From assembly GCA_029289235.1 (NCBI GenBank), contig JARFTZ010000051.1:1-48130 (forward strand): a DNA stretch of 48,130 nucleotides, written 5' to 3'. Source of the stretch: Gammaproteobacteria bacterium (GTDB lineage Bacteria > Pseudomonadota > Gammaproteobacteria > Burkholderiales > Rhodocyclaceae). Every line of letters begins with the position of its first letter. The first letter of the stretch is position 1. Shown here in pieces: positions 1 to 48,130 of the stretch. Below the pieces are notes generated by a model. It saw only the letters and a program-made list of their open reading frames with translations, made no database searches and was not told the DNA's origin. Both the position numbers and the translations under genes were made by a program.

Positions 1-1
1 C

Positions 2-187
2 AGGATCGCCGGCGACAAGGTGGCGGACCTGATCGAGATCAAGCCGGAGCCGCGCATCGAGGCGCTGGTCAATTCCTGGCCGGCCCGTTTCAAGAACGAC
101 CGCGCGCTGAAGATGGGCTTCTCCGCCGACAAGGATGTCGAATCGATCATCCGTGGGTATATCGACGACCAGGGCATCAAGCTCTAG
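2..187 (+). CDS. C-terminal end of a D-erythronate dehydrogenase-like NAD-dependent epimerase/dehydratase (5' truncated)
   Basis: The reading frame is open from the left edge and ends at TAG 185-187, giving about 61 residues. The visible part includes IKPEPRIEALVNSWPARF followed by an R-A-L-x-M-G-F stretch and ends in IIRGYIDDQGIKL. This resembles the C-terminal tail of DenD-type extended SDR proteins, which oxidise D-erythronate to 2-keto-D-erythronate using NAD. The Rossmann fold and the Tyr-Lys catalytic pair lie outside the window, so the substrate cannot be verified. A sugar-acid dehydrogenase would suit the uronate/aldarate island further right, but the SOS operon lies between them. A rho-independent terminator closes the gene. 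Confidence 0.6.
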   Translation, partial: RIAGDKVADLIEIKPEPRIEALVNSWPARFKNDRALKMGFSADKDVESIIRGYIDDQGIKL

Positions 188-218
188 GCGAAACAAGAAA
201 TCTCTCCTGCAGTGATGG

Positions 219-247
219 CGCCCCGTTTCGCGACGGGGCGTTTTTTT
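219..247 (+). terminator. Rho-independent terminator after the denD-like gene
   Basis: CGCCCCG (219-225) pairs perfectly with CGGGGCG (234-240) across an 8-nt loop, followed by seven T (241-247). It separates the upstream dehydrogenase transcript from the SOS promoter that begins 12 bp later. Confidence 0.9.
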
Positions 248-258
248 CGCCTTTTGGT

Positions 259-287
259 TTGACAGGTGCTCATCCGGGCACTACTAT
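259..287 (+). promoter_or_regulatory. Sigma-70-type promoter of the lexA-like/imu cassette
   Basis: TTGACA (259-264) is a perfect -35 hexamer. After a 17-bp spacer comes TACTAT (282-287), which keeps the T-A and A-T ends of the -10 consensus. The start point should fall near 294. One LexA-type box lies in the spacer and another covers the start point, as expected for autorepression. Confidence 0.8.
266..281 (+). promoter_or_regulatory. Putative LexA-type operator 1 (GTG-N10-CAC)
   Basis: GTGCTCATCCGGGCAC sits between the -35 and -10 elements. The inverted GTGC/GCAC ends and the N10 spacing copy the geometry of LexA boxes (CTG-N10-CAG in E. coli), but with different ends. It shares the first seven bases, GGTGCTC, with operator 2. 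Confidence 0.6.
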
Positions 288-289
288 TG

Positions 290-305
290 GTGCTCGAACG
301 AACAC
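290..305 (+). promoter_or_regulatory. Putative LexA-type operator 2 (GTG-N10-CAC)
   Basis: GTGCTCGAACGAACAC repeats the operator 1 arrangement with the same GGTGCTC left arm and the same N10 spacing, 24 bp downstream. It covers the expected transcription start and lies just before the ribosome-binding site at 309-312. Confidence 0.6.
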
Positions 306-318
306 CACAGGGCTTGCC

Positions 319-912
319 ATGGTCACTCCGAACAAGGACGACGACTATCTCGACCGTCTGCGCGACTATTACGCCGAGAACCGGCGCATTCCGTCGATGC
401 AGCGCATCGCCGAGCTGATGCAGTTCGCTTCCAAGACGGCGTCGCGCAAGCTGCTGGAACGGCTGGCGGCGGCCGGCTTCGTCCAGCGCACGCCGGACGA
501 GGATGCCTGGATTCCCGCCGGGCGCTTCTTCGAGCGGCCGCTGGCGGGCGGGACAGTGCATGCGGGCTATCCTGACCTGATCGAAGGCGTCGGCGCCGAT
601 CCCTTCCTGATCGACGACTACCTCGTGCGCAATCCGTCGCGCACGGTGATGATCCCGGTGCGCGGCGATTCGATGATCGGGGCGGGCATCCACGACGGCG
701 ACATCGTCGCGGTTGAACGCACCGCCGAGGCCCGGCCGGGCGATTTCGTCATCGCGGTGGTGGACAACGAATTCACTCTCAAGGAACTGGCCGTCGAGAA
801 CGGGCAGAACGTGCTCCGGCCGCACCATCCCGCGTATCCGGTGATCCGGCCGGCGGGCCGACTGGAAATTTTCGGCGTGATGGTCGGGCTGGTGCGGCGC
901 GTGCAGCGGTGA
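319..912 (+). CDS. lexA: LexA-family SOS repressor (LexA2-type)
   Basis: This 197-residue protein should repress the mutagenesis operon and be inactivated by RecA-stimulated self-cleavage. The N-terminal winged helix contains RIPSMQRIAELMQFASKTAS. The C-terminal S24 peptidase domain has an Ala-Gly in GTVHAGYP as the probable cleavage site, Ser in RGDSMIGAG and Lys in FTLKEL as the catalytic dyad. The ATG at 319 has AGGG six bases upstream. An in-frame TTG at 259 lies on the promoter and was discarded. Placement at the head of an imuA-imuB-dnaE2 cassette is typical of second LexA copies in proteobacteria; a canonical LexA may exist elsewhere. The 85-bp gap to the next gene shows no further operator. 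Confidence 0.88.
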   Translation: MVTPNKDDDYLDRLRDYYAENRRIPSMQRIAELMQFASKTASRKLLERLAAAGFVQRTPDEDAWIPAGRFFERPLAGGTVHAGYPDLIEGVGADPFLIDDYLVRNPSRTVMIPVRGDSMIGAGIHDGDIVAVERTAEARPGDFVIAVVDNEFTLKELAVENGQNVLRPHHPAYPVIRPAGRLEIFGVMVGLVRRVQR

Positions 913-997
913 TGGAAATGCGGTGTGATTCCCCGGAGCATCGGGTCGCTGTACCGGTCCGCGCCGGTTCGTCCATCGAGCCAAAGGGAGAGAGCTG

Positions 998-1558
998 ATG
1001 AATACAACAGCTGCCATGTTGCGCGTTGAGCAGCGCATCCTGGTTATTCGAGGCCTGAAAGTGATGATCGACGCCGATCTGGCCGAACTTTACGGCGTGC
1101 CGACAAAACGACTCAACGAGCAGGTAAAGCGCAATGCCGAACGTTTCCCGGCGGACTTCATGTTTCAACTGAGCGTTGAAGAAAAAGCAGAGGTGGTCGC
1201 AAATTGCGACCACCTCGCCAGGCTCAAATTTTCCAGGGCGCTGCCCTTCGCCTTTACGGAACACGGGGCCATCCAGGCGTCCAACATTCTGGCTTCGCCC
1301 CAGGCCGTGGAGATGGGCGTGTATGTGGTACGCGCTTTCGTGCGCTTGCGCGAAGTGCTGGCCTCCAGTCGGGAACTGGCCGCCAAGCTCGATGCGCTGG
1401 AACAGAAGACGGAATTGCTTTCCTTGCGCCACGACACCCTGGCCAGCAATACGCGGGCGCAATTCAAGCAGGTCTTTGAAGCGTTGCGCCAATTGATGAC
1501 GCCGCCAGTCGGGACGCCCAAACGGTCTATCGGTTTCGTGTCCGACGAAAAAGAGTAA
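998..1558 (+). CDS. ORF6N-domain putative DNA-binding protein inserted in the SOS cassette
   Basis: The 186-residue protein begins with an ORF6N domain (about residues 8-95), with VIRGLKVMIDADLAELYGV, then KRNAERFPADFMFQLS and FAFTEHGA, all hallmarks of this phage-antirepressor-related family. The C-terminal half, containing LREVLASSRELAAKLDALEQ, looks helical and possibly coiled-coil. ATG 998 has GGGAGAG just upstream. ORF6N proteins are common on phages and mobile elements, often as solitary genes of unknown role. Here the gene sits on the same strand between lexA and imuA, 85 bp after the first and 25 bp before the second, so it is probably co-transcribed. Whether it takes part in SOS control or is only a passenger cannot be told from sequence. 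Confidence 0.85.
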   Translation: MNTTAAMLRVEQRILVIRGLKVMIDADLAELYGVPTKRLNEQVKRNAERFPADFMFQLSVEEKAEVVANCDHLARLKFSRALPFAFTEHGAIQASNILASPQAVEMGVYVVRAFVRLREVLASSRELAAKLDALEQKTELLSLRHDTLASNTRAQFKQVFEALRQLMTPPVGTPKRSIGFVSDEKE

Positions 1559-1583
1559 CGGTAACAGCCCTCCCGTTTCCTGG

Positions 1584-2327
1584 ATGTTTTCCCTTTTATC
1601 AATCGCCATGAGCGCCGCACTTTCCCTCTCCGACATCCTCGTCCGTCCCGACGTCTGGCGCGGCCGGCTGGCGGGTGCCGAGGTGCCGGCGCTGTCCAGC
1701 GGCTTTCCCGTGCTCGATGAAGAGCTGCCGGGCGGCGGCTGGTCACGCGGAGCGTTGAGCGAACTGCTGGCAGACGAAACCGGCATCGGCGAATGCGCCT
1801 TGCTGTTGCCGGTGCTGAACGCGATGCGGGAGGAAGGGCGCTGGTCGGTGCTGATCGGGCCACCGCACGGATTGCACGCCTCGGCGTGGGGGGCGGGCGG
1901 TGCCGATTGCACGCGACTGGCCGTGATCGCGCCGGCGTCGCGGCGCGATCTGCTGTGGGCGACGGAACAGGCGCTGGCCAGCGGCACGGCGGGCGCCGTG
2001 GTGTGCTGGGCGAACGCGGTCGATCCCGCCCAGGTGCGCCGTCTGCAGGTTGCGGTGAGCGGGCGCTCGACGCTGGCTTTTTTGTTCCGGCCGTTGCGCG
2101 CCCGTCCTGAAGCCTCGGCCGCGCCGCTGCGCCTGATACTTTCTCCCGGCCGACGGGGAATGCTCGGTGTGAACGTGCTCAAGCGGCGCGGCCCGCCGTG
2201 CGGCCGGACGCTTTTCCTTGATGTGCCGCGCCCGTTGGCGTGGCGTGAAGATCATGACGCCTCTTTGGCTCGCCCTGCATCTGCCGCATCTGCCTCTCGA
2301 AGCCAACGCCCCATTGCCGTCGCCTAG
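1584..2327 (+). CDS. imuA: ImuA, SOS mutagenesis accessory protein
   Basis: ImuA is a RecA-like accessory factor of the ImuA-ImuB-DnaE2 translesion mutasome. The protein (up to 247 residues) shows the family opening GFPVLDEELPGGGWSRGALSEL, a degenerate RecA/SulA-like core around LIGPPHGLHASAWGAGG, and a typical end with RRGPPCGRTLFLDVPRP. No intact Walker A is visible. Neither ATG 1584 nor the in-frame ATG 1608 has a strong Shine-Dalgarno; 1608 would give a start nearer the usual family N terminus. The 3' end overlaps imuB by 74 bp in another frame, which suggests translational coupling. Confidence 0.85.
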   Translation: MFSLLSIAMSAALSLSDILVRPDVWRGRLAGAEVPALSSGFPVLDEELPGGGWSRGALSELLADETGIGECALLLPVLNAMREEGRWSVLIGPPHGLHASAWGAGGADCTRLAVIAPASRRDLLWATEQALASGTAGAVVCWANAVDPAQVRRLQVAVSGRSTLAFLFRPLRARPEASAAPLRLILSPGRRGMLGVNVLKRRGPPCGRTLFLDVPRPLAWREDHDASLARPASAASASRSQRPIAVA

Positions 2328-3687
2328 CGCTGTCGTCGAGCACGGCCGCGTCCTGCTCGGCGACGAAGCTGCGCGGCGGGCAGGCATCGAAGCGGGGGTC
2401 GGTGTTGCGGCGGCGTGGGCGCTGGCGCCCGGCGTGACCTTGCTGGCTCGCCGGCGCGATCAGGAGGAGGCCGCGCTGCACTCGCTGGCCTGCTGGGCCG
2501 GCAGCCTGACGCCGCGGGTCAGCCTGGCGCCGCAAGCCTTGCTGCTGGAGATCGGCAGCTGTCTGCGCCTGTTCGGCGGGTTGGAGAAATTGTGCGAGGT
2601 CGCGGCCGAGGGGATCGCCGCGCAGGGGTTCTGCGCCCGTCTCGCCGTGGCGCCGACGCCTCTCGGCGCCGGGTGGCTGGCGCGGCAGCACACGGATGCG
2701 CGTTGCGTCGATGTCGCCCGCTTGCGTGCAGAACTCGACGCGCTGCCGGTGAGTGTGTTGCCCGCCAGGGCGGCGATGGCGCTGGGACGTTTCGGCGCGC
2801 GCACCCTGGGCGAGGTGCGCAGCTTGCCGAGCGCCGGGCTGGGCCAGCGTATCGGAGTGGAAAGCCTGCTGCTGCTCGCCCGTGCCTACGGCGAGCAGCC
2901 CGATCCGCGCGCCGATTTCGTCTTTCCCGCGCAGTTCAGCCTGCCGCTGCAGCTGCCTGCGGCGGTGGAGAATGCCGCGGCCCTGCTGTTCGCGGCGCGC
3001 CGTCTGACCGCCGCGCTGTCCGGCTGGCTGGCGGCGCGCCAGGCCGGCGTGCGCGAGGCGGTGCTGTGCCTGCTGCATCGCTGTGACGAGACGCGCGTTC
3101 CCTTGCTGTTCGCCGAACCGACCGCCGACAGCGTCCGCTTCGAACGCGTGCTGCGCGAGCGGTTGGACCGTCTTGCGCTGGCCGCGCCGGTCGAGGCGTT
3201 GAGCCTCGAAGCAACGCAGGTGTCGGCGCTGGCCGGGCGCAACCGTTCCTTGCTCGACGACGGCGGGGGCAGTCCCTTCGGGCAGGAGGACATCGGCGTG
3301 CTGTTCGAGCGCCTTGGTGCGCGGCTCGGCGACGGGCGGGTATATCGGGTCGCGGCGCACGCCGATCATCGCCCGGAGTGCGCAACGCGCCGGATCGGGC
3401 TATTTGAGAAGGTGCCCCCCGGCGCGTCGCCGGTGCCACCCCGCCCGCTCTGGCTGCTCGACTCGCCCGAAGCGTTGCCGGAAGTCGACGGCCGCCCGTA
3501 TCGCCGCGGCCCGCTGCAGCTGCTCACCGGGCCGGAGCGCATCGAATCGGGCTGGTGGGACGCGGGCGAACATGCGGGCGATGTGCGCCGCGACTATTTC
3601 GTCGCCCTGTCGCAAGACGCCGCGTGGCTGTGGATCTACCGCGAATGCGCCGCGGGCGGCTGGTTCCTGCACGGGTATTTCTCATGA
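2254..3687 (+). CDS. imuB: ImuB, catalytically degenerate Y-family polymerase-like protein
   Basis: ImuB is the hub that links ImuA, DnaE2 and the beta clamp. The 477-residue protein starts MTPLWLALHLPHLPLEA, the standard ImuB N terminus. That region replaces the Asp-containing motif of active Y-family polymerases, and the second acidic motif reads LLLEIGSCLRLFGG rather than an Asp-Glu pair, so it should not polymerise. The little-finger region and C terminus follow, with the usual ending DAAWLWIYRE. ATG 2254 was chosen over upstream TTG 2218 and ATG 2221 because it matches the family start. The stop overlaps dnaE2 as ATGA, indicating coupled translation. Confidence 0.9.
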   Translation: MTPLWLALHLPHLPLEANAPLPSPSAVVEHGRVLLGDEAARRAGIEAGVGVAAAWALAPGVTLLARRRDQEEAALHSLACWAGSLTPRVSLAPQALLLEIGSCLRLFGGLEKLCEVAAEGIAAQGFCARLAVAPTPLGAGWLARQHTDARCVDVARLRAELDALPVSVLPARAAMALGRFGARTLGEVRSLPSAGLGQRIGVESLLLLARAYGEQPDPRADFVFPAQFSLPLQLPAAVENAAALLFAARRLTAALSGWLAARQAGVREAVLCLLHRCDETRVPLLFAEPTADSVRFERVLRERLDRLALAAPVEALSLEATQVSALAGRNRSLLDDGGGSPFGQEDIGVLFERLGARLGDGRVYRVAAHADHRPECATRRIGLFEKVPPGASPVPPRPLWLLDSPEALPEVDGRPYRRGPLQLLTGPERIESGWWDAGEHAGDVRRDYFVALSQDAAWLWIYRECAAGGWFLHGYFS

Positions 3688-6600
3688 ACCCCGAACTGCC
3701 CGGCTACGCCGAGCTGCACTGCGTCTCCAACTTCAGCTTCCTGCGCGGCGCGTCGCATGCGGAGGAACTGGTGGCGCGGGCGCAGGAGCTCGGCTACACG
3801 GCGCTGGCGATCACCGACGAATGCTCGTTCGCCGGCCTCGTCCGTGCACACGGGGCGGCCAAGGCGGTTGGGATGAAGCTGATCTGCGGCACCGAAATCA
3901 CCTTGGCCGACGGCATGAAGCTGGTGCTGCTGGCGCAGAACCGCGCCGGTTACGGCAACCTCTCGGCCATCGTCAGCCTCGGCCGGCGGCATGCAGAGAA
4001 AGGTTGCTATCACCTGACGCGCGGCGACCTGCTGCCGGGGATTCCCGACTGCCTGGCACTGTGGGTCGCGCCGGCCGACGCGTCGCCAGAGGATGCGCGC
4101 TGGCTGGCCGGGGCGTTTCCGGCGCGGGCGTGGATCGCCTTCGAGCGCCACTTGGCGCCGGACGATGCCGAGCGCCTGGCGGCGCTGCGTGCCTTGTCGG
4201 ATGCCTCGGGCCTGCCGCTGGTCGCCGCCGGCGACGTGCACATGCACGTGCGCGGCCGGCGTGCGCTGCAGGATGTGCTGACCGCGCTGCGCCTGAAAAC
4301 TTCGGTCGACGCGGTCGGCCATGCGCTGTTTCCCAACGGTGAGCGCTGCCTGCGCTCGCGCTTGCGCCTGGCACGCCTTTATCCGCCGGAATTGCTCGCC
4401 GAGACGCTGCGCATCGCCGAAATGTGCAGCTTTTCGCTCGACGAGTTGCGCTATGAATACCCCGAAGAAGTCGTTCCCCTTGGCCAGACGCCGGCGCAGT
4501 ACCTGCGCGCGGAGGTGGAGGCCGGTCTGGGCCGGCGCTATGCCGCCGGCGTCCCGGCGAAGGTGCGCGCGCAGGTCGAGCACGAACTCGCGCTGATCGC
4601 CGGGATGCAGTACGAGGCCTACTTCCTCACCGTCTATGACATCGTGAAATTCGCGCGGGAGCAGGAGATTCTTTGCCAGGGGCGCGGTTCGGCGGCCAAT
4701 TCGGCGGTGTGCTATGCGCTCGGGATCACCGAGGTCGATCCGGCGCAGTCTGAACTGCTGTTCGAGCGTTTCATCTCGAAGGAACGCAACGAGCCACCCG
4801 ACATCGACGTCGACTTCGAGCACCAGCGGCGCGAGGAGGTCATCCAGTACATCTACGGCAAGTACGGCCGCGAGCGCGCCGCGCTGACAGCCACCGTGAT
4901 CGGCTATCGCACGCGCTCGTCGCTGCGCGACATCGGCCGGGCGCTGGGCATCGACATCGACCGTATCGACGCGCTGACCGCGTCGCTCGCCTGGTGGGAC
5001 AAACGCGAGCAACTGCCCGAGCGCTTCTCTGCCGTCGGCCTCGATCCGCGCAGTCCGCGCGTCGAGAAGTGGCTGATCCTCGCCGAACAGCTGCGCGGCT
5101 TTCCGCGCCACCTGTCGCAGCACGTCGGCGGCTTCGTCATCAGCCGCGGTCGGCTCGACCGGCTGGTGCCGATCGAGAACGCGGCGATGGACGGGCGCAG
5201 CATCATCCAGTGGGACAAGGACGACATCGACGCGCTCGGGCTGATGAAGGTCGACGTGCTGGCGCTCGGCATGCTCACGGCGATCCGCCGCGCGCTCGAC
5301 GGTATCTCGCAGCGGCTCGGCCGCCGCTTCGGCATGCAGGACATCCCGCGCGAAGACCCGGCGGTGTACGCGATGATCGGCCATGCCGACACGGTCGGCG
5401 TCTTCCAGATCGAGTCGCGCGCGCAGATGGCGATGTTGCCGCGCCTCAAGCCGCGCTGCTTCTACGATCTCGTCATCGAGGTGGCGATCGTGCGCCCGGG
5501 GCCGATCCAGGGCGACATGGTGCATCCGTATTTGCGCCGGCGGCAGGGCCTCGAACCGGTGAGCTATCCGTCGGCGGCGGTGCAGTCGGTGTTGCAGCGC
5601 ACGCTCGGCGTGCCGATCTTCCAGGAGCAGGTGATGCAGCTGGCCGTCGTCGCCGCCGGCTTCACGCCTGGCGAAGCCGACCACCTGCGGCGTTCGATGG
5701 CCGCGTGGAAGCGCAAGGGCGGGGTCGGGCATCTGCGCGAGAAGCTGATCGGCGGCATGACCGGGCGCGGCTATGCGCGGGAATTCGCCGAGGCGATCTA
5801 CCGCCAGATCGAAGGCTTCGGCGAGTACGGTTTCCCGGAATCGCACGCCGCGAGCTTCGCGCTGCTGGTCTACATCTCGGCGTGGCTCAAGCGGCACGAA
5901 CCGGCGGCCTTTCTCGTTGGCCTGCTCAATGCGCAGCCGATGGGCTTCTACTCCGCCTCGCAACTCGTGCAGGACGCCCGCCGGCATGGGGTCGAGGTGC
6001 GCTCGCCCGATGTGCAGCACAGCGCGTGGGAAACGGCGCTGGAAGGCGAAGCGTTTTCAGTGGTTCGTCTCGGCCTGCATCTGATCGATGGTTTGGGCGC
6101 GGAGGCCGGGGCGCGCATTGCTGCCGCTCGCCCGTTCCGCGACGTCGCCGATCTCGCCCGGCGCGCCGGGTTGAACCGTGGCGATCTTGATGCGCTCGCG
6201 GCGGCCGGCGCCCTGGCCGCGCTGGCGGGCCACCGCCGGCAGGCCGCCTGGGCCGTCGCTGCCGCGCCGGTGCAACTCGATCTGCTGCAGGAAGCACCGG
6301 CGCTGGATACGGCGCCGGAACTGCCGGAGCCGGGCGAGGGCGAAAACCTGGTGGCCGATTACGCCACCCTGCGCCTGACCCTCGGCCGGCACCCCTTGAC
6401 CTTGCTCCGCAACCGTCTCGCCGAACGTCGCTACGTGACAGCCGAGGCGTTGCGCCGGATGGGCCACTGCGCCATGGCGCGCTGCGCCGGCCTCGTCACC
6501 TGCCGGCAGCGTCCCGGCACGGCGAGCGGAGTGATCTTCCTGACCCTGGAGGATGAAACGGGGCTGACCAACGTGATCGTCCATCCGCACCTCGTCGACA

Positions 6601-6752
6601 AGCAGCGGCGCGAGGTTCTCGGCGCGCGTCTGCTCGGTGTCCTCGGCGTGCTGCAGCGCGAAGGCGAGGTCGTGCATCTGGTCGCCAAACGCCTGGTCGA
6701 CCACACGCCGCTGCTGGGCCGGCTATCGACCAGCAGCCGGGATTTTCATTGA
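3684..6752 (+). CDS. dnaE2: DnaE2, error-prone DNA polymerase III alpha subunit
   Basis: This C-family polymerase performs translesion synthesis with ImuA/ImuB after DNA damage. The protein has 1022 residues, the usual DnaE2 length and shorter than DnaE1. Domains in order: an N-terminal PHP domain (YAELHCVSNFSFLRGASH), a palm with GRGSAANSAVCY near residue 332 and the catalytic PDIDVDF near 371, fingers and the helix-hairpin-helix/beta-binding region, then a C-terminal OB fold containing SGVIFLTLEDETG near 950. ATG 3684 overlaps the imuB stop, so the longer in-frame opening further upstream is not used. It is the last gene of the cassette; the following gene lies on the other strand. Confidence 0.95.
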   Translation: MNPELPGYAELHCVSNFSFLRGASHAEELVARAQELGYTALAITDECSFAGLVRAHGAAKAVGMKLICGTEITLADGMKLVLLAQNRAGYGNLSAIVSLGRRHAEKGCYHLTRGDLLPGIPDCLALWVAPADASPEDARWLAGAFPARAWIAFERHLAPDDAERLAALRALSDASGLPLVAAGDVHMHVRGRRALQDVLTALRLKTSVDAVGHALFPNGERCLRSRLRLARLYPPELLAETLRIAEMCSFSLDELRYEYPEEVVPLGQTPAQYLRAEVEAGLGRRYAAGVPAKVRAQVEHELALIAGMQYEAYFLTVYDIVKFAREQEILCQGRGSAANSAVCYALGITEVDPAQSELLFERFISKERNEPPDIDVDFEHQRREEVIQYIYGKYGRERAALTATVIGYRTRSSLRDIGRALGIDIDRIDALTASLAWWDKREQLPERFSAVGLDPRSPRVEKWLILAEQLRGFPRHLSQHVGGFVISRGRLDRLVPIENAAMDGRSIIQWDKDDIDALGLMKVDVLALGMLTAIRRALDGISQRLGRRFGMQDIPREDPAVYAMIGHADTVGVFQIESRAQMAMLPRLKPRCFYDLVIEVAIVRPGPIQGDMVHPYLRRRQGLEPVSYPSAAVQSVLQRTLGVPIFQEQVMQLAVVAAGFTPGEADHLRRSMAAWKRKGGVGHLREKLIGGMTGRGYAREFAEAIYRQIEGFGEYGFPESHAASFALLVYISAWLKRHEPAAFLVGLLNAQPMGFYSASQLVQDARRHGVEVRSPDVQHSAWETALEGEAFSVVRLGLHLIDGLGAEAGARIAAARPFRDVADLARRAGLNRGDLDALAAAGALAALAGHRRQAAWAVAAAPVQLDLLQEAPALDTAPELPEPGEGENLVADYATLRLTLGRHPLTLLRNRLAERRYVTAEALRRMGHCAMARCAGLVTCRQRPGTASGVIFLTLEDETGLTNVIVHPHLVDKQRREVLGARLLGVLGVLQREGEVVHLVAKRLVDHTPLLGRLSTSSRDFH

Positions 6753-6848
6753 AGCCCGGCTTTCCGCATCAGCCGCGGGCAGAGGGCGGTGAACCCGGGA
6801 AATCAACAGTTCACCGCGCAGGCATCGTGATACCGCTTTGAACCATCG

Positions 6849-7409
6849 TTACCCGGCAGTTTTCGGGTCGGTTCCGGCGCGGAGTTCCCATACCGTCGCC
6901 GGCGGAATGTTCGACCAGACGCGGGTGAGATAGCGCCAGCGCAGGTTGGCGTTGCGCGGGACGAAGGGGGGGCGGTTGAAATAGGTGTATTGGATCAGCC
7001 GACGGTTCGGCGAAGCCAGCAAGATGCGGCAAATGGCATCCACCGTCTTGAAGTGGAGGCTATTGGAGAGTGACTTGAAGGGCACCGACGACAAGATCAC
7101 CAGAGGGTCCGGGATTTCGTCGAGAGCGCCGACGGTGTCGTGGAAAAACCCTTCGACCACCCGAGTCGGCCCGACCCGACGGCGCAGGCATTCGGCGAAA
7201 TAAGGATCCTGTTCGAAGACAACGAGCGTTTCCGCTCCAGTCGACTCCAGTATCTGACGAGTTATGGCCCCGGATCCCGCACCGATCTCGAATACGGCCA
7301 TGCCCTCGGCGAGCTGTCGTGTCATCGCCCTCGCGAGTGCCGGTGAAGACGGCGAGATGGCTCCGATCAGGCGGGGATTGTCGAAAAAACGCTGCAGCAT
7401 TCGAATCAT
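6849..7409 (-). CDS. SAM-dependent methyltransferase, phospholipid N-methyltransferase-like
   Basis: The 186-residue protein carries the class I SAM motif VFEIGAGSGAITRQIL near residue 40, preceded by a helix with NPRLIGAISPSSPALAR. That pairing is characteristic of short PmtA/rRNA-adenine-dimethylase-like enzymes that methylate phosphatidylethanolamine towards phosphatidylcholine. Further motifs are LVVFEQDPYFAECLRRR (acidic residue for the ribose) and LSSVPFKSLS, the likely post-IV motif. Length fits bacterial PmtA (about 190-200). The substrate is inferred only. It converges on dnaE2. The 284 bp upstream to the next gene on the same strand show only an imperfect GC hairpin near 7634-7666. 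Confidence 0.65.
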   Translation of the reverse strand: MIRMLQRFFDNPRLIGAISPSSPALARAMTRQLAEGMAVFEIGAGSGAITRQILESTGAETLVVFEQDPYFAECLRRRVGPTRVVEGFFHDTVGALDEIPDPLVILSSVPFKSLSNSLHFKTVDAICRILLASPNRRLIQYTYFNRPPFVPRNANLRWRYLTRVWSNIPPATVWELRAGTDPKTAG

Positions 7410-7693
7410 GGACTCTGTCAGTCACGCGGTGACTGCCTTTGCAGTGGAGGAATGCGCCATGGCGATGGGCCTGTTGCGCACGCTTGAATCCATCGAAGGA
7501 CCACTGGATCGATGGCCGATTGTTGCCGCACGTCGAAGAAATTTCAAGAGGCGGATTCAAGTCCGAGGGGCGTCAGTGTTGCGGGGATGAGGCGCGGGAA
7601 CTCTAAATTGCTGTCGCCTGGACGACCCAATATCCCGGCGGGGGCCGTTGCCGGCTGGCCGCCGGGAGTGCAAAAGATAAAGGTGGCTGGGGA

Positions 7694-7933
7694 TCAGATA
7701 CCGAGGATCTTCATCGCCTTGGCGAGCGTATCGACAGACGCCTGGTGGTTGCCCGCCTTGTGCAGGGTTTCCCCTTCGGCGCGCAATTTCTTGATCTCGG
7801 ATATCTGTTCAGCCGCCAGCTTGGGACTCATGGCCAGGGCTTCATCGATCTTCTTCATGTCGGCGGGGCAGTGAAAGGCCAGCGCCGAGGCGCTCGTGAA
7901 CAGGGCGCCCAGCAGGACTGCAAGTTTGCGCAT
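7694..7933 (-). CDS. Small secreted protein of unknown function (79 aa)
   Basis: The N terminus MRKLAVLLGALFTSASALAF is a clear Sec signal peptide with a likely cut after Ala-Leu-Ala. The mature part, about 60 residues, is mostly helical and charged (DEALAMSPKLAAEQISEIKK, then HQASVDTLAKAMKILGI) and has one Cys near its start. TCTCCTTTCG just upstream on the plus strand reads as an AAGGAGA ribosome-binding site on the coding strand. The helical pattern suggests a small periplasmic protein. I do not recognise a named family. It is transcribed alone, divergent from the dioxygenase gene. Confidence 0.65.
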   Translation of the reverse strand: MRKLAVLLGALFTSASALAFHCPADMKKIDEALAMSPKLAAEQISEIKKLRAEGETLHKAGNHQASVDTLAKAMKILGI

Positions 7934-8107
7934 TGCTTTCTCCTTTCGATAAGAGGATCGCTGCGCTCGCGTAATCGAGTGGCAGCTGAGTTTTTGATTG
8001 CCCCGTTCCAGCGAGGTTCAAAAGGCGGCTCACCGGCCCCCGTGCCGGAACTTTGCCCCTTGCGTAGTTTCAAAACAGCCGGAAAACGCAGCAAACGGAG
8101 GACCGCA

Positions 8108-8761
8108 ATGTGCCCGGATATTCCGCGGTATGCCATGACGGCCCGCAGGCAGTCTCGTCGTCGGGCTCTTGGCGCCATCCTGATGGCGGTGCCAGCCTTG
8201 TTGCTGGGTGTGCGCGCTCAGGCGGCGACCAGTCGTCGACTCACGCCGGCGCAAACCGAAGGTCCGTTTTATCCGGTGGCCTTCCCTGAAGATTCCGACC
8301 ATGATCTGTTGCGCAACGGGGTCGTGGACTACCCGGAAGGGCAGAGCGCCTGGCTCGAAGGAGTTGTCACCGATCCCGCCGGTCGTCCGCTGGCCGGGGC
8401 TGTGGTGGAAATATGGCAATGCGACCATGCCGGTCACTACCATCACCCCGGCGACGGCGGGAAGGCGGATAACAGGTTTCAGGGTTTCGGACGGGTTACG
8501 GTGGCGGCCGACGGCCGCTATCGGTTCCGGACCATTCGCCCGGTCGCCTATGGCGGCCGGACGCCGCATATCCATGTCAAGGTGAAGATGGGGATGCGCG
8601 AACTACTGACCACGCAGGTCTATGTTGCCGACGATCCGGGGAATACGCGTGATTTTCTGTGGCGTCGCCTGAGCGCCGCCGATCGTGCGGCATTGACCGT
8701 GTCGTTCGAACCGGTCGGCGGCGATTTGCGGGCCGTGTTTCCCATCGTGGTGGCCGGCTGA
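8108..8761 (+). CDS. Exported intradiol ring-cleavage dioxygenase-like protein
   Basis: Intradiol dioxygenases are non-haem Fe(III) enzymes that open catechols or hydroxyquinols. This 217-residue single-domain protein has the family start TPAQTEGPFYPV, then VVEIWQCDHAGHYHHPGD and a second metal motif, RTPHIHVKV. These would supply the Tyr/Tyr/His/His ligands. The N terminus contains SRRRALGAILM followed by a hydrophobic run and VRAQAA, a twin-arginine-type signal. GGAGG six bases before ATG 8108 supports this start; in-frame ATG 8135 is an alternative. It is not next to any aromatic pathway gene, so its substrate is unknown, and a periplasmic role is inferred from the signal. Confidence 0.8.
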   Translation: MCPDIPRYAMTARRQSRRRALGAILMAVPALLLGVRAQAATSRRLTPAQTEGPFYPVAFPEDSDHDLLRNGVVDYPEGQSAWLEGVVTDPAGRPLAGAVVEIWQCDHAGHYHHPGDGGKADNRFQGFGRVTVAADGRYRFRTIRPVAYGGRTPHIHVKVKMGMRELLTTQVYVADDPGNTRDFLWRRLSAADRAALTVSFEPVGGDLRAVFPIVVAG

Positions 8762-8792
8762 AAATCCGTTGCCGGCCACCACGAGTCCTGCC

Positions 8793-8816
8793 TGATTCCG
8801 GCGGCTGCCGGAATCA
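8793..8816. terminator. Hairpin between convergent dioxygenase and kduD genes
   Basis: TGATTCCGGC (8793-8802) and GCCGGAATCA (8807-8816) form a perfect 10-bp stem with a GGCT loop, located between two convergent stop codons. There is no clear T run on either strand, so bidirectional termination is only likely. Confidence 0.5.
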
Positions 8817-8827
8817 TCGATGCACCG

Positions 8828-9598
8828 TCAGCGTGCCAGCCAGCCGCCATCGACAGCCACGGTGTAGCCGTTGACGTAGTCGCCCGCCTTCGAGGCCAGG
8901 AACACCACCGCGCCGCCCAGGTCTTCCGGCGTGCCCCAGCGCCCGGCAGGAATGCGGCCGAGAATCTCATTGCTGCGGGCTTCGTCGGCGCGCAGTTGCG
9001 CGGTATTGTCGGTGGCCATGTAGCCGGGGGCGATGGCGTTGACGTTGATGCCGTGCTTGGCCCACTCGTTGGCCAGGAGCATGGTGATGCCCTTCACGCC
9101 GCTCTTCGAGGCGGTGTAGGACGGCACGCGGATGCCGCCCTGGAAGGAGAGCATCGAGGCGACGTTGACGATCTTGCCGCCGGTGCCCTGCTTGATGAAC
9201 TGGCGGGCGACGGCCTGGCACATGAAGAAGACGGCCTTGACGTTGATGTTCATCACGTCGTCCCACTCCTTCTCGGTGAAGTCGACCGAGTCGTTGCGGA
9301 TGATGATGCCGGCGTTGTTGACCAGGATGTCGATGTGGCCGAAGGCTTCCACGGCCTTGGCGACCACGCCTTCGATCGGCTCGATGCTGAGCAGGTTGGC
9401 CTGCACGTGCACGTATTTCCGGCCGGTCGCTTCGATCGCGGCGGCGGTTTCCGGGGCGTCGGGGGTGTGCGTCACGCCGACGATGTCGGCGCCGGCCTGG
9501 GCCAGCGCGACGGCCATGCCGCGACCGAGGCCGCGTTCCGATCCGGTGACGAGGGCGACTTTGCCGTCGAGCTTGAATGCGTCGAGAATTCCACTCAT
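8828..9598 (-). CDS. kduD: 2-dehydro-3-deoxy-D-gluconate 5-dehydrogenase KduD
   Basis: KduD is a short-chain dehydrogenase that reduces 2,5-diketo-3-deoxygluconate to 2-keto-3-deoxygluconate with NAD(P)H. The 256-residue protein has the cofactor loop VTGSERGLGRGMAVAL near residue 18, NNAG in the middle, and a Ser plus Tyr-x-x-x-Lys site in SFQGGIRVPSYTASKSG. The segments NVNAIAPGYMAT and DYVNGYTVAVDGGWLAR match E. coli KduD closely as remembered. AGGA lies just upstream of the ATG. It is the last gene of kdgF-kduI-kduD, 14 bp after kduI. Confidence 0.93.
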   Translation of the reverse strand: MSGILDAFKLDGKVALVTGSERGLGRGMAVALAQAGADIVGVTHTPDAPETAAAIEATGRKYVHVQANLLSIEPIEGVVAKAVEAFGHIDILVNNAGIIIRNDSVDFTEKEWDDVMNINVKAVFFMCQAVARQFIKQGTGGKIVNVASMLSFQGGIRVPSYTASKSGVKGITMLLANEWAKHGINVNAIAPGYMATDNTAQLRADEARSNEILGRIPAGRWGTPEDLGGAVVFLASKAGDYVNGYTVAVDGGWLAR

Positions 9599-9612
9599 GT
9601 CTGTGTCCTTTT

Positions 9613-10449
9613 TTACTTGAGGTCGTTCGGGCCGAGGGTGTCCATGTCGTCGAAGGTCTGGTTTTCACCGGCCATGCCCCAGACGAACGAGTAGCTGCCG
9701 GAACCGACGCCGGAATGGATCGACCACGACGGGGAGATGACGGCCTGTTCGTTGGCCATCACGATGTGGCGTGTTTCGGTCGGCTGGCCGTGCATGTGGA
9801 AGACGCGGGTGCTGTCCGCCATGCCGAAGTACAGATAGACCTCCATGCGCCGCTCGTGGGTGTGCGGCGGGTAGGTGTTCCACACGCTGCCCGGTTCGAG
9901 CACGGTGACGCCCATGCACAGCTGGCAGCTCTTGCACACGGCCGGATGCACGTATTGGTAGATGGTGCGCACGTTGCTGGTTTCCGGCGCGCCGAGCTTG
10001 CGCGGATTGGCCATCGAACGGGTGATGTGCACCGTCGGGTAGGTGGCGTGCGCCGGGCAGCTGATCAGATAGAACTTGGCGGGTTTGGCCGGATCGTCGC
10101 TTTCGAACGAGACCGCCTGGGTGCCCATGCCGACGTAGAGGCCGTCGCCGGCGGCCAGGGCGTGCGTCGTGCCGTCGACGATGACGCGGCCCGGTTCGCC
10201 GAGGTTGACCACGCCAAGTTCGCGCCGGTCGAGGAAGTTCGGGGTGCCGAATTCCTTGCCGCCGACGAGGGCGAGGGCCTGCGTGGTCGGCGTCGCGCCG
10301 CCGAAAACGACGCGGTCGACGTGGGTGTAGGTCAGCGTCAGTTCGCCGGCAACAAAGATCTTTTCGACCAGAAAATGGCGGCGCAGGGCTTCGGTGTCGT
10401 AATGCTTGACGTCTTCGGGGTGGTGCCCGTAACGCATGTCGAGTTTCAT
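9613..10449 (-). CDS. kduI: 5-dehydro-4-deoxy-D-glucuronate isomerase KduI
   Basis: KduI isomerises 5-keto-4-deoxyuronate, made from unsaturated uronates, to the KduD substrate. The protein has 278 residues, the same as E. coli KduI. Family motifs include MRYGHHPEDVKHYDTEALR at the start, a central TYPTVHITRS, and the zinc-binding cupin segment YPPHTHERRMEVYLYF with the end GENQTFDDMD. The start at 10449 is fixed by GGAGGA seven bases upstream; a longer open frame continues upstream into kdgF and is not used. It lies 16 bp after kdgF. Confidence 0.95.
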   Translation of the reverse strand: MKLDMRYGHHPEDVKHYDTEALRRHFLVEKIFVAGELTLTYTHVDRVVFGGATPTTQALALVGGKEFGTPNFLDRRELGVVNLGEPGRVIVDGTTHALAAGDGLYVGMGTQAVSFESDDPAKPAKFYLISCPAHATYPTVHITRSMANPRKLGAPETSNVRTIYQYVHPAVCKSCQLCMGVTVLEPGSVWNTYPPHTHERRMEVYLYFGMADSTRVFHMHGQPTETRHIVMANEQAVISPSWSIHSGVGSGSYSFVWGMAGENQTFDDMDTLGPNDLK

Positions 10450-10465
10450 GGGGGTGTCCTCCGGG

Positions 10466-10804
10466 TTACTTCTTGAGAAAGTCCTCACGCTGCGGCGTGA
10501 AGATGTCGAGCAGCCGGCCTTCCTTGAGGCAGACCGCGCCGTGCAGTACGGACGAGGGAACATAGACCGAGTCGCCCGCGGTGAGACGGGTCTTCTCTCC
10601 CTCGATGGTGAACTCGAATTCGCCCGACAGGCAGTAGCAGACCTGTTCGTGGACGTGCCGGTGTTCGTAGCCGATCGCGCCATCCTTGAACATGACTTCG
10701 ACCATCATCAGGCTGCCGCCATGCGCCCGGATTTTCCGGGTGACGCGGCCTTCCTCGATGGTTTCGAGCGCGATGTCGGCATCGTGAAAGAAAGTAGTGC
10801 TCAT
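10466..10804 (-). CDS. kdgF: KdgF-like cupin, unsaturated uronate conversion
   Basis: KdgF proteins are small cupins that speed the opening of 4,5-unsaturated uronates to the linear keto form used by KduI. This 112-residue single cupin has the metal-binding motif EHRHVHEQVCYCLSGEFEF around residues 47-65, then GDSVYVPSSVLHGAVCL with the third histidine. Length and position as first gene of a kdgF-kduI-kduD operon support the name. AGGA sits 5-6 bases before the ATG. A generic cupin is the alternative, but the context makes KdgF most likely. Confidence 0.82.
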   Translation of the reverse strand: MSTTFFHDADIALETIEEGRVTRKIRAHGGSLMMVEVMFKDGAIGYEHRHVHEQVCYCLSGEFEFTIEGEKTRLTAGDSVYVPSSVLHGAVCLKEGRLLDIFTPQREDFLKK

Positions 10805-10926
10805 GTTTTTCCTGTTTTCTGCCTGTTGATAAAGGTGAATTGCTCAGACTCCCGCCGTCAAGGAAGGTGCGGATCGGTGGCGCCGGGCTTGTGAAAAATC
10901 TCTGGCCTGACCACCTGACTGGATTG

Positions 10927-10955
10927 ACTTTACACCAACTTTGGGCTGTGTTCAA
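10927..10955 (-). promoter_or_regulatory. Promoter of the kdgF-kduI-kduD operon
   Basis: On the minus strand TTGAAC (10955-10950) and TAAAGT (10932-10927) are separated by exactly 17 bp. The predicted start near 10920 leaves an untranslated leader of about 115 nt before kdgF. The KdgR-type palindrome lies just upstream of the -35. Confidence 0.55.
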
Positions 10956-10960
10956 TATTT

Positions 10961-10977
10961 ATGGAACATTGTTCCAT
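10961..10977. promoter_or_regulatory. KdgR-type operator, perfect 17-bp palindrome
   Basis: ATGGAACATTGTTCCAT is an 8-bp perfect inverted repeat around a single base, closely resembling the enterobacterial KdgR box with its GAAAC-ATT-GTTTC core. It lies between the KdgR-like gene and kdgF, 6 bp upstream of the candidate -35. Confidence 0.75.
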
Positions 10978-11024
10978 TTATTTGTTCGGGGCGAACGAAG
11001 GTGCCGGCAGCGAATGCCTTGGCG

Positions 11025-11834
11025 TCACTTCTGCGGTTCGTAGCCGAGGATGGTGGAGATGCGTGCGGCGGCGTGCTTGACCTTGCCGATCTTCTCGGAT
11101 TCTTCGCCGCGTTCGTAGCGGAAACCTGGCCAGGAGACGGAGAGGGTGGCAACGACGGCACCGGTGAAGTCGAAGATCGGAGCGCCGATGCAATGCAGGC
11201 CTTCCTCGCGCTCTTCGTCGTCGAGGGCGTAGCCCTGCTTGCGGATCTGCGCGAACTCGGCGTCGAGTGCTGCGCGCGAGGTAATGGTGTTCTTGGTAAA
11301 GGCGGTGAGCTTGACGCCGGTCAGCGCCGCTTCGCGCTCCTCGTCGCTCATGTAGGCGAGCAGGATCTTGCCGATCGCCGTGCAGTACAAAGGCATGCGG
11401 CGGCCGACGCGGGAGTACATGCGGATCTGGTACTTGGACTCGATTTTCAGCACATAGACGGCCGAGTCGCCGTCGAGCACGCCCATGTGGACGGTCTCGC
11501 CGAGTTCGTCGGAAAGTTCCTCCGCCACCGGGCGGGCGGCGGCGTGCAGGTCAAGGTGGTCGAGTGCGCGCGAGCCGACGTTGAACATCCGCAGCGTGAT
11601 CGCCCAGCGATCGTTGTCCGCCCGGCGGGCATAGCCGAGTTCCTGCAGCGTCAGCAGGAAGCGATATACCGTTGGCTTGGCCAGCTTGATCTCGCGTGAG
11701 AGTTCTTCCAGGCCAATGGTCCTCTGCTGCGACAGCTTTTCCAGCACCGCGAGAACGCGGACCGCGGCGCTGACCAGCGGGACGTTCGGGGTTTTTGCGG
11801 GAGCTTTTTTCGCCATTGTGGACCTGCGTTCCAT
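11025..11834 (-). CDS. kdgR: KdgR-like IclR-family transcriptional regulator
   Basis: This IclR-family protein (up to 269 residues) has an N-terminal winged helix with TIGLEELSREIKLAKPTVYRF and a C-terminal effector domain. Stretches such as RMYSRVGRRMPLYCTAIGK, NTITSRAALDAEF and EREEGLHCIGAPIFDF line up closely with E. coli KdgR, the 2-keto-3-deoxygluconate-responsive repressor of pectin and uronate genes. It lies directly upstream of kdgF on the same strand, with a perfect palindromic operator between. ATG 11834 gives the longest product; ATG 11816 (MAKKAPAKT) is a good alternative with AGG upstream. Confidence 0.88.
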   Translation of the reverse strand: MERRSTMAKKAPAKTPNVPLVSAAVRVLAVLEKLSQQRTIGLEELSREIKLAKPTVYRFLLTLQELGYARRADNDRWAITLRMFNVGSRALDHLDLHAAARPVAEELSDELGETVHMGVLDGDSAVYVLKIESKYQIRMYSRVGRRMPLYCTAIGKILLAYMSDEEREAALTGVKLTAFTKNTITSRAALDAEFAQIRKQGYALDDEEREEGLHCIGAPIFDFTGAVVATLSVSWPGFRYERGEESEKIGKVKHAAARISTILGYEPQK

Positions 11835-11929
11835 TTCAAGAGGGCGAATTGTAATGCTTGCGTCTGGCGGCGTATATCTTTTCCCGTTTCAGGGGGCGCG
11901 CTATTGCTTTGGGCTGGTTGTTCGCTCTG

Positions 11930-12165
11930 GCGTGGTAGCTGACTGAATCGCTGGTTTTCGCCGCTGACCGGCGAGGCACTTCTTCTTGTCTTGCCAAGAA
12001 GAAGTACCCAAGAAGAAGGCGCGCCCGCTGCGTCGCCCGGCGTTGCCGGGTGCTCTGCGCTGCTCGTGTGCAACGTGGGGCTGCGGAACTCGGGCCGTTG
12101 GCCCTCAAACAGTCCTCGCCCTTTTTCCCGTTGCGCCCTGCGCTGCTCGACGACACAGAGGGCAA
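11930..12165. repeat. Intergenic repeat, copy A (direct repeat of 12486-12718)
   Basis: About 235 bp starting GCGTGGTAGC and ending GAGGGCAA recur in the same orientation at 12486-12718. The core 11978-12040 is identical to 12531-12593 over 63 bp, beginning ACTTCTTCTTGTCTTGCC. The short frames running through it are not conserved between copies and are not called as genes. Confidence 0.85.
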
Positions 12166-12413
12166 GAGGAAAACCGAGCGGTGTTTGATGCGCTGGAGTG
12201 CGTGCTCAGATGGTTTTGAATATCCCCTTGTGCAGCGCCGAGCAACGGAAGCGGGCCGGGGGCCGTCGGCGAGCACTGTTTGAGGGGCTTCGCCCCGAGT
12301 TGCGCAGCCGCCCGGCTTGCTGAGTAGCGCAGGGGAGTCGGCGAAGCCGACCGCGTAACCCGGGGTCGCCTTCTTTTTGGTAACTTTTTCTTGGCGAAAC
12401 AAGAAAAAGCTAC
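11976..12413. repeat. MITE-like element with imperfect terminal inverted repeats
   Basis: The left end (11976-12025, containing CTTCTTGTCTTGCCAAG and AAGAAGGCG) is matched in inverted orientation at 12362-12413 (CGCCTTCTTTTTGG, then CTTGGCGAAACAAG). Inner segments also pair, for example CTCAAACAGT with ACTGTTTGAG. This gives a largely self-complementary element of about 440 bp without a transposase, related to repeats found between genes in many proteobacteria. Copy A of the direct repeat is its left half; copy B at 12486 is an isolated half. The remaining 12719-12858 shows nothing recognisable. Confidence 0.6.
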
Positions 12414-12485
12414 CCGCGCGTCAGGCGCGGAACCCAGCGGTTCAGGCGAAGATCAACGTATCCGTCTCCAAAGCAGCACGAGATA

Positions 12486-12718
12486 GCGTGGTAGCGGACT
12501 GAAGCGCCGTGTTTCGCCTTCAGGCGAGGTACTTCTTCTTGTCTTGCCAAGAAGAAGTACCCAAGAAGAAGGCGCGCCCGCTGCGTCGCCCGGCTGCGCC
12601 GGGTGCTCTGCGCTGCTCAGTCGCAACGGGGGGCTGCGGAACTCGGGGCTACGCCCCTCAGACAGTCCTCGCCCTTTTTCCCGTTGCGCCCTGCGCTGCT
12701 CGACGACGCAGAGGGCAA
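12486..12718. repeat. Intergenic repeat, copy B (half element)
   Basis: Direct copy of 11930-12165, identical in the 63-bp core at 12531-12593 and diverged elsewhere (for example CGTTGCCGGG versus CTGCGCCGGG). No inverted right end follows, so this looks like a truncated element lying 3' of the GntR gene. Confidence 0.8.
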
Positions 12719-12858
12719 CCTGAAAATCGATCGAGTGGCCACCGTTTGGTGCATCAAATTCCGTTCGGTGTTTTTGCCCCGCCCACGGCGAGTGTTCGAA
12801 GGCCCTGTCGCCCCGGCGAAGGCTATTTCGGCGCCTCCGTAAAGATCAGTGCTGGTCG

Positions 12859-12873
12859 AGTCATACGACGACT
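12859..12873. promoter_or_regulatory. Putative GntR/FadR-type operator site 1
   Basis: AGTCATACGACGACT (AGTC-N7-GACT) lies 9 bp beyond the stop codon of the GntR gene. It matches 13 of the first 14 bases of site 2 (13693-13708) upstream of gudD. Its position downstream of the gene is unusual. Confidence 0.4.
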
Positions 12874-12882
12874 GGCGTCGCC

Positions 12883-13626
12883 TTACTCCTTGTTCGCCAA
12901 CTCGCTCGCACGCTTGAGTCGTTCGCGGCTGTTGGTCAGGTGCATGCGCATCGCCGCGCTTGCGGCCTGCGGGTCCTGGCGGGCGATGGCGTCGAGGATG
13001 TTTTCGTGTTCGCGGTTGGTTCGTATCAGGTAGCTCTGGCCCGGCTCCGGGGAGAAGCGCGAGGTGTCGAGACGGGTGCGCGGGATCGTCGAGGTGCCGA
13101 GATGGCGGTAGAAATCCTCGAAGTACTTGTTGTGCGTGGCCAGGGCGATCTGCAGGTGGAACTGGTAGTCGGCCTCGACCGATTTCTCGCCCCGGGCTAC
13201 GCCTTCCTCGAAGGCCGCGACCGCCTGGCGCATCCGCTCCAGCTGTTCCTCGGTACGCCGGACGGCAGCCAGGCCGGCCGCTTCGGTTTCCAGGCTGATG
13301 CGCAGCTCGAGCATTTCGAGCACGTCGCGGATGGTGACCACGGTGGAGAAATCGAGCGGCGGAACCGGCTGGCTGGTGGCGGGGAGGACGAAGGTGCCGA
13401 CGCCGTGTCGGGTCTCGACCAGTCCGGCGGCCTGCAGGCGGGAGATGGCTTCGCGCACGACGGTTCGGCTGACGCCCTGTTCGGCCATGACCTCGGGCTC
13501 GGTGGGCAATTTCTCGCCCGGCTGGTAGACGCCGTTGCGGATCTTCTCCATCAGGTCGTTCATGACTTCCTGGGCGAGGCTCACATTGCGCCTGCGCGGT
13601 AACACCGGGGCTGGGGTCGAGTTCAT
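12883..13626 (-). CDS. FadR-type GntR regulator of the glucarate cluster
   Basis: The 247-residue protein has a GntR winged helix (YQPGEKLPTEPEVMAEQGVSRTVVREAISRLQAAG, residues about 34-68) followed by an FCD all-helical effector domain. The FCD domain contains ADYQFHLQIALATHNKYF and a C-terminal AAMRMHLTNSRERL, which would supply metal or ligand-binding histidines. ATG 13626 was chosen over the upstream in-frame TTG 13662, which overlaps the gudD promoter. The gene is divergent from the glucarate dehydratase genes. A TATAAT on its strand at 13681-13676 overlaps the gudD promoter, so one operator could control both directions. The inducer is probably an aldarate or keto-deoxy acid. Confidence 0.88.
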   Translation of the reverse strand: MNSTPAPVLPRRRNVSLAQEVMNDLMEKIRNGVYQPGEKLPTEPEVMAEQGVSRTVVREAISRLQAAGLVETRHGVGTFVLPATSQPVPPLDFSTVVTIRDVLEMLELRISLETEAAGLAAVRRTEEQLERMRQAVAAFEEGVARGEKSVEADYQFHLQIALATHNKYFEDFYRHLGTSTIPRTRLDTSRFSPEPGQSYLIRTNREHENILDAIARQDPQAASAAMRMHLTNSRERLKRASELANKE

Positions 13627-13656
13627 GGCGTCGATGAAAAAAGTTGAAATTGCCTG

Positions 13657-13684
13657 TTGCAAAAAAAGCGCGTCTGATTATACT
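13657..13684 (+). promoter_or_regulatory. Promoter of the gudD-garL-garR operon
   Basis: TTGCAA (13657-13662), a 16-bp spacer and TATACT (13679-13684) make a good sigma-70 promoter. The expected start is near 13691, immediately before the AGTCGTACGACGAC operator. A minus-strand TATAAT at 13676-13681 overlaps it for the divergent regulator gene. Confidence 0.65.
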
Positions 13685-13692
13685 TCGTTGTC

Positions 13693-13708
13693 AGTCGTAC
13701 GACGACGT
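13693..13708. promoter_or_regulatory. Putative GntR/FadR-type operator site 2
   Basis: AGTCGTACGACGACGT covers the predicted transcription start of the gudD operon and contains the palindrome GTCGTACGAC. It is nearly identical to the site at 12859-12873. Binding here would block initiation. Confidence 0.6.
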
Positions 13709-13803
13709 ACGATAAGAGCAAGAATAGCAAGAACCGGCGCGCCGCGAAAGACGGCAATCGGCACAAAAGGAACAGAGGTCAGGAGCAACTCAGGAGGTTT
13801 TTG

Positions 13804-15201
13804 ATGGCGGAGAGTCATGTCGGCGGCGATGCGCCGGTCGTAACGGAAATGCTGGTGATCCCGGTGGCCGGGCAGGACAGCATGCTGTTGAACCTTTGCG
13901 GCGCGCATGGGCCGTTCTTCACGCGCAACATCGTGGTGCTGAAGGACAGCGCCGGGCGCAGCGGTATCGGCGAGGTGCCGGGCGGCGAAGGCATCCGTCA
14001 GGCCCTCGATCGCTCGCGGGAACTGGTGATCGGCAAGTCGGTCGGGCTGTACAACGGAATTCTCAACGCTATCCGCCGGAGCTTCGTCAGTGGCAAGGCG
14101 GCGCATCAGGCGACCGTGCACCAGGTGACGTCGGAGTCGGAAGCGAAGGTGCTCAAGCAACCGCACGAGATCAACCTGCGCATGGACAACGTGATCACCG
14201 CCGTCGAGGCGGCGCTGCTCGACCTGCTCGGCCAGCACCTTGGCGTGCCGGTGTGCGAATTGCTCGGCGCCGGCAAGCAGCGCGACGCGGTGCGCATGCT
14301 GAGCTACCTCTTTTACATCGGCGACCGGACGCGAACCGATCTTCCCTACCTCGCCAACCGTAATGCAAAGAGCGACTGGTACCGGATGCGCCATGAAGTC
14401 GCGATGACCGCCGAGTCGCTGGTCTGTCTTGCCGAGGCGTCGGTCGAACAGTATGGCTTCTCCGACTTCAAACTTAAGGGCGGGGTGATGAGTGCCGCCG
14501 ACGAAGTCGAGGCCATCAGCGCGATCAAGAAGCGCTTCCCGCAAGCGCGCGTCACGCTCGATCCGAACGGCGCCTGGTCGCTGGCCGAGGCGATCGCTGC
14601 GTGCAAGGGCAAGGGCCACATCATGGCCTACGCCGAGGACCCCTGCGGGCCGGAAGCCGGCTACTCGGGGCGCGAGATCATGGCTGAGTTCAAGCGCGCG
14701 ACCGGCATCCCGACGGCGACCAACATGATCGCCACCGACTGGCGCCAGCTCAACCATTCATTGAAACTCGACTCGGTCGACATCCCGCTGGCCGATCCGC
14801 ATTTCTGGACGATGCAGGGGTCGGTGCGCGTCGCGCAGATGTGCGACGAATTCGGCCTGACCTGGGGCTCCCACTCGAACAACCACTTCGACGTCTCGCT
14901 GGCTATGTTCACGCACGCCGCGGCCGCCGCGCCGGGCGAGATCACCGCGATCGACACGCACTGGATCTGGCAGGAAGGCCAGGAGCGGCTGACGAAAGAG
15001 CCGCTGCGCATCGTTGACGGCCTGGTGCAGGTTCCGCAGAAACCCGGTCTCGGCATCGAGCCGGACATGGACCGGATCTACCTGGCCAACGAACTGTACA
15101 AGAAGGTCGGTGCCGGCGCGCGCGACGACGCCATGGCCATGCAATACATCATCCCGGGCTGGAAGTACGACCCGAAGCAGCCGAGCATCGGCCGCAAGTA
15201 A
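13804..15201 (+). CDS. Glucarate dehydratase-family protein, divergent paralog (GudD1)
   Basis: This is an enolase-superfamily acid-sugar dehydratase of 465 residues. The barrel carries the GudD catalytic set: the Lys-x-Lys of [10 protein letters not shown], metal-site motifs [19 protein letters not shown] and [11 protein letters not shown], and the His base in [11 protein letters not shown]. The capping-domain loop near residue 100-122 does not match GudD: the usual [12 protein letters not shown] is replaced by a longer run containing QVTSESEAK and EINLRMDN. Since cap loops set substrate specificity in this superfamily, it may act on another hexarate such as idarate, or be less active. AGGAGG lies seven bases before ATG 13804. 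First gene of the operon. Confidence 0.85.
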
Positions 15202-15247
15202 GTCCAGCCACCTTCACAAGCGACAAACGACTACAGCGGAGGCGATT

Positions 15248-16609
15248 TTGAATACAGCGTTGAATACAACGCAGCAAAAAGTGAGCGGTGCCCCGATCGT
15301 TACTGACCTGCAGGTGATCCCGGTCGCCGGGCAGGACAGCTTCGAGCTGAACCTGAGCGGCGGGCACGGCCCGTACTTCACCCGCAACATCGTGATCCTG
15401 AAGGACAGCGCGGGCAACACCGGTCTGGGCGAAGTTCCAGGCGGCGAGAAGATTCGCCAGACCATCGAGGACGCGCGCCCGTTGATCGTCGGCAAGACGC
15501 TCGGCGACTATAACGCCGTACTCAACGCGATGCGTACCGCCTTTGCCGACCGCGACGCCGGCGGGCGCGGACTGCAGACCTTCGACCTGCGTACGACGAT
15601 CCACGCCGTCACCGCGGTCGAATCGGCCTTCCTCGATCTGCTCGGCCAGTTCATGAACGTCCCGGTCGCCGCGCTGCTCGGCGAAGGCATGCAGCGCGAA
15701 GCCGTCGAGATTCTCGGCTACCTGTTCTACGTCGGCGATCGCAAAAAGACCAACCTCAACTACCGCAGCGAAGAGAACGCCGAGCATGAGTGGTACCGCC
15801 TGCGCAATGAAGAGGCGTTGACACCCGAAGCGATCGTCCGCTTCGCCGAAGCGACGCACCAGCTCTACGGCTTCAACGACTTCAAGCTGAAGGGCGGGGT
15901 CATGTCGGGCGATGCGGAAATGGAAGCGATCATCGCGCTGCACGAACGTTTCCCCAAGGCGCGCATCACGCTCGATCCGAACGGCGCCTGGTCACTGGCC
16001 GAGGCCGTACGCCTCTGTCGCGACAAACACGGCATCCTGGCCTACGCCGAGGACCCGACCGGCGCCGAAGCCGGCTTCTCCGGCCGCGAGGTGATGGCCG
16101 AGTTCCGCCGTGCCACCGGCCTGCCGACGGCGACCAACATGATCGCCACCGACTGGCGGCAGATGGCGCATTCGATCCAGCTGCAGTCGGTCGACATCCC
16201 GCTGGCCGACCCGCACTTCTGGACCATGCAGGGCTCGGTACGCGTCGCGCAGCTCTGCGACATGTTCGGCCTCACGTGGGGCTCGCACTCGAATAACCAC
16301 TTCGACATCTCGCTGGCGATGTTCACTCACGTCGGTGCCGCCGCGCCAGGCAAGGTCACCGCCATCGACACGCACTGGATCTGGCAGGACGGGCAGCGCC
16401 TGACCAAGGAGCCGTACCTGATCCGCGACGGCCTGATCCGCGTCCCGAACAAGCCGGGTCTTGGCCTGGAGATCGACATGGCCGAAGTGGAGAAGGCGCA
16501 TCAGGCGTACAAGGCGATGGGGCTCGGCGCACGCGACGACGCGGACGCCATGCAGTTCCTGATTCCCGGCTGGAAATTCGACAACAAGCGCCCGTGCCTG
16601 GTGCGCTGA
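15248..16609 (+). CDS. gudD: Glucarate dehydratase
   Basis: GudD dehydrates D-glucarate (and L-idarate) to 5-keto-4-deoxyglucarate. The 453-residue protein matches E. coli GudD throughout as remembered: [17 protein letters not shown] in the cap, [10 protein letters not shown] with the catalytic Lys pair, [50 protein letters not shown] with the His base, and the end [13 protein letters not shown]. The start appears to be TTG 15248, because GGAGG at 15238-15242 sits five bases before it and no ATG lies between it and the conserved region; the weak codon may tune its level. It follows the first paralog by 46 bp and precedes the aldolase gene by 27 bp. Confidence 0.94.
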
Positions 16610-16636
16610 GAGAAAGAGAAAGGATAGAGGGAGATC

Positions 16637-17410
16637 ATGAGCACACCCTATACCGCGATCCCGAACACATTCCGGCAGAATCTTCAGGCCTGCAAGAAGC
16701 AGATCGGTTGCTGGTGTTCGCTGGGGAACCCGATCACCACCGAGGTCATGGGCCTCGCCGGCTTCGACTGGCTGCTGCTCGACGGCGAGCACGCGCCGAA
16801 CGACGTACTGTCGTTCATTCCGCAACTGATGGCGCTCAAGGACAGCGCCAGCGCGCCGGTGGTACGTCCGCAATGGAACGACACGGTGGTCATCAAGCGG
16901 CTGCTCGACCTGGGCTTCTACAACTTCCTCGTGCCGTTCATCGATTCGGCGGAAGACGCCCGTCGCGCCGTGGCCGCCACGCGCTATCCGCCGCAAGGCG
17001 TGCGTGGCGTGTCGGTCAGTCATCGCAGCAATGCCTATGGCACGGTCAAGGACTACTTCAAGCTGGTCAATGACAACATCACCATCCTGGCGCAGATCGA
17101 GAGCCGCACGGCGGTGGCCAACATCGACGAGATCTGCGCGGTCGATGGCATCGACTGTATCTTCGTCGGGCCGTCGGACCTCTCGGCCGGCTTCGGCAAG
17201 CTCGGCCAGCCGAACGATCCGGAAGTGCAGGCGGCGATTGCCCATGTCTTCGCACGCGCCAAGGCACACGACAAGGCTGCCGGCATTCTCGCGCCGGTCG
17301 AGGCCGATGCGCGGCGCTATCTCGAAATGGGGGCGACGGTCGTCGCCGTCGGCAGTGATCTCGGCGTCTTCCGCGGTGCGTCGCAGGCACTGCGCGACAA
17401 GTATCTTTAA
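16637..17410 (+). CDS. garL: 5-keto-4-deoxy-D-glucarate aldolase (GarL/HpaI family)
   Basis: This class II pyruvate aldolase cleaves 5-keto-4-deoxyglucarate (2-keto-3-deoxyglucarate) to pyruvate and tartronate semialdehyde. At 257 residues it has the GarL length. Motifs are [33 protein letters not shown] with the metal-site Glu-His, [30 protein letters not shown] and [14 protein letters not shown] with the metal-site Asp. It follows gudD by 27 bp and precedes garR, so the operon encodes consecutive steps. A related HpaI aldolase is the only alternative, and context argues against it. Confidence 0.92.
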
Positions 17411-17449
17411 GTCGCATCTCACGATCAACTTGGTAACAGGAGAAAACAG

Positions 17450-18343
17450 ATGAGCAAGGTAGGTTTCGTAGGACTGGGCATCATGGGCACCCCGATGGCC
17501 GAGCACCTGATCAAGGCGGGACACGAAGTGTTCCTGTTCAGCATCCCGAGCATTCCCGACTCGCTCGTGCAGGCCGGCGGCAAGGCCTGCGCCTCGGGCA
17601 AGGAAGTCGCCCAGAACGCTGACATCATCATCACCATGGTCCCCGACACGCCGCACGTCGCCGCTGCCCTGTTCGACCCGAACGGCATCGCCGAAGGCCT
17701 GTCGGCCGGCAAGATCGTCGTCGACATGAGCTCCATCTCGCCGGTCGAGACCAAGGAATTCGCCAAGAAGATCAACGCCCTCGGCTGCGAATACCTCGAT
17801 GCCCCGGTCTCCGGCGGGCAGGTCGGCGCCGTTGCGGCCACCCTCTCGATCATGGTCGGCGGCAAGGAAGAAACCTTCAACACCGTCAAGCCGCTGTTCG
17901 ACCTGATGGGCAAGAACATCACCCTCGTCGGCGGCAACGGCGACGGCCAGACCGCCAAGGTCGCCAACCAGATGATCGTCGCCCTGACCATCGAAGCCGT
18001 CGGCGAAGCCCTGTTGTTCGCCTCGAAGGCCGGCGCCGATCCAGCCAAGGTGCGGCAGGCGCTGATGGGCGGCTTCGCCTCCTCGCGCATCCTCGAACTG
18101 CACGGCGAACGGATGATCAAGCGCACCTTCAACCCCGGCTTCCGCATCGAGCTGCACCAGAAGGACCTCAACCTGGCGCTCGGCGTCGCGCGCAAGCTCG
18201 GCCTGTCGCTGCCCAACACCGCCACCTGCCAGGAACTGTTCAACAGCTGCGCGGCGCACGGCGGATCGGCGTGGGACCACTCCGGGATGGTGCGGGCCCT
18301 GGAGATGATGGCCAACTTCGAAATCGGGCAGAAGGCCGAGTAG
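17450..18343 (+). CDS. garR: 2-hydroxy-3-oxopropionate (tartronate semialdehyde) reductase
   Basis: GarR reduces tartronate semialdehyde to D-glycerate with NAD(P)H. The 297-residue beta-hydroxyacid dehydrogenase begins with the Rossmann motif VGFVGLGIMGTPMAEHLIKAG. It has the substrate loop YLDAPVSGGQVGAVAATLSI and the catalytic Lys in NGDGQTAKVANQMI, and ends in the helical dimer domain. It lies 39 bp after garL with an AGGAG site. Glycerate kinase, the next step, is not in the window. Confidence 0.94.
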   Translation: MSKVGFVGLGIMGTPMAEHLIKAGHEVFLFSIPSIPDSLVQAGGKACASGKEVAQNADIIITMVPDTPHVAAALFDPNGIAEGLSAGKIVVDMSSISPVETKEFAKKINALGCEYLDAPVSGGQVGAVAATLSIMVGGKEETFNTVKPLFDLMGKNITLVGGNGDGQTAKVANQMIVALTIEAVGEALLFASKAGADPAKVRQALMGGFASSRILELHGERMIKRTFNPGFRIELHQKDLNLALGVARKLGLSLPNTATCQELFNSCAAHGGSAWDHSGMVRALEMMANFEIGQKAE

Positions 18344-18348
18344 TCAAT

Positions 18349-18417
18349 CGTCATTCCGGCGCAGGCCGGAACCCAGGAGCCCAACGAGCTGGACCCCGGC
18401 CTTCGCCGGGGCGACGA
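18349..18417. repeat. REP-like palindromic repeat 1
   Basis: CGTCATTCCGGCGCAGGCCGG and an imperfectly complementary CCCCGGCCTTCGCCGGGGCGACG enclose a short loop. It belongs to the same family as 28791-28859. It lies between garR and the receptor gene, where it could stabilise or terminate the catabolic transcript. Confidence 0.75.
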
Positions 18418-18490
18418 AAAAAGTGTTTCAAGCGGGGAACAGGCAGTAGACGTTACTAGGGAGCAGTTTTTTCAACGAGGAGGTTTGAAC

Positions 18491-19459
18491 ATGAAAAAAG
18501 CATTTGGATTGACCCTGATGGCCGCGGCAGTCGCCGTATCGACGGGCGCGTTCGCGCAGGCCGACGTGAAGTGGCCGACCAAGCCGGTGCAGGTCATCGT
18601 GCCGGCCGGCGCGGGCGGCGACACCGATTTCAATGCGCGGCAGTTCGCCCGTTACTTCGAAAAGATTACTGGCAAGCCGATGGTCGTCACCAACGTCAAT
18701 GGCGGTGGTGGCACGATCGCCATGTCACAGGTCCAGGGAGCAGCGCCGGACGGCAACACGGTCTTTTTCGGACACACCGGTCAGCTGATCGTCAATGAGG
18801 TTTCAGGACTGATTGATTACAAATTCGATGCCAAGATGGACATCGCCTGTATCCCCGCTGTCGACAAGGGGGTTGTCCTTGTTGCCGGGAAGAAGTCGGG
18901 CTTCAAGAACGTTCAGGATATCGTGACCAAGGCCAAGGGCGCCCCCAATACCGTGATCTACGGGACGGAAATGGGTGGGTTCTCGCATCTGCAAGGCTTG
19001 ATGTTCGCCAAACAGGCCGGAATTGAGCTGAAACTCGTCGATGTCGGTTCCGCTTCGGACAAGATTACGTCACTGCTCGGCGGACGCATCGATCTGGCCT
19101 CGATCTCGTTCGGTCCGGTCAAGGATTATGCCGCAACCGGCGACATGGCGATGACGGCGCAATACAGCAAGGAGCGTAACCCCTTGCTCGGCGACATCAA
19201 GACCTTCACCGAACAGGGCCTGAAGTTCAACATGGAGAAGCCGTACATCATCGCTTTCCCGAAGGGTACCAACCCGGCGATCATCAAGAAAATCGCCGAC
19301 ATCGGGCAGCAGATCACCAAGGATCCGGCCTACGCCAAGGCACTGGAAGATGGTTTCAAACAGCCGGTCTCGTTCTATCACACCAAGGAAGCCAACGAGC
19401 ATCTGAACCAGGTGCGTGACGACCTCATGCAGTACAAGGATCTGCTCCGCAAGAAATAA
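18491..19459 (+). CDS. tctC: TctC-family periplasmic substrate-binding protein (receptor 1)
   Basis: The 322-residue protein has a Sec signal (MKKAFGLTLMAAAVAVS ... AFAQ) and the TctC/Bug opening WPTKPVQVIVPAGAGGDTDF. It ends in YAKALEDGFKQPVSF and MQYKDLLRKK. TctC proteins capture carboxylates for the TctAB permease encoded by the next two genes. From context the ligand is an aldarate such as glucarate; citrate-type ligands are the family default. AGGAGG at 18478-18483 supports ATG 18491 over an in-frame TTG six bases earlier. It is closely related to receptor 2 at 26681. Confidence 0.9.
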   Translation: MKKAFGLTLMAAAVAVSTGAFAQADVKWPTKPVQVIVPAGAGGDTDFNARQFARYFEKITGKPMVVTNVNGGGGTIAMSQVQGAAPDGNTVFFGHTGQLIVNEVSGLIDYKFDAKMDIACIPAVDKGVVLVAGKKSGFKNVQDIVTKAKGAPNTVIYGTEMGGFSHLQGLMFAKQAGIELKLVDVGSASDKITSLLGGRIDLASISFGPVKDYAATGDMAMTAQYSKERNPLLGDIKTFTEQGLKFNMEKPYIIAFPKGTNPAIIKKIADIGQQITKDPAYAKALEDGFKQPVSFYHTKEANEHLNQVRDDLMQYKDLLRKK

Positions 19460-19543
19460 GCGGGCATCACGTTCTGCCTGACCCGGATGCGGTGGTCGAC
19501 AGCTGCCGTATCCGGCGAACAACTCATCATTCAGGAATCGATC

Positions 19544-20023
19544 ATGGGTGACGCAAAAAAACGTGAATATGTTCTCGGTTTCGTCATACTCATCGCGGGC
19601 ATTGTTTACTTGGTTATGGCCAGCCAGCTGAAAGTGCCGGAAAGGCCGGGCGTGCATGTCGACGCCAGTTTTGTGCCGTACGTGTTGAGCAGCATCATGT
19701 GCATTCTTGGCGTGCTGCAACTGCGCGCCGCCAAAAACTATGTGCCCAAGCCCAAAGCAGGAAACGGCGACGATGTCGACTACGGGACTGTCGGCAAGAC
19801 GATCGGCCTTGTTTTTGGCTACGTGGCGCTGATGAGCTATCTCGGCTTTCCGCTGATGACCGTGCTCTATCTGGTCGCGCAATTCACCGTGCTGACGCCG
19901 CATGACAAGAAGGTCAATTACGTTCTCTATACGGTGATCGCGGTCATTGCCTCGGCGTTCATCTACCTCACCTTCCGGTACGCGTTCGACATGATGCTGC
20001 CGGTCGGGCCGTTCGACTTCTAG
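19544..20023 (+). CDS. tctB: TctB-family small transmembrane subunit
   Basis: The 159-residue protein has four predicted membrane spans: VLGFVILIAGIVYLVMA, FVPYVLSSIMCILGVLQL, GLVFGYVALMSYLGFPLM with the adjoining LYLVAQFTVL, and YTVIAVIASAFIYLTF. The size and pattern are those of TctB. ATG 19544 follows AGGA; the frame stays open further upstream but shows no membrane segment there. It is 9 bp before tctA and completes the secondary tripartite transporter. Confidence 0.88.
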   Translation: MGDAKKREYVLGFVILIAGIVYLVMASQLKVPERPGVHVDASFVPYVLSSIMCILGVLQLRAAKNYVPKPKAGNGDDVDYGTVGKTIGLVFGYVALMSYLGFPLMTVLYLVAQFTVLTPHDKKVNYVLYTVIAVIASAFIYLTFRYAFDMMLPVGPFDF

Positions 20024-20032
20024 GAGCCGGCG

Positions 20033-21559
20033 ATGCTATCTCTCTTCCAGCAAGGTATCGAGGCCGTCTTTACCTTCCAGATTTTCGGTCTTGTCTTCTT
20101 CGGTACCGTCGTCGGCATCATCTTCGGCGCCGTGCCGGGTCTCACCTCGACCATGGCGGTGGCGCTTTTCCTGCCGGTCACCTACAGCCTCGGCGCGGGA
20201 GCGGGCATCTCGCTGCTCGTCGCGCTGTTCGTCGGCGGCACCTCGGGGGCGTTGATTTCGGCGATTCTGCTGAAGATTCCGGGGACGCCGTCGTCGGTGG
20301 CCACGACCTTCGACGGCGGGCCGTTGATGGAAAAAGGCGAAGGCGCCAAGGCGCTCGGCGTCGGCATCGTGTTTTCCTTCCTCGGTACCGTTGTGAGCAT
20401 CATCGCATTGATCTTCATCGCGCCGACTCTGGCCAAGATCGCGTTACGTTTCGGTCCGCACGAGTACTTCGCCATCGCCATCTTCTCGCTGACGCTGATC
20501 ATCACGCTGGCCTCCGGCTCGATGGTCAAGGGCCTGCTTTCCGGTGTAATCGGCTTCGCCTTCTCTACGGTCGGCATTGCGCCGGTCGACGCCATCACCC
20601 GCTTCACCTTCGGTCAGACCCAGTTGAATAGCGGCTTCGAGATCCTCACCGTGCTGATCGGCCTGTTCGCCATTTCGGAGGTCATCAAGGTCGCCGAAAA
20701 CGTCAAGCACGAGCGGGCGGCGACGATCGGCAAGGTCAGCATGAAGAGCATCAAGGGCTTCGGCTTCTCGATGCAGGAGTTCGTCGGCCAGTTGTGGAAC
20801 GGTTTCCGTTCGGCGCTGATCGGTATCGGCATCGGCATCCTCCCGGGGATCGGTGCCGGCACTTCGAATATCGTCTCGTACATCGTCGCCAAGAACCGCT
20901 CGAAGTATCCGGAGAAATTCGGTACCGGCGTCATCGACGGCGTCGTCGCCTCGGAGACGGCGAACAACGCCTGTATCGGCGGGGCGCTGATTCCTCTACT
21001 GACCCTCGGTATTCCCGGTGACGCGGTGACGGCGGTGATGCTTGGCGGCTTCATGATCCACGGCATCCAGCCCGGGCCGCTGCTGTTCACCACCCAGGGC
21101 GTACTCGTCTATACGATCTTCGCCGCGCTGATCCTGTCGACGATCATGATGCTGATCTGCGAGTTCTACGGCTTGCGCATCTTCGTCAAGCTTCTCGCCG
21201 TGCCGAAGCACATCCTGCTGCCGATCATTCTGGTGCTGTGTGTCGTCGGGGCGTTTGGTCTCGGTAACCGCATCTTCGACATCTGGACGATCCTGCTGTT
21301 CGGGCTGATCGGCTACGGGTTCGTCAAGGGCGGCATTCCGCAGCCGCCGTTCATCATCGGCTTCATCCTCGGGCCGATGGCCGAGACCAACCTGCGCCGC
21401 GGCCTGCAACTGTCCGACGGCGACTTCATGGGCTTCCTCATCGAGCCGATTTCCGGCGCGTTCCTCATGCTGTCGGCGGCGTCGGTGTTCTGGCACATTT
21501 TTCAGGCGCAACGTGCCAAGTCCGCGAAGAGAAGGGCGGTCGTGGAACTCGAAGCCTGA
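20033..21559 (+). CDS. tctA: TctA-family large transmembrane permease
   Basis: TctA is the main channel of the ion-driven tripartite tricarboxylate transporter. The 508-residue polytopic protein has the signature VGIIFGAVPGLTSTMAVAL near residue 28, LLKIPGTPSSVATTFDG near 80, and the repeated fold motif around GILPGIGAGTSNIVSY. About ten or more hydrophobic segments are visible, and the tail is short and basic-acidic. It follows tctB by 9 bp and ends at a strong terminator, closing this transport unit. Confidence 0.94.
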   Translation: MLSLFQQGIEAVFTFQIFGLVFFGTVVGIIFGAVPGLTSTMAVALFLPVTYSLGAGAGISLLVALFVGGTSGALISAILLKIPGTPSSVATTFDGGPLMEKGEGAKALGVGIVFSFLGTVVSIIALIFIAPTLAKIALRFGPHEYFAIAIFSLTLIITLASGSMVKGLLSGVIGFAFSTVGIAPVDAITRFTFGQTQLNSGFEILTVLIGLFAISEVIKVAENVKHERAATIGKVSMKSIKGFGFSMQEFVGQLWNGFRSALIGIGIGILPGIGAGTSNIVSYIVAKNRSKYPEKFGTGVIDGVVASETANNACIGGALIPLLTLGIPGDAVTAVMLGGFMIHGIQPGPLLFTTQGVLVYTIFAALILSTIMMLICEFYGLRIFVKLLAVPKHILLPIILVLCVVGAFGLGNRIFDIWTILLFGLIGYGFVKGGIPQPPFIIGFILGPMAETNLRRGLQLSDGDFMGFLIEPISGAFLMLSAASVFWHIFQAQRAKSAKRRAVVELEA

Positions 21560-21571
21560 CCGCTGCAGATC

Positions 21572-21597
21572 GGCCGGGGTGCGACCCCGGCCTTTTT
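21572..21597 (+). terminator. Rho-independent terminator after tctA
   Basis: GGCCGGGGT (21572-21580) and ACCCCGGCC (21584-21592) form a perfect 9-bp GC stem with a GCG loop, followed by TTTTT. The next gene on the same strand starts only 22 bp later. Confidence 0.9.
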
Positions 21598-21619
21598 CAT
21601 TTTTACGGTGTGACACGCG

Positions 21620-22453
21620 ATGAAACAAGTCAGATTGCCCTCGGGCGAGACCGTTCCCGCCCTGGGAATGGGCACATGGATGATCGGGGAGAACCGTTCC
21701 TCGCGCGCCGAGGAGATCGCCACGCTGCAGCGCGGCATAGATCTGGGCATGACCTTGATCGACACCGCCGAGATGTATGGGGAAGGTGCTTCCGAGCAGC
21801 TGGTCGGTGAGGCGATCAAGGGGCGGCGCGATGAAGTTTTTCTGGTCGGCAAGGTCTATCCGCATAACGCCAGCCGCAAGGGGATGGCGGCGGCTTGTGA
21901 GCGCAGTCTGAAACGTCTGGGTGTCGATTGCCTCGATCTCTATTTGCTGCACTGGCGCGGCAGTGTGCCGCTCGACGAAACCATCGAAGGCTTCGAAACG
22001 TTGCAGGCCCAGGGCAAGATTCGCCACTGGGGCGTCAGCAACCTCGATCCGGCCGACATGGCGGAACTCGTCGACCAAGCTGGCGGCGAGCGCGTGGCGG
22101 TCAACCAGGTGCTCTACAACCTGTCGCGCCGCGGCATCGAATGGGACCTGCAACCGTGGTGCGTGGAGCAGGGGATCCCGCTGATGGCCTATTCGCCGAT
22201 CGAGCAGGCCCGATTGTTGCGGCACCCCGGCTTGCGCACACTGGCGGGGAAGAACGGCGCCGCGCCGGCGCAACTGGCGCTGGCCTGGCTGCTCAATCGC
22301 GATCAGCTGATCGCCATTCCCAAGGCCTCGACGCGCGCGCATCTCGAAGAGAATTTCGCCGCGTTGCAGTGTCCACTGAATGCGGAAACCATCGCCGAAC
22401 TCGACCGGCTGTTTCCGCCGCCGCGTCGGGCCACGCCGCTTGAAATGCTGTAA
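21620..22453 (+). CDS. Aldo/keto reductase linked to the aldarate cluster
   Basis: The 277-residue protein has the AKR fold signatures: [13 protein letters not shown], the catalytic Asp/Tyr in [15 protein letters not shown], Lys in [12 protein letters not shown] and His in [10 protein letters not shown]. The cofactor-binding end [18 protein letters not shown] favours NADPH. Substrate is unknown. Given its neighbours it might reduce an aldehyde or keto acid from uronate or aldarate breakdown, but general aldehyde detoxification is possible. No strong ribosome-binding site is seen. It starts directly after the tctA terminator and is followed 22 bp later by garD. Confidence 0.85.
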
Positions 22454-22475
22454 TCGAACCACGGAGCCGGATCGT

Positions 22476-24032
22476 ATGAACCAACCTCTCAAGCCGCTGA
22501 CCATCAAGGTCCATCCGACCGACAACGTCGCGATCGTCGTCAATTCCGGCGGACTGCCCGCCGGGACGGTTTTCAACGACGGGCTGACGCTGCGCGAACA
22601 CGTTCCGCAAGGACACAAGGTCGCGCTCGTCGAGATCGCGCTGGACGCGCCGATCCTTCGCTATGGCGAGGTCATCGGCTACGCGATGAAGCCGATCCCG
22701 CAGGGCAGCTGGATCGAGGAATCGCTGGTCCGCCTGCCGGAAGCGCCGCCGCTGGAGAGCCTGCCGCTAGCGACGAAAGTGCCGGCGCCGCTGCCGCCGC
22801 TCGAAGGCTACACTTTCGAAGGCTACCGCAACGCCGACGGCACCGTCGGCACCAAGAACCTGCTGGCCATCACCCAGACCGTGCAGTGCGTCGCCGGCGT
22901 GGTCGATTACGTGGTCAGGCGCCTCAAGGCCGAAGTGTTGCCGAAGTACCCGAACGTCGATGGCATCATCGGCCTCAACCACATCTACGGCTGTGGCGTC
23001 GCGATCAACGCGCCGGCCGCCGTCGTGCCGATCCGAACCTTGCACAACTTGGCACTCAATCCGAACTTCGGCAACGAGGTCTTCGTCATCAGCCTCGGAT
23101 GCGAGAAGCTGCCGCCGGAGCGTCTGCTCAACGAGGGCGGAGCGGGTGGCGTGCCGATCAAGGTGGTGAGCGACGACGTCGTCTGCCTGCAGGACGAGCG
23201 ATTCACCGGCTTCCAGTCGATGGTCGAGGCGATCATGAAGCAGGCCGAAGTGCATCTCGTCCGACTGAACCAGCGCCAGCGGGAAACCTGCCCGGCGGCC
23301 GACCTGATCGTCGGCCTGCAGTGCGGCGGCAGCGATGCCTTCTCGGGCGTGACGGCCAACCCCGCCGTCGGCTACGCTGCCGACTTGCTGGTGCGCGCCG
23401 GTGCCGCGGTGATGTTCTCGGAAGTGACCGAAGTGCGTGACGCCATTCACCTGCTTACGCCGCGCTGCGCCAACGAAGAGGTGGGCAAGGCCCTGCTGCG
23501 CGAGATGGCGTGGTACGACGATTACCTCGGCCGCGGCGAAACCAACCGCGCGGCCAATACCACCCCCGGAAACAAGAAGGGCGGCCTGGCCAACATCGTC
23601 GAAAAGGCAATGGGCTCGATCGCCAAGTCCGGCACCAGCGCCATCGTGGACGTAATCGCCCCGGGCGAGAAAATCCGCAGGAAGGGCCTGACCTACGCCG
23701 CCACGCCGGCCAGCGACTTCGTTTGCGGCACGCAGCAACTGGCTTCGGGGATGACCCTTCAGGTGTTCACCACCGGCCGCGGTACGCCGTACGGACTCGA
23801 AGCTGCGCCGGTGATCAAGGTGGCGACGCGCCGCGATCTCGCCGCGCGCTGGCACGACCTGATGGAAGTCGACGCCGGCACCATCGCCACCGGCGAGGAA
23901 ACGATCGAGGAAGTGGGCTGGAAACTATTCAAACTGATCCTGGAAGTGGCCAGCGGTCGTAAAAAAACCTGGGCCGATCAATGGGGCTTGTTCAACGCGC
24001 TGGCGGTGTTCAACCCGGCGCCGGTGACCTGA
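22476..24032 (+). CDS. garD: Galactarate dehydratase GarD
   Basis: GarD is an iron-dependent dehydratase turning galactarate (meso) into 5-keto-4-deoxyglucarate; it belongs to the UxaA/altronate dehydratase family, not the enolase superfamily. The 518-residue protein has an N-terminal SAF domain ([19 protein letters not shown]) and the UxaA core with [51 protein letters not shown] and a final [11 protein letters not shown]. Length matches E. coli GarD (about 523). ATG 22476 is preceded by CGGAG. Probably co-transcribed with the reductase. Confidence 0.94.
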
Positions 24033-24049
24033 TCGCGGCCTCGGCTTTT

Positions 24050-24074
24050 CCGCTCCGCTGCCTGTGCGGAGCGG
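24050..24074. terminator. Hairpin between convergent garD and lacI-type genes
   Basis: CCGCTCCGC (24050-24058) and GCGGAGCGG (24066-24074) form a perfect 9-bp stem with a 7-nt loop in the convergent gap. A T run is lacking on both strands, so termination strength is uncertain. Confidence 0.5.
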
Positions 24075-24108
24075 TGATTACGCCTGCATGAAACGCGTGT
24101 CTGGTGCG

Positions 24109-25152
24109 CTAAGTGGTTTGCCGCTCGACCAGTTCGAATCCGACGTCGATGATCTTCTTCTGAAGCGGGCGTCCCTCGATACGCGCCAGTAACGCATTCG
24201 CTGCCTGGATGCCGATAGCCCGCTTGTCGATATGAACCGATGAAATCGGCGGTACGGTATGTGCCGCAAAGTCCAGGTCGCCGAAGCCCATGATCGCCAA
24301 TTCCCCGGGAACGTCGATGCCGCGTACCTGGGCTTCGGTCATCACGCCCTGAGCGAGTGCGTCGGAGCTGCAGACGATGACGTCGAACGAAGTTCCAGAT
24401 TCGAGAAGTCCTTGCAGTCCTTGCCGACCCAGGGCCAGCGTCGCCGGGGTGGGCACTATGTAATCGGCGATTACGCTTGTCCCGAACTCGTTGAGTATGG
24501 CTTCGAGCCCCGAACGTCGAACTGCTGCGCGCTCGTCGTCAGCCCAGACGAGGCCGAAGCGGCGATATCCCTTGCCGTAGAGATGACGGGCAATTGTCTC
24601 GCCGATTTTCTGGTGCGAGAAGCCGACGAGCATGTCGATCGGCGTCGGTGTCAGGTCCCAGGTTTCCACGACCGGAATGTTGGCGGAAAGGAGTCGCTTG
24701 CGGGTTTCGGCGGCATGGTTGATCCCGGTCAGGACGATGCCGTCCGGTTTTCGGCTGAGGATCGCCGACACGAGTTCGCCCTCGTGCAACGGTGAATACC
24801 CCGACAGGCTGAGCAGGAGCTGGTAGCCGTGGGCCGCCAGTTGATCGCCAAGTCCCTGCACGGTTTCCACGAACATCGCGTTGAATAGCTGGGGAACGAT
24901 GGCTGCAACAAGCCGGCTGCGCTTTGAAGCCAGTCCGCCGGCGAGCAGATTCGGTATATAGCCCGTCAGTTCGACTGCTTCGCGAACACGAGCGACGGTT
25001 GCCGGGCGCACAAGCTGCGGTGTGTTCAGCGCACGCGAGACCGTGATCGGTGACAGGCCCGCTACGCGGGCGACGTCTTTCAGGGTGACGCTGCGGCTGG
25101 GGGACGAAGCTGTTTCTGCTGTCGGGGCTGCTGCACTTGGAGGATGCTGCAT
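24109..25152 (-). CDS. LacI-family regulator of the talarate/galactarate genes
   Basis: The 347-residue repressor has an HTH at residues 22-45 (VTLKDVARVAGLSPITVSRAL) preceded by an unusual 20-residue Ala/Ser-rich extension. The hinge helix is in PNLLAGGLASKRS, and a periplasmic-binding-like effector domain follows. It is most like the GntR/GntH gluconate subgroup of LacI proteins. It is divergent from the talarate/galactarate dehydratase gene, and three related operators lie in or next to the gap between them, one over its own start codon. The inducer is probably an acid sugar. Convergent with garD. Confidence 0.9.
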   Translation of the reverse strand: MQHPPSAAAPTAETASSPSRSVTLKDVARVAGLSPITVSRALNTPQLVRPATVARVREAVELTGYIPNLLAGGLASKRSRLVAAIVPQLFNAMFVETVQGLGDQLAAHGYQLLLSLSGYSPLHEGELVSAILSRKPDGIVLTGINHAAETRKRLLSANIPVVETWDLTPTPIDMLVGFSHQKIGETIARHLYGKGYRRFGLVWADDERAAVRRSGLEAILNEFGTSVIADYIVPTPATLALGRQGLQGLLESGTSFDVIVCSSDALAQGVMTEAQVRGIDVPGELAIMGFGDLDFAAHTVPPISSVHIDKRAIGIQAANALLARIEGRPLQKKIIDVGFELVERQTT

Positions 25153-25165
25153 GGTATCGCTATCA
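25151..25165 (+). promoter_or_regulatory. LacI-type operator O3 over the regulator's start codon
   Basis: ATGGTATCGCTATCA matches 13 of 15 bases of O2 (ATGGTAGCGCAATCA) and includes the start codon region of the LacI gene. Position suggests autorepression. Confidence 0.6.
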
Positions 25166-25260
25166 ATTGGGTCGGGCGAAGACAGGATTCTATCAAGGCG
25201 AAAACGCTTGGGGTCTCTGGGGTACGGGCTAGTTTGAACGGTAACGCTTGAAATACAAAA

Positions 25261-25278
25261 ATGATTGCGCTACCATTT
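25261..25278 (-). promoter_or_regulatory. LacI-type operator O1
   Basis: ATGATTGCGCTACCATTT is the exact reverse complement of O2 at 25419-25436. Its GCGC centre and the pseudo-palindromic TGGTAGCGC arm are typical of LacI-family sites. A weaker partial copy, CGGTAACGCTTGAA, lies at 25239-25252. Confidence 0.8.
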
Positions 25279-25418
25279 GTTGGTGGTATCAGGCTGCGTC
25301 TGATTTTCAGAGCAAGCAGCGGTTTGCGCCCTGAAAGGTTCTGGTATTTGATTCGCGGTATCTGCGTATTGGGGGGGCGCGCTTCATGACGTGGATTTCG
25401 GACGATAGGCGCGCAAAA

Positions 25419-25436
25419 AAATGGTAGCGCAATCAT
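25419..25436 (+). promoter_or_regulatory. LacI-type operator O2 upstream of the dehydratase gene
   Basis: AAATGGTAGCGCAATCAT, an exact inverted copy of O1, ends 21 bp before the dehydratase ATG. The O1-O2 centre distance is 159 bp, close to 15 helical turns, so looping is plausible. No convincing promoter was recognised elsewhere in 25166-25418. Confidence 0.8.
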
Positions 25437-25457
25437 CTCGAAAAATGGAGAAACAGC

Positions 25458-26615
25458 ATGGCCCTCGCACGCAATAGCGCGACAACGCAAGGAGATCGCA
25501 TCGCCTGGGTGCGGTTGTCGTCGACCTTCCTTCCTTTGGCCAATCCCATCAGCGATGCCAAGGTGTTGACCGGCCGCCAGAAGCCGATGACCGAGATTGC
25601 CATTCTCTTTGCCGAAATTGAAACCGCTGACGGACACCAGGGGCTCGGGTTCAGTTATTCGAAACGTGCTGGCGGCCCCGGGCAGTTTGCCCATGCGAAA
25701 GAGATTGCCTCGGCACTGATCGGAGAGGATCCGAGCGATATCGCCAGATTGTGGGACAAGCTATGTTGGGCCGGTGCCTCGGTGGGGCGTAGCGGGTTGT
25801 CCACGCAGGCGATCGGCGCATTCGACGTCGCGCTGTGGGATCTCAAGGCGAAGCGCGCCGGGTTGCCGTTGGCGAAATTGCTCGGTGCGTACCGCGATTC
25901 GGTACGTTGCTACAACACCTCCGGCGGGTTTCTGCATACGCCGCTAGAGCAGTTGCTGGTGAATACCTCCGCATCGCGGGAAAAAGGTATTGGCGGAATC
26001 AAGCTGAAGGTTGGACAACCGGACTGCGCGCTCGATATCAAACGCGTCGAAGCCGTGCGAAAGCATCTGGGGGATGACTTTCCGTTGATGGTGGATGCCA
26101 ATCAGCAGTGGGATCGACCCACGGCGCAGAGGATGTGCCGGATCTTCGAGCAATTCAACCTGATCTGGATCGAGGAGCCGCTCGATGCCTATGACAACGA
26201 AGGTCATGCGGCGCTGGCAGCGCAATTCGATACACCGATCGCCACCGGCGAAATGCTTACCAGTGCCGCCGAGGTCGCCGAACTGATCAGGCATCGTGCC
26301 GCCGATTACATCATGCCCGACGCGCCCCGCGTCGGCGGGATCACGCCTTTCCTGAAAGTGGCCGGCCTGGCCGATCACGCCGGGTTGATGCTGGCGCCGC
26401 ATTTCGCCATGGAACTGCACGTGCATCTGGCGGCGGCGTATCCGCGCGAGCCGTGGGTCGAGCACTTCGAGTGGCTGGAGCCCCTGTTCAATGAACGGCT
26501 GGAAATCGCCAATGGCCGCATGCTGGTACCGGGCCGCCCGGGGCTGGGCGTGAGCATGAGCGATCAGGCCAGGGCGTGGACGAGAGAGCAGACGGAGGTC
26601 GGCGTTCGCCCGTAA
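25458..26615 (+). CDS. L-talarate/galactarate dehydratase (enolase superfamily)
   Basis: This 385-residue mandelate-racemase-subgroup enzyme should dehydrate L-talarate and galactarate to 5-keto-4-deoxyglucarate. It reads like the Salmonella L-talarate/galactarate dehydratase as remembered: FLPLANPISDAKVLTGRQKP, GFSYSKRAGGPG, WAGASVGRSGLS and CYNTSGGFLHTPLEQ. Catalytic features are Lys-x-Lys in GGIKLKVGQ, metal ligands in DANQQWD, WIEEPLDA and TGEMLTS, and the His base in LAPHFAMELH. GGAG lies upstream of ATG 25458. It is the first gene of the LacI-controlled unit and functionally overlaps GarD. Confidence 0.9.
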   Translation: MALARNSATTQGDRIAWVRLSSTFLPLANPISDAKVLTGRQKPMTEIAILFAEIETADGHQGLGFSYSKRAGGPGQFAHAKEIASALIGEDPSDIARLWDKLCWAGASVGRSGLSTQAIGAFDVALWDLKAKRAGLPLAKLLGAYRDSVRCYNTSGGFLHTPLEQLLVNTSASREKGIGGIKLKVGQPDCALDIKRVEAVRKHLGDDFPLMVDANQQWDRPTAQRMCRIFEQFNLIWIEEPLDAYDNEGHAALAAQFDTPIATGEMLTSAAEVAELIRHRAADYIMPDAPRVGGITPFLKVAGLADHAGLMLAPHFAMELHVHLAAAYPREPWVEHFEWLEPLFNERLEIANGRMLVPGRPGLGVSMSDQARAWTREQTEVGVRP

Positions 26616-26680
26616 GCCGGGGAAGACGGAGTGGTGGGTTGGTAGAAGCGGTGTATTTGTCATTCAAGGAGGAGTCAAGC

Positions 26681-27649
26681 ATGAAAAGAATGATCGGTTT
26701 TACCCTCGTGGCAGCATCCCTAGCACTGGTCAACGTGGCGTCGGCGCAGAGCGACGTCAAATGGCCGACCAAACCGGTTCAGGTCATTGTGCCGGCGGGG
26801 GCGGGTGGCGACACGGACTTCAACGCCCGGCAAGTAGCGCGGTTCTTTGAAAAGATCACCGGCAAGTCGATGATCGTTACCAACGTCAAAGGCGGGTCGG
26901 GGTCCATCGGTACGGGGCAGGTCAAAAGCGCGGCGCCGGACGGCAACACGATTCTGTTTGCCCACACGGGCTTGTTGGTCGTCAATGAAGTATCCGGCAT
27001 GAACGACTACAGCTACGAAGCCTTTGACATCTCTTGTATCCCCGCCGTGGACAAGGGCAATGTGCTGGTGGCGAGCAAGAAATCGGGGTTGAAGAGCGTG
27101 CAGGAGGTGATCGACAAGGCCAAGGCGCAGCCGAATACCATCGTTTATGGCACCGAAATGGGCGGCTTCTCGCATCTGCAAGGGCTTGTCTTCCAGAAGC
27201 TGGCCGGGATTCAGCTGAAGATCGTGGATGCCGGCTCGGCTTCCGAGAAGATCGTCTCATTGCTCGGTGGGCGTAATGATCTCGGCGCGATCACCTTCGG
27301 CGCCGTAAAGGACTATGCGGCTACCGGGGAAATGAACATCGTCGGCCAATACCCGAACGAGCGTAACCCGCTGCTGGGGGATATCAAGACCTTCCGGGAA
27401 CAGGGCGTTCCGTTTGGCATCGAGAAGTCGTACCTGATCGCCTTCCCGAAGGGAACGAATCCGGCCATCGTCAAGAAGATGGCCGACGTGATGCAGCAGA
27501 TCAGCAAGGACCCCGCGTACGCCAAGGCGCTGGAGGATGGTTTCAAGCAGCCGGTCGCCTTCTTCCACACGCAGGACGCACTGAAACAACTTGCTGAAGT
27601 CCGCGCGGACTTCATGCAGTACAAGGATCTTCTTCGTCAGAAGAAGTAG
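26681..27649 (+). CDS. TctC-family periplasmic substrate-binding protein (receptor 2)
   Basis: The 322-residue receptor has a Sec signal (MKRMIGFTLVAASLALV ... ASAQ) and is nearly collinear with receptor 1: WPTKPVQVIVPAGAGGDTDF, FFEKITGK, FSHLQGL, YAKALEDGFKQPVAF and MQYKDLLRQKK. No tctAB genes accompany it, so it may use the TctAB pair encoded at 19544-21559 with a different ligand, plausibly galactarate or talarate. AAGGAGG at 26667-26673 fixes the start. The frame is open upstream without coding character. It lies 65 bp after the dehydratase gene and ends at a strong terminator. Confidence 0.9.
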   Translation: MKRMIGFTLVAASLALVNVASAQSDVKWPTKPVQVIVPAGAGGDTDFNARQVARFFEKITGKSMIVTNVKGGSGSIGTGQVKSAAPDGNTILFAHTGLLVVNEVSGMNDYSYEAFDISCIPAVDKGNVLVASKKSGLKSVQEVIDKAKAQPNTIVYGTEMGGFSHLQGLVFQKLAGIQLKIVDAGSASEKIVSLLGGRNDLGAITFGAVKDYAATGEMNIVGQYPNERNPLLGDIKTFREQGVPFGIEKSYLIAFPKGTNPAIVKKMADVMQQISKDPAYAKALEDGFKQPVAFFHTQDALKQLAEVRADFMQYKDLLRQKK

Positions 27650-27673
27650 TCGGGCAGCTCCCCGCTTTGCTCG

Positions 27674-27708
27674 TCGGGAACGGCGCCTCCTCGCCGTTCC
27701 CGATTTTT
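27674..27708 (+). terminator. Rho-independent terminator after receptor 2
   Basis: TCGGGAACGGCG (27674-27685) pairs perfectly with CGCCGTTCCCGA (27692-27703) over 12 bp with a six-base loop, then TTTTT. Confidence 0.93.
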
Positions 27709-27787
27709 GCTTGGTACTTGCGGCAGGGTAAAAGGAGTAGATTCCGGTTTCCGGGGTGTTTCCACCCGTCAGCTATCGGAGCGAGCG

Positions 27788-28777
27788 ATGCACGCATGCA
27801 GGCAGAGTCAGGGACAGGTCGAGTTTGTCATTAACCCACGCTACCCCGATCCGACCATCGAGGTGCTCGATCCGGCTTTCCTGCGCTACCGGATCTTCAG
27901 CGCCTCGGTCGAACAACTCGGCTCCGGTCTGCGCTGGGCCGAGGGGCCGGTGTGGTTCGGCGACGGACGCTACCTGCTGTTCAGCGACATCCCCAACAAC
28001 CGTATCCTGCGCTGGGACGAAACGACCGGTGGCCTTTCCGTTTTTCGCCAGCCGTCGAACCATTCCAACGGGCTGGCGCGCGACCGCCAGGGGCGGCTGA
28101 TCGCCTGCGAACACCTTGCCCGGCGCATCACGCGCACCGAGTACGACGGGTCGATCACCGTCCTTGCCGACCGTTTTGATGGCAAGCGCTTCAACTCGCC
28201 GAACGACATCGTCTGCGCGTCGGATGGCTCGATCTGGTTTTCCGATCCGGTCTTCGGCATTTCCGGTGAATGGGAAGGAGAAAAGGCGGAGCCGGAATTG
28301 CCGCAAGGCGTCTATCGCATCGACGGGCAAACCGGCAGGGTCACGCGGGTGATCGACGAGATGGCCGGGCCCAACGGCCTGTGCTTCTCGCCCGACGGGC
28401 GGACGCTCTACGTCGTCGAGTCGCGCGCCACCCCGTACCGCAGGATCTGGGCGTATTCGGTCAGCAAGGACGGCAAGCGCCTCGGCCGCCGGCGTCCGTT
28501 CGTTGACGCCAACGGGCCGGGTGCGTTCGACGGAATCAAGGTCGATGTCGATGGCAATCTGTGGTGTGGCTTCGGCAGCAACGGCTCGCTCGAAGCCGAC
28601 CCGGCGGCGCTGGACGGGGTGCGGGTGTATGACGCCGAGGGCCGGCCGCTGGCGCACATTCACCTCCCGGAACGCTGCGCCAACCTGTGCTTCGGCGGCG
28701 CCAAGCGCAACCGGCTGTTCATGGCCGCCAGCCACTCGCTGTACGCGCTGTATGTGGAGACGCGCGGCGCGGTTTAG
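27788..28777 (+). CDS. SMP-30/gluconolactonase-family lactonase
   Basis: The 329-residue six-bladed beta-propeller protein shows the metal-binding positions of SMP-30 lactonases: Glu in LRWAEGPVWFGDG, Asn in FNSPNDIVCASDGS and GPNGLCFSPDG, and Asp in IKVDVDGNLWCG. Such enzymes hydrolyse sugar-acid lactones. Beside aldarate genes, a glucaro- or galactaro-lactone is a reasonable substrate, as in the oxidative uronate route, though no uronate dehydrogenase is visible. The ATG at 27788 follows CGGAG. No Sec signal is seen, so it is probably cytoplasmic. It follows the terminator by 79 bp and may have its own promoter. Confidence 0.88.
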   Translation: MHACRQSQGQVEFVINPRYPDPTIEVLDPAFLRYRIFSASVEQLGSGLRWAEGPVWFGDGRYLLFSDIPNNRILRWDETTGGLSVFRQPSNHSNGLARDRQGRLIACEHLARRITRTEYDGSITVLADRFDGKRFNSPNDIVCASDGSIWFSDPVFGISGEWEGEKAEPELPQGVYRIDGQTGRVTRVIDEMAGPNGLCFSPDGRTLYVVESRATPYRRIWAYSVSKDGKRLGRRRPFVDANGPGAFDGIKVDVDGNLWCGFGSNGSLEADPAALDGVRVYDAEGRPLAHIHLPERCANLCFGGAKRNRLFMAASHSLYALYVETRGAV

Positions 28778-28790
28778 CGCCCAAGCAGTT

Positions 28791-28859
28791 CGTCACCCCG
28801 GCGCACGCCGGAATCCAGAAAATTCAACGAACTGGATCCCGGCGTGCGCCGGGGTGACG
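28791..28859. repeat. REP-like palindromic repeat 2
   Basis: The first 20 bases (28791-28810, starting CGTCACCCCGG) are perfectly complementary to 28840-28859. The stem continues imperfectly through GAATCCAG and CTGGATCC around a loop of about 13 bases. Same family as 18349-18417. It lies between convergent genes and could act as a bidirectional transcript end. Confidence 0.85.
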
Positions 28860-28876
28860 AATGATTTGAAGCTCTC

Positions 28877-30007
<1,131 letters not shown>

Positions 30008-31405
30008 CTAACGCAGCGCGTCGCCGAGGAAACGTTCGAGGCGCGGATCGAGCGCGTAGGCGACATTGAAGCGCAGCCATGGCGAGGGCTGCATCTGCGG
30101 CCGGAAAATGTTGCCGGGAGCGAACATGATTCCCTCCTGTGCGGCCTGCGTTGCGAGCTGTGCCGAATCGTTGATGCCCGGTGCCTCGGCCCAGACGAAC
30201 ATCCCGCCCTGGGGCTCGGCGTAGACGTTGAGCCCCGCTTTCTCCAGCAGTCGCAGGGTGCGTGCGGTGGCGTCGCCAAGCCGCCCCTGCACCCGCTCCA
30301 GGAACTTGCGGTAGTGGCCTTCGATAAGCATCAGGTAAACGAGCCGTTCGGCGAACTCCGAGGTGGCGACGCAGGTGATGATCTTGACGTCGGTCAGCTT
30401 CGCGGCGAGGTCCATGTCGCAGGCGAGGAAGCCGACGCGCAGGTTGGCCGAGAGCGTCTTCGAGAAGCTGCCGACGTAGATCACCCGGCGCAGCTGGTCG
30501 AGTTGCGCCAGTCGCGTGGCGTTGCCCGGGTGGAAATCGGCGTAGGTGTCGTCCTCGACCACCAGGAAGTTGTGCTTTTCGGCGAGCTGCAGGATCCGGA
30601 AAGCGGTGGCCGGGGTCAGGTTGCAGGCGGTCGGGTTGTGCAGCACGGAGTGGGTGAAGAAGAGCTTGGGCTGGTGTTGGGCCAGCAGGGCTTCGAGCGC
30701 GGCGGTGTCCGGTCCGTCCTGGGTACGCGGCACGCCGATCAGGTTGATGCCCTGCAGGCGCAGCATCGAGAACAGGTTCCAGTAGCCGGGGTCGTCGACG
30801 AAAACGCAGTCGCCGGGTTTGACCAGGTAGCGGAAAACGATGTCGAGTGCCTGCGTGGCGCCCTGGGCCAGGACGATCTGCTTCGGGTCGGCGGCGATGC
30901 CGATCTCGCCGAGCTTGATCTGCAACTGGTCGCGCAGCGGCCGGTAACCACGCGAGGTGCCGTAGTCGACCACACGCGCGTCGGCTCGCCGCGACAGCGC
31001 GCGGATGTTGCGCCGTACGCCTTCCTCGTCGAGCCATTCCGGCGGCAGCCAGCCGGCACCGACCTTGACGTTCTCGCTGGTGTGGTCGAGGCACTGGTAC
31101 AGCACGCCGGTATTGTCGAAGGCCCGTTCCTGCTCGTCGCTGCGGGTCGCCGTCGGCACCGGTTCCTGGCGCGGCGCAACGAAAAAGCCGGCGCCGCGCC
31201 GGGACTGCAGGTAGCCGAGGGCGACCAGCCGGTCGTAGGCCTCGACGACGGTGAAGCGGCTGACACCGTGTGTTTCGGCAAAGCTGCGGATCGGCGGCAC
31301 GCGCATGCCGGGACGCAGCACGCGATCGTCAATCAGTGCGCGAGTCCCGCTCACGATCTGGTCGATGAGCGGCAGGCTCGAGGCGCTGTTCAGGCTCAGT
31401 TGCAT
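30008..31405 (-). CDS. MocR-family transcriptional regulator (GntR HTH + aminotransferase fold)
   Basis: The 465-residue protein joins an N-terminal GntR winged helix (RPGMRVPPIRSFAETHGVSRFTVVEAYDRL, residues about 32-61) to a fold-type I PLP domain. Features of the latter are QGATQALDIVFRYLV, DPGYWN, HNPTACNLTPA, VEDDTYADF and the PLP lysine in YVGSFSKTLSANLRVGF. MocR proteins use PLP or its adducts with amino compounds as effectors. It is divergent from a small lipoprotein gene and upstream of the flavin oxidoreductase. An inverted repeat just upstream (31436-31463) is a likely binding site. Confidence 0.93.
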   Translation of the reverse strand: MQLSLNSASSLPLIDQIVSGTRALIDDRVLRPGMRVPPIRSFAETHGVSRFTVVEAYDRLVALGYLQSRRGAGFFVAPRQEPVPTATRSDEQERAFDNTGVLYQCLDHTSENVKVGAGWLPPEWLDEEGVRRNIRALSRRADARVVDYGTSRGYRPLRDQLQIKLGEIGIAADPKQIVLAQGATQALDIVFRYLVKPGDCVFVDDPGYWNLFSMLRLQGINLIGVPRTQDGPDTAALEALLAQHQPKLFFTHSVLHNPTACNLTPATAFRILQLAEKHNFLVVEDDTYADFHPGNATRLAQLDQLRRVIYVGSFSKTLSANLRVGFLACDMDLAAKLTDVKIITCVATSEFAERLVYLMLIEGHYRKFLERVQGRLGDATARTLRLLEKAGLNVYAEPQGGMFVWAEAPGINDSAQLATQAAQEGIMFAPGNIFRPQMQPSPWLRFNVAYALDPRLERFLGDALR

Positions 31406-31435
31406 GACTCACTCCCGTGCTTCCACAGAGCCGGT

Positions 31436-31463
31436 GCTGTATCGGTCGTCGGACCGGTACAGC
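31436..31463. promoter_or_regulatory. Putative MocR operator (inverted repeat)
   Basis: GCTGTATCGGTC and GACCGGTACAGC are inverted over 12 bp with one mismatch and a GTCG spacer. A further CTGTAC occurs at 31483-31488, giving repeated CTGTA half-sites as often seen at MocR targets. It lies in the 146-bp divergent gap. Confidence 0.6.
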
Positions 31464-31490
31464 ATGCTCCACTGTTTGAAAACTGTACAT

Positions 31491-31518
31491 TTGAGACGAA
31501 TAAAGTGTCCGGTATTGT
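31491..31518 (+). promoter_or_regulatory. Candidate promoter of the lipoprotein gene
   Basis: TTGAGA (31491-31496), 16 bp, TATTGT (31513-31518). It lies just beyond the CTGTAC half-site, so the MocR protein could regulate it. Confidence 0.45.
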
Positions 31519-31551
31519 TCCGGTTGTGTCAATCAGATACCGGAGGACGTG

Positions 31552-32082
31552 ATGGCCCAGCGAAATGTTCCGAACGCCTTGTTACGCGCGATGTGTGTTG
31601 CTTCGGTCATGCTGCTGGCCGCGTGCCAGCCAGCGGACGTTCGCGCGCCGCGTCAGTCCGTCGTCGAATGGGCCGAGCAGCATCTCCTCTTCGTGGCCGA
31701 CGAGCGGTCCAGCCAGGTGCGTGCTTTCCATCTCGGCAACGGGGCGCCGGTGCCGCTGGCGGAGTCGCGCAGTGGCGGGCACGCGCGAGTCCGCGACATG
31801 CAGGTCGATGCGCCGCTCGGACGATTGTGGGTGCTCGGCTACAGCGGCGTGTCGGTCTTCGATGCACGTACGCTCGTGCTCCAGCGCTTCATCCCGCTGG
31901 AAGGGGCGCATCTGTCATCGATGCGTCTGGAGGGAGAACGGGTGCGTCTGTTCTCCGCCTCGGGCGAGGCGGCCGGCGAGATCGACCGCCGCGGCGGTGC
32001 CTTAGGCCTGCTGGCCGCCGGCGTGACTGAAAATGTCCTCGAGCGTGCGGGCATAGTCGTCCCAGGGAAGGCCGTCAACTGA
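31552..32082 (+). CDS. Small putative lipoprotein with propeller-like repeat
   Basis: The 176-residue protein has a lipoprotein signal ending in the lipobox LLAAC near residue 24. The rest resembles part of a beta-propeller, with HLLFVADERSSQVRAFHL, MQVDAPLGRLWVLGYSGVSVFDA and LEGERVRLFSA in strand-like repeats. No family name is certain. GGAGG five bases upstream favours ATG 31552 over GTG 31549. The last 81 bp overlap the 3' end of the D-glutamate cyclase-like gene on the opposite strand, so its tail may be an extension into a former intergenic region. Confidence 0.65.
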   Translation: MAQRNVPNALLRAMCVASVMLLAACQPADVRAPRQSVVEWAEQHLLFVADERSSQVRAFHLGNGAPVPLAESRSGGHARVRDMQVDAPLGRLWVLGYSGVSVFDARTLVLQRFIPLEGAHLSSMRLEGERVRLFSASGEAAGEIDRRGGALGLLAAGVTENVLERAGIVVPGKAVN

Positions 32083-32907
32083 CAGCACCCGCTCCCGAGT
32101 GCAACCATCGACCGCCCCGGCGGCGACCATCGCCTCGACGACGCGGCGTTCTTGTGCGGGAGATCGGAGCAAGGGTTTTCCCGAAAGCAGGGACAGCGCT
32201 GCCGCCAGCGCATAACCGCCCCAGTTCGAGATGCCCGCCGGCACGACGTGGTCTGCCACCGTGGCGCTGAAGATGAGTTCGCCGTGGGTGATCCGTCCGC
32301 CCAGTTGTGCGCGCAAGGATCCCAGTCCGAGTTCGTTGCCGCCGTCGCCGACGGCCAGGGAGGTGAATTTCCGGGGCTCGGGCGGGTCCAGCAAGCGGTC
32401 CGCGCCGGGAATCAGGTCGTCGAGAATTTCCCCGTGCATCGAATAGCGGTGACCGTCGGCTGCGTTGCCGGGCCGCTCGATGGCGAGCACGTGCGTCGGC
32501 GCGAACTCGCCGAGCAAGTTGTCGATGGCGCGGTCAGCGTTGTCCTGAGGAAGGTCGATCTGGACGATCGGTGTCTTGAGTCCGGCCACGGCCGCCCCGG
32601 CGGCGAGCAGCGGGGCGCTGTACTCGTCGGTGACCAGCACGACGTGCTTGCCGAGTTGCTGCAATGCATCGGCGATGTCCAGCGCACCGGGCGGGCCGTC
32701 GGTCTCGCCGGCCAGCACGGCGCGGATGCAGAAACCGGTGACGATGACAATCCGCTCGCCATCCAGGAGCGTCCGGGCCGCCGGATCGAGCGTGTCGAAC
32801 GGGGCGTGCGCGGCCAGTCCGCGGCCACCCGGATCGCGGCGGGCGATTTTCTCGATGGCTCTGATGACATCATGAACGGTTGGCGTGGCCACGGTTTTGC
32901 CTTTCAT
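32002..32907 (-). CDS. D-glutamate cyclase-like protein (DUF4392)
   Basis: The 301-residue protein resembles the DUF4392 domain of mitochondrial D-glutamate cyclase, which converts D-glutamate to 5-oxo-D-proline. Motifs are IVIVTGFCIRAV, ETDGPPGALDIADALQQLG, AIERPGNAADGHRYSMHG and AVGDGGNELGLGS with conserved Asp/Asn residues, then ADHVVPAGISNWGGYALAA. Stand-alone DUF4392 proteins occur in many proteobacteria. It is divergent from the TAXI-TRAP genes across a 431-bp gap that carries NtrC-like sites, which supports an amino-acid nitrogen role. Confidence 0.82.
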   Translation of the reverse strand: MKGKTVATPTVHDVIRAIEKIARRDPGGRGLAAHAPFDTLDPAARTLLDGERIVIVTGFCIRAVLAGETDGPPGALDIADALQQLGKHVVLVTDEYSAPLLAAGAAVAGLKTPIVQIDLPQDNADRAIDNLLGEFAPTHVLAIERPGNAADGHRYSMHGEILDDLIPGADRLLDPPEPRKFTSLAVGDGGNELGLGSLRAQLGGRITHGELIFSATVADHVVPAGISNWGGYALAAALSLLSGKPLLRSPAQERRVVEAMVAAGAVDGCTRERVLSVDGLPWDDYARTLEDIFSHAGGQQA

Positions 32908-32969
32908 CTTGTGCGTAGGTTGCGCTTACTTCGGGGCGGGACTCTAGCATGGCTGGCAAGTGTGGCGTG

Positions 32970-32986
32970 TGCGCCACAGTGGTGCA
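32970..32986. promoter_or_regulatory. NtrC-like enhancer site 1
   Basis: TGCGCCACAGTGGTGCA matches 14 of 17 positions of the enteric NtrC consensus TGCACCAAAATGGTGCA, keeping the GTGC arm and N7 spacing. It lies 31 bp, three helical turns, from site 2. Confidence 0.6.
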
Positions 32987-33000
32987 GCACCGGTGCTGGT

Positions 33001-33017
33001 TGCACCATTGTTGTGCA
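33001..33017. promoter_or_regulatory. NtrC-like enhancer site 2
   Basis: TGCACCATTGTTGTGCA has the exact GCAC-N7-GTGC arms and matches 13 of 17 consensus positions. A separate 12-bp palindrome, AGCACCGGTGCT (32986-32997), sits between the two sites. The centre is about 118 bp upstream of the predicted sigma-54 start. Confidence 0.65.
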
Positions 33018-33100
33018 AGTTGTCTTGCGCCGTTTTGTTTCCTTTTGCGTTTCCCAGAAAAAACAGATTGTTAGGTGGCCTTACCAAAATCCGTTTTTGA

Positions 33101-33116
33101 TGGCATGCAATCTGCT
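33101..33116 (+). promoter_or_regulatory. Sigma-54-type promoter for the TAXI-TRAP operon
   Basis: TGGCATGCAATCTGCT has GG and GC exactly 10 bases apart and matches TGGCAC-N5-TTGCW at nine of eleven fixed positions. The predicted start near 33127 leaves a leader of about 210 nt. The leader up to the ribosome-binding site at 33325-33330 shows no other feature I can name. Confidence 0.6.
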
Positions 33117-33338
33117 AGAGTGGGCCCGGTGTATGGCTTTTCGCCTATTTCTTGCGGTTTTGCGCACAAATCGTCAAGAAAGCGGCATTGAAGTGGTTTT
33201 TGCGCTAATCTCCGCTTGCTTTGCCCGGAAAAATCGCCGATGTTGTTACATCCGTTTCCGGAAACCAACAACAAGCGGGTCATTCTTATCAACCGGCCCT
33301 TTCGCAGGGTCACTGGCACATTTCTGGAGGTATCAAGA

Positions 33339-34307
33339 ATGAAAAAACTTACCGTAATCGCAGCTGCTCTGGCGCTTGGTTCGACCTTGCTCAGCCCGGC
33401 CGCGGTGGCCCAGCAGAAATTCGTGACGATTGGCACCGGTGGCGTGACCGGCGTCTACTATGCGGCGGGCGGCGCCATCTGCCGTCTGATGAACAAGGAT
33501 CGTGCCAAGCACGGCATTCGCTGCTCGGTGGAAAGTACCGCGGCGTCGGTTTACAACGTGAATACCATCAAGGCCGGCGAACTCGACTTCGGTGTTGCCC
33601 AGTCCGACGTCCAGTACAACGCCGTCAAGGGACTGGCGCAGTTCAAGGATGGCGGTCCGCACGCCGATCTGCGCGCTGTTTTCTCGGTCTATCCGGAGCC
33701 GTTGACGGTAGTCGCGCGCAAGGAAGCCGGCGTCACGAAGTTCGAGGATTTCAAGGGCAAGCGTTTCAACGTCGGCAACCCGGGGTCGGGCACCCGCGCG
33801 ACGATCGACATGCTGATGGGTGCGCTGGGCATGAAGACCAGCGACTTTACCCTGACGTCCGAATTGAAGCCTGATGAGCATGGTGCCGCCCTGTGCGACA
33901 ACAAGATCGACGGTTTCGCCTACGTGGTCGGTAGCCCGGCGGCGAACATTCAGGATCCGACGACGACCTGCGGCGCCAAGCTCGTTCCGATTTCCGGACC
34001 GGCGGTCGACAAGCTTGTCAAGGAATACCCGTACTTTGCCCACGCCACGATTCCTGGTGGCATGTACCCCGGAAACCCCGATGCGACGAAGACGTTCGGC
34101 GTGACGGCCAGCTTCGTGACGTCGGCCAAGGTTCCCGACGCCGTGGTCTATGCGATGGTTTCCGCCGTGTTTGACAACTTCGAGGACTTCAAGAAGCTCC
34201 ACCCGGCGTTCGCCAACATCGATCCGAAAGACATGATTTCGAGCGGTCTTTCCGCACCGCTGCATCCGGGCGCAGTCAAGTACTACAAGGAAAAAGGCTG
34301 GATGTAA
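33339..34307 (+). CDS. TAXI-family TRAP transporter solute-binding protein
   Basis: TAXI receptors deliver substrates to fused DctQM permeases. The 322-residue protein has a Sec signal ([19 protein letters not shown] ... VAQQ) and the hallmark [20 protein letters not shown]. It also has [36 protein letters not shown] and a C-terminal [15 protein letters not shown]. Known or proposed TAXI ligands include glutamate/glutamine and 2-oxoglutarate. CTGGAGG lies eight bases before ATG 33339. The gene is divergent from the D-glutamate cyclase-like gene and followed by a strong hairpin before its permease gene. Confidence 0.93.
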
Positions 34308-34344
34308 TTCCAGCCGGCAGGTGAGCGTTACCTGCTGATGATTC

Positions 34345-34378
34345 GACGGCTCCCCAGCGGGAGCCGTCTTGCGTTTTG
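34345..34378 (+). terminator. Terminator or attenuator between receptor and permease genes
   Basis: GACGGCTCCC (34345-34354) and GGGAGCCGTC (34359-34368) form a perfect 10-bp stem with a CAGC loop, followed by TTGCGTTTT. It lies 26 bp before the permease start, so partial readthrough would give more receptor than permease. Confidence 0.75.
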
Positions 34379-34403
34379 CGGTATTTAGTTCAGGGAGCTT
34401 TGC

Positions 34404-36995
34404 GTGAATCAACCCACCACCAACCATCCGGGAATGACCGACGAGCAGATTCGTCGGCTCGTCGAAGAGGCCGATACCGGCGGCCGCAAACCCAGCGGAC
34501 TGGCCGCGAAGGTCGTGATGTACGCGGCGCTGGCCTGGTCGCTGTTCCAGCTCTGGATCGCCTCGCCGCTCCCTTTCTCGCTCGGCATTTTCGTTCTCAA
34601 CGATACGGAATCGCGCGCCATCCACCTGGCCTTCGCGATGTTCCTAGGCTACCTGCTTTTCCCGCCGTTGAAGAGCTCGCCGCGGAAATACATCCCGATC
34701 CAGGACTGGATCCTGGCCATCGTCGCGGCGTTCTGCGCGGCCTATCTGTTCATCTTCTACAAGGATCTATCGGCCCGTCCCGGCCAGCCGATCGGGCTGG
34801 ACCTCGCGGTTGCGGCCGTCGGTCTGCTCATGCTGGTGGAGGTGACCCGCCGTGCGGTCGGTTCGCCGATGGCGATCCTGGTCGTCGTCTTCATCAGCTA
34901 CATCTTCCTCGGCCAGCACATGCCGGACCTGATCGCCCACAAGGGGGCGTCGTTCGCCAAGGGGATGTCGCACCTGTGGTTGTCTACGGAAGGGGTGTTC
35001 GGCGTCGCGCTGGGCGTGTCGTCCGGCTTCATCTTCCTGTTCGTCTTGTTCGGTGCCTTGCTTGACAAGGCCGGCGCGGGGAACTACTTCATCAAGTCGG
35101 CGCTGTCCCTGCTCGGCCACCTGCGTGGTGGTCCGGCCAAGGCGGCGGTCATTTCCTCGGCATGTACCGGAGTGATCTCCGGCAGTTCGATTGCCAATGT
35201 GGTGACGACCGGCACCTTCACCATTCCTCTCATGAAGCGCGTCGGCTATGCGGCGCACAAGGCCGCCTCCTTTGAAACGGCTGCCTCGGTGAACGGGCAG
35301 ATCATGCCTCCCGTGATGGGCGCTGCGGCCTTCCTGATGGTGGAATATGTTGGCATCCCGTACGTGCAGATCATCAAGCACGCGGCCCTGCCGGCGATCA
35401 TCTCGTACATCGCGCTTTTCTACATTGTTCACCTGGAAGCGTGCAAGGCCAACATCCACGGTATTCCGCGTACCAACGTGCCGCCGTTCAAGCAACGCCT
35501 GATCAACTTTTTCCTGGTCACCGGCGGCATCGTGCTGCTGTCCAACGCGGTCTATTTCGGCCTCGGCTGGATCAAGACGGTGACTGGAGGGGCATCCATG
35601 TTCATCATCAGCGCGCTGATGATGGTGGCCTACATCGGTCTTCTCAAGTACGAAGCCGGCTACCCCGAACTGCACCTGGACGATCCGAACGCGCCGATTG
35701 ATTCGCTGCCCGAGCCGGGGCCGACGATCAAGAGCGGTCTGCACTTTTTGCTGCCGGTCGTGGCACTGATCTGGAACCTGATGGTCGAGGAGCTTTCGCC
35801 GGCGTTGTCGGCGTTCTGGGCGATCATGTTCCTGGTGATCATCCTCGTGACGCAGCGCCCGCTGAGCGCGTTGTTCCGCGGCAAGGAAAACGTGAAGGGC
35901 GAAATCCGCGAGGGGCTGTGCGATCTGCATTCCGGGCTGGAAATCGGTGCGCGCAACATGATCGGTGTCGGTATCGCCACCGCGACGGCCGGCATCATCG
36001 TCGGCACCGTGACGCTGACCGGCATCGGCCTGGTGCTCACCGAACTGGTCGAGGCGATTTCGGGCGGCAACCTGCTGGCGATGTTGATGCTGGTGGCTGT
36101 CGCTTCGCTGATTCTCGGGATGGGCATGCCGACGACGGCCAACTACATCATCGTGTCCACGCTGATGGCGCCGGTGGTCGTTGAGCTGGGATCGCAGGCC
36201 GGGCTGATCGTGCCGCTGATCGCAGTGCACCTCTTCGTTTTCTACTTCGGCATCATGGCCGACGTGACGCCGCCGGTGGGTCTTGCCGCCTATGCCGCGG
36301 CGGGCATCGCCAAGGCCGATCCGATGAAGACCGGTTTCACCGCGTTCTGGTACAGCATCCGTACGGCGATCCTGCCATTCATGTTCATCTACAACACCCA
36401 ACTGTTGCTGATCGGCATCGACTCGGTTTTCCACCTGCTGATCACCATCGCCTCGGCGATCGTGGCCAACCTCATCTTTGTGGCCGCTTCACAACACTAT
36501 TTCCTGACGCGCAACCGCTGGTACGAAACTGCCGGGTTGTTGTTCATCGCCTTCGCGTTGTTCCGTCCGGGCTTCTTCATGAACGACTTCTTCCCTCCTT
36601 ACGAGAAGGTCTCGGCGGCGCAGATGCTGCAGGTGGTCGAACAGGCTCCGAAGAATGGTCATCTGCGCGTGTGGCTCGAAGGCGTCGACATGAACGGCCG
36701 GGACGTCAAGCGCGGCGTGTTGCTGCAACTCGGTGATACCGGTCCGGCGCGCCAGCGGCTCGACCAGTTCGGCCTGCGGGTCATCCCGTCCGGTGAACAG
36801 TTCGACATCGTGCAGGTGAAGTTCGGCAGCAAGGCCGAAAAAGCCGGCGTCGAGCAGGGCTACAAGATCACTGCGCTGGAAAAGGAAACCGGCAACCCGG
36901 CGAAGGAGTGGTTCTACGTGCCGACGCTCGGCCTGCTCGGCCTGATCGTTCTGCTGCAGCGCAGACGGATCGCCAAGGCGACCGTGGCCGCCTAG
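34404..36995 (+). CDS. Fused TRAP transporter permease (DctQM, 4TM/12TM) with C-terminal DUF3394-like domain
   Basis: The 863-residue membrane protein fuses the small (DctQ-like) and large (DctM) TRAP subunits, the usual partner of TAXI receptors. The first four spans (about residues 30-170) form the Q part. The DctM part has GVISGSSIANVVTTGTFTIP and a second related segment, LILGMGMPTTANYIIVST, then VTPPVGLAAYAAAGIAKADP. The last 150 residues carry a soluble PDZ/DUF3394-like domain (FGSKAEKAGVEQGYKI) and a final membrane helix, GLLGLIVLLQRRR. The start is GTG 34404, with AGGGAG upstream; ATG 34434 is the alternative. Confidence 0.93.
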   Translation: MNQPTTNHPGMTDEQIRRLVEEADTGGRKPSGLAAKVVMYAALAWSLFQLWIASPLPFSLGIFVLNDTESRAIHLAFAMFLGYLLFPPLKSSPRKYIPIQDWILAIVAAFCAAYLFIFYKDLSARPGQPIGLDLAVAAVGLLMLVEVTRRAVGSPMAILVVVFISYIFLGQHMPDLIAHKGASFAKGMSHLWLSTEGVFGVALGVSSGFIFLFVLFGALLDKAGAGNYFIKSALSLLGHLRGGPAKAAVISSACTGVISGSSIANVVTTGTFTIPLMKRVGYAAHKAASFETAASVNGQIMPPVMGAAAFLMVEYVGIPYVQIIKHAALPAIISYIALFYIVHLEACKANIHGIPRTNVPPFKQRLINFFLVTGGIVLLSNAVYFGLGWIKTVTGGASMFIISALMMVAYIGLLKYEAGYPELHLDDPNAPIDSLPEPGPTIKSGLHFLLPVVALIWNLMVEELSPALSAFWAIMFLVIILVTQRPLSALFRGKENVKGEIREGLCDLHSGLEIGARNMIGVGIATATAGIIVGTVTLTGIGLVLTELVEAISGGNLLAMLMLVAVASLILGMGMPTTANYIIVSTLMAPVVVELGSQAGLIVPLIAVHLFVFYFGIMADVTPPVGLAAYAAAGIAKADPMKTGFTAFWYSIRTAILPFMFIYNTQLLLIGIDSVFHLLITIASAIVANLIFVAASQHYFLTRNRWYETAGLLFIAFALFRPGFFMNDFFPPYEKVSAAQMLQVVEQAPKNGHLRVWLEGVDMNGRDVKRGVLLQLGDTGPARQRLDQFGLRVIPSGEQFDIVQVKFGSKAEKAGVEQGYKITALEKETGNPAKEWFYVPTLGLLGLIVLLQRRRIAKATVAA

Positions 36996-37029
36996 ACTCG
37001 CCCGGGCGTCTGACGCTGCTTCAAGGAAA

Positions 37030-37053
37030 ACGCTGCCTGCGGGCAGCGTATTT
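37030..37053 (+). terminator. Possible terminator after the TRAP permease gene
   Basis: ACGCTGCC (37030-37037) pairs with GGCAGCGT (37042-37049) with a four-base loop, followed only by ATTTCG. The T run is weak. Confidence 0.5.
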
Positions 37054-37121
37054 CGCAACTGACCTTGCCACTTTGCGTCGGAACAGTGCGTTCGATTGCG
37101 TGCCGTCGTTTCGACGGAAGG

Positions 37122-37169
37122 TATAATCTTCGACTGTTTTCAATGACTGGCGATTCGTCTCGACGAATC
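37122..37169 (+). promoter_or_regulatory. -10 element and perfect dyad upstream of the pcm-like/tolC genes
   Basis: TATAAT at 37122-37127 is a perfect -10, with TTGCGT upstream at a long 20-bp spacing. Downstream, GATTCGTC (37152-37159) and GACGAATC (37162-37169) form a perfect inverted repeat with a two-base centre. It lies after the expected start point and before the ribosome-binding site, so it could be an operator or an mRNA hairpin. Confidence 0.5.
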
Positions 37170-37197
37170 AGCAGGGAAGGCGACGGCAGCCGTGGCG

Positions 37198-37863
37198 ATG
37201 AATACTGAAAAAGCGCGCTTCAACATGATCCAGCAGCAGATCCGGCCCTGGGATGTCCTTGATCCGGGGGTCCTGACCCTGTTGTCGGTGGTGCGGCGCG
37301 AGGAATTCGTTCCGGCCAAGCATCGCGACCTGGCGTTTGCCGATGTCGAAATTCCCCTGAAAGCATGCGCCTTGCCGGGACAGACCATGCTGGCGCCACG
37401 GGTCGAGGCACGCTTGCTGCAGGAGCTCGCTGTCAAGAACACCGACAAGGTGCTTGAAATTGGCACCGGCAGCGGTTACATGGCGGCTCTGCTCGCTGCC
37501 AAGGCCGAGTTCGTTTATTCCGTCGAGATCGATCCGGACCTGGTCGACCTCGCCCGCACCAACCTCCAGAAGGCCGGTGTGGCCAATGTCAGCGTCGACC
37601 TGGGCGACGCGGCGCGTGGCTGGGGGCTGTATGCGCCGTATGACGCCATCGTGGTCTCCGGCTCTCTGCCGTTCTTGCCCGAGTCGCTGCTGCGCCAGTT
37701 GAAGATCGGTGGTCGCTTGGTGGCGATCGTCGGTGAGAGCCCGACGATGGAAGCGCAGCTCGTGAAGCGTACCGATGAAAACGCTTTCAGCACGGTCAAT
37801 CTGTTCGAGACGGTCGTGGCGCCGCTGGTCAACGCGCAGCGTCCGGGAAAATTCGTTTTTTAG
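37198..37863 (+). CDS. Protein-L-isoaspartate O-methyltransferase family protein
   Basis: The 221-residue SAM methyltransferase has the PCMT opening RFNMIQQQIRPWDVLD, the segment PGQTMLAPRVEARLLQEL, motif I VLEIGTGSGYMAALLA near residue 83 and YSVEIDPDLVDLAR. PCMT repairs isoaspartyl residues, but this short subgroup lacks the strict catalytic signature of the main enzyme and is often encoded right before tolC, so the true substrate is open. ATG 37198 fits homologues; GTG 37192 is nearer to the GGGAAGG site. It precedes tolC by 17 bp and is probably co-transcribed with it. Confidence 0.82.
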   Translation: MNTEKARFNMIQQQIRPWDVLDPGVLTLLSVVRREEFVPAKHRDLAFADVEIPLKACALPGQTMLAPRVEARLLQELAVKNTDKVLEIGTGSGYMAALLAAKAEFVYSVEIDPDLVDLARTNLQKAGVANVSVDLGDAARGWGLYAPYDAIVVSGSLPFLPESLLRQLKIGGRLVAIVGESPTMEAQLVKRTDENAFSTVNLFETVVAPLVNAQRPGKFVF

Positions 37864-37880
37864 GCGGCCGAGGGCTTTCC

Positions 37881-39209
37881 ATGTTCCCCCATCGTCTGGC
37901 TGTGCGGCTGAATATTCTGGCCGGGAGCTTGTTGGTCGCCGGGTCGGTTGTCGCCGCCGACCTGCTGCAGGTCTATCGCGAGGCGCTGGTCAATGACGCC
38001 CAGTATGCCTCTGCCCGGGCGACGGTCGAGGCGGGGCGGGAAAAACTGCCGCAAGGCTTGGCCGGATTGCTGCCGACGATCGGCGCCACGGCGAACAGCG
38101 TGTGGAACCAAAACGACTACAGCCCGAAGAACTCCCCGGGGTGGTCGCGCGACTTCAATTCCAATGGCTGGAATCTCAATCTGACCCAGCCGTTGTTCCG
38201 CTGGCAGAACATCGTGCAGTACGACCAGGCGCACTGGCAGGTCGCCCAGGCCGAGGCGAATTTCGCGCAAGCTTCGCAGGATCTGATCCTGCGCGTCGCC
38301 CAGGCGTACTTTGATGTTCTCTACGCCGAAGAAAACCTGAAGGCGGTGCGCGCTGCCAAGCGCTCGATCGCCTTGCAGCTGGAACAGGCGAAGAAAAATT
38401 TCGAAGTCGGTACGGCGACGATCACCGACACGCACGAGGCGCAATCGCGCTACGACCTGGCCAGCGCACAGGAACTGGCAGGGGAGAACGAACTGCAGGT
38501 CAGGCAGTACGCGTTGCGCGTGATCGTCGGCAAGGACGTCGGCACGCTCAGTCGCCTGCGTGCCGAGGCGACCCTGCAGCCGCCGCAGCCGGCGAGCATG
38601 GAAAAGTGGGTCGAGGCGGCCGAGAACGACAGTTTCAGTGTCCAGGCGCAGCAGGCCGCCGTGGAAGTGGCCAGCCGCGAAGTTGAGCGCCAGCGCGCCG
38701 GTCACTACCCGACGCTCGACGCAGTGGCCAACTACGGTACCAACAAGACCATGTCGAGCAACAATCCGCTCGAGACGGACGTGCGCAACATCGGCCTGCA
38801 ACTGACCATTCCGCTCTATCAGGGCGGGGCGGTCAATTCGCGGACGCGGGAAGCGGCGGCCAATCGCACCGCCGCTGCGTCATCTCTGGAAAATGCCCGG
38901 CGTTCCGCCTCGCTCGCGGCCAAACAGGCGTATCTCGGCGTGGTCAACGGACTGGCCCAGGTGGGCGCGCTGCATGCCGCGCTGGTTTCGAGCAAAAGTG
39001 CGCTGGAGTCGAACAAGCTGGGCTACGAGGTCGGCGTGCGTATCAACATTGACGTGCTCAACGCCGAACAGCAGGTCTACCTCACCACGCGGGATCTGGC
39101 CAAGGCGCGCTTCGACACCTTGCTTGCGCAACTCCGGCTGAAGGCGGCGGTCGGAGCGCTGAGCGAGACTGATCTGGAGCGGATCAACCCGCTGTTCGAG
39201 GCCCAGTAA
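37881..39209 (+). CDS. tolC: TolC-family outer membrane efflux/secretion channel
   Basis: TolC trimers form the outer-membrane duct of tripartite pumps and type I secretion. The 442-residue precursor has a signal peptide (LLVAGSVVAAD, cut near residue 26) and two structural repeats of the OEP family: DLLQVYREALVNDAQYASAR with FDVLYAEENLKAVRAAK, then LGLQ-type strand QLTIPLYQGGAVNSRTREA and LGYEVGVRINIDVLNAEQQVY. Length matches the type I secretion TolC class. No pump genes are adjacent. The last 26 bp overlap waaA tail to tail. Confidence 0.92.
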   Translation: MFPHRLAVRLNILAGSLLVAGSVVAADLLQVYREALVNDAQYASARATVEAGREKLPQGLAGLLPTIGATANSVWNQNDYSPKNSPGWSRDFNSNGWNLNLTQPLFRWQNIVQYDQAHWQVAQAEANFAQASQDLILRVAQAYFDVLYAEENLKAVRAAKRSIALQLEQAKKNFEVGTATITDTHEAQSRYDLASAQELAGENELQVRQYALRVIVGKDVGTLSRLRAEATLQPPQPASMEKWVEAAENDSFSVQAQQAAVEVASREVERQRAGHYPTLDAVANYGTNKTMSSNNPLETDVRNIGLQLTIPLYQGGAVNSRTREAAANRTAAASSLENARRSASLAAKQAYLGVVNGLAQVGALHAALVSSKSALESNKLGYEVGVRINIDVLNAEQQVYLTTRDLAKARFDTLLAQLRLKAAVGALSETDLERINPLFEAQ

Positions 39210-40458
39210 GTTCCTTGATCAGTGCCATCGTCCGGGCCGTTGCGCCGCGGTGGGCCTGGCTGAACTCCGTGGCGGCGGTGCGCATCGCCGCCAGTTCGGC
39301 CGCGTTTTCCAGGAGCCGCTTTACCGTTGATGCGGCATCGTCGGCATCCGCAATGCGTCGTGCCGCCCCGCAACTCAGCGCATCCTCGGTTGCCTGGGCG
39401 AAATTGTAGGTGTGCGGCCCGACGATGACCGGGCAGCCGCAGGCGGCGGCCTCGATCAGGTTCTGCCCGCCGAACGGCAGCAGCGTGCCGCCAATCAGCG
39501 TGATGTCGGCGGCAGCGAAGTAGGCCGGCATTTCGCCCATGCTGTCGCCGAGCCAGACGCGCGTCTCCGGTGACGGAAAGCCGCCCTCGCTGCGCCGGCA
39601 AAACGTGAGCTTGCGCTCTGCGATCATCGCCGCGACTTCGTTGAAGCGCTGCGGATGGCGCGGCACCAGGAGGAGAAGCAAGCCGGGCACCTCGAGGCGG
39701 GCGAAGGCATCGAGGATGTACGGCTCTTCGCCCTCACGCGTGCTGGCGGCCAGCCATACCGGGCGACCGTTGAAGGCGTGGCGCCACTCGCCGCCGAGGG
39801 ACAGTTTTTCCGGCGCCGGGGTGACGTCGAACTTCAGGTTGCCGCTGACGCGCACATCGCTGGCGCCAATCGCCTGCAGCCGATGCCCGTCGGCTGCGGT
39901 TTGCGCTGCCACGGCAGAGAGCGCCTTCAGCGCGGGGCGGATGAGTGGCAGGAACCGCTGGTAGCCGCGTTGCGATTTCGCGGACAGGCGGGCATTGACC
40001 AGCAGCATCGGGATGTTGCGTGCGCGGGCCGAGGCGATAAGGTTTGGCCAGATCTCGGTTTCCATCAGCAGCCCGACCCGTGGCCGGAAATGTGCGAGGA
40101 AGCGTGCGCAGGCGTCCGGCAGGTCGTACGGCAGGTAGGCCTGGATCAGGCGCGGCCCGAATTTGCCGATGAGTTCCCCGCCGACGGCGCGCCCGGTCGG
40201 CGTCATGTGCGTAAGCAGCAGCGTATGGTCGGGGTAGTCGGCGAGCAGCGCCTTGATCAACGGCTCGGCGGCGCGCGTTTCGCCGACGGAGACGGCGTGC
40301 AGCCAGAGCAGCGGCGCGTCAGGGCGTGTCGCATGGAAGCCGTAGCGCTCGCCGATGTTCTGCAGGTATTCCGGCTGCTTGCGCGCCCGCCAGGCGAGGC
40401 GCAGCCAGACGAGCGGCTGGGCGAGATAGAACAGCAGGGAGTAAACGAAACGGATCAT
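39184..40458 (-). CDS. waaA: 3-deoxy-D-manno-octulosonic acid (Kdo) transferase
   Basis: WaaA adds Kdo from CMP-Kdo to lipid A precursor at the inner membrane. The 424-residue GT30 enzyme has an N-terminal membrane anchor (VYSLLFYLAQPLVWLRLAW), the catalytic Glu in WLHAVSVGETRAAEP, LLMETEIWPNLI, and the GT-B donor site with LIGGTLLPFGGQNLIEAAA. Its start overlaps the waaC stop by four bases, so the two LPS core genes are translationally coupled. The domain order and length are complete. Confidence 0.95.
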   Translation of the reverse strand: MIRFVYSLLFYLAQPLVWLRLAWRARKQPEYLQNIGERYGFHATRPDAPLLWLHAVSVGETRAAEPLIKALLADYPDHTLLLTHMTPTGRAVGGELIGKFGPRLIQAYLPYDLPDACARFLAHFRPRVGLLMETEIWPNLIASARARNIPMLLVNARLSAKSQRGYQRFLPLIRPALKALSAVAAQTAADGHRLQAIGASDVRVSGNLKFDVTPAPEKLSLGGEWRHAFNGRPVWLAASTREGEEPYILDAFARLEVPGLLLLLVPRHPQRFNEVAAMIAERKLTFCRRSEGGFPSPETRVWLGDSMGEMPAYFAAADITLIGGTLLPFGGQNLIEAAACGCPVIVGPHTYNFAQATEDALSCGAARRIADADDAASTVKRLLENAAELAAMRTAATEFSQAHRGATARTMALIKELTGPRTAG

Positions 40459-41411
40459 TGTTGCAGCTCCTGGGTAATGGCTGCCATGACGTCGGCGACC
40501 GCGGGCGATTGGCCGGGGCCGCCGAGGTTGCGGAAGTGACGTGTGCCGAGAACGCCGGTCAGCGCCGGGTCGGTTGCCGTGTAGAGGGCGATCGTCGGCA
40601 CGCCGAGCGCCGTGGCGAAGTGCACCAGCCCGGTATCGACGCCGATGGCCAGTTCAGCATGGCCGAGCACGGCGGCGAGTTCGCGCAGTCGCAACGGCGG
40701 CGCAACGATGGTACCGGGCGCACCGGCGGCGATGCGCTCGGCGCGTTGCCGTTCGACCGCGCTGCCGGACGGAAGAACCGGCGGCAGGCCGCGTTCGATC
40801 AATTGCCTGGCCACGGCGATCCAGCGGTCTTCTTCCCAGAGCTTGTCGTCGCGACTGGTTGCCGTGAGCAGGACGGCATGGCGCGGCGCGATGAGCCAGG
40901 GGAAGCTCAGGTCGGGGGTAGCGATGCCGTAGTCGAGCGGCAGGCCGACCGGGTAGTCGAAAGCCGCAGCACTCAGCCAGCGGTTGCGCTCTACGGCGTG
41001 CGCATTCGGCGGAATGACGAAAGTCTTGTCGTAAAACCACGATGCCAGCGGTTCGCGCGCCACTTCAGCGGCGTAGCCGTAGCAGCGCCCGTGCGCGCAG
41101 AAGGTGACGAGTCCGCTCTTGATCAGCCCCTGGGTGTCGAGCACCGCGTCGTAATGCGCTGCGCCGAGGCGCTTGCGGAAGGCGCCGATTTCACGCCAGG
41201 TTTGGCGGGAGACGAGACTCTTGCGCCAGCGCCGGATCGCAACGGGGATGACCTCGGCGACTGCCGGGTGCAGGCGCGGAATCTCGGCGAAGGACTCTTC
41301 GACACACCAGTCGATGACCGCGTCGGGGAACTGCCGGCGCAGGTCGCTGGCGACCGGCAGGTTGTGGATGACATCGCCCAGCGACGAGGTTTTGACCAAC
41401 AGGATGCGCAT
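40455..41411 (-). CDS. waaC: Lipopolysaccharide heptosyltransferase I
   Basis: WaaC transfers the first heptose to Kdo in the LPS inner core. The 318-residue GT9 protein starts MRILLVKTSSLGDVIHNLP, a family hallmark, continues with IDWCVEESFAEIPRLHP, and has the donor-binding motif GVDTGLVHFATALGVPTIALY near residue 265. The ATG at 41411 matches homologues, although the frame stays open further upstream. A TATAAT on this strand (41451-41446) lies 35 bp upstream. It is the first gene of waaC-waaA and divergent from the O-antigen set. Confidence 0.94.
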   Translation of the reverse strand: MRILLVKTSSLGDVIHNLPVASDLRRQFPDAVIDWCVEESFAEIPRLHPAVAEVIPVAIRRWRKSLVSRQTWREIGAFRKRLGAAHYDAVLDTQGLIKSGLVTFCAHGRCYGYAAEVAREPLASWFYDKTFVIPPNAHAVERNRWLSAAAFDYPVGLPLDYGIATPDLSFPWLIAPRHAVLLTATSRDDKLWEEDRWIAVARQLIERGLPPVLPSGSAVERQRAERIAAGAPGTIVAPPLRLRELAAVLGHAELAIGVDTGLVHFATALGVPTIALYTATDPALTGVLGTRHFRNLGGPGQSPAVADVMAAITQELQQ

Positions 41412-41496
41412 CGGCGGGTAAAATAGGCGCCTCGGGAAAGCGCGCATTATACGCCGGCGATTTTCCCGGTCGTCCCGTCTGTCACTCCTTGCGCGC

Positions 41497-42480
41497 ATGG
41501 CCAACTCTTCGCCTTCCCCGACCAAACCGCTTTCCTCCGCTGGTGCATTTCTGGTCACCGGAGCGTCTGGCTTCGTCGGTCGCGCGTTGTGTGCTGAAAT
41601 GCTCCGCCGTGGCTTGCCGCTACGTGCCGCCGTGCGTCCGGGTGGCGCGGAGCGGCTTCCCCAGGGGTGTGCGATTGCACGGATCGACGAGCTGTCAGCG
41701 AAAACGGATTGGTCGGAAGCCCTGCGCGGCGTAACGACGGTGATCCATCTGGCGGCGCGGGTGCACGTCATGCGCGAAAACGCGCAGGATCCGTTGGCGG
41801 AATTCCGCAGAACGAATGTGGAGGCGACGGTGCATCTGGCGCGCCAGGCGGTCGTGCACGGGGCCAAGCGCCTCGTCTTCGTCAGTTCGGTCAAGGTCAA
41901 CGGAGAAGCGACCGAGGGGGGGCGACGGTATTCCGAAGCGGATGCTCCGGCGCCGGTCGATGCCTACGGGGTCTCGAAGTGGGAGGCCGAACAGGCGTTG
42001 CGCCGGATTGCGGCGGAAACGGGGATCGAAATCGTGGTGGTCCGTCCGCCGCTGGTCTACGGCCCGGGCGTGAAAGGTAACTTCGCCGCGCTGCTCCGCG
42101 TGCTCCGGCGCGGTGTGCCGTTGCCGCTGGCCTCGGCAAGCAACGGGCGCAGTCTCGTCTATGTCGGCAACCTCGTCGATGCCCTGCTGCGCTGCGCCAC
42201 GCATCCTGCCGCCGCAGGCCACACCTATCTGGTCAGTGACGGCGAGGATTTGTCGACGCCCGATCTGTTGCGTCGGCTTGGCGAAGCCATGGGGTTCCCC
42301 GCGCGGCTCTGGCCCTGTCCGCCGGCGCTGCTGCTGGCCGGCGCCCGGCTGCTGGGACGGGGCGCAACGATGGAGCGCCTGCTCGGCTCGCTACTCATCG
42401 ATGACCGGAAAATCCGGCGCGAACTCGGCTGGGTGCCGCCGTGCTCGGTTGCGGACGGACTGAAAGCGACCGTGGAGTGA
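41497..42480 (+). CDS. NAD-dependent epimerase/reductase, probable UDP-4-keto-6-deoxy-sugar reductase
   Basis: The 327-residue extended SDR has the cofactor loop FLVTGASGFVGRALCAEML, VIHLAARVHVM, a Ser in VFVSSVKVNGE and the Tyr-x-x-x-Lys pair in PVDAYGVSKWEAEQAL. Proteins with the IHLAARVHVM form next to a sugar-1-phosphate transferase and a 4,6-dehydratase include WbpV and WreQ, which reduce UDP-4-keto-6-deoxy-GlcNAc to UDP-QuiNAc. That role is inferred from neighbours; a UDP-hexose 4-epimerase remains possible. It ends 3 bp before the transferase gene. Confidence 0.85.
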   Translation: MANSSPSPTKPLSSAGAFLVTGASGFVGRALCAEMLRRGLPLRAAVRPGGAERLPQGCAIARIDELSAKTDWSEALRGVTTVIHLAARVHVMRENAQDPLAEFRRTNVEATVHLARQAVVHGAKRLVFVSSVKVNGEATEGGRRYSEADAPAPVDAYGVSKWEAEQALRRIAAETGIEIVVVRPPLVYGPGVKGNFAALLRVLRRGVPLPLASASNGRSLVYVGNLVDALLRCATHPAAAGHTYLVSDGEDLSTPDLLRRLGEAMGFPARLWPCPPALLLAGARLLGRGATMERLLGSLLIDDRKIRRELGWVPPCSVADGLKATVE

Positions 42481-42483
42481 CGA

Positions 42484-43056
42484 ATGCCTGATTTCCTGAA
42501 ACGGCTGATGGACCTGCTGCTGGCGCTCGTTGCGGCGGCGCTGCTGCTGGTGCCGATCGTGCTGGTGTTCCTGCTGGTGAAGCTGACCTCGCCGGGGCCG
42601 GCGCTCTACTGGTCGGACCGGGTCGGGCGGCACAACCGCATCTTCCGCATGCCGAAGTTCCGCAGCATGCGCATCGGCACCCCGGCCGTGGCGACACACC
42701 TGCTCGGCGATCCGGCCAGCCACCTGACGCCGGTCGGCTCCTTCCTGCGTCGGACCAGTCTCGACGAACTGCCGCAGCTGTGGAGCATCCTCAAGGGCGA
42801 CATGAGCTTCGTCGGCCCGCGCCCGGCCCTGTTCAACCAGGACGACCTGGTCGAGTTGCGCACCCGTTACGGCGTGCATGAACTGGTGCCCGGGCTGACC
42901 GGCTGGGCGCAGATCAACGGCCGCGACGAGTTGCCGATTCCGCAGAAGGTGGCGCTTGACGTCGAGTACCTACAACGCCGCTCGTTGTGGTTCGACTGCC
43001 TGATCATCGCCCGGACGGCGCTGAAAGTGTTGCGGCGCGACGGCGTTTCGCATTGA
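42484..43056 (+). CDS. Undecaprenyl-phosphate sugar-1-phosphate transferase (PglC/WcaJ-type)
   Basis: This 190-residue monotopic phosphoglycosyl transferase starts repeat-unit synthesis by moving a sugar phosphate to undecaprenyl phosphate. It has the N-terminal re-entrant helix (LLLALVAAALLLVPIVLVF), then SPGPALYWSDRVGRHN, FRMPKFRSM, LRRTSLDELPQLWSILKGD with the catalytic Asp-Glu, and MSFVGPRPALFNQDD. The final motif is PGLTGWAQINGRDELP. It is the short PglC-like form without extra membrane spans. From context the sugar is a UDP-6-deoxy-HexNAc such as QuiNAc. Confidence 0.92.
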   Translation: MPDFLKRLMDLLLALVAAALLLVPIVLVFLLVKLTSPGPALYWSDRVGRHNRIFRMPKFRSMRIGTPAVATHLLGDPASHLTPVGSFLRRTSLDELPQLWSILKGDMSFVGPRPALFNQDDLVELRTRYGVHELVPGLTGWAQINGRDELPIPQKVALDVEYLQRRSLWFDCLIIARTALKVLRRDGVSH

Positions 43057-43133
43057 CATGCCAGCGGCGAAATGCCCGGTGACTAACGTAAAATGCGCAG
43101 CATGACGCAATGCTCCCGAGACGCAGGATTCCG

Positions 43134-44990
43134 ATGACCCCTCAATTTCTGGCCAAGCGCACCCTGGCCGTGGCGCACGACCTGGTCGCCGTCGTGGTGT
43201 GCTGGTTTGCCGCCTACTGGCTGCGTTTCAATCTGGACATCCCTGCGGTGTATCGGGATGGCGCGTTGCGGGCCTTGCTTCCCGTCTTTGCCGTCTATGT
43301 GCCCGCCTGCTGGTTTTTCGGCCTGTATCGCGGGATCTGGCGCTATGCCAGCGTGATGGACCTGCGCCGGATCATACTCGCCGTCGTCACGGCGTCGGTG
43401 CTTGTTGCGGCGCTGCTGTTCATGTTGCGTCAGCCAGGCATTCCGCGTTCGGTGCTGGTTCTCCACCCCCTCCTGCTGGTGCTGGTCATGGGCGGAAGCC
43501 GTTTTACCTACCGGGCATGGCGTGACCGGGCGCTGTACGGGCGGATGATGCTGGCCGGCGAGCCGGTTCTGGTGCTCGGCTCGGGCGACGCCGCCGATCG
43601 CCTGCTGCGCGAACTGGCGCATTCGCCCGACTGGTGCGTCGTCGGCCTGCTCAGCGACGATGCCCGGCGGATCGGTCATGAACTGCAGGGGGTGAAGATT
43701 CTCGGGCCGAACGAGGATCTTGCCGTGTGGGCCGAGAAGCTTTCGGTCAAACGGGCGATCGTGGCCATGCCGGACGCTTCGCCGCGCAAGCGGCGTCACG
43801 CCATGGAACTGGCCGTGCAGGCGGGACTGTCGGTGATGACCGTCCCGAGCCTGGACGACATGCTATCCGGCCGGGTTGCCGTCTCGGCGGTAAGACGGGT
43901 GCAGCTTGAGGATTTGCTCGGACGCGAACCGGTGGAGCTCGACAACGCCGGCCTGCATTCCTGGTTGGAGGGAAAGGTCGTGCTGGTGTCCGGCGCCGGT
44001 GGTTCGATCGGCTCGGAACTGGCGCGGCAGCTCCTGCAGTTCAGGCCCGGTTTGCTGATTCTGCTCGATATTTCGGAATTCGCTCTCTACCAGATGGAGC
44101 AGGAGTTGCAGCGCCTTCACCCGGAGGCGCACTGCGCCTTTGTCGTCGGCGACGTCAAGGACGTCGCCTGGATCGATCGTCTCTTCGCCAGCTACTGCCC
44201 GGCCGTGGTGTTCCATGCGGCGGCGTACAAGCACGTGCCGCTGATGGAGGGAGAGAACGCCTGGCAGGCGGTGCGCAACAACGTGGTCGGCTCGAAGCGT
44301 CTGGCGGAGGCTGCGCAGCGCCACGGAGCGGAGAAATTTGTCCTGGTGTCGACCGACAAGGCGGTGAATCCGACGAACGTGATGGGCGCCACCAAGCGTC
44401 TCGCCGAACGGGTTCTGGCCGGCCTGCAGCAGGAGAAGGTGGACGGTACGCGATTCGTCACGGTGCGCTTTGGCAACGTCCTCGGCAGCAACGGTTCGGT
44501 GATTCCGACCTTCCGCGAGCAGATTGCGCGCGGCGGGCCGGTGACGGTCACCCATCCCGAGATCATCCGCTACTTCATGTTGATCCCCGAAGCCGCGCAA
44601 CTGGTTCTGCAGGCCGGACTGATGGGGCAGGGCGGAGAGATCTTCGTCCTGGAAATGGGCGAGCCGGTGCGCATTGCCGATCTGGCGCGCGACATGATCC
44701 GCCTGTCCGGCTTCTCGGAGAACGAGATCCGCATCGAATACACCGGGCTGCGTCCGGGCGAAAAGCTCTATGAGGAACTGCTCACCGACAGCGAGCAGAC
44801 CCTCCCCACGCCGCATTCCAAGCTGCGTATCGCGTTGGCCGAGGCAGCGCCGGACGTCGCCTGGATGCGCGAACTCGACGCATGGCTGCGCGAGCCGGTA
44901 CCGGCGACCAACAGCGACCTGAAGTTGCGCCTGCACCGCTTCGTGCCGGAGTATTCGCCGCAACTGAATTGCCACGGGGCGGGGCAGTAG
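43134..44990 (+). CDS. Membrane-bound UDP-HexNAc 4,6-dehydratase (WbpM/CapD family)
   Basis: The 618-residue protein has four N-terminal membrane spans (for example [17 protein letters not shown]) and a first nucleotide-binding-like domain ([17 protein letters not shown]). The catalytic SDR domain starts with [19 protein letters not shown] near residue 285, then [14 protein letters not shown] and [18 protein letters not shown]. In WbpM-type enzymes Met replaces the usual catalytic Tyr, and here the Met-Gly-Ala-Thr-Lys arrangement is seen. It should make UDP-4-keto-6-deoxy-GlcNAc for the reductase at 41497. AGGA before ATG 43134 rules out the upstream ATG 43110. Confidence 0.94.
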
Positions 44991-44991
44991 C

Positions 44992-45813
44992 ATGGCGACT
45001 TACGCGATCGGCGACATCCAGGGCTGCTTCGATGCCTTCTCGCGGCTGCTCGATTGCTGCGCCTTCGATCCTGCTGGCGATCGTCTCTGGCTGGTCGGCG
45101 ATCTCGTCAACCGCGGCCCCCGTTCGCTGGAGACGCTGCGCTTCGTCCGCGACCTCGGCGAGGCGGCGGTGACGGTACTCGGCAACCACGACCTGTCGCT
45201 GCTGATGGCCGCCGAAGGCTTCGGTAAGCGCAGCAAGGGCGATACCTTCGACGATGTTCTCGGTGCTCCGGATCGCGATGAACTGCTTTCCTGGCTGCGC
45301 CGGCAACCCTTGTGCCACGTCGAGAACGGCTTCTGTCTGGTGCATGCCGGTTTGCTGCCGCAGTGGTCGGTGGCGCAGGCCCGGCAGCTGGCGCGCGAGG
45401 TGGAAGCGGCGTTGGCCGGCGACGACTGGCACGATTTCCTGGCGCATCTGTGGGGCAACGAACCGGACGCCTGGCGCGACGACCTCGTCGGCTGGCCGCG
45501 CCTGCGGGTGATCGTCAATGCCATGACGCGGATGCGCTTTTGCACCCCGGACGGGGTCATGGACATGCATGTCAAGGGCGAGGTCGAGAAGGCGCCGGCC
45601 GGCTGCGTGCCGTGGTTCGATGCTCCCGGACGGCGCAGCGCGGCGACGACGCTGGTGACCGGACACTGGTCGGCGCTCGGACTGAAGATTGCGCCGAACC
45701 TGCTGGCGCTCGATTCCGGCTGCCTGTGGGGTGGCCCGCTGACGGCGGTCAGGCTGGAGGATCGGGCGGTATTTCAGGTTCCGTGCGCGCCGGAGGAAAC
45801 CCGAGCCTGGTAG
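44992..45813 (+). CDS. apaH: Diadenosine tetraphosphatase ApaH
   Basis: ApaH symmetrically hydrolyses Ap4A to two ADP and also removes Np4 caps from RNA. The 273-residue metallophosphatase has all core motifs: [12 protein letters not shown] at the start, [26 protein letters not shown] and a later [10 protein letters not shown], with a C-terminal TGHWSALGL. It begins one base after the dehydratase stop. The last 65 bp overlap the acyltransferase gene on the other strand. Confidence 0.95.
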
Positions 45814-46540
45814 AAATGGCCGCGTGGGCCTCGCGCGACACGTCGCGGCGCGAACGCTCGGCGGTGGTGATGATCGGCAGCGGATTCAGCCGTGCGGTCA
45901 AGGCGCGACAGGCCAGAATTGCCGCGAAGCACTGCGGCAGCGACGTGGTGGCGAACGACGGGGCGGAGCTGGGATGCCCTTCTGCATCGAGGTAGGCGAT
46001 GGCAATTGGCAGCAATGGCCGTCCGGTCTCGATTGCCGGCTGCAGCAGGGCGGCGTGGAATTCAAGCACACGCCGCCCGTCCGTGGTGCGTCCTTCCGGG
46101 AAAATGGCGACATCGCGACCGGCGTTCAGCCTGGCGTCGATCTCCTCGTTGATTGCGCGCGCGTGGCGGCGGCTGCCGCGGTTCAGGAAAATTGTGTCGT
46201 TGCGTGCCGAAAGCCAGCCGATGAACGGCCAGTGACGAACTTCCTCCTTTGAAATGAAGGCTGAAGGCCGCAGCGCGTTGATGGCGAAGATATCCAGCCA
46301 GGAGATGTGGTTGGCGACGATCAGGCAACCGGGCGGGGCGTCGGTCGCCTCGGCGTCGAGGCGGATGCCGAGGATGGTCAGGATTTGATGCGACCAGCGC
46401 TGACGCAGCGCCAGTTGCCGTTCCGTTGAAACACGCGGGTAAATGACGGCGGCGCCGAGCCCCAGCCAGAGCAGGTGCAACGCCAGCCGCACGCAGCGAA
46501 GTCCTCGCAGCAGGTACGGCGTTGGGGACGGCGCGCTCAT
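45749..46540 (-). CDS. PlsC-family 1-acyl-glycerol-3-phosphate / lyso-ornithine-lipid acyltransferase
   Basis: The 263-residue membrane acyltransferase has an N-terminal hydrophobic helix ([15 protein letters not shown]), the catalytic His-x4-Asp in [14 protein letters not shown], a second block [16 protein letters not shown] with FLNRGSRRH, and the acceptor motif [12 protein letters not shown]. An OlsB homologue 1.1 kb away suggests it may be OlsA, which acylates lyso-ornithine lipid, but phosphatidate synthesis is equally compatible with the motifs. ATG 46540 matches the family start. Its 3' end overlaps apaH. Confidence 0.88.
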
Positions 46541-46568
46541 CCTGATCTGGCGGCGGACTCTTGGCTGC

Positions 46569-47504
46569 TTACCAGGGCATCTTTCCGAAAGCGTTGGCGA
46601 AGCAGGCGGCGATCTCGTTGCGGCTCGGCTGGTGGTTCTGTCCACCCCGGCAAGCGACCTTGATGGCACCCATGACGGCGGCGAGCTGCCCTGTCTTCTC
46701 CCAGTCCCAGCCCTTGGCGATGCCATAGAGCAGGCCAGCGCGGTAGGCGTCGCCGCAACCGGTCGGGTCGACCACCTCTTTGGCCGTCACGCAGGGAATG
46801 TCGATGCGCTGTCCCTTGGCGTAGATGTGCGAGCCCTCGCCGCCGCGCGTGACGATCAGTGCGTCCAGCTTCGTGGCGAGCTGCTCTAGCGGTTGCCCGG
46901 TACGGTCGCAGAGCAGCTTGGCCTCGTAGTCGTTGAAACAGGCGAACTGCGCCTGGTCGAGGAAATGCAGCAGTTCCTCGCCGGAGAACATCGGCATGCC
47001 CTGGCCGGGGTCGAAAACGAAGGGGATTTCGGCGGCCGCGAGATCGGCCGCATGGCGCAGCATGCCGTCGCGCCCGTCCGGGGCGACGATGGCCAGCGTC
47101 ACGTTGCGGGCGTCGGTGACCCGGTTCTGGTGCGAGAGAGTCATCGCTCCAGGATGGAAGGCGGTGATCTGGTTGTCGTCGAGGTCGGTGGTGATGAACG
47201 CCTGCGCGGTGAAGCAGCCGTCGAGCTGGCGCACGTGGGCGCGGGAGAGTCCGAGACCGTCGAGGCGGTTCAGATACGGGCCGGCATCATCGCCGACGGT
47301 GGCCATGATCAGCGGATCGTCGCCCAGCAGCTTGAGGTTGTAGGCGATGTTGCCGGCGCAGCCACCGAACTCGCGGCGCATGTCCGGCACGAGGAAGGCG
47401 ACGTTCAGGACGTGGATCTTGTCGGGCAGGATGTGATTCCTGAAACGGTCGTGGAACACCATGATCGTGTCGTAGGCCATCGAACCGCACACCAGAATCG
47501 TCAT
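46569..47504 (-). CDS. PfkB-family carbohydrate/nucleoside kinase (adenosine-kinase-like)
   Basis: The 311-residue ribokinase-fold enzyme has the N-terminal FGGCAGNIAYNLKLLGDD motif with the Gly-Gly hinge, and the C-terminal anion-hole and base motif VVDPTGCGDAYRAGLLYGI. The order and length resemble bacterial adenosine kinases and nearby sugar kinases. Substrate cannot be fixed. GGAG before ATG 47504 and a TATAAT on this strand at 47534-47529 mark its promoter region. It lies 28 bp upstream of the acyltransferase gene, so the two may form an operon. Confidence 0.88.
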   Translation of the reverse strand: MTILVCGSMAYDTIMVFHDRFRNHILPDKIHVLNVAFLVPDMRREFGGCAGNIAYNLKLLGDDPLIMATVGDDAGPYLNRLDGLGLSRAHVRQLDGCFTAQAFITTDLDDNQITAFHPGAMTLSHQNRVTDARNVTLAIVAPDGRDGMLRHAADLAAAEIPFVFDPGQGMPMFSGEELLHFLDQAQFACFNDYEAKLLCDRTGQPLEQLATKLDALIVTRGGEGSHIYAKGQRIDIPCVTAKEVVDPTGCGDAYRAGLLYGIAKGWDWEKTGQLAAVMGAIKVACRGGQNHQPSRNEIAACFANAFGKMPW

Positions 47505-47631
47505 CTTCGTTCTCCCGGGAAAGCGCCGATTATAGGCGCCCTGGCGGCGTAACCCGGACGTAACGCCCTCGTCATGCGACTGCAACGCGGCCTTTCCACA
47601 ATGGCCGCGCAAACAGATGAGGATGAAGACG

Positions 47632-48130
47632 ATGCTGCAGACCGAACGCCGTGCCTTCCTGCGCGAACCGCGCAGCCTTCACGTAACGATGGCGACCTGC
47701 GAGAGCGAGGTACTGGAGGCGCAGAAGCTGCGCTACCGCGTGTTCCATGACGAGATGGGCGCGCGCCTGTCGAGCCGCACGCCGGGGGTGGATCGCGACG
47801 TGTATGACCCGTTCTGCGAACACCTCATCGTGCGCGACGAGAACCTCGGCCGCATCGTCGGCACCTACCGCATCCTGTCGCCGGCCGCGGCGCGCAAGGT
47901 GGGCGGTTATTACTCCGAGAACGAATTCGACCTCACCCGCCTGCAGCACCTGCGCGAGCGCATCGTCGAGATCGGCCGCTCCTGCATCGACCCGGAGTAC
48001 CGCAGCGGCGCAGTGATCACGCTGCTCTGGTCGGGGCTCGCGCGCTACATGCTGGAGAACAGCTACGAATACCTGATGGGCTGCGCCTCGGTGAGCATGG
48101 CCGACGGCGGGCACAACGCGGCCAGCCTGT
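47632..48130 (+). CDS. olsB: L-ornithine N-acyltransferase OlsB (3' truncated at window edge)
   Basis: OlsB transfers a 3-hydroxyacyl chain from ACP to ornithine, the first step of ornithine-lipid synthesis. The visible 166 residues show the GNAT-like OlsB features: AQKLRYRVFHDEMGARLSS, DVYDPFCEHLIVRDE, IVGTYRILSP, EIGRSCIDPEYRSGAVI and LMGCASVSM. The frame runs off the right edge. In-frame ATGs at 47617, 47623 and 47632 are possible starts; GAGGA at 47619-47623 favours 47632. It is divergent from the PfkB-type kinase gene. Confidence 0.9.
   Translation, partial: MLQTERRAFLREPRSLHVTMATCESEVLEAQKLRYRVFHDEMGARLSSRTPGVDRDVYDPFCEHLIVRDENLGRIVGTYRILSPAAARKVGGYYSENEFDLTRLQHLRERIVEIGRSCIDPEYRSGAVITLLWSGLARYMLENSYEYLMGCASVSMADGGHNAASL

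Follow-up and report, generated by a model that had tools for sequence, protein, structure and literature searches.

The window analysed here, a 48,130-nucleotide stretch of a genome from the genus Propionivibrio, carries what is probably a nitrogen-starvation promoter driving a glutamate-type importer of the TAXI-TRAP class. Under a shortage of fixed nitrogen, NtrC in its phosphorylated form would occupy two palindromes (32970–33017), centred at about −149 and −118, and from there activate sigma-54 RNA polymerase at 33101–33116. Transcription from about 33127 would then raise the levels of a binding protein (33339–34307) and a fused permease (34404–36995). The imported ligand would most likely be L-glutamate, perhaps with glutamine, D-glutamate, or 5-oxoproline taken up at lower affinity. 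A DUF4392 enzyme and a DUF1445 protein encoded elsewhere would probably carry out glutamate or 5-oxoproline chemistry, and the genome's own PxpA, with its PxpB/C-like neighbours, could close a 5-oxoproline route. We infer binding, transcription, ligand, direction of transport, and enzyme activity from the sequence.

The putative promoter lies in a 431-bp gap (32908–33338) between the divergently oriented DUF4392 and TAXI genes. Two NtrC-type palindromes are found on its plus strand, TGCGCCACAGTGGTGCA at 32970–32986 and TGCACCATTGTTGTGCA at 33001–33017, each with 11 of the 12 consensus bases and together 31 bp apart from start to start. They are followed on the same strand by a sigma-54 −24/−12 element of the form GG-N10-GC, TGGCATGCAATCTGCT at 33101–33116, which has 15 of the 16 consensus positions. 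The scans used TGCACC-N5-GGTGCA as the NtrC consensus and TGGCAYRNNNNTTGCW as the sigma-54 consensus. On re-reading the sequence, the letters, coordinates, 31-bp spacing, and 431-bp gap given in the initial annotation were all correct, and the site centres it had proposed agree with a predicted transcription start near 33127. We rejected sigma-54 control for the DUF4392 gene, since the minus strand of the gap has no sigma-54 element directed at it. No RNA element in 32500–34500 matched Rfam at E 1.

The two palindromes are the sole places in the 48-kb window with at most one mismatch to the NtrC consensus. Weak matches of both kinds were unenriched in the window (38 NtrC-like matches at up to three mismatches, 30.9 expected; 10 sigma-54 matches, 19.1 expected), so the support comes from site quality and arrangement, not from counts. 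Three further places in the window have one sigma-54 mismatch, one of which (45302–45317, minus strand) keeps both the GG and the GC. We also scored both strands of the window with matrices, as the initial annotation had proposed for the gap. The matrices were trained on 33 same-pattern promoter loci of related genomes, with two TAXI loci excluded, and the test is not fully independent because the training loci were picked by a fixed-letter pattern. The downstream palindrome ranked first and the upstream one second (24.4 and 15.9 bits; next match 8.4), and the sigma-54 element ranked first among its kind (18.9 bits; next match 12.3).

A strict pattern, defined as one NtrC palindrome followed after 80 to 110 bp by a sigma-54 element, occurs at a single place in the 3.8-Mb genome, namely the 32908–33338 gap. 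Across the 28 genomes of the genus it occurs at five places and the reversed pattern at none, with the limitation that a reversed palindrome makes a less than perfect control (228 versus 72 per strand at up to two mismatches). At the family level, 77 of 297 genomes matched the strict pattern, with no reversed pattern among the matches listed. We examined 35 pattern loci, comprising the five from the genus and 30 of the more numerous family places. Nitrogen-type genes lie downstream in 25 of them: GlnA in 10, a TorF porin in eight, GlnK in one, and an NrtA-like receptor in six. By family match this receptor is NMT1_2, which we read as NrtA-like. The TorF loci all include glnK (8/8), and seven of the eight include part of amtB. 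The remaining loci precede a TAXI gene (two, in our genome and in G003), a LivK-like receptor (one), or no assigned gene (seven, four of which had no downstream frame called). In G022, the strict pattern (L203 module) is ahead of a LivK-like receptor gene.

The genome itself encodes NtrC (703.6 bits; cut-off 558.6), RpoN, and P-II proteins. Its own TorF-glnK-amtB genes are preceded by two NtrC-like sites (two and three mismatches) and then a one-mismatch sigma-54 element, and the NtrC-like sites are 31 bp apart, the same spacing as in the TAXI gap. Ten places in the whole genome have at most one NtrC mismatch, two of them in the TAXI gap; a single palindrome is not specific, because the one perfect NtrC match in the genome falls within the ntrC gene. 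Site quality, matrix scores, and the genome-unique pattern support the predicted NtrC/sigma-54 sites as directed at the transporter gene, and so lend sequence support to the control that had been proposed for it.

The TAXI gene (33339–34307, plus strand) encodes a TRAP solute-binding protein of 322 aa (TIGR02122, 351.0 bits; cut-off 84.35). It adjoins a gene with a GTG start (34404–36995, plus strand) for a fused DctQM-type TRAP membrane component of 863 aa (TIGR02123, 695 bits; cut-off 320.65) with DctM and a C-terminal DUF3394; the TIGR02122 and TIGR02123 matches are both above cut-off. Between the two genes, at 34345–34368, a perfect 10-bp hairpin was seen by eye, which could set the receptor:permease expression ratio. 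G006 carries two TAXI receptor genes in a row, the extra one (58% identity) being immediately upstream (L136, 7175–8155).

The receptor is approximately 55% identical to VcGluP of Vibrio cholerae. In a gap-free alignment, from which we infer an offset of five residues, its pocket residues Y40, S70, Q88, E120, Y195, and V196 correspond to VcGluP Y45, S75, Q93, E125, Y200, and M201. Five of the six are identical, and the sole change is from Met201 in VcGluP to Val (V196). A structural model of the receptor (pLDDT 80) matched the fold of 9ibo/8s4j, and by fold no characterised relative is nearer than VcGluP. By sequence, the closest solved protein is PDB 9oz4, which is absent among the 50 fold matches listed and for which our literature search found no ligand. 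VcGluP is reported, in the part of the study drawn on here, to prefer L-glutamate, to bind D-glutamate with a Kd of 24.5 μM and L-pyroglutamate with a Kd of 50 μM (more than 750-fold weaker than L-glutamate), and to be affected fairly little by alanine substitution of M201 (PMC11574862). The initial annotation had called TAXI-TRAP ligands mostly unknown; because the VcGluP pocket is shared and VcGluP prefers L-glutamate, a ligand can be predicted after all. L-glutamate is the likeliest candidate, and use of D-glutamate or 5-oxoproline by the transporter system is possible, pocket identity leaving the selectivity between L- and D-glutamate unsettled.

The divergent gene (32002–32907, minus strand) encodes a stand-alone DUF4392/GLUCM-like_C protein of 301 aa (PF14336, 257.1 bits). 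It is homologous over 244 residues to TON_0340 of Thermococcus onnurineus and keeps the acidic motifs: TON_0340 E59, D61, E115, D122, D157, and E161 face identical residues (numbering by eye from the alignment). TON_0340, likewise a stand-alone DUF4392 protein but archaeal, is described in the cited excerpt as a weak Mn2+-dependent phosphatase, and of the six residues the excerpt names just E59 and D157 among the published ones (PMC5132392). Animal D-glutamate cyclase has two halves, of which DUF4392 corresponds to the C-terminal one only and DUF1445 to the other. Vertebrate DGLUCY (C14orf159) carries both domains fused on one chain (PMC5132392, in the portion cited), and the mouse two-domain protein is reported to convert D-glutamate to 5-oxo-D-proline (PMC5339696, likewise in part). 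The window protein, in contrast, holds PF14336 only, and DUF1445 (PF07286) is on another contig, C1. The initial description of the DUF4392 protein as a D-glutamate cyclase is thus borne out in that it belongs to the same family as the C-terminal domain of DGLUCY, but not in its domain content, as the DUF1445 domain is absent from it.

On contig C1, the neighbours of the DUF1445 gene are a LysR regulator, an amidase, and a TRAP system of the DctP type. No Ntr pair was found in this DUF1445 stretch, nor over the initial 360 bp of L236, ahead of the genome's own PxpC-like gene. Back in the window, a small lipoprotein-like ORF (31549–32082, plus strand; no family match) overlaps the 3' end of the DUF4392 gene, and relatives of it that are 47% to 57% identical lie near DUF4392 in G006, G010, G018, and G027. 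A MocR-type regulator (GntR + Aminotran_1_2; 30008–31405, minus strand), of a cluster found near DUF4392 in the same four genomes, is a possible local regulator.

Relatives of the TAXI receptor (E 1e-60; searched in a sample of 148 genomes) were found in 13 of the 28 genus genomes, our own included. DUF4392 and DUF1445 each occur in 17 of the 28, in sets that are not identical. DUF4392 was found in six of 199 family genomes, five of which belong to the genus, and in three of 369 class genomes. The initial annotation had raised the conservation of the gene pair, and it holds within the genus, where DUF4392 is at most 7 kb from TAXI in 10 of the 13 TAXI-bearing genomes (G000, G003, G005, G006, G010, G013, G018, G019, G022, and G027), in varying arrangements; it does not hold outside the genus, where no DUF4392 was found in up to 6 kb to either side of the TAXI loci. 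The other three are G016 (DUF4392 not found, TAXI at the end of a contig), G023 (DUF4392 not found), and G026, in which DUF4392 adjoins a DctP-type TRAP. Shared descent accounts for part of these linkage counts. A wider TAXI-DUF4392 partnership was rejected, given the rarity of DUF4392 in the class and its absence from the non-genus TAXI loci.

Other neighbourhoods in relatives concern glutamate and 5-oxoproline. In G009, the gene that DUF4392 faces is that of a glutamate/aspartate ABC receptor (NF008063, 462 bits; cut-off 375), and in G013 genes of the same clusters are found next to TAXI and DUF4392; both loci have a one-mismatch sigma-54 element and a three-mismatch NtrC-like site upstream. 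DUF1445 and DUF4392 are adjacent in six congeners (G006, G010, G012, G019, G020, and G022). In G004, DUF1445 is accompanied by PxpA, an asparaginase, and (by eye) PxpB/C-like genes; in G013, G015, and G025, PxpA is near it. By eye, DUF4392 directly follows PxpB/PxpC-like genes in G636 and G731, two genomes of another genus (L237 and L238, 1480–3780), and this order links DUF4392 to 5-oxoprolinase independently.

These arrangements bear on a different reading of the transporter, in which TAXI would mainly import 5-oxoproline or D-glutamate (e.g., released as peptidoglycan is turned over), and a two-part D-glutamate cyclase formed by DUF4392 and DUF1445 would feed 5-oxoprolinase. In favour of the D-glutamate or 5-oxoproline reading are the six congeners with neighbouring DUF1445 and DUF4392 genes, whose domains are fused in DGLUCY, the PxpA and PxpB/PxpC-like neighbours in relatives, the presence of PxpA with PxpB/C-like neighbours in our genome, and the weak binding of D-glutamate and L-pyroglutamate reported for VcGluP. 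Against it, VcGluP strongly favours L-glutamate and the pocket is nearly identical (PMC11574862, as far as cited above); the mouse cyclase yields 5-oxo-D-proline (PMC5339696, in the part cited), and PxpABC is known to act on the L-form; DUF1445 is not at the TAXI locus; and the TON_0340 result points to a phosphatase (PMC5132392, in the excerpt cited). On balance we regard this reading as unlikely, though it is the strongest of the alternatives to import of L-glutamate. A scavenging system for D-glutamate, 5-oxoproline, or a related amino acid had been suggested initially; the glutamate-family role is supported by sequence, whereas the 5-oxoproline link is backed by neighbours in relatives and not by the genome's own locus. 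The larger construction, a Propionivibrio D-glutamate/5-oxoproline salvage module governed by NtrC and made up of a glutamate importer (TAXI-TRAP or another), a two-gene cyclase (DUF1445 + DUF4392), and 5-oxoprolinase, is offered tentatively and with considerable doubt.

Returning to nitrogen control of a glutamate-type importer, we searched for relaxed NtrC + sigma-54 pairs in 555 kb around TAXI, DUF4392, and DUF1445 genes (41 sequences, made up of 40 loci plus the window; G010 and G022 each appear twice). Such a pair lies upstream of TAXI in G000, G003, G013, G018, and G022. Among the 10 genus genomes with a linked DUF4392 (our own included), five have the relaxed pair, two a sigma-54 element alone, and three neither. 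G003, G013, G018, and G022 have a single NtrC site (one or two mismatches), not two. Sigma-54-like elements with one or two mismatches are found upstream of TAXI in these four genomes and in G010 and G027; the G010 element is at −127 and its NtrC sites all have three mismatches, and G027 has kept the sigma-54 element beside NtrC sequences that are just half-like. G005, G006, and G019 have no NtrC + sigma-54 pair upstream of TAXI, though DUF4392 is nearby. Outside the genus, none of 69 TAXI loci has the pair in the up to 500 bp scanned upstream, and the paralogous TAXI copies G018:C101 and G027:C23 are without NtrC sites. The conservation of the sites that the initial annotation had called for was found in half of the linked genus genomes (5/10) and in no non-genus locus (0/69). 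Because it is conserved in part of one genus, the promoter wiring seems genuine, though young or labile.

Elsewhere in the 555 kb, pairs were seen only in G004 and G011, beside DUF1445, and the reversed control gave none. In both (G004, L193 8229–11130; G011, L191 3311–4400), the pair precedes a protein of 218 to 262 aa and an asparaginase. The small protein at the G004 pair has no Pfam match, and PxpA is also encoded there.

Different elements were seen in some other TAXI loci. In the Thauera/Parazoarcus relatives L061, L064, and L092, TTCGGA-type palindromes and a sigma-54-like element lie 60 to 230 bp upstream of TAXI, and by eye the immediately preceding gene ends in a Fis-like helix-turn-helix. 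In G018 and G027, the paralogous TAXI copies (L047 and L048) likewise have TTCGGA-type palindromes and a sigma-54-like element in this interval. Two origins of sigma-54 control, with different activators, are possible for this TAXI family. These loci, together with the nearby MocR gene and 18 genome matches scoring 260 bits or more against the NtrC model (NtrC among them), allow for the window promoter being served by another enhancer-binding protein, or for its palindromes being bound by the local MocR regulator. We consider this improbable: the letters and spacing of the palindromes are those of the NtrC sites of the family's glnA/glnK operons, and no TTCGGA palindrome was seen in the 400 bp upstream of the window TAXI gene.

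A second conserved element, TTTTGCGCTAATCT (33198–33211, plus strand), lies 3' of the sigma-54 element and 141 bp before the TAXI start. This 14-mer, taken from the window, is matched at 11 or more of its 14 positions in six of 11 other Propionivibrio upstream regions (shuffles, 3/600), including genomes in which the sigma-54 element is missing (G005, G006, and G019), and at the same threshold in eight of 69 non-genus relatives, mostly as TTTTGTGCAAAGCT at a similar position. It is a possible basal promoter or operator. That it may act as a promoter independent of sigma-54 counts against the NtrC/sigma-54 reading, as does the entry of a Pseudomonas stutzeri TAXI receptor promoter in the cited table of a screen aimed at promoters that are strong and constitutive (PMC10155442). 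That the NtrC and sigma-54 sites are chance matches or decayed remnants, with the gene expressed from a sigma-70 promoter near 33198–33211, would fit the spread of this element and the lack of the pair in several orthologues, but it is very improbable: we rejected chance sites on the strength of the strict pattern being unique in the genome, the ranking by matrices, and the absence of reversed-pattern matches among those listed, the sigma-54 element is retained in six other congeners, and 32860–33420 has no match to the sigma-70 consensus.

The NtrC-governed importer proposed here combines known kinds of parts in a new way. In E. coli, NtrC ChIP peaks are listed at gltIJKL and glnHPQ (PMC4066584, Table 1), and gltIJKL is likewise a glutamate importer under NtrC control in nitrogen limitation, according to the part of that study cited; it is an ABC transporter for glutamate and aspartate, whereas the window has a secondary transporter of the TAXI-TRAP kind and, divergent from it, a DUF4392 gene. 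VcGluP-VcGluQM of Vibrio cholerae (VC0430-VC0429) shares the TAXI receptor, at the identity and with the pocket given above, and the fused permease; it differs in a downstream UspA gene, and Ntr control is not mentioned in the cited portion of the study (PMC11574862). The two receptors differ further at the one pocket position that is Met201 there and Val here. A third comparison is with Bacillus subtilis, in which we take YcsI to be a DUF1445 protein; the genome has one DUF1445 match and no PF14336 match, and we know of no TAXI-TRAP or DUF4392 gene in its pxpABC operon. That operon, pxpABC-ycsG-ycsI, joins 5-oxoprolinase genes with ycsI and an Nramp-type Mn2+ importer, and its control by TnrA in response to nitrogen was judged plausible by the authors in the passage cited (PMC10448178). 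The DUF1445, PxpA, asparaginase, and Nramp genes of G015 resemble it. Our literature search (TAXI with nitrogen or NtrC, TAXI glutamate receptors, Propionivibrio TRAP, and the DUF1445 cyclase), which covered mostly literature available without subscription, turned up no such wiring; the sole paper in it that joins NtrC, glutamate, and TAXI names a TAXI gene just in a promoter table, as far as its cited part goes (PMC10155442).

The finding places a TAXI-TRAP transporter, of a class with few characterised ligands, in a likely Ntr regulon, and in bacteria it connects DUF4392 and DUF1445 with 5-oxoprolinase and the import of glutamate. What the domains of animal D-glutamate cyclase do could then be tested in a bacterial host that offers an inducible genetic handle. 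If the salvage module is true, glutamate locked in peptidoglycan, or pyroglutamate, would become a nitrogen source for these bacteria, and bacterial DUF4392 and DUF1445 would gain a function.
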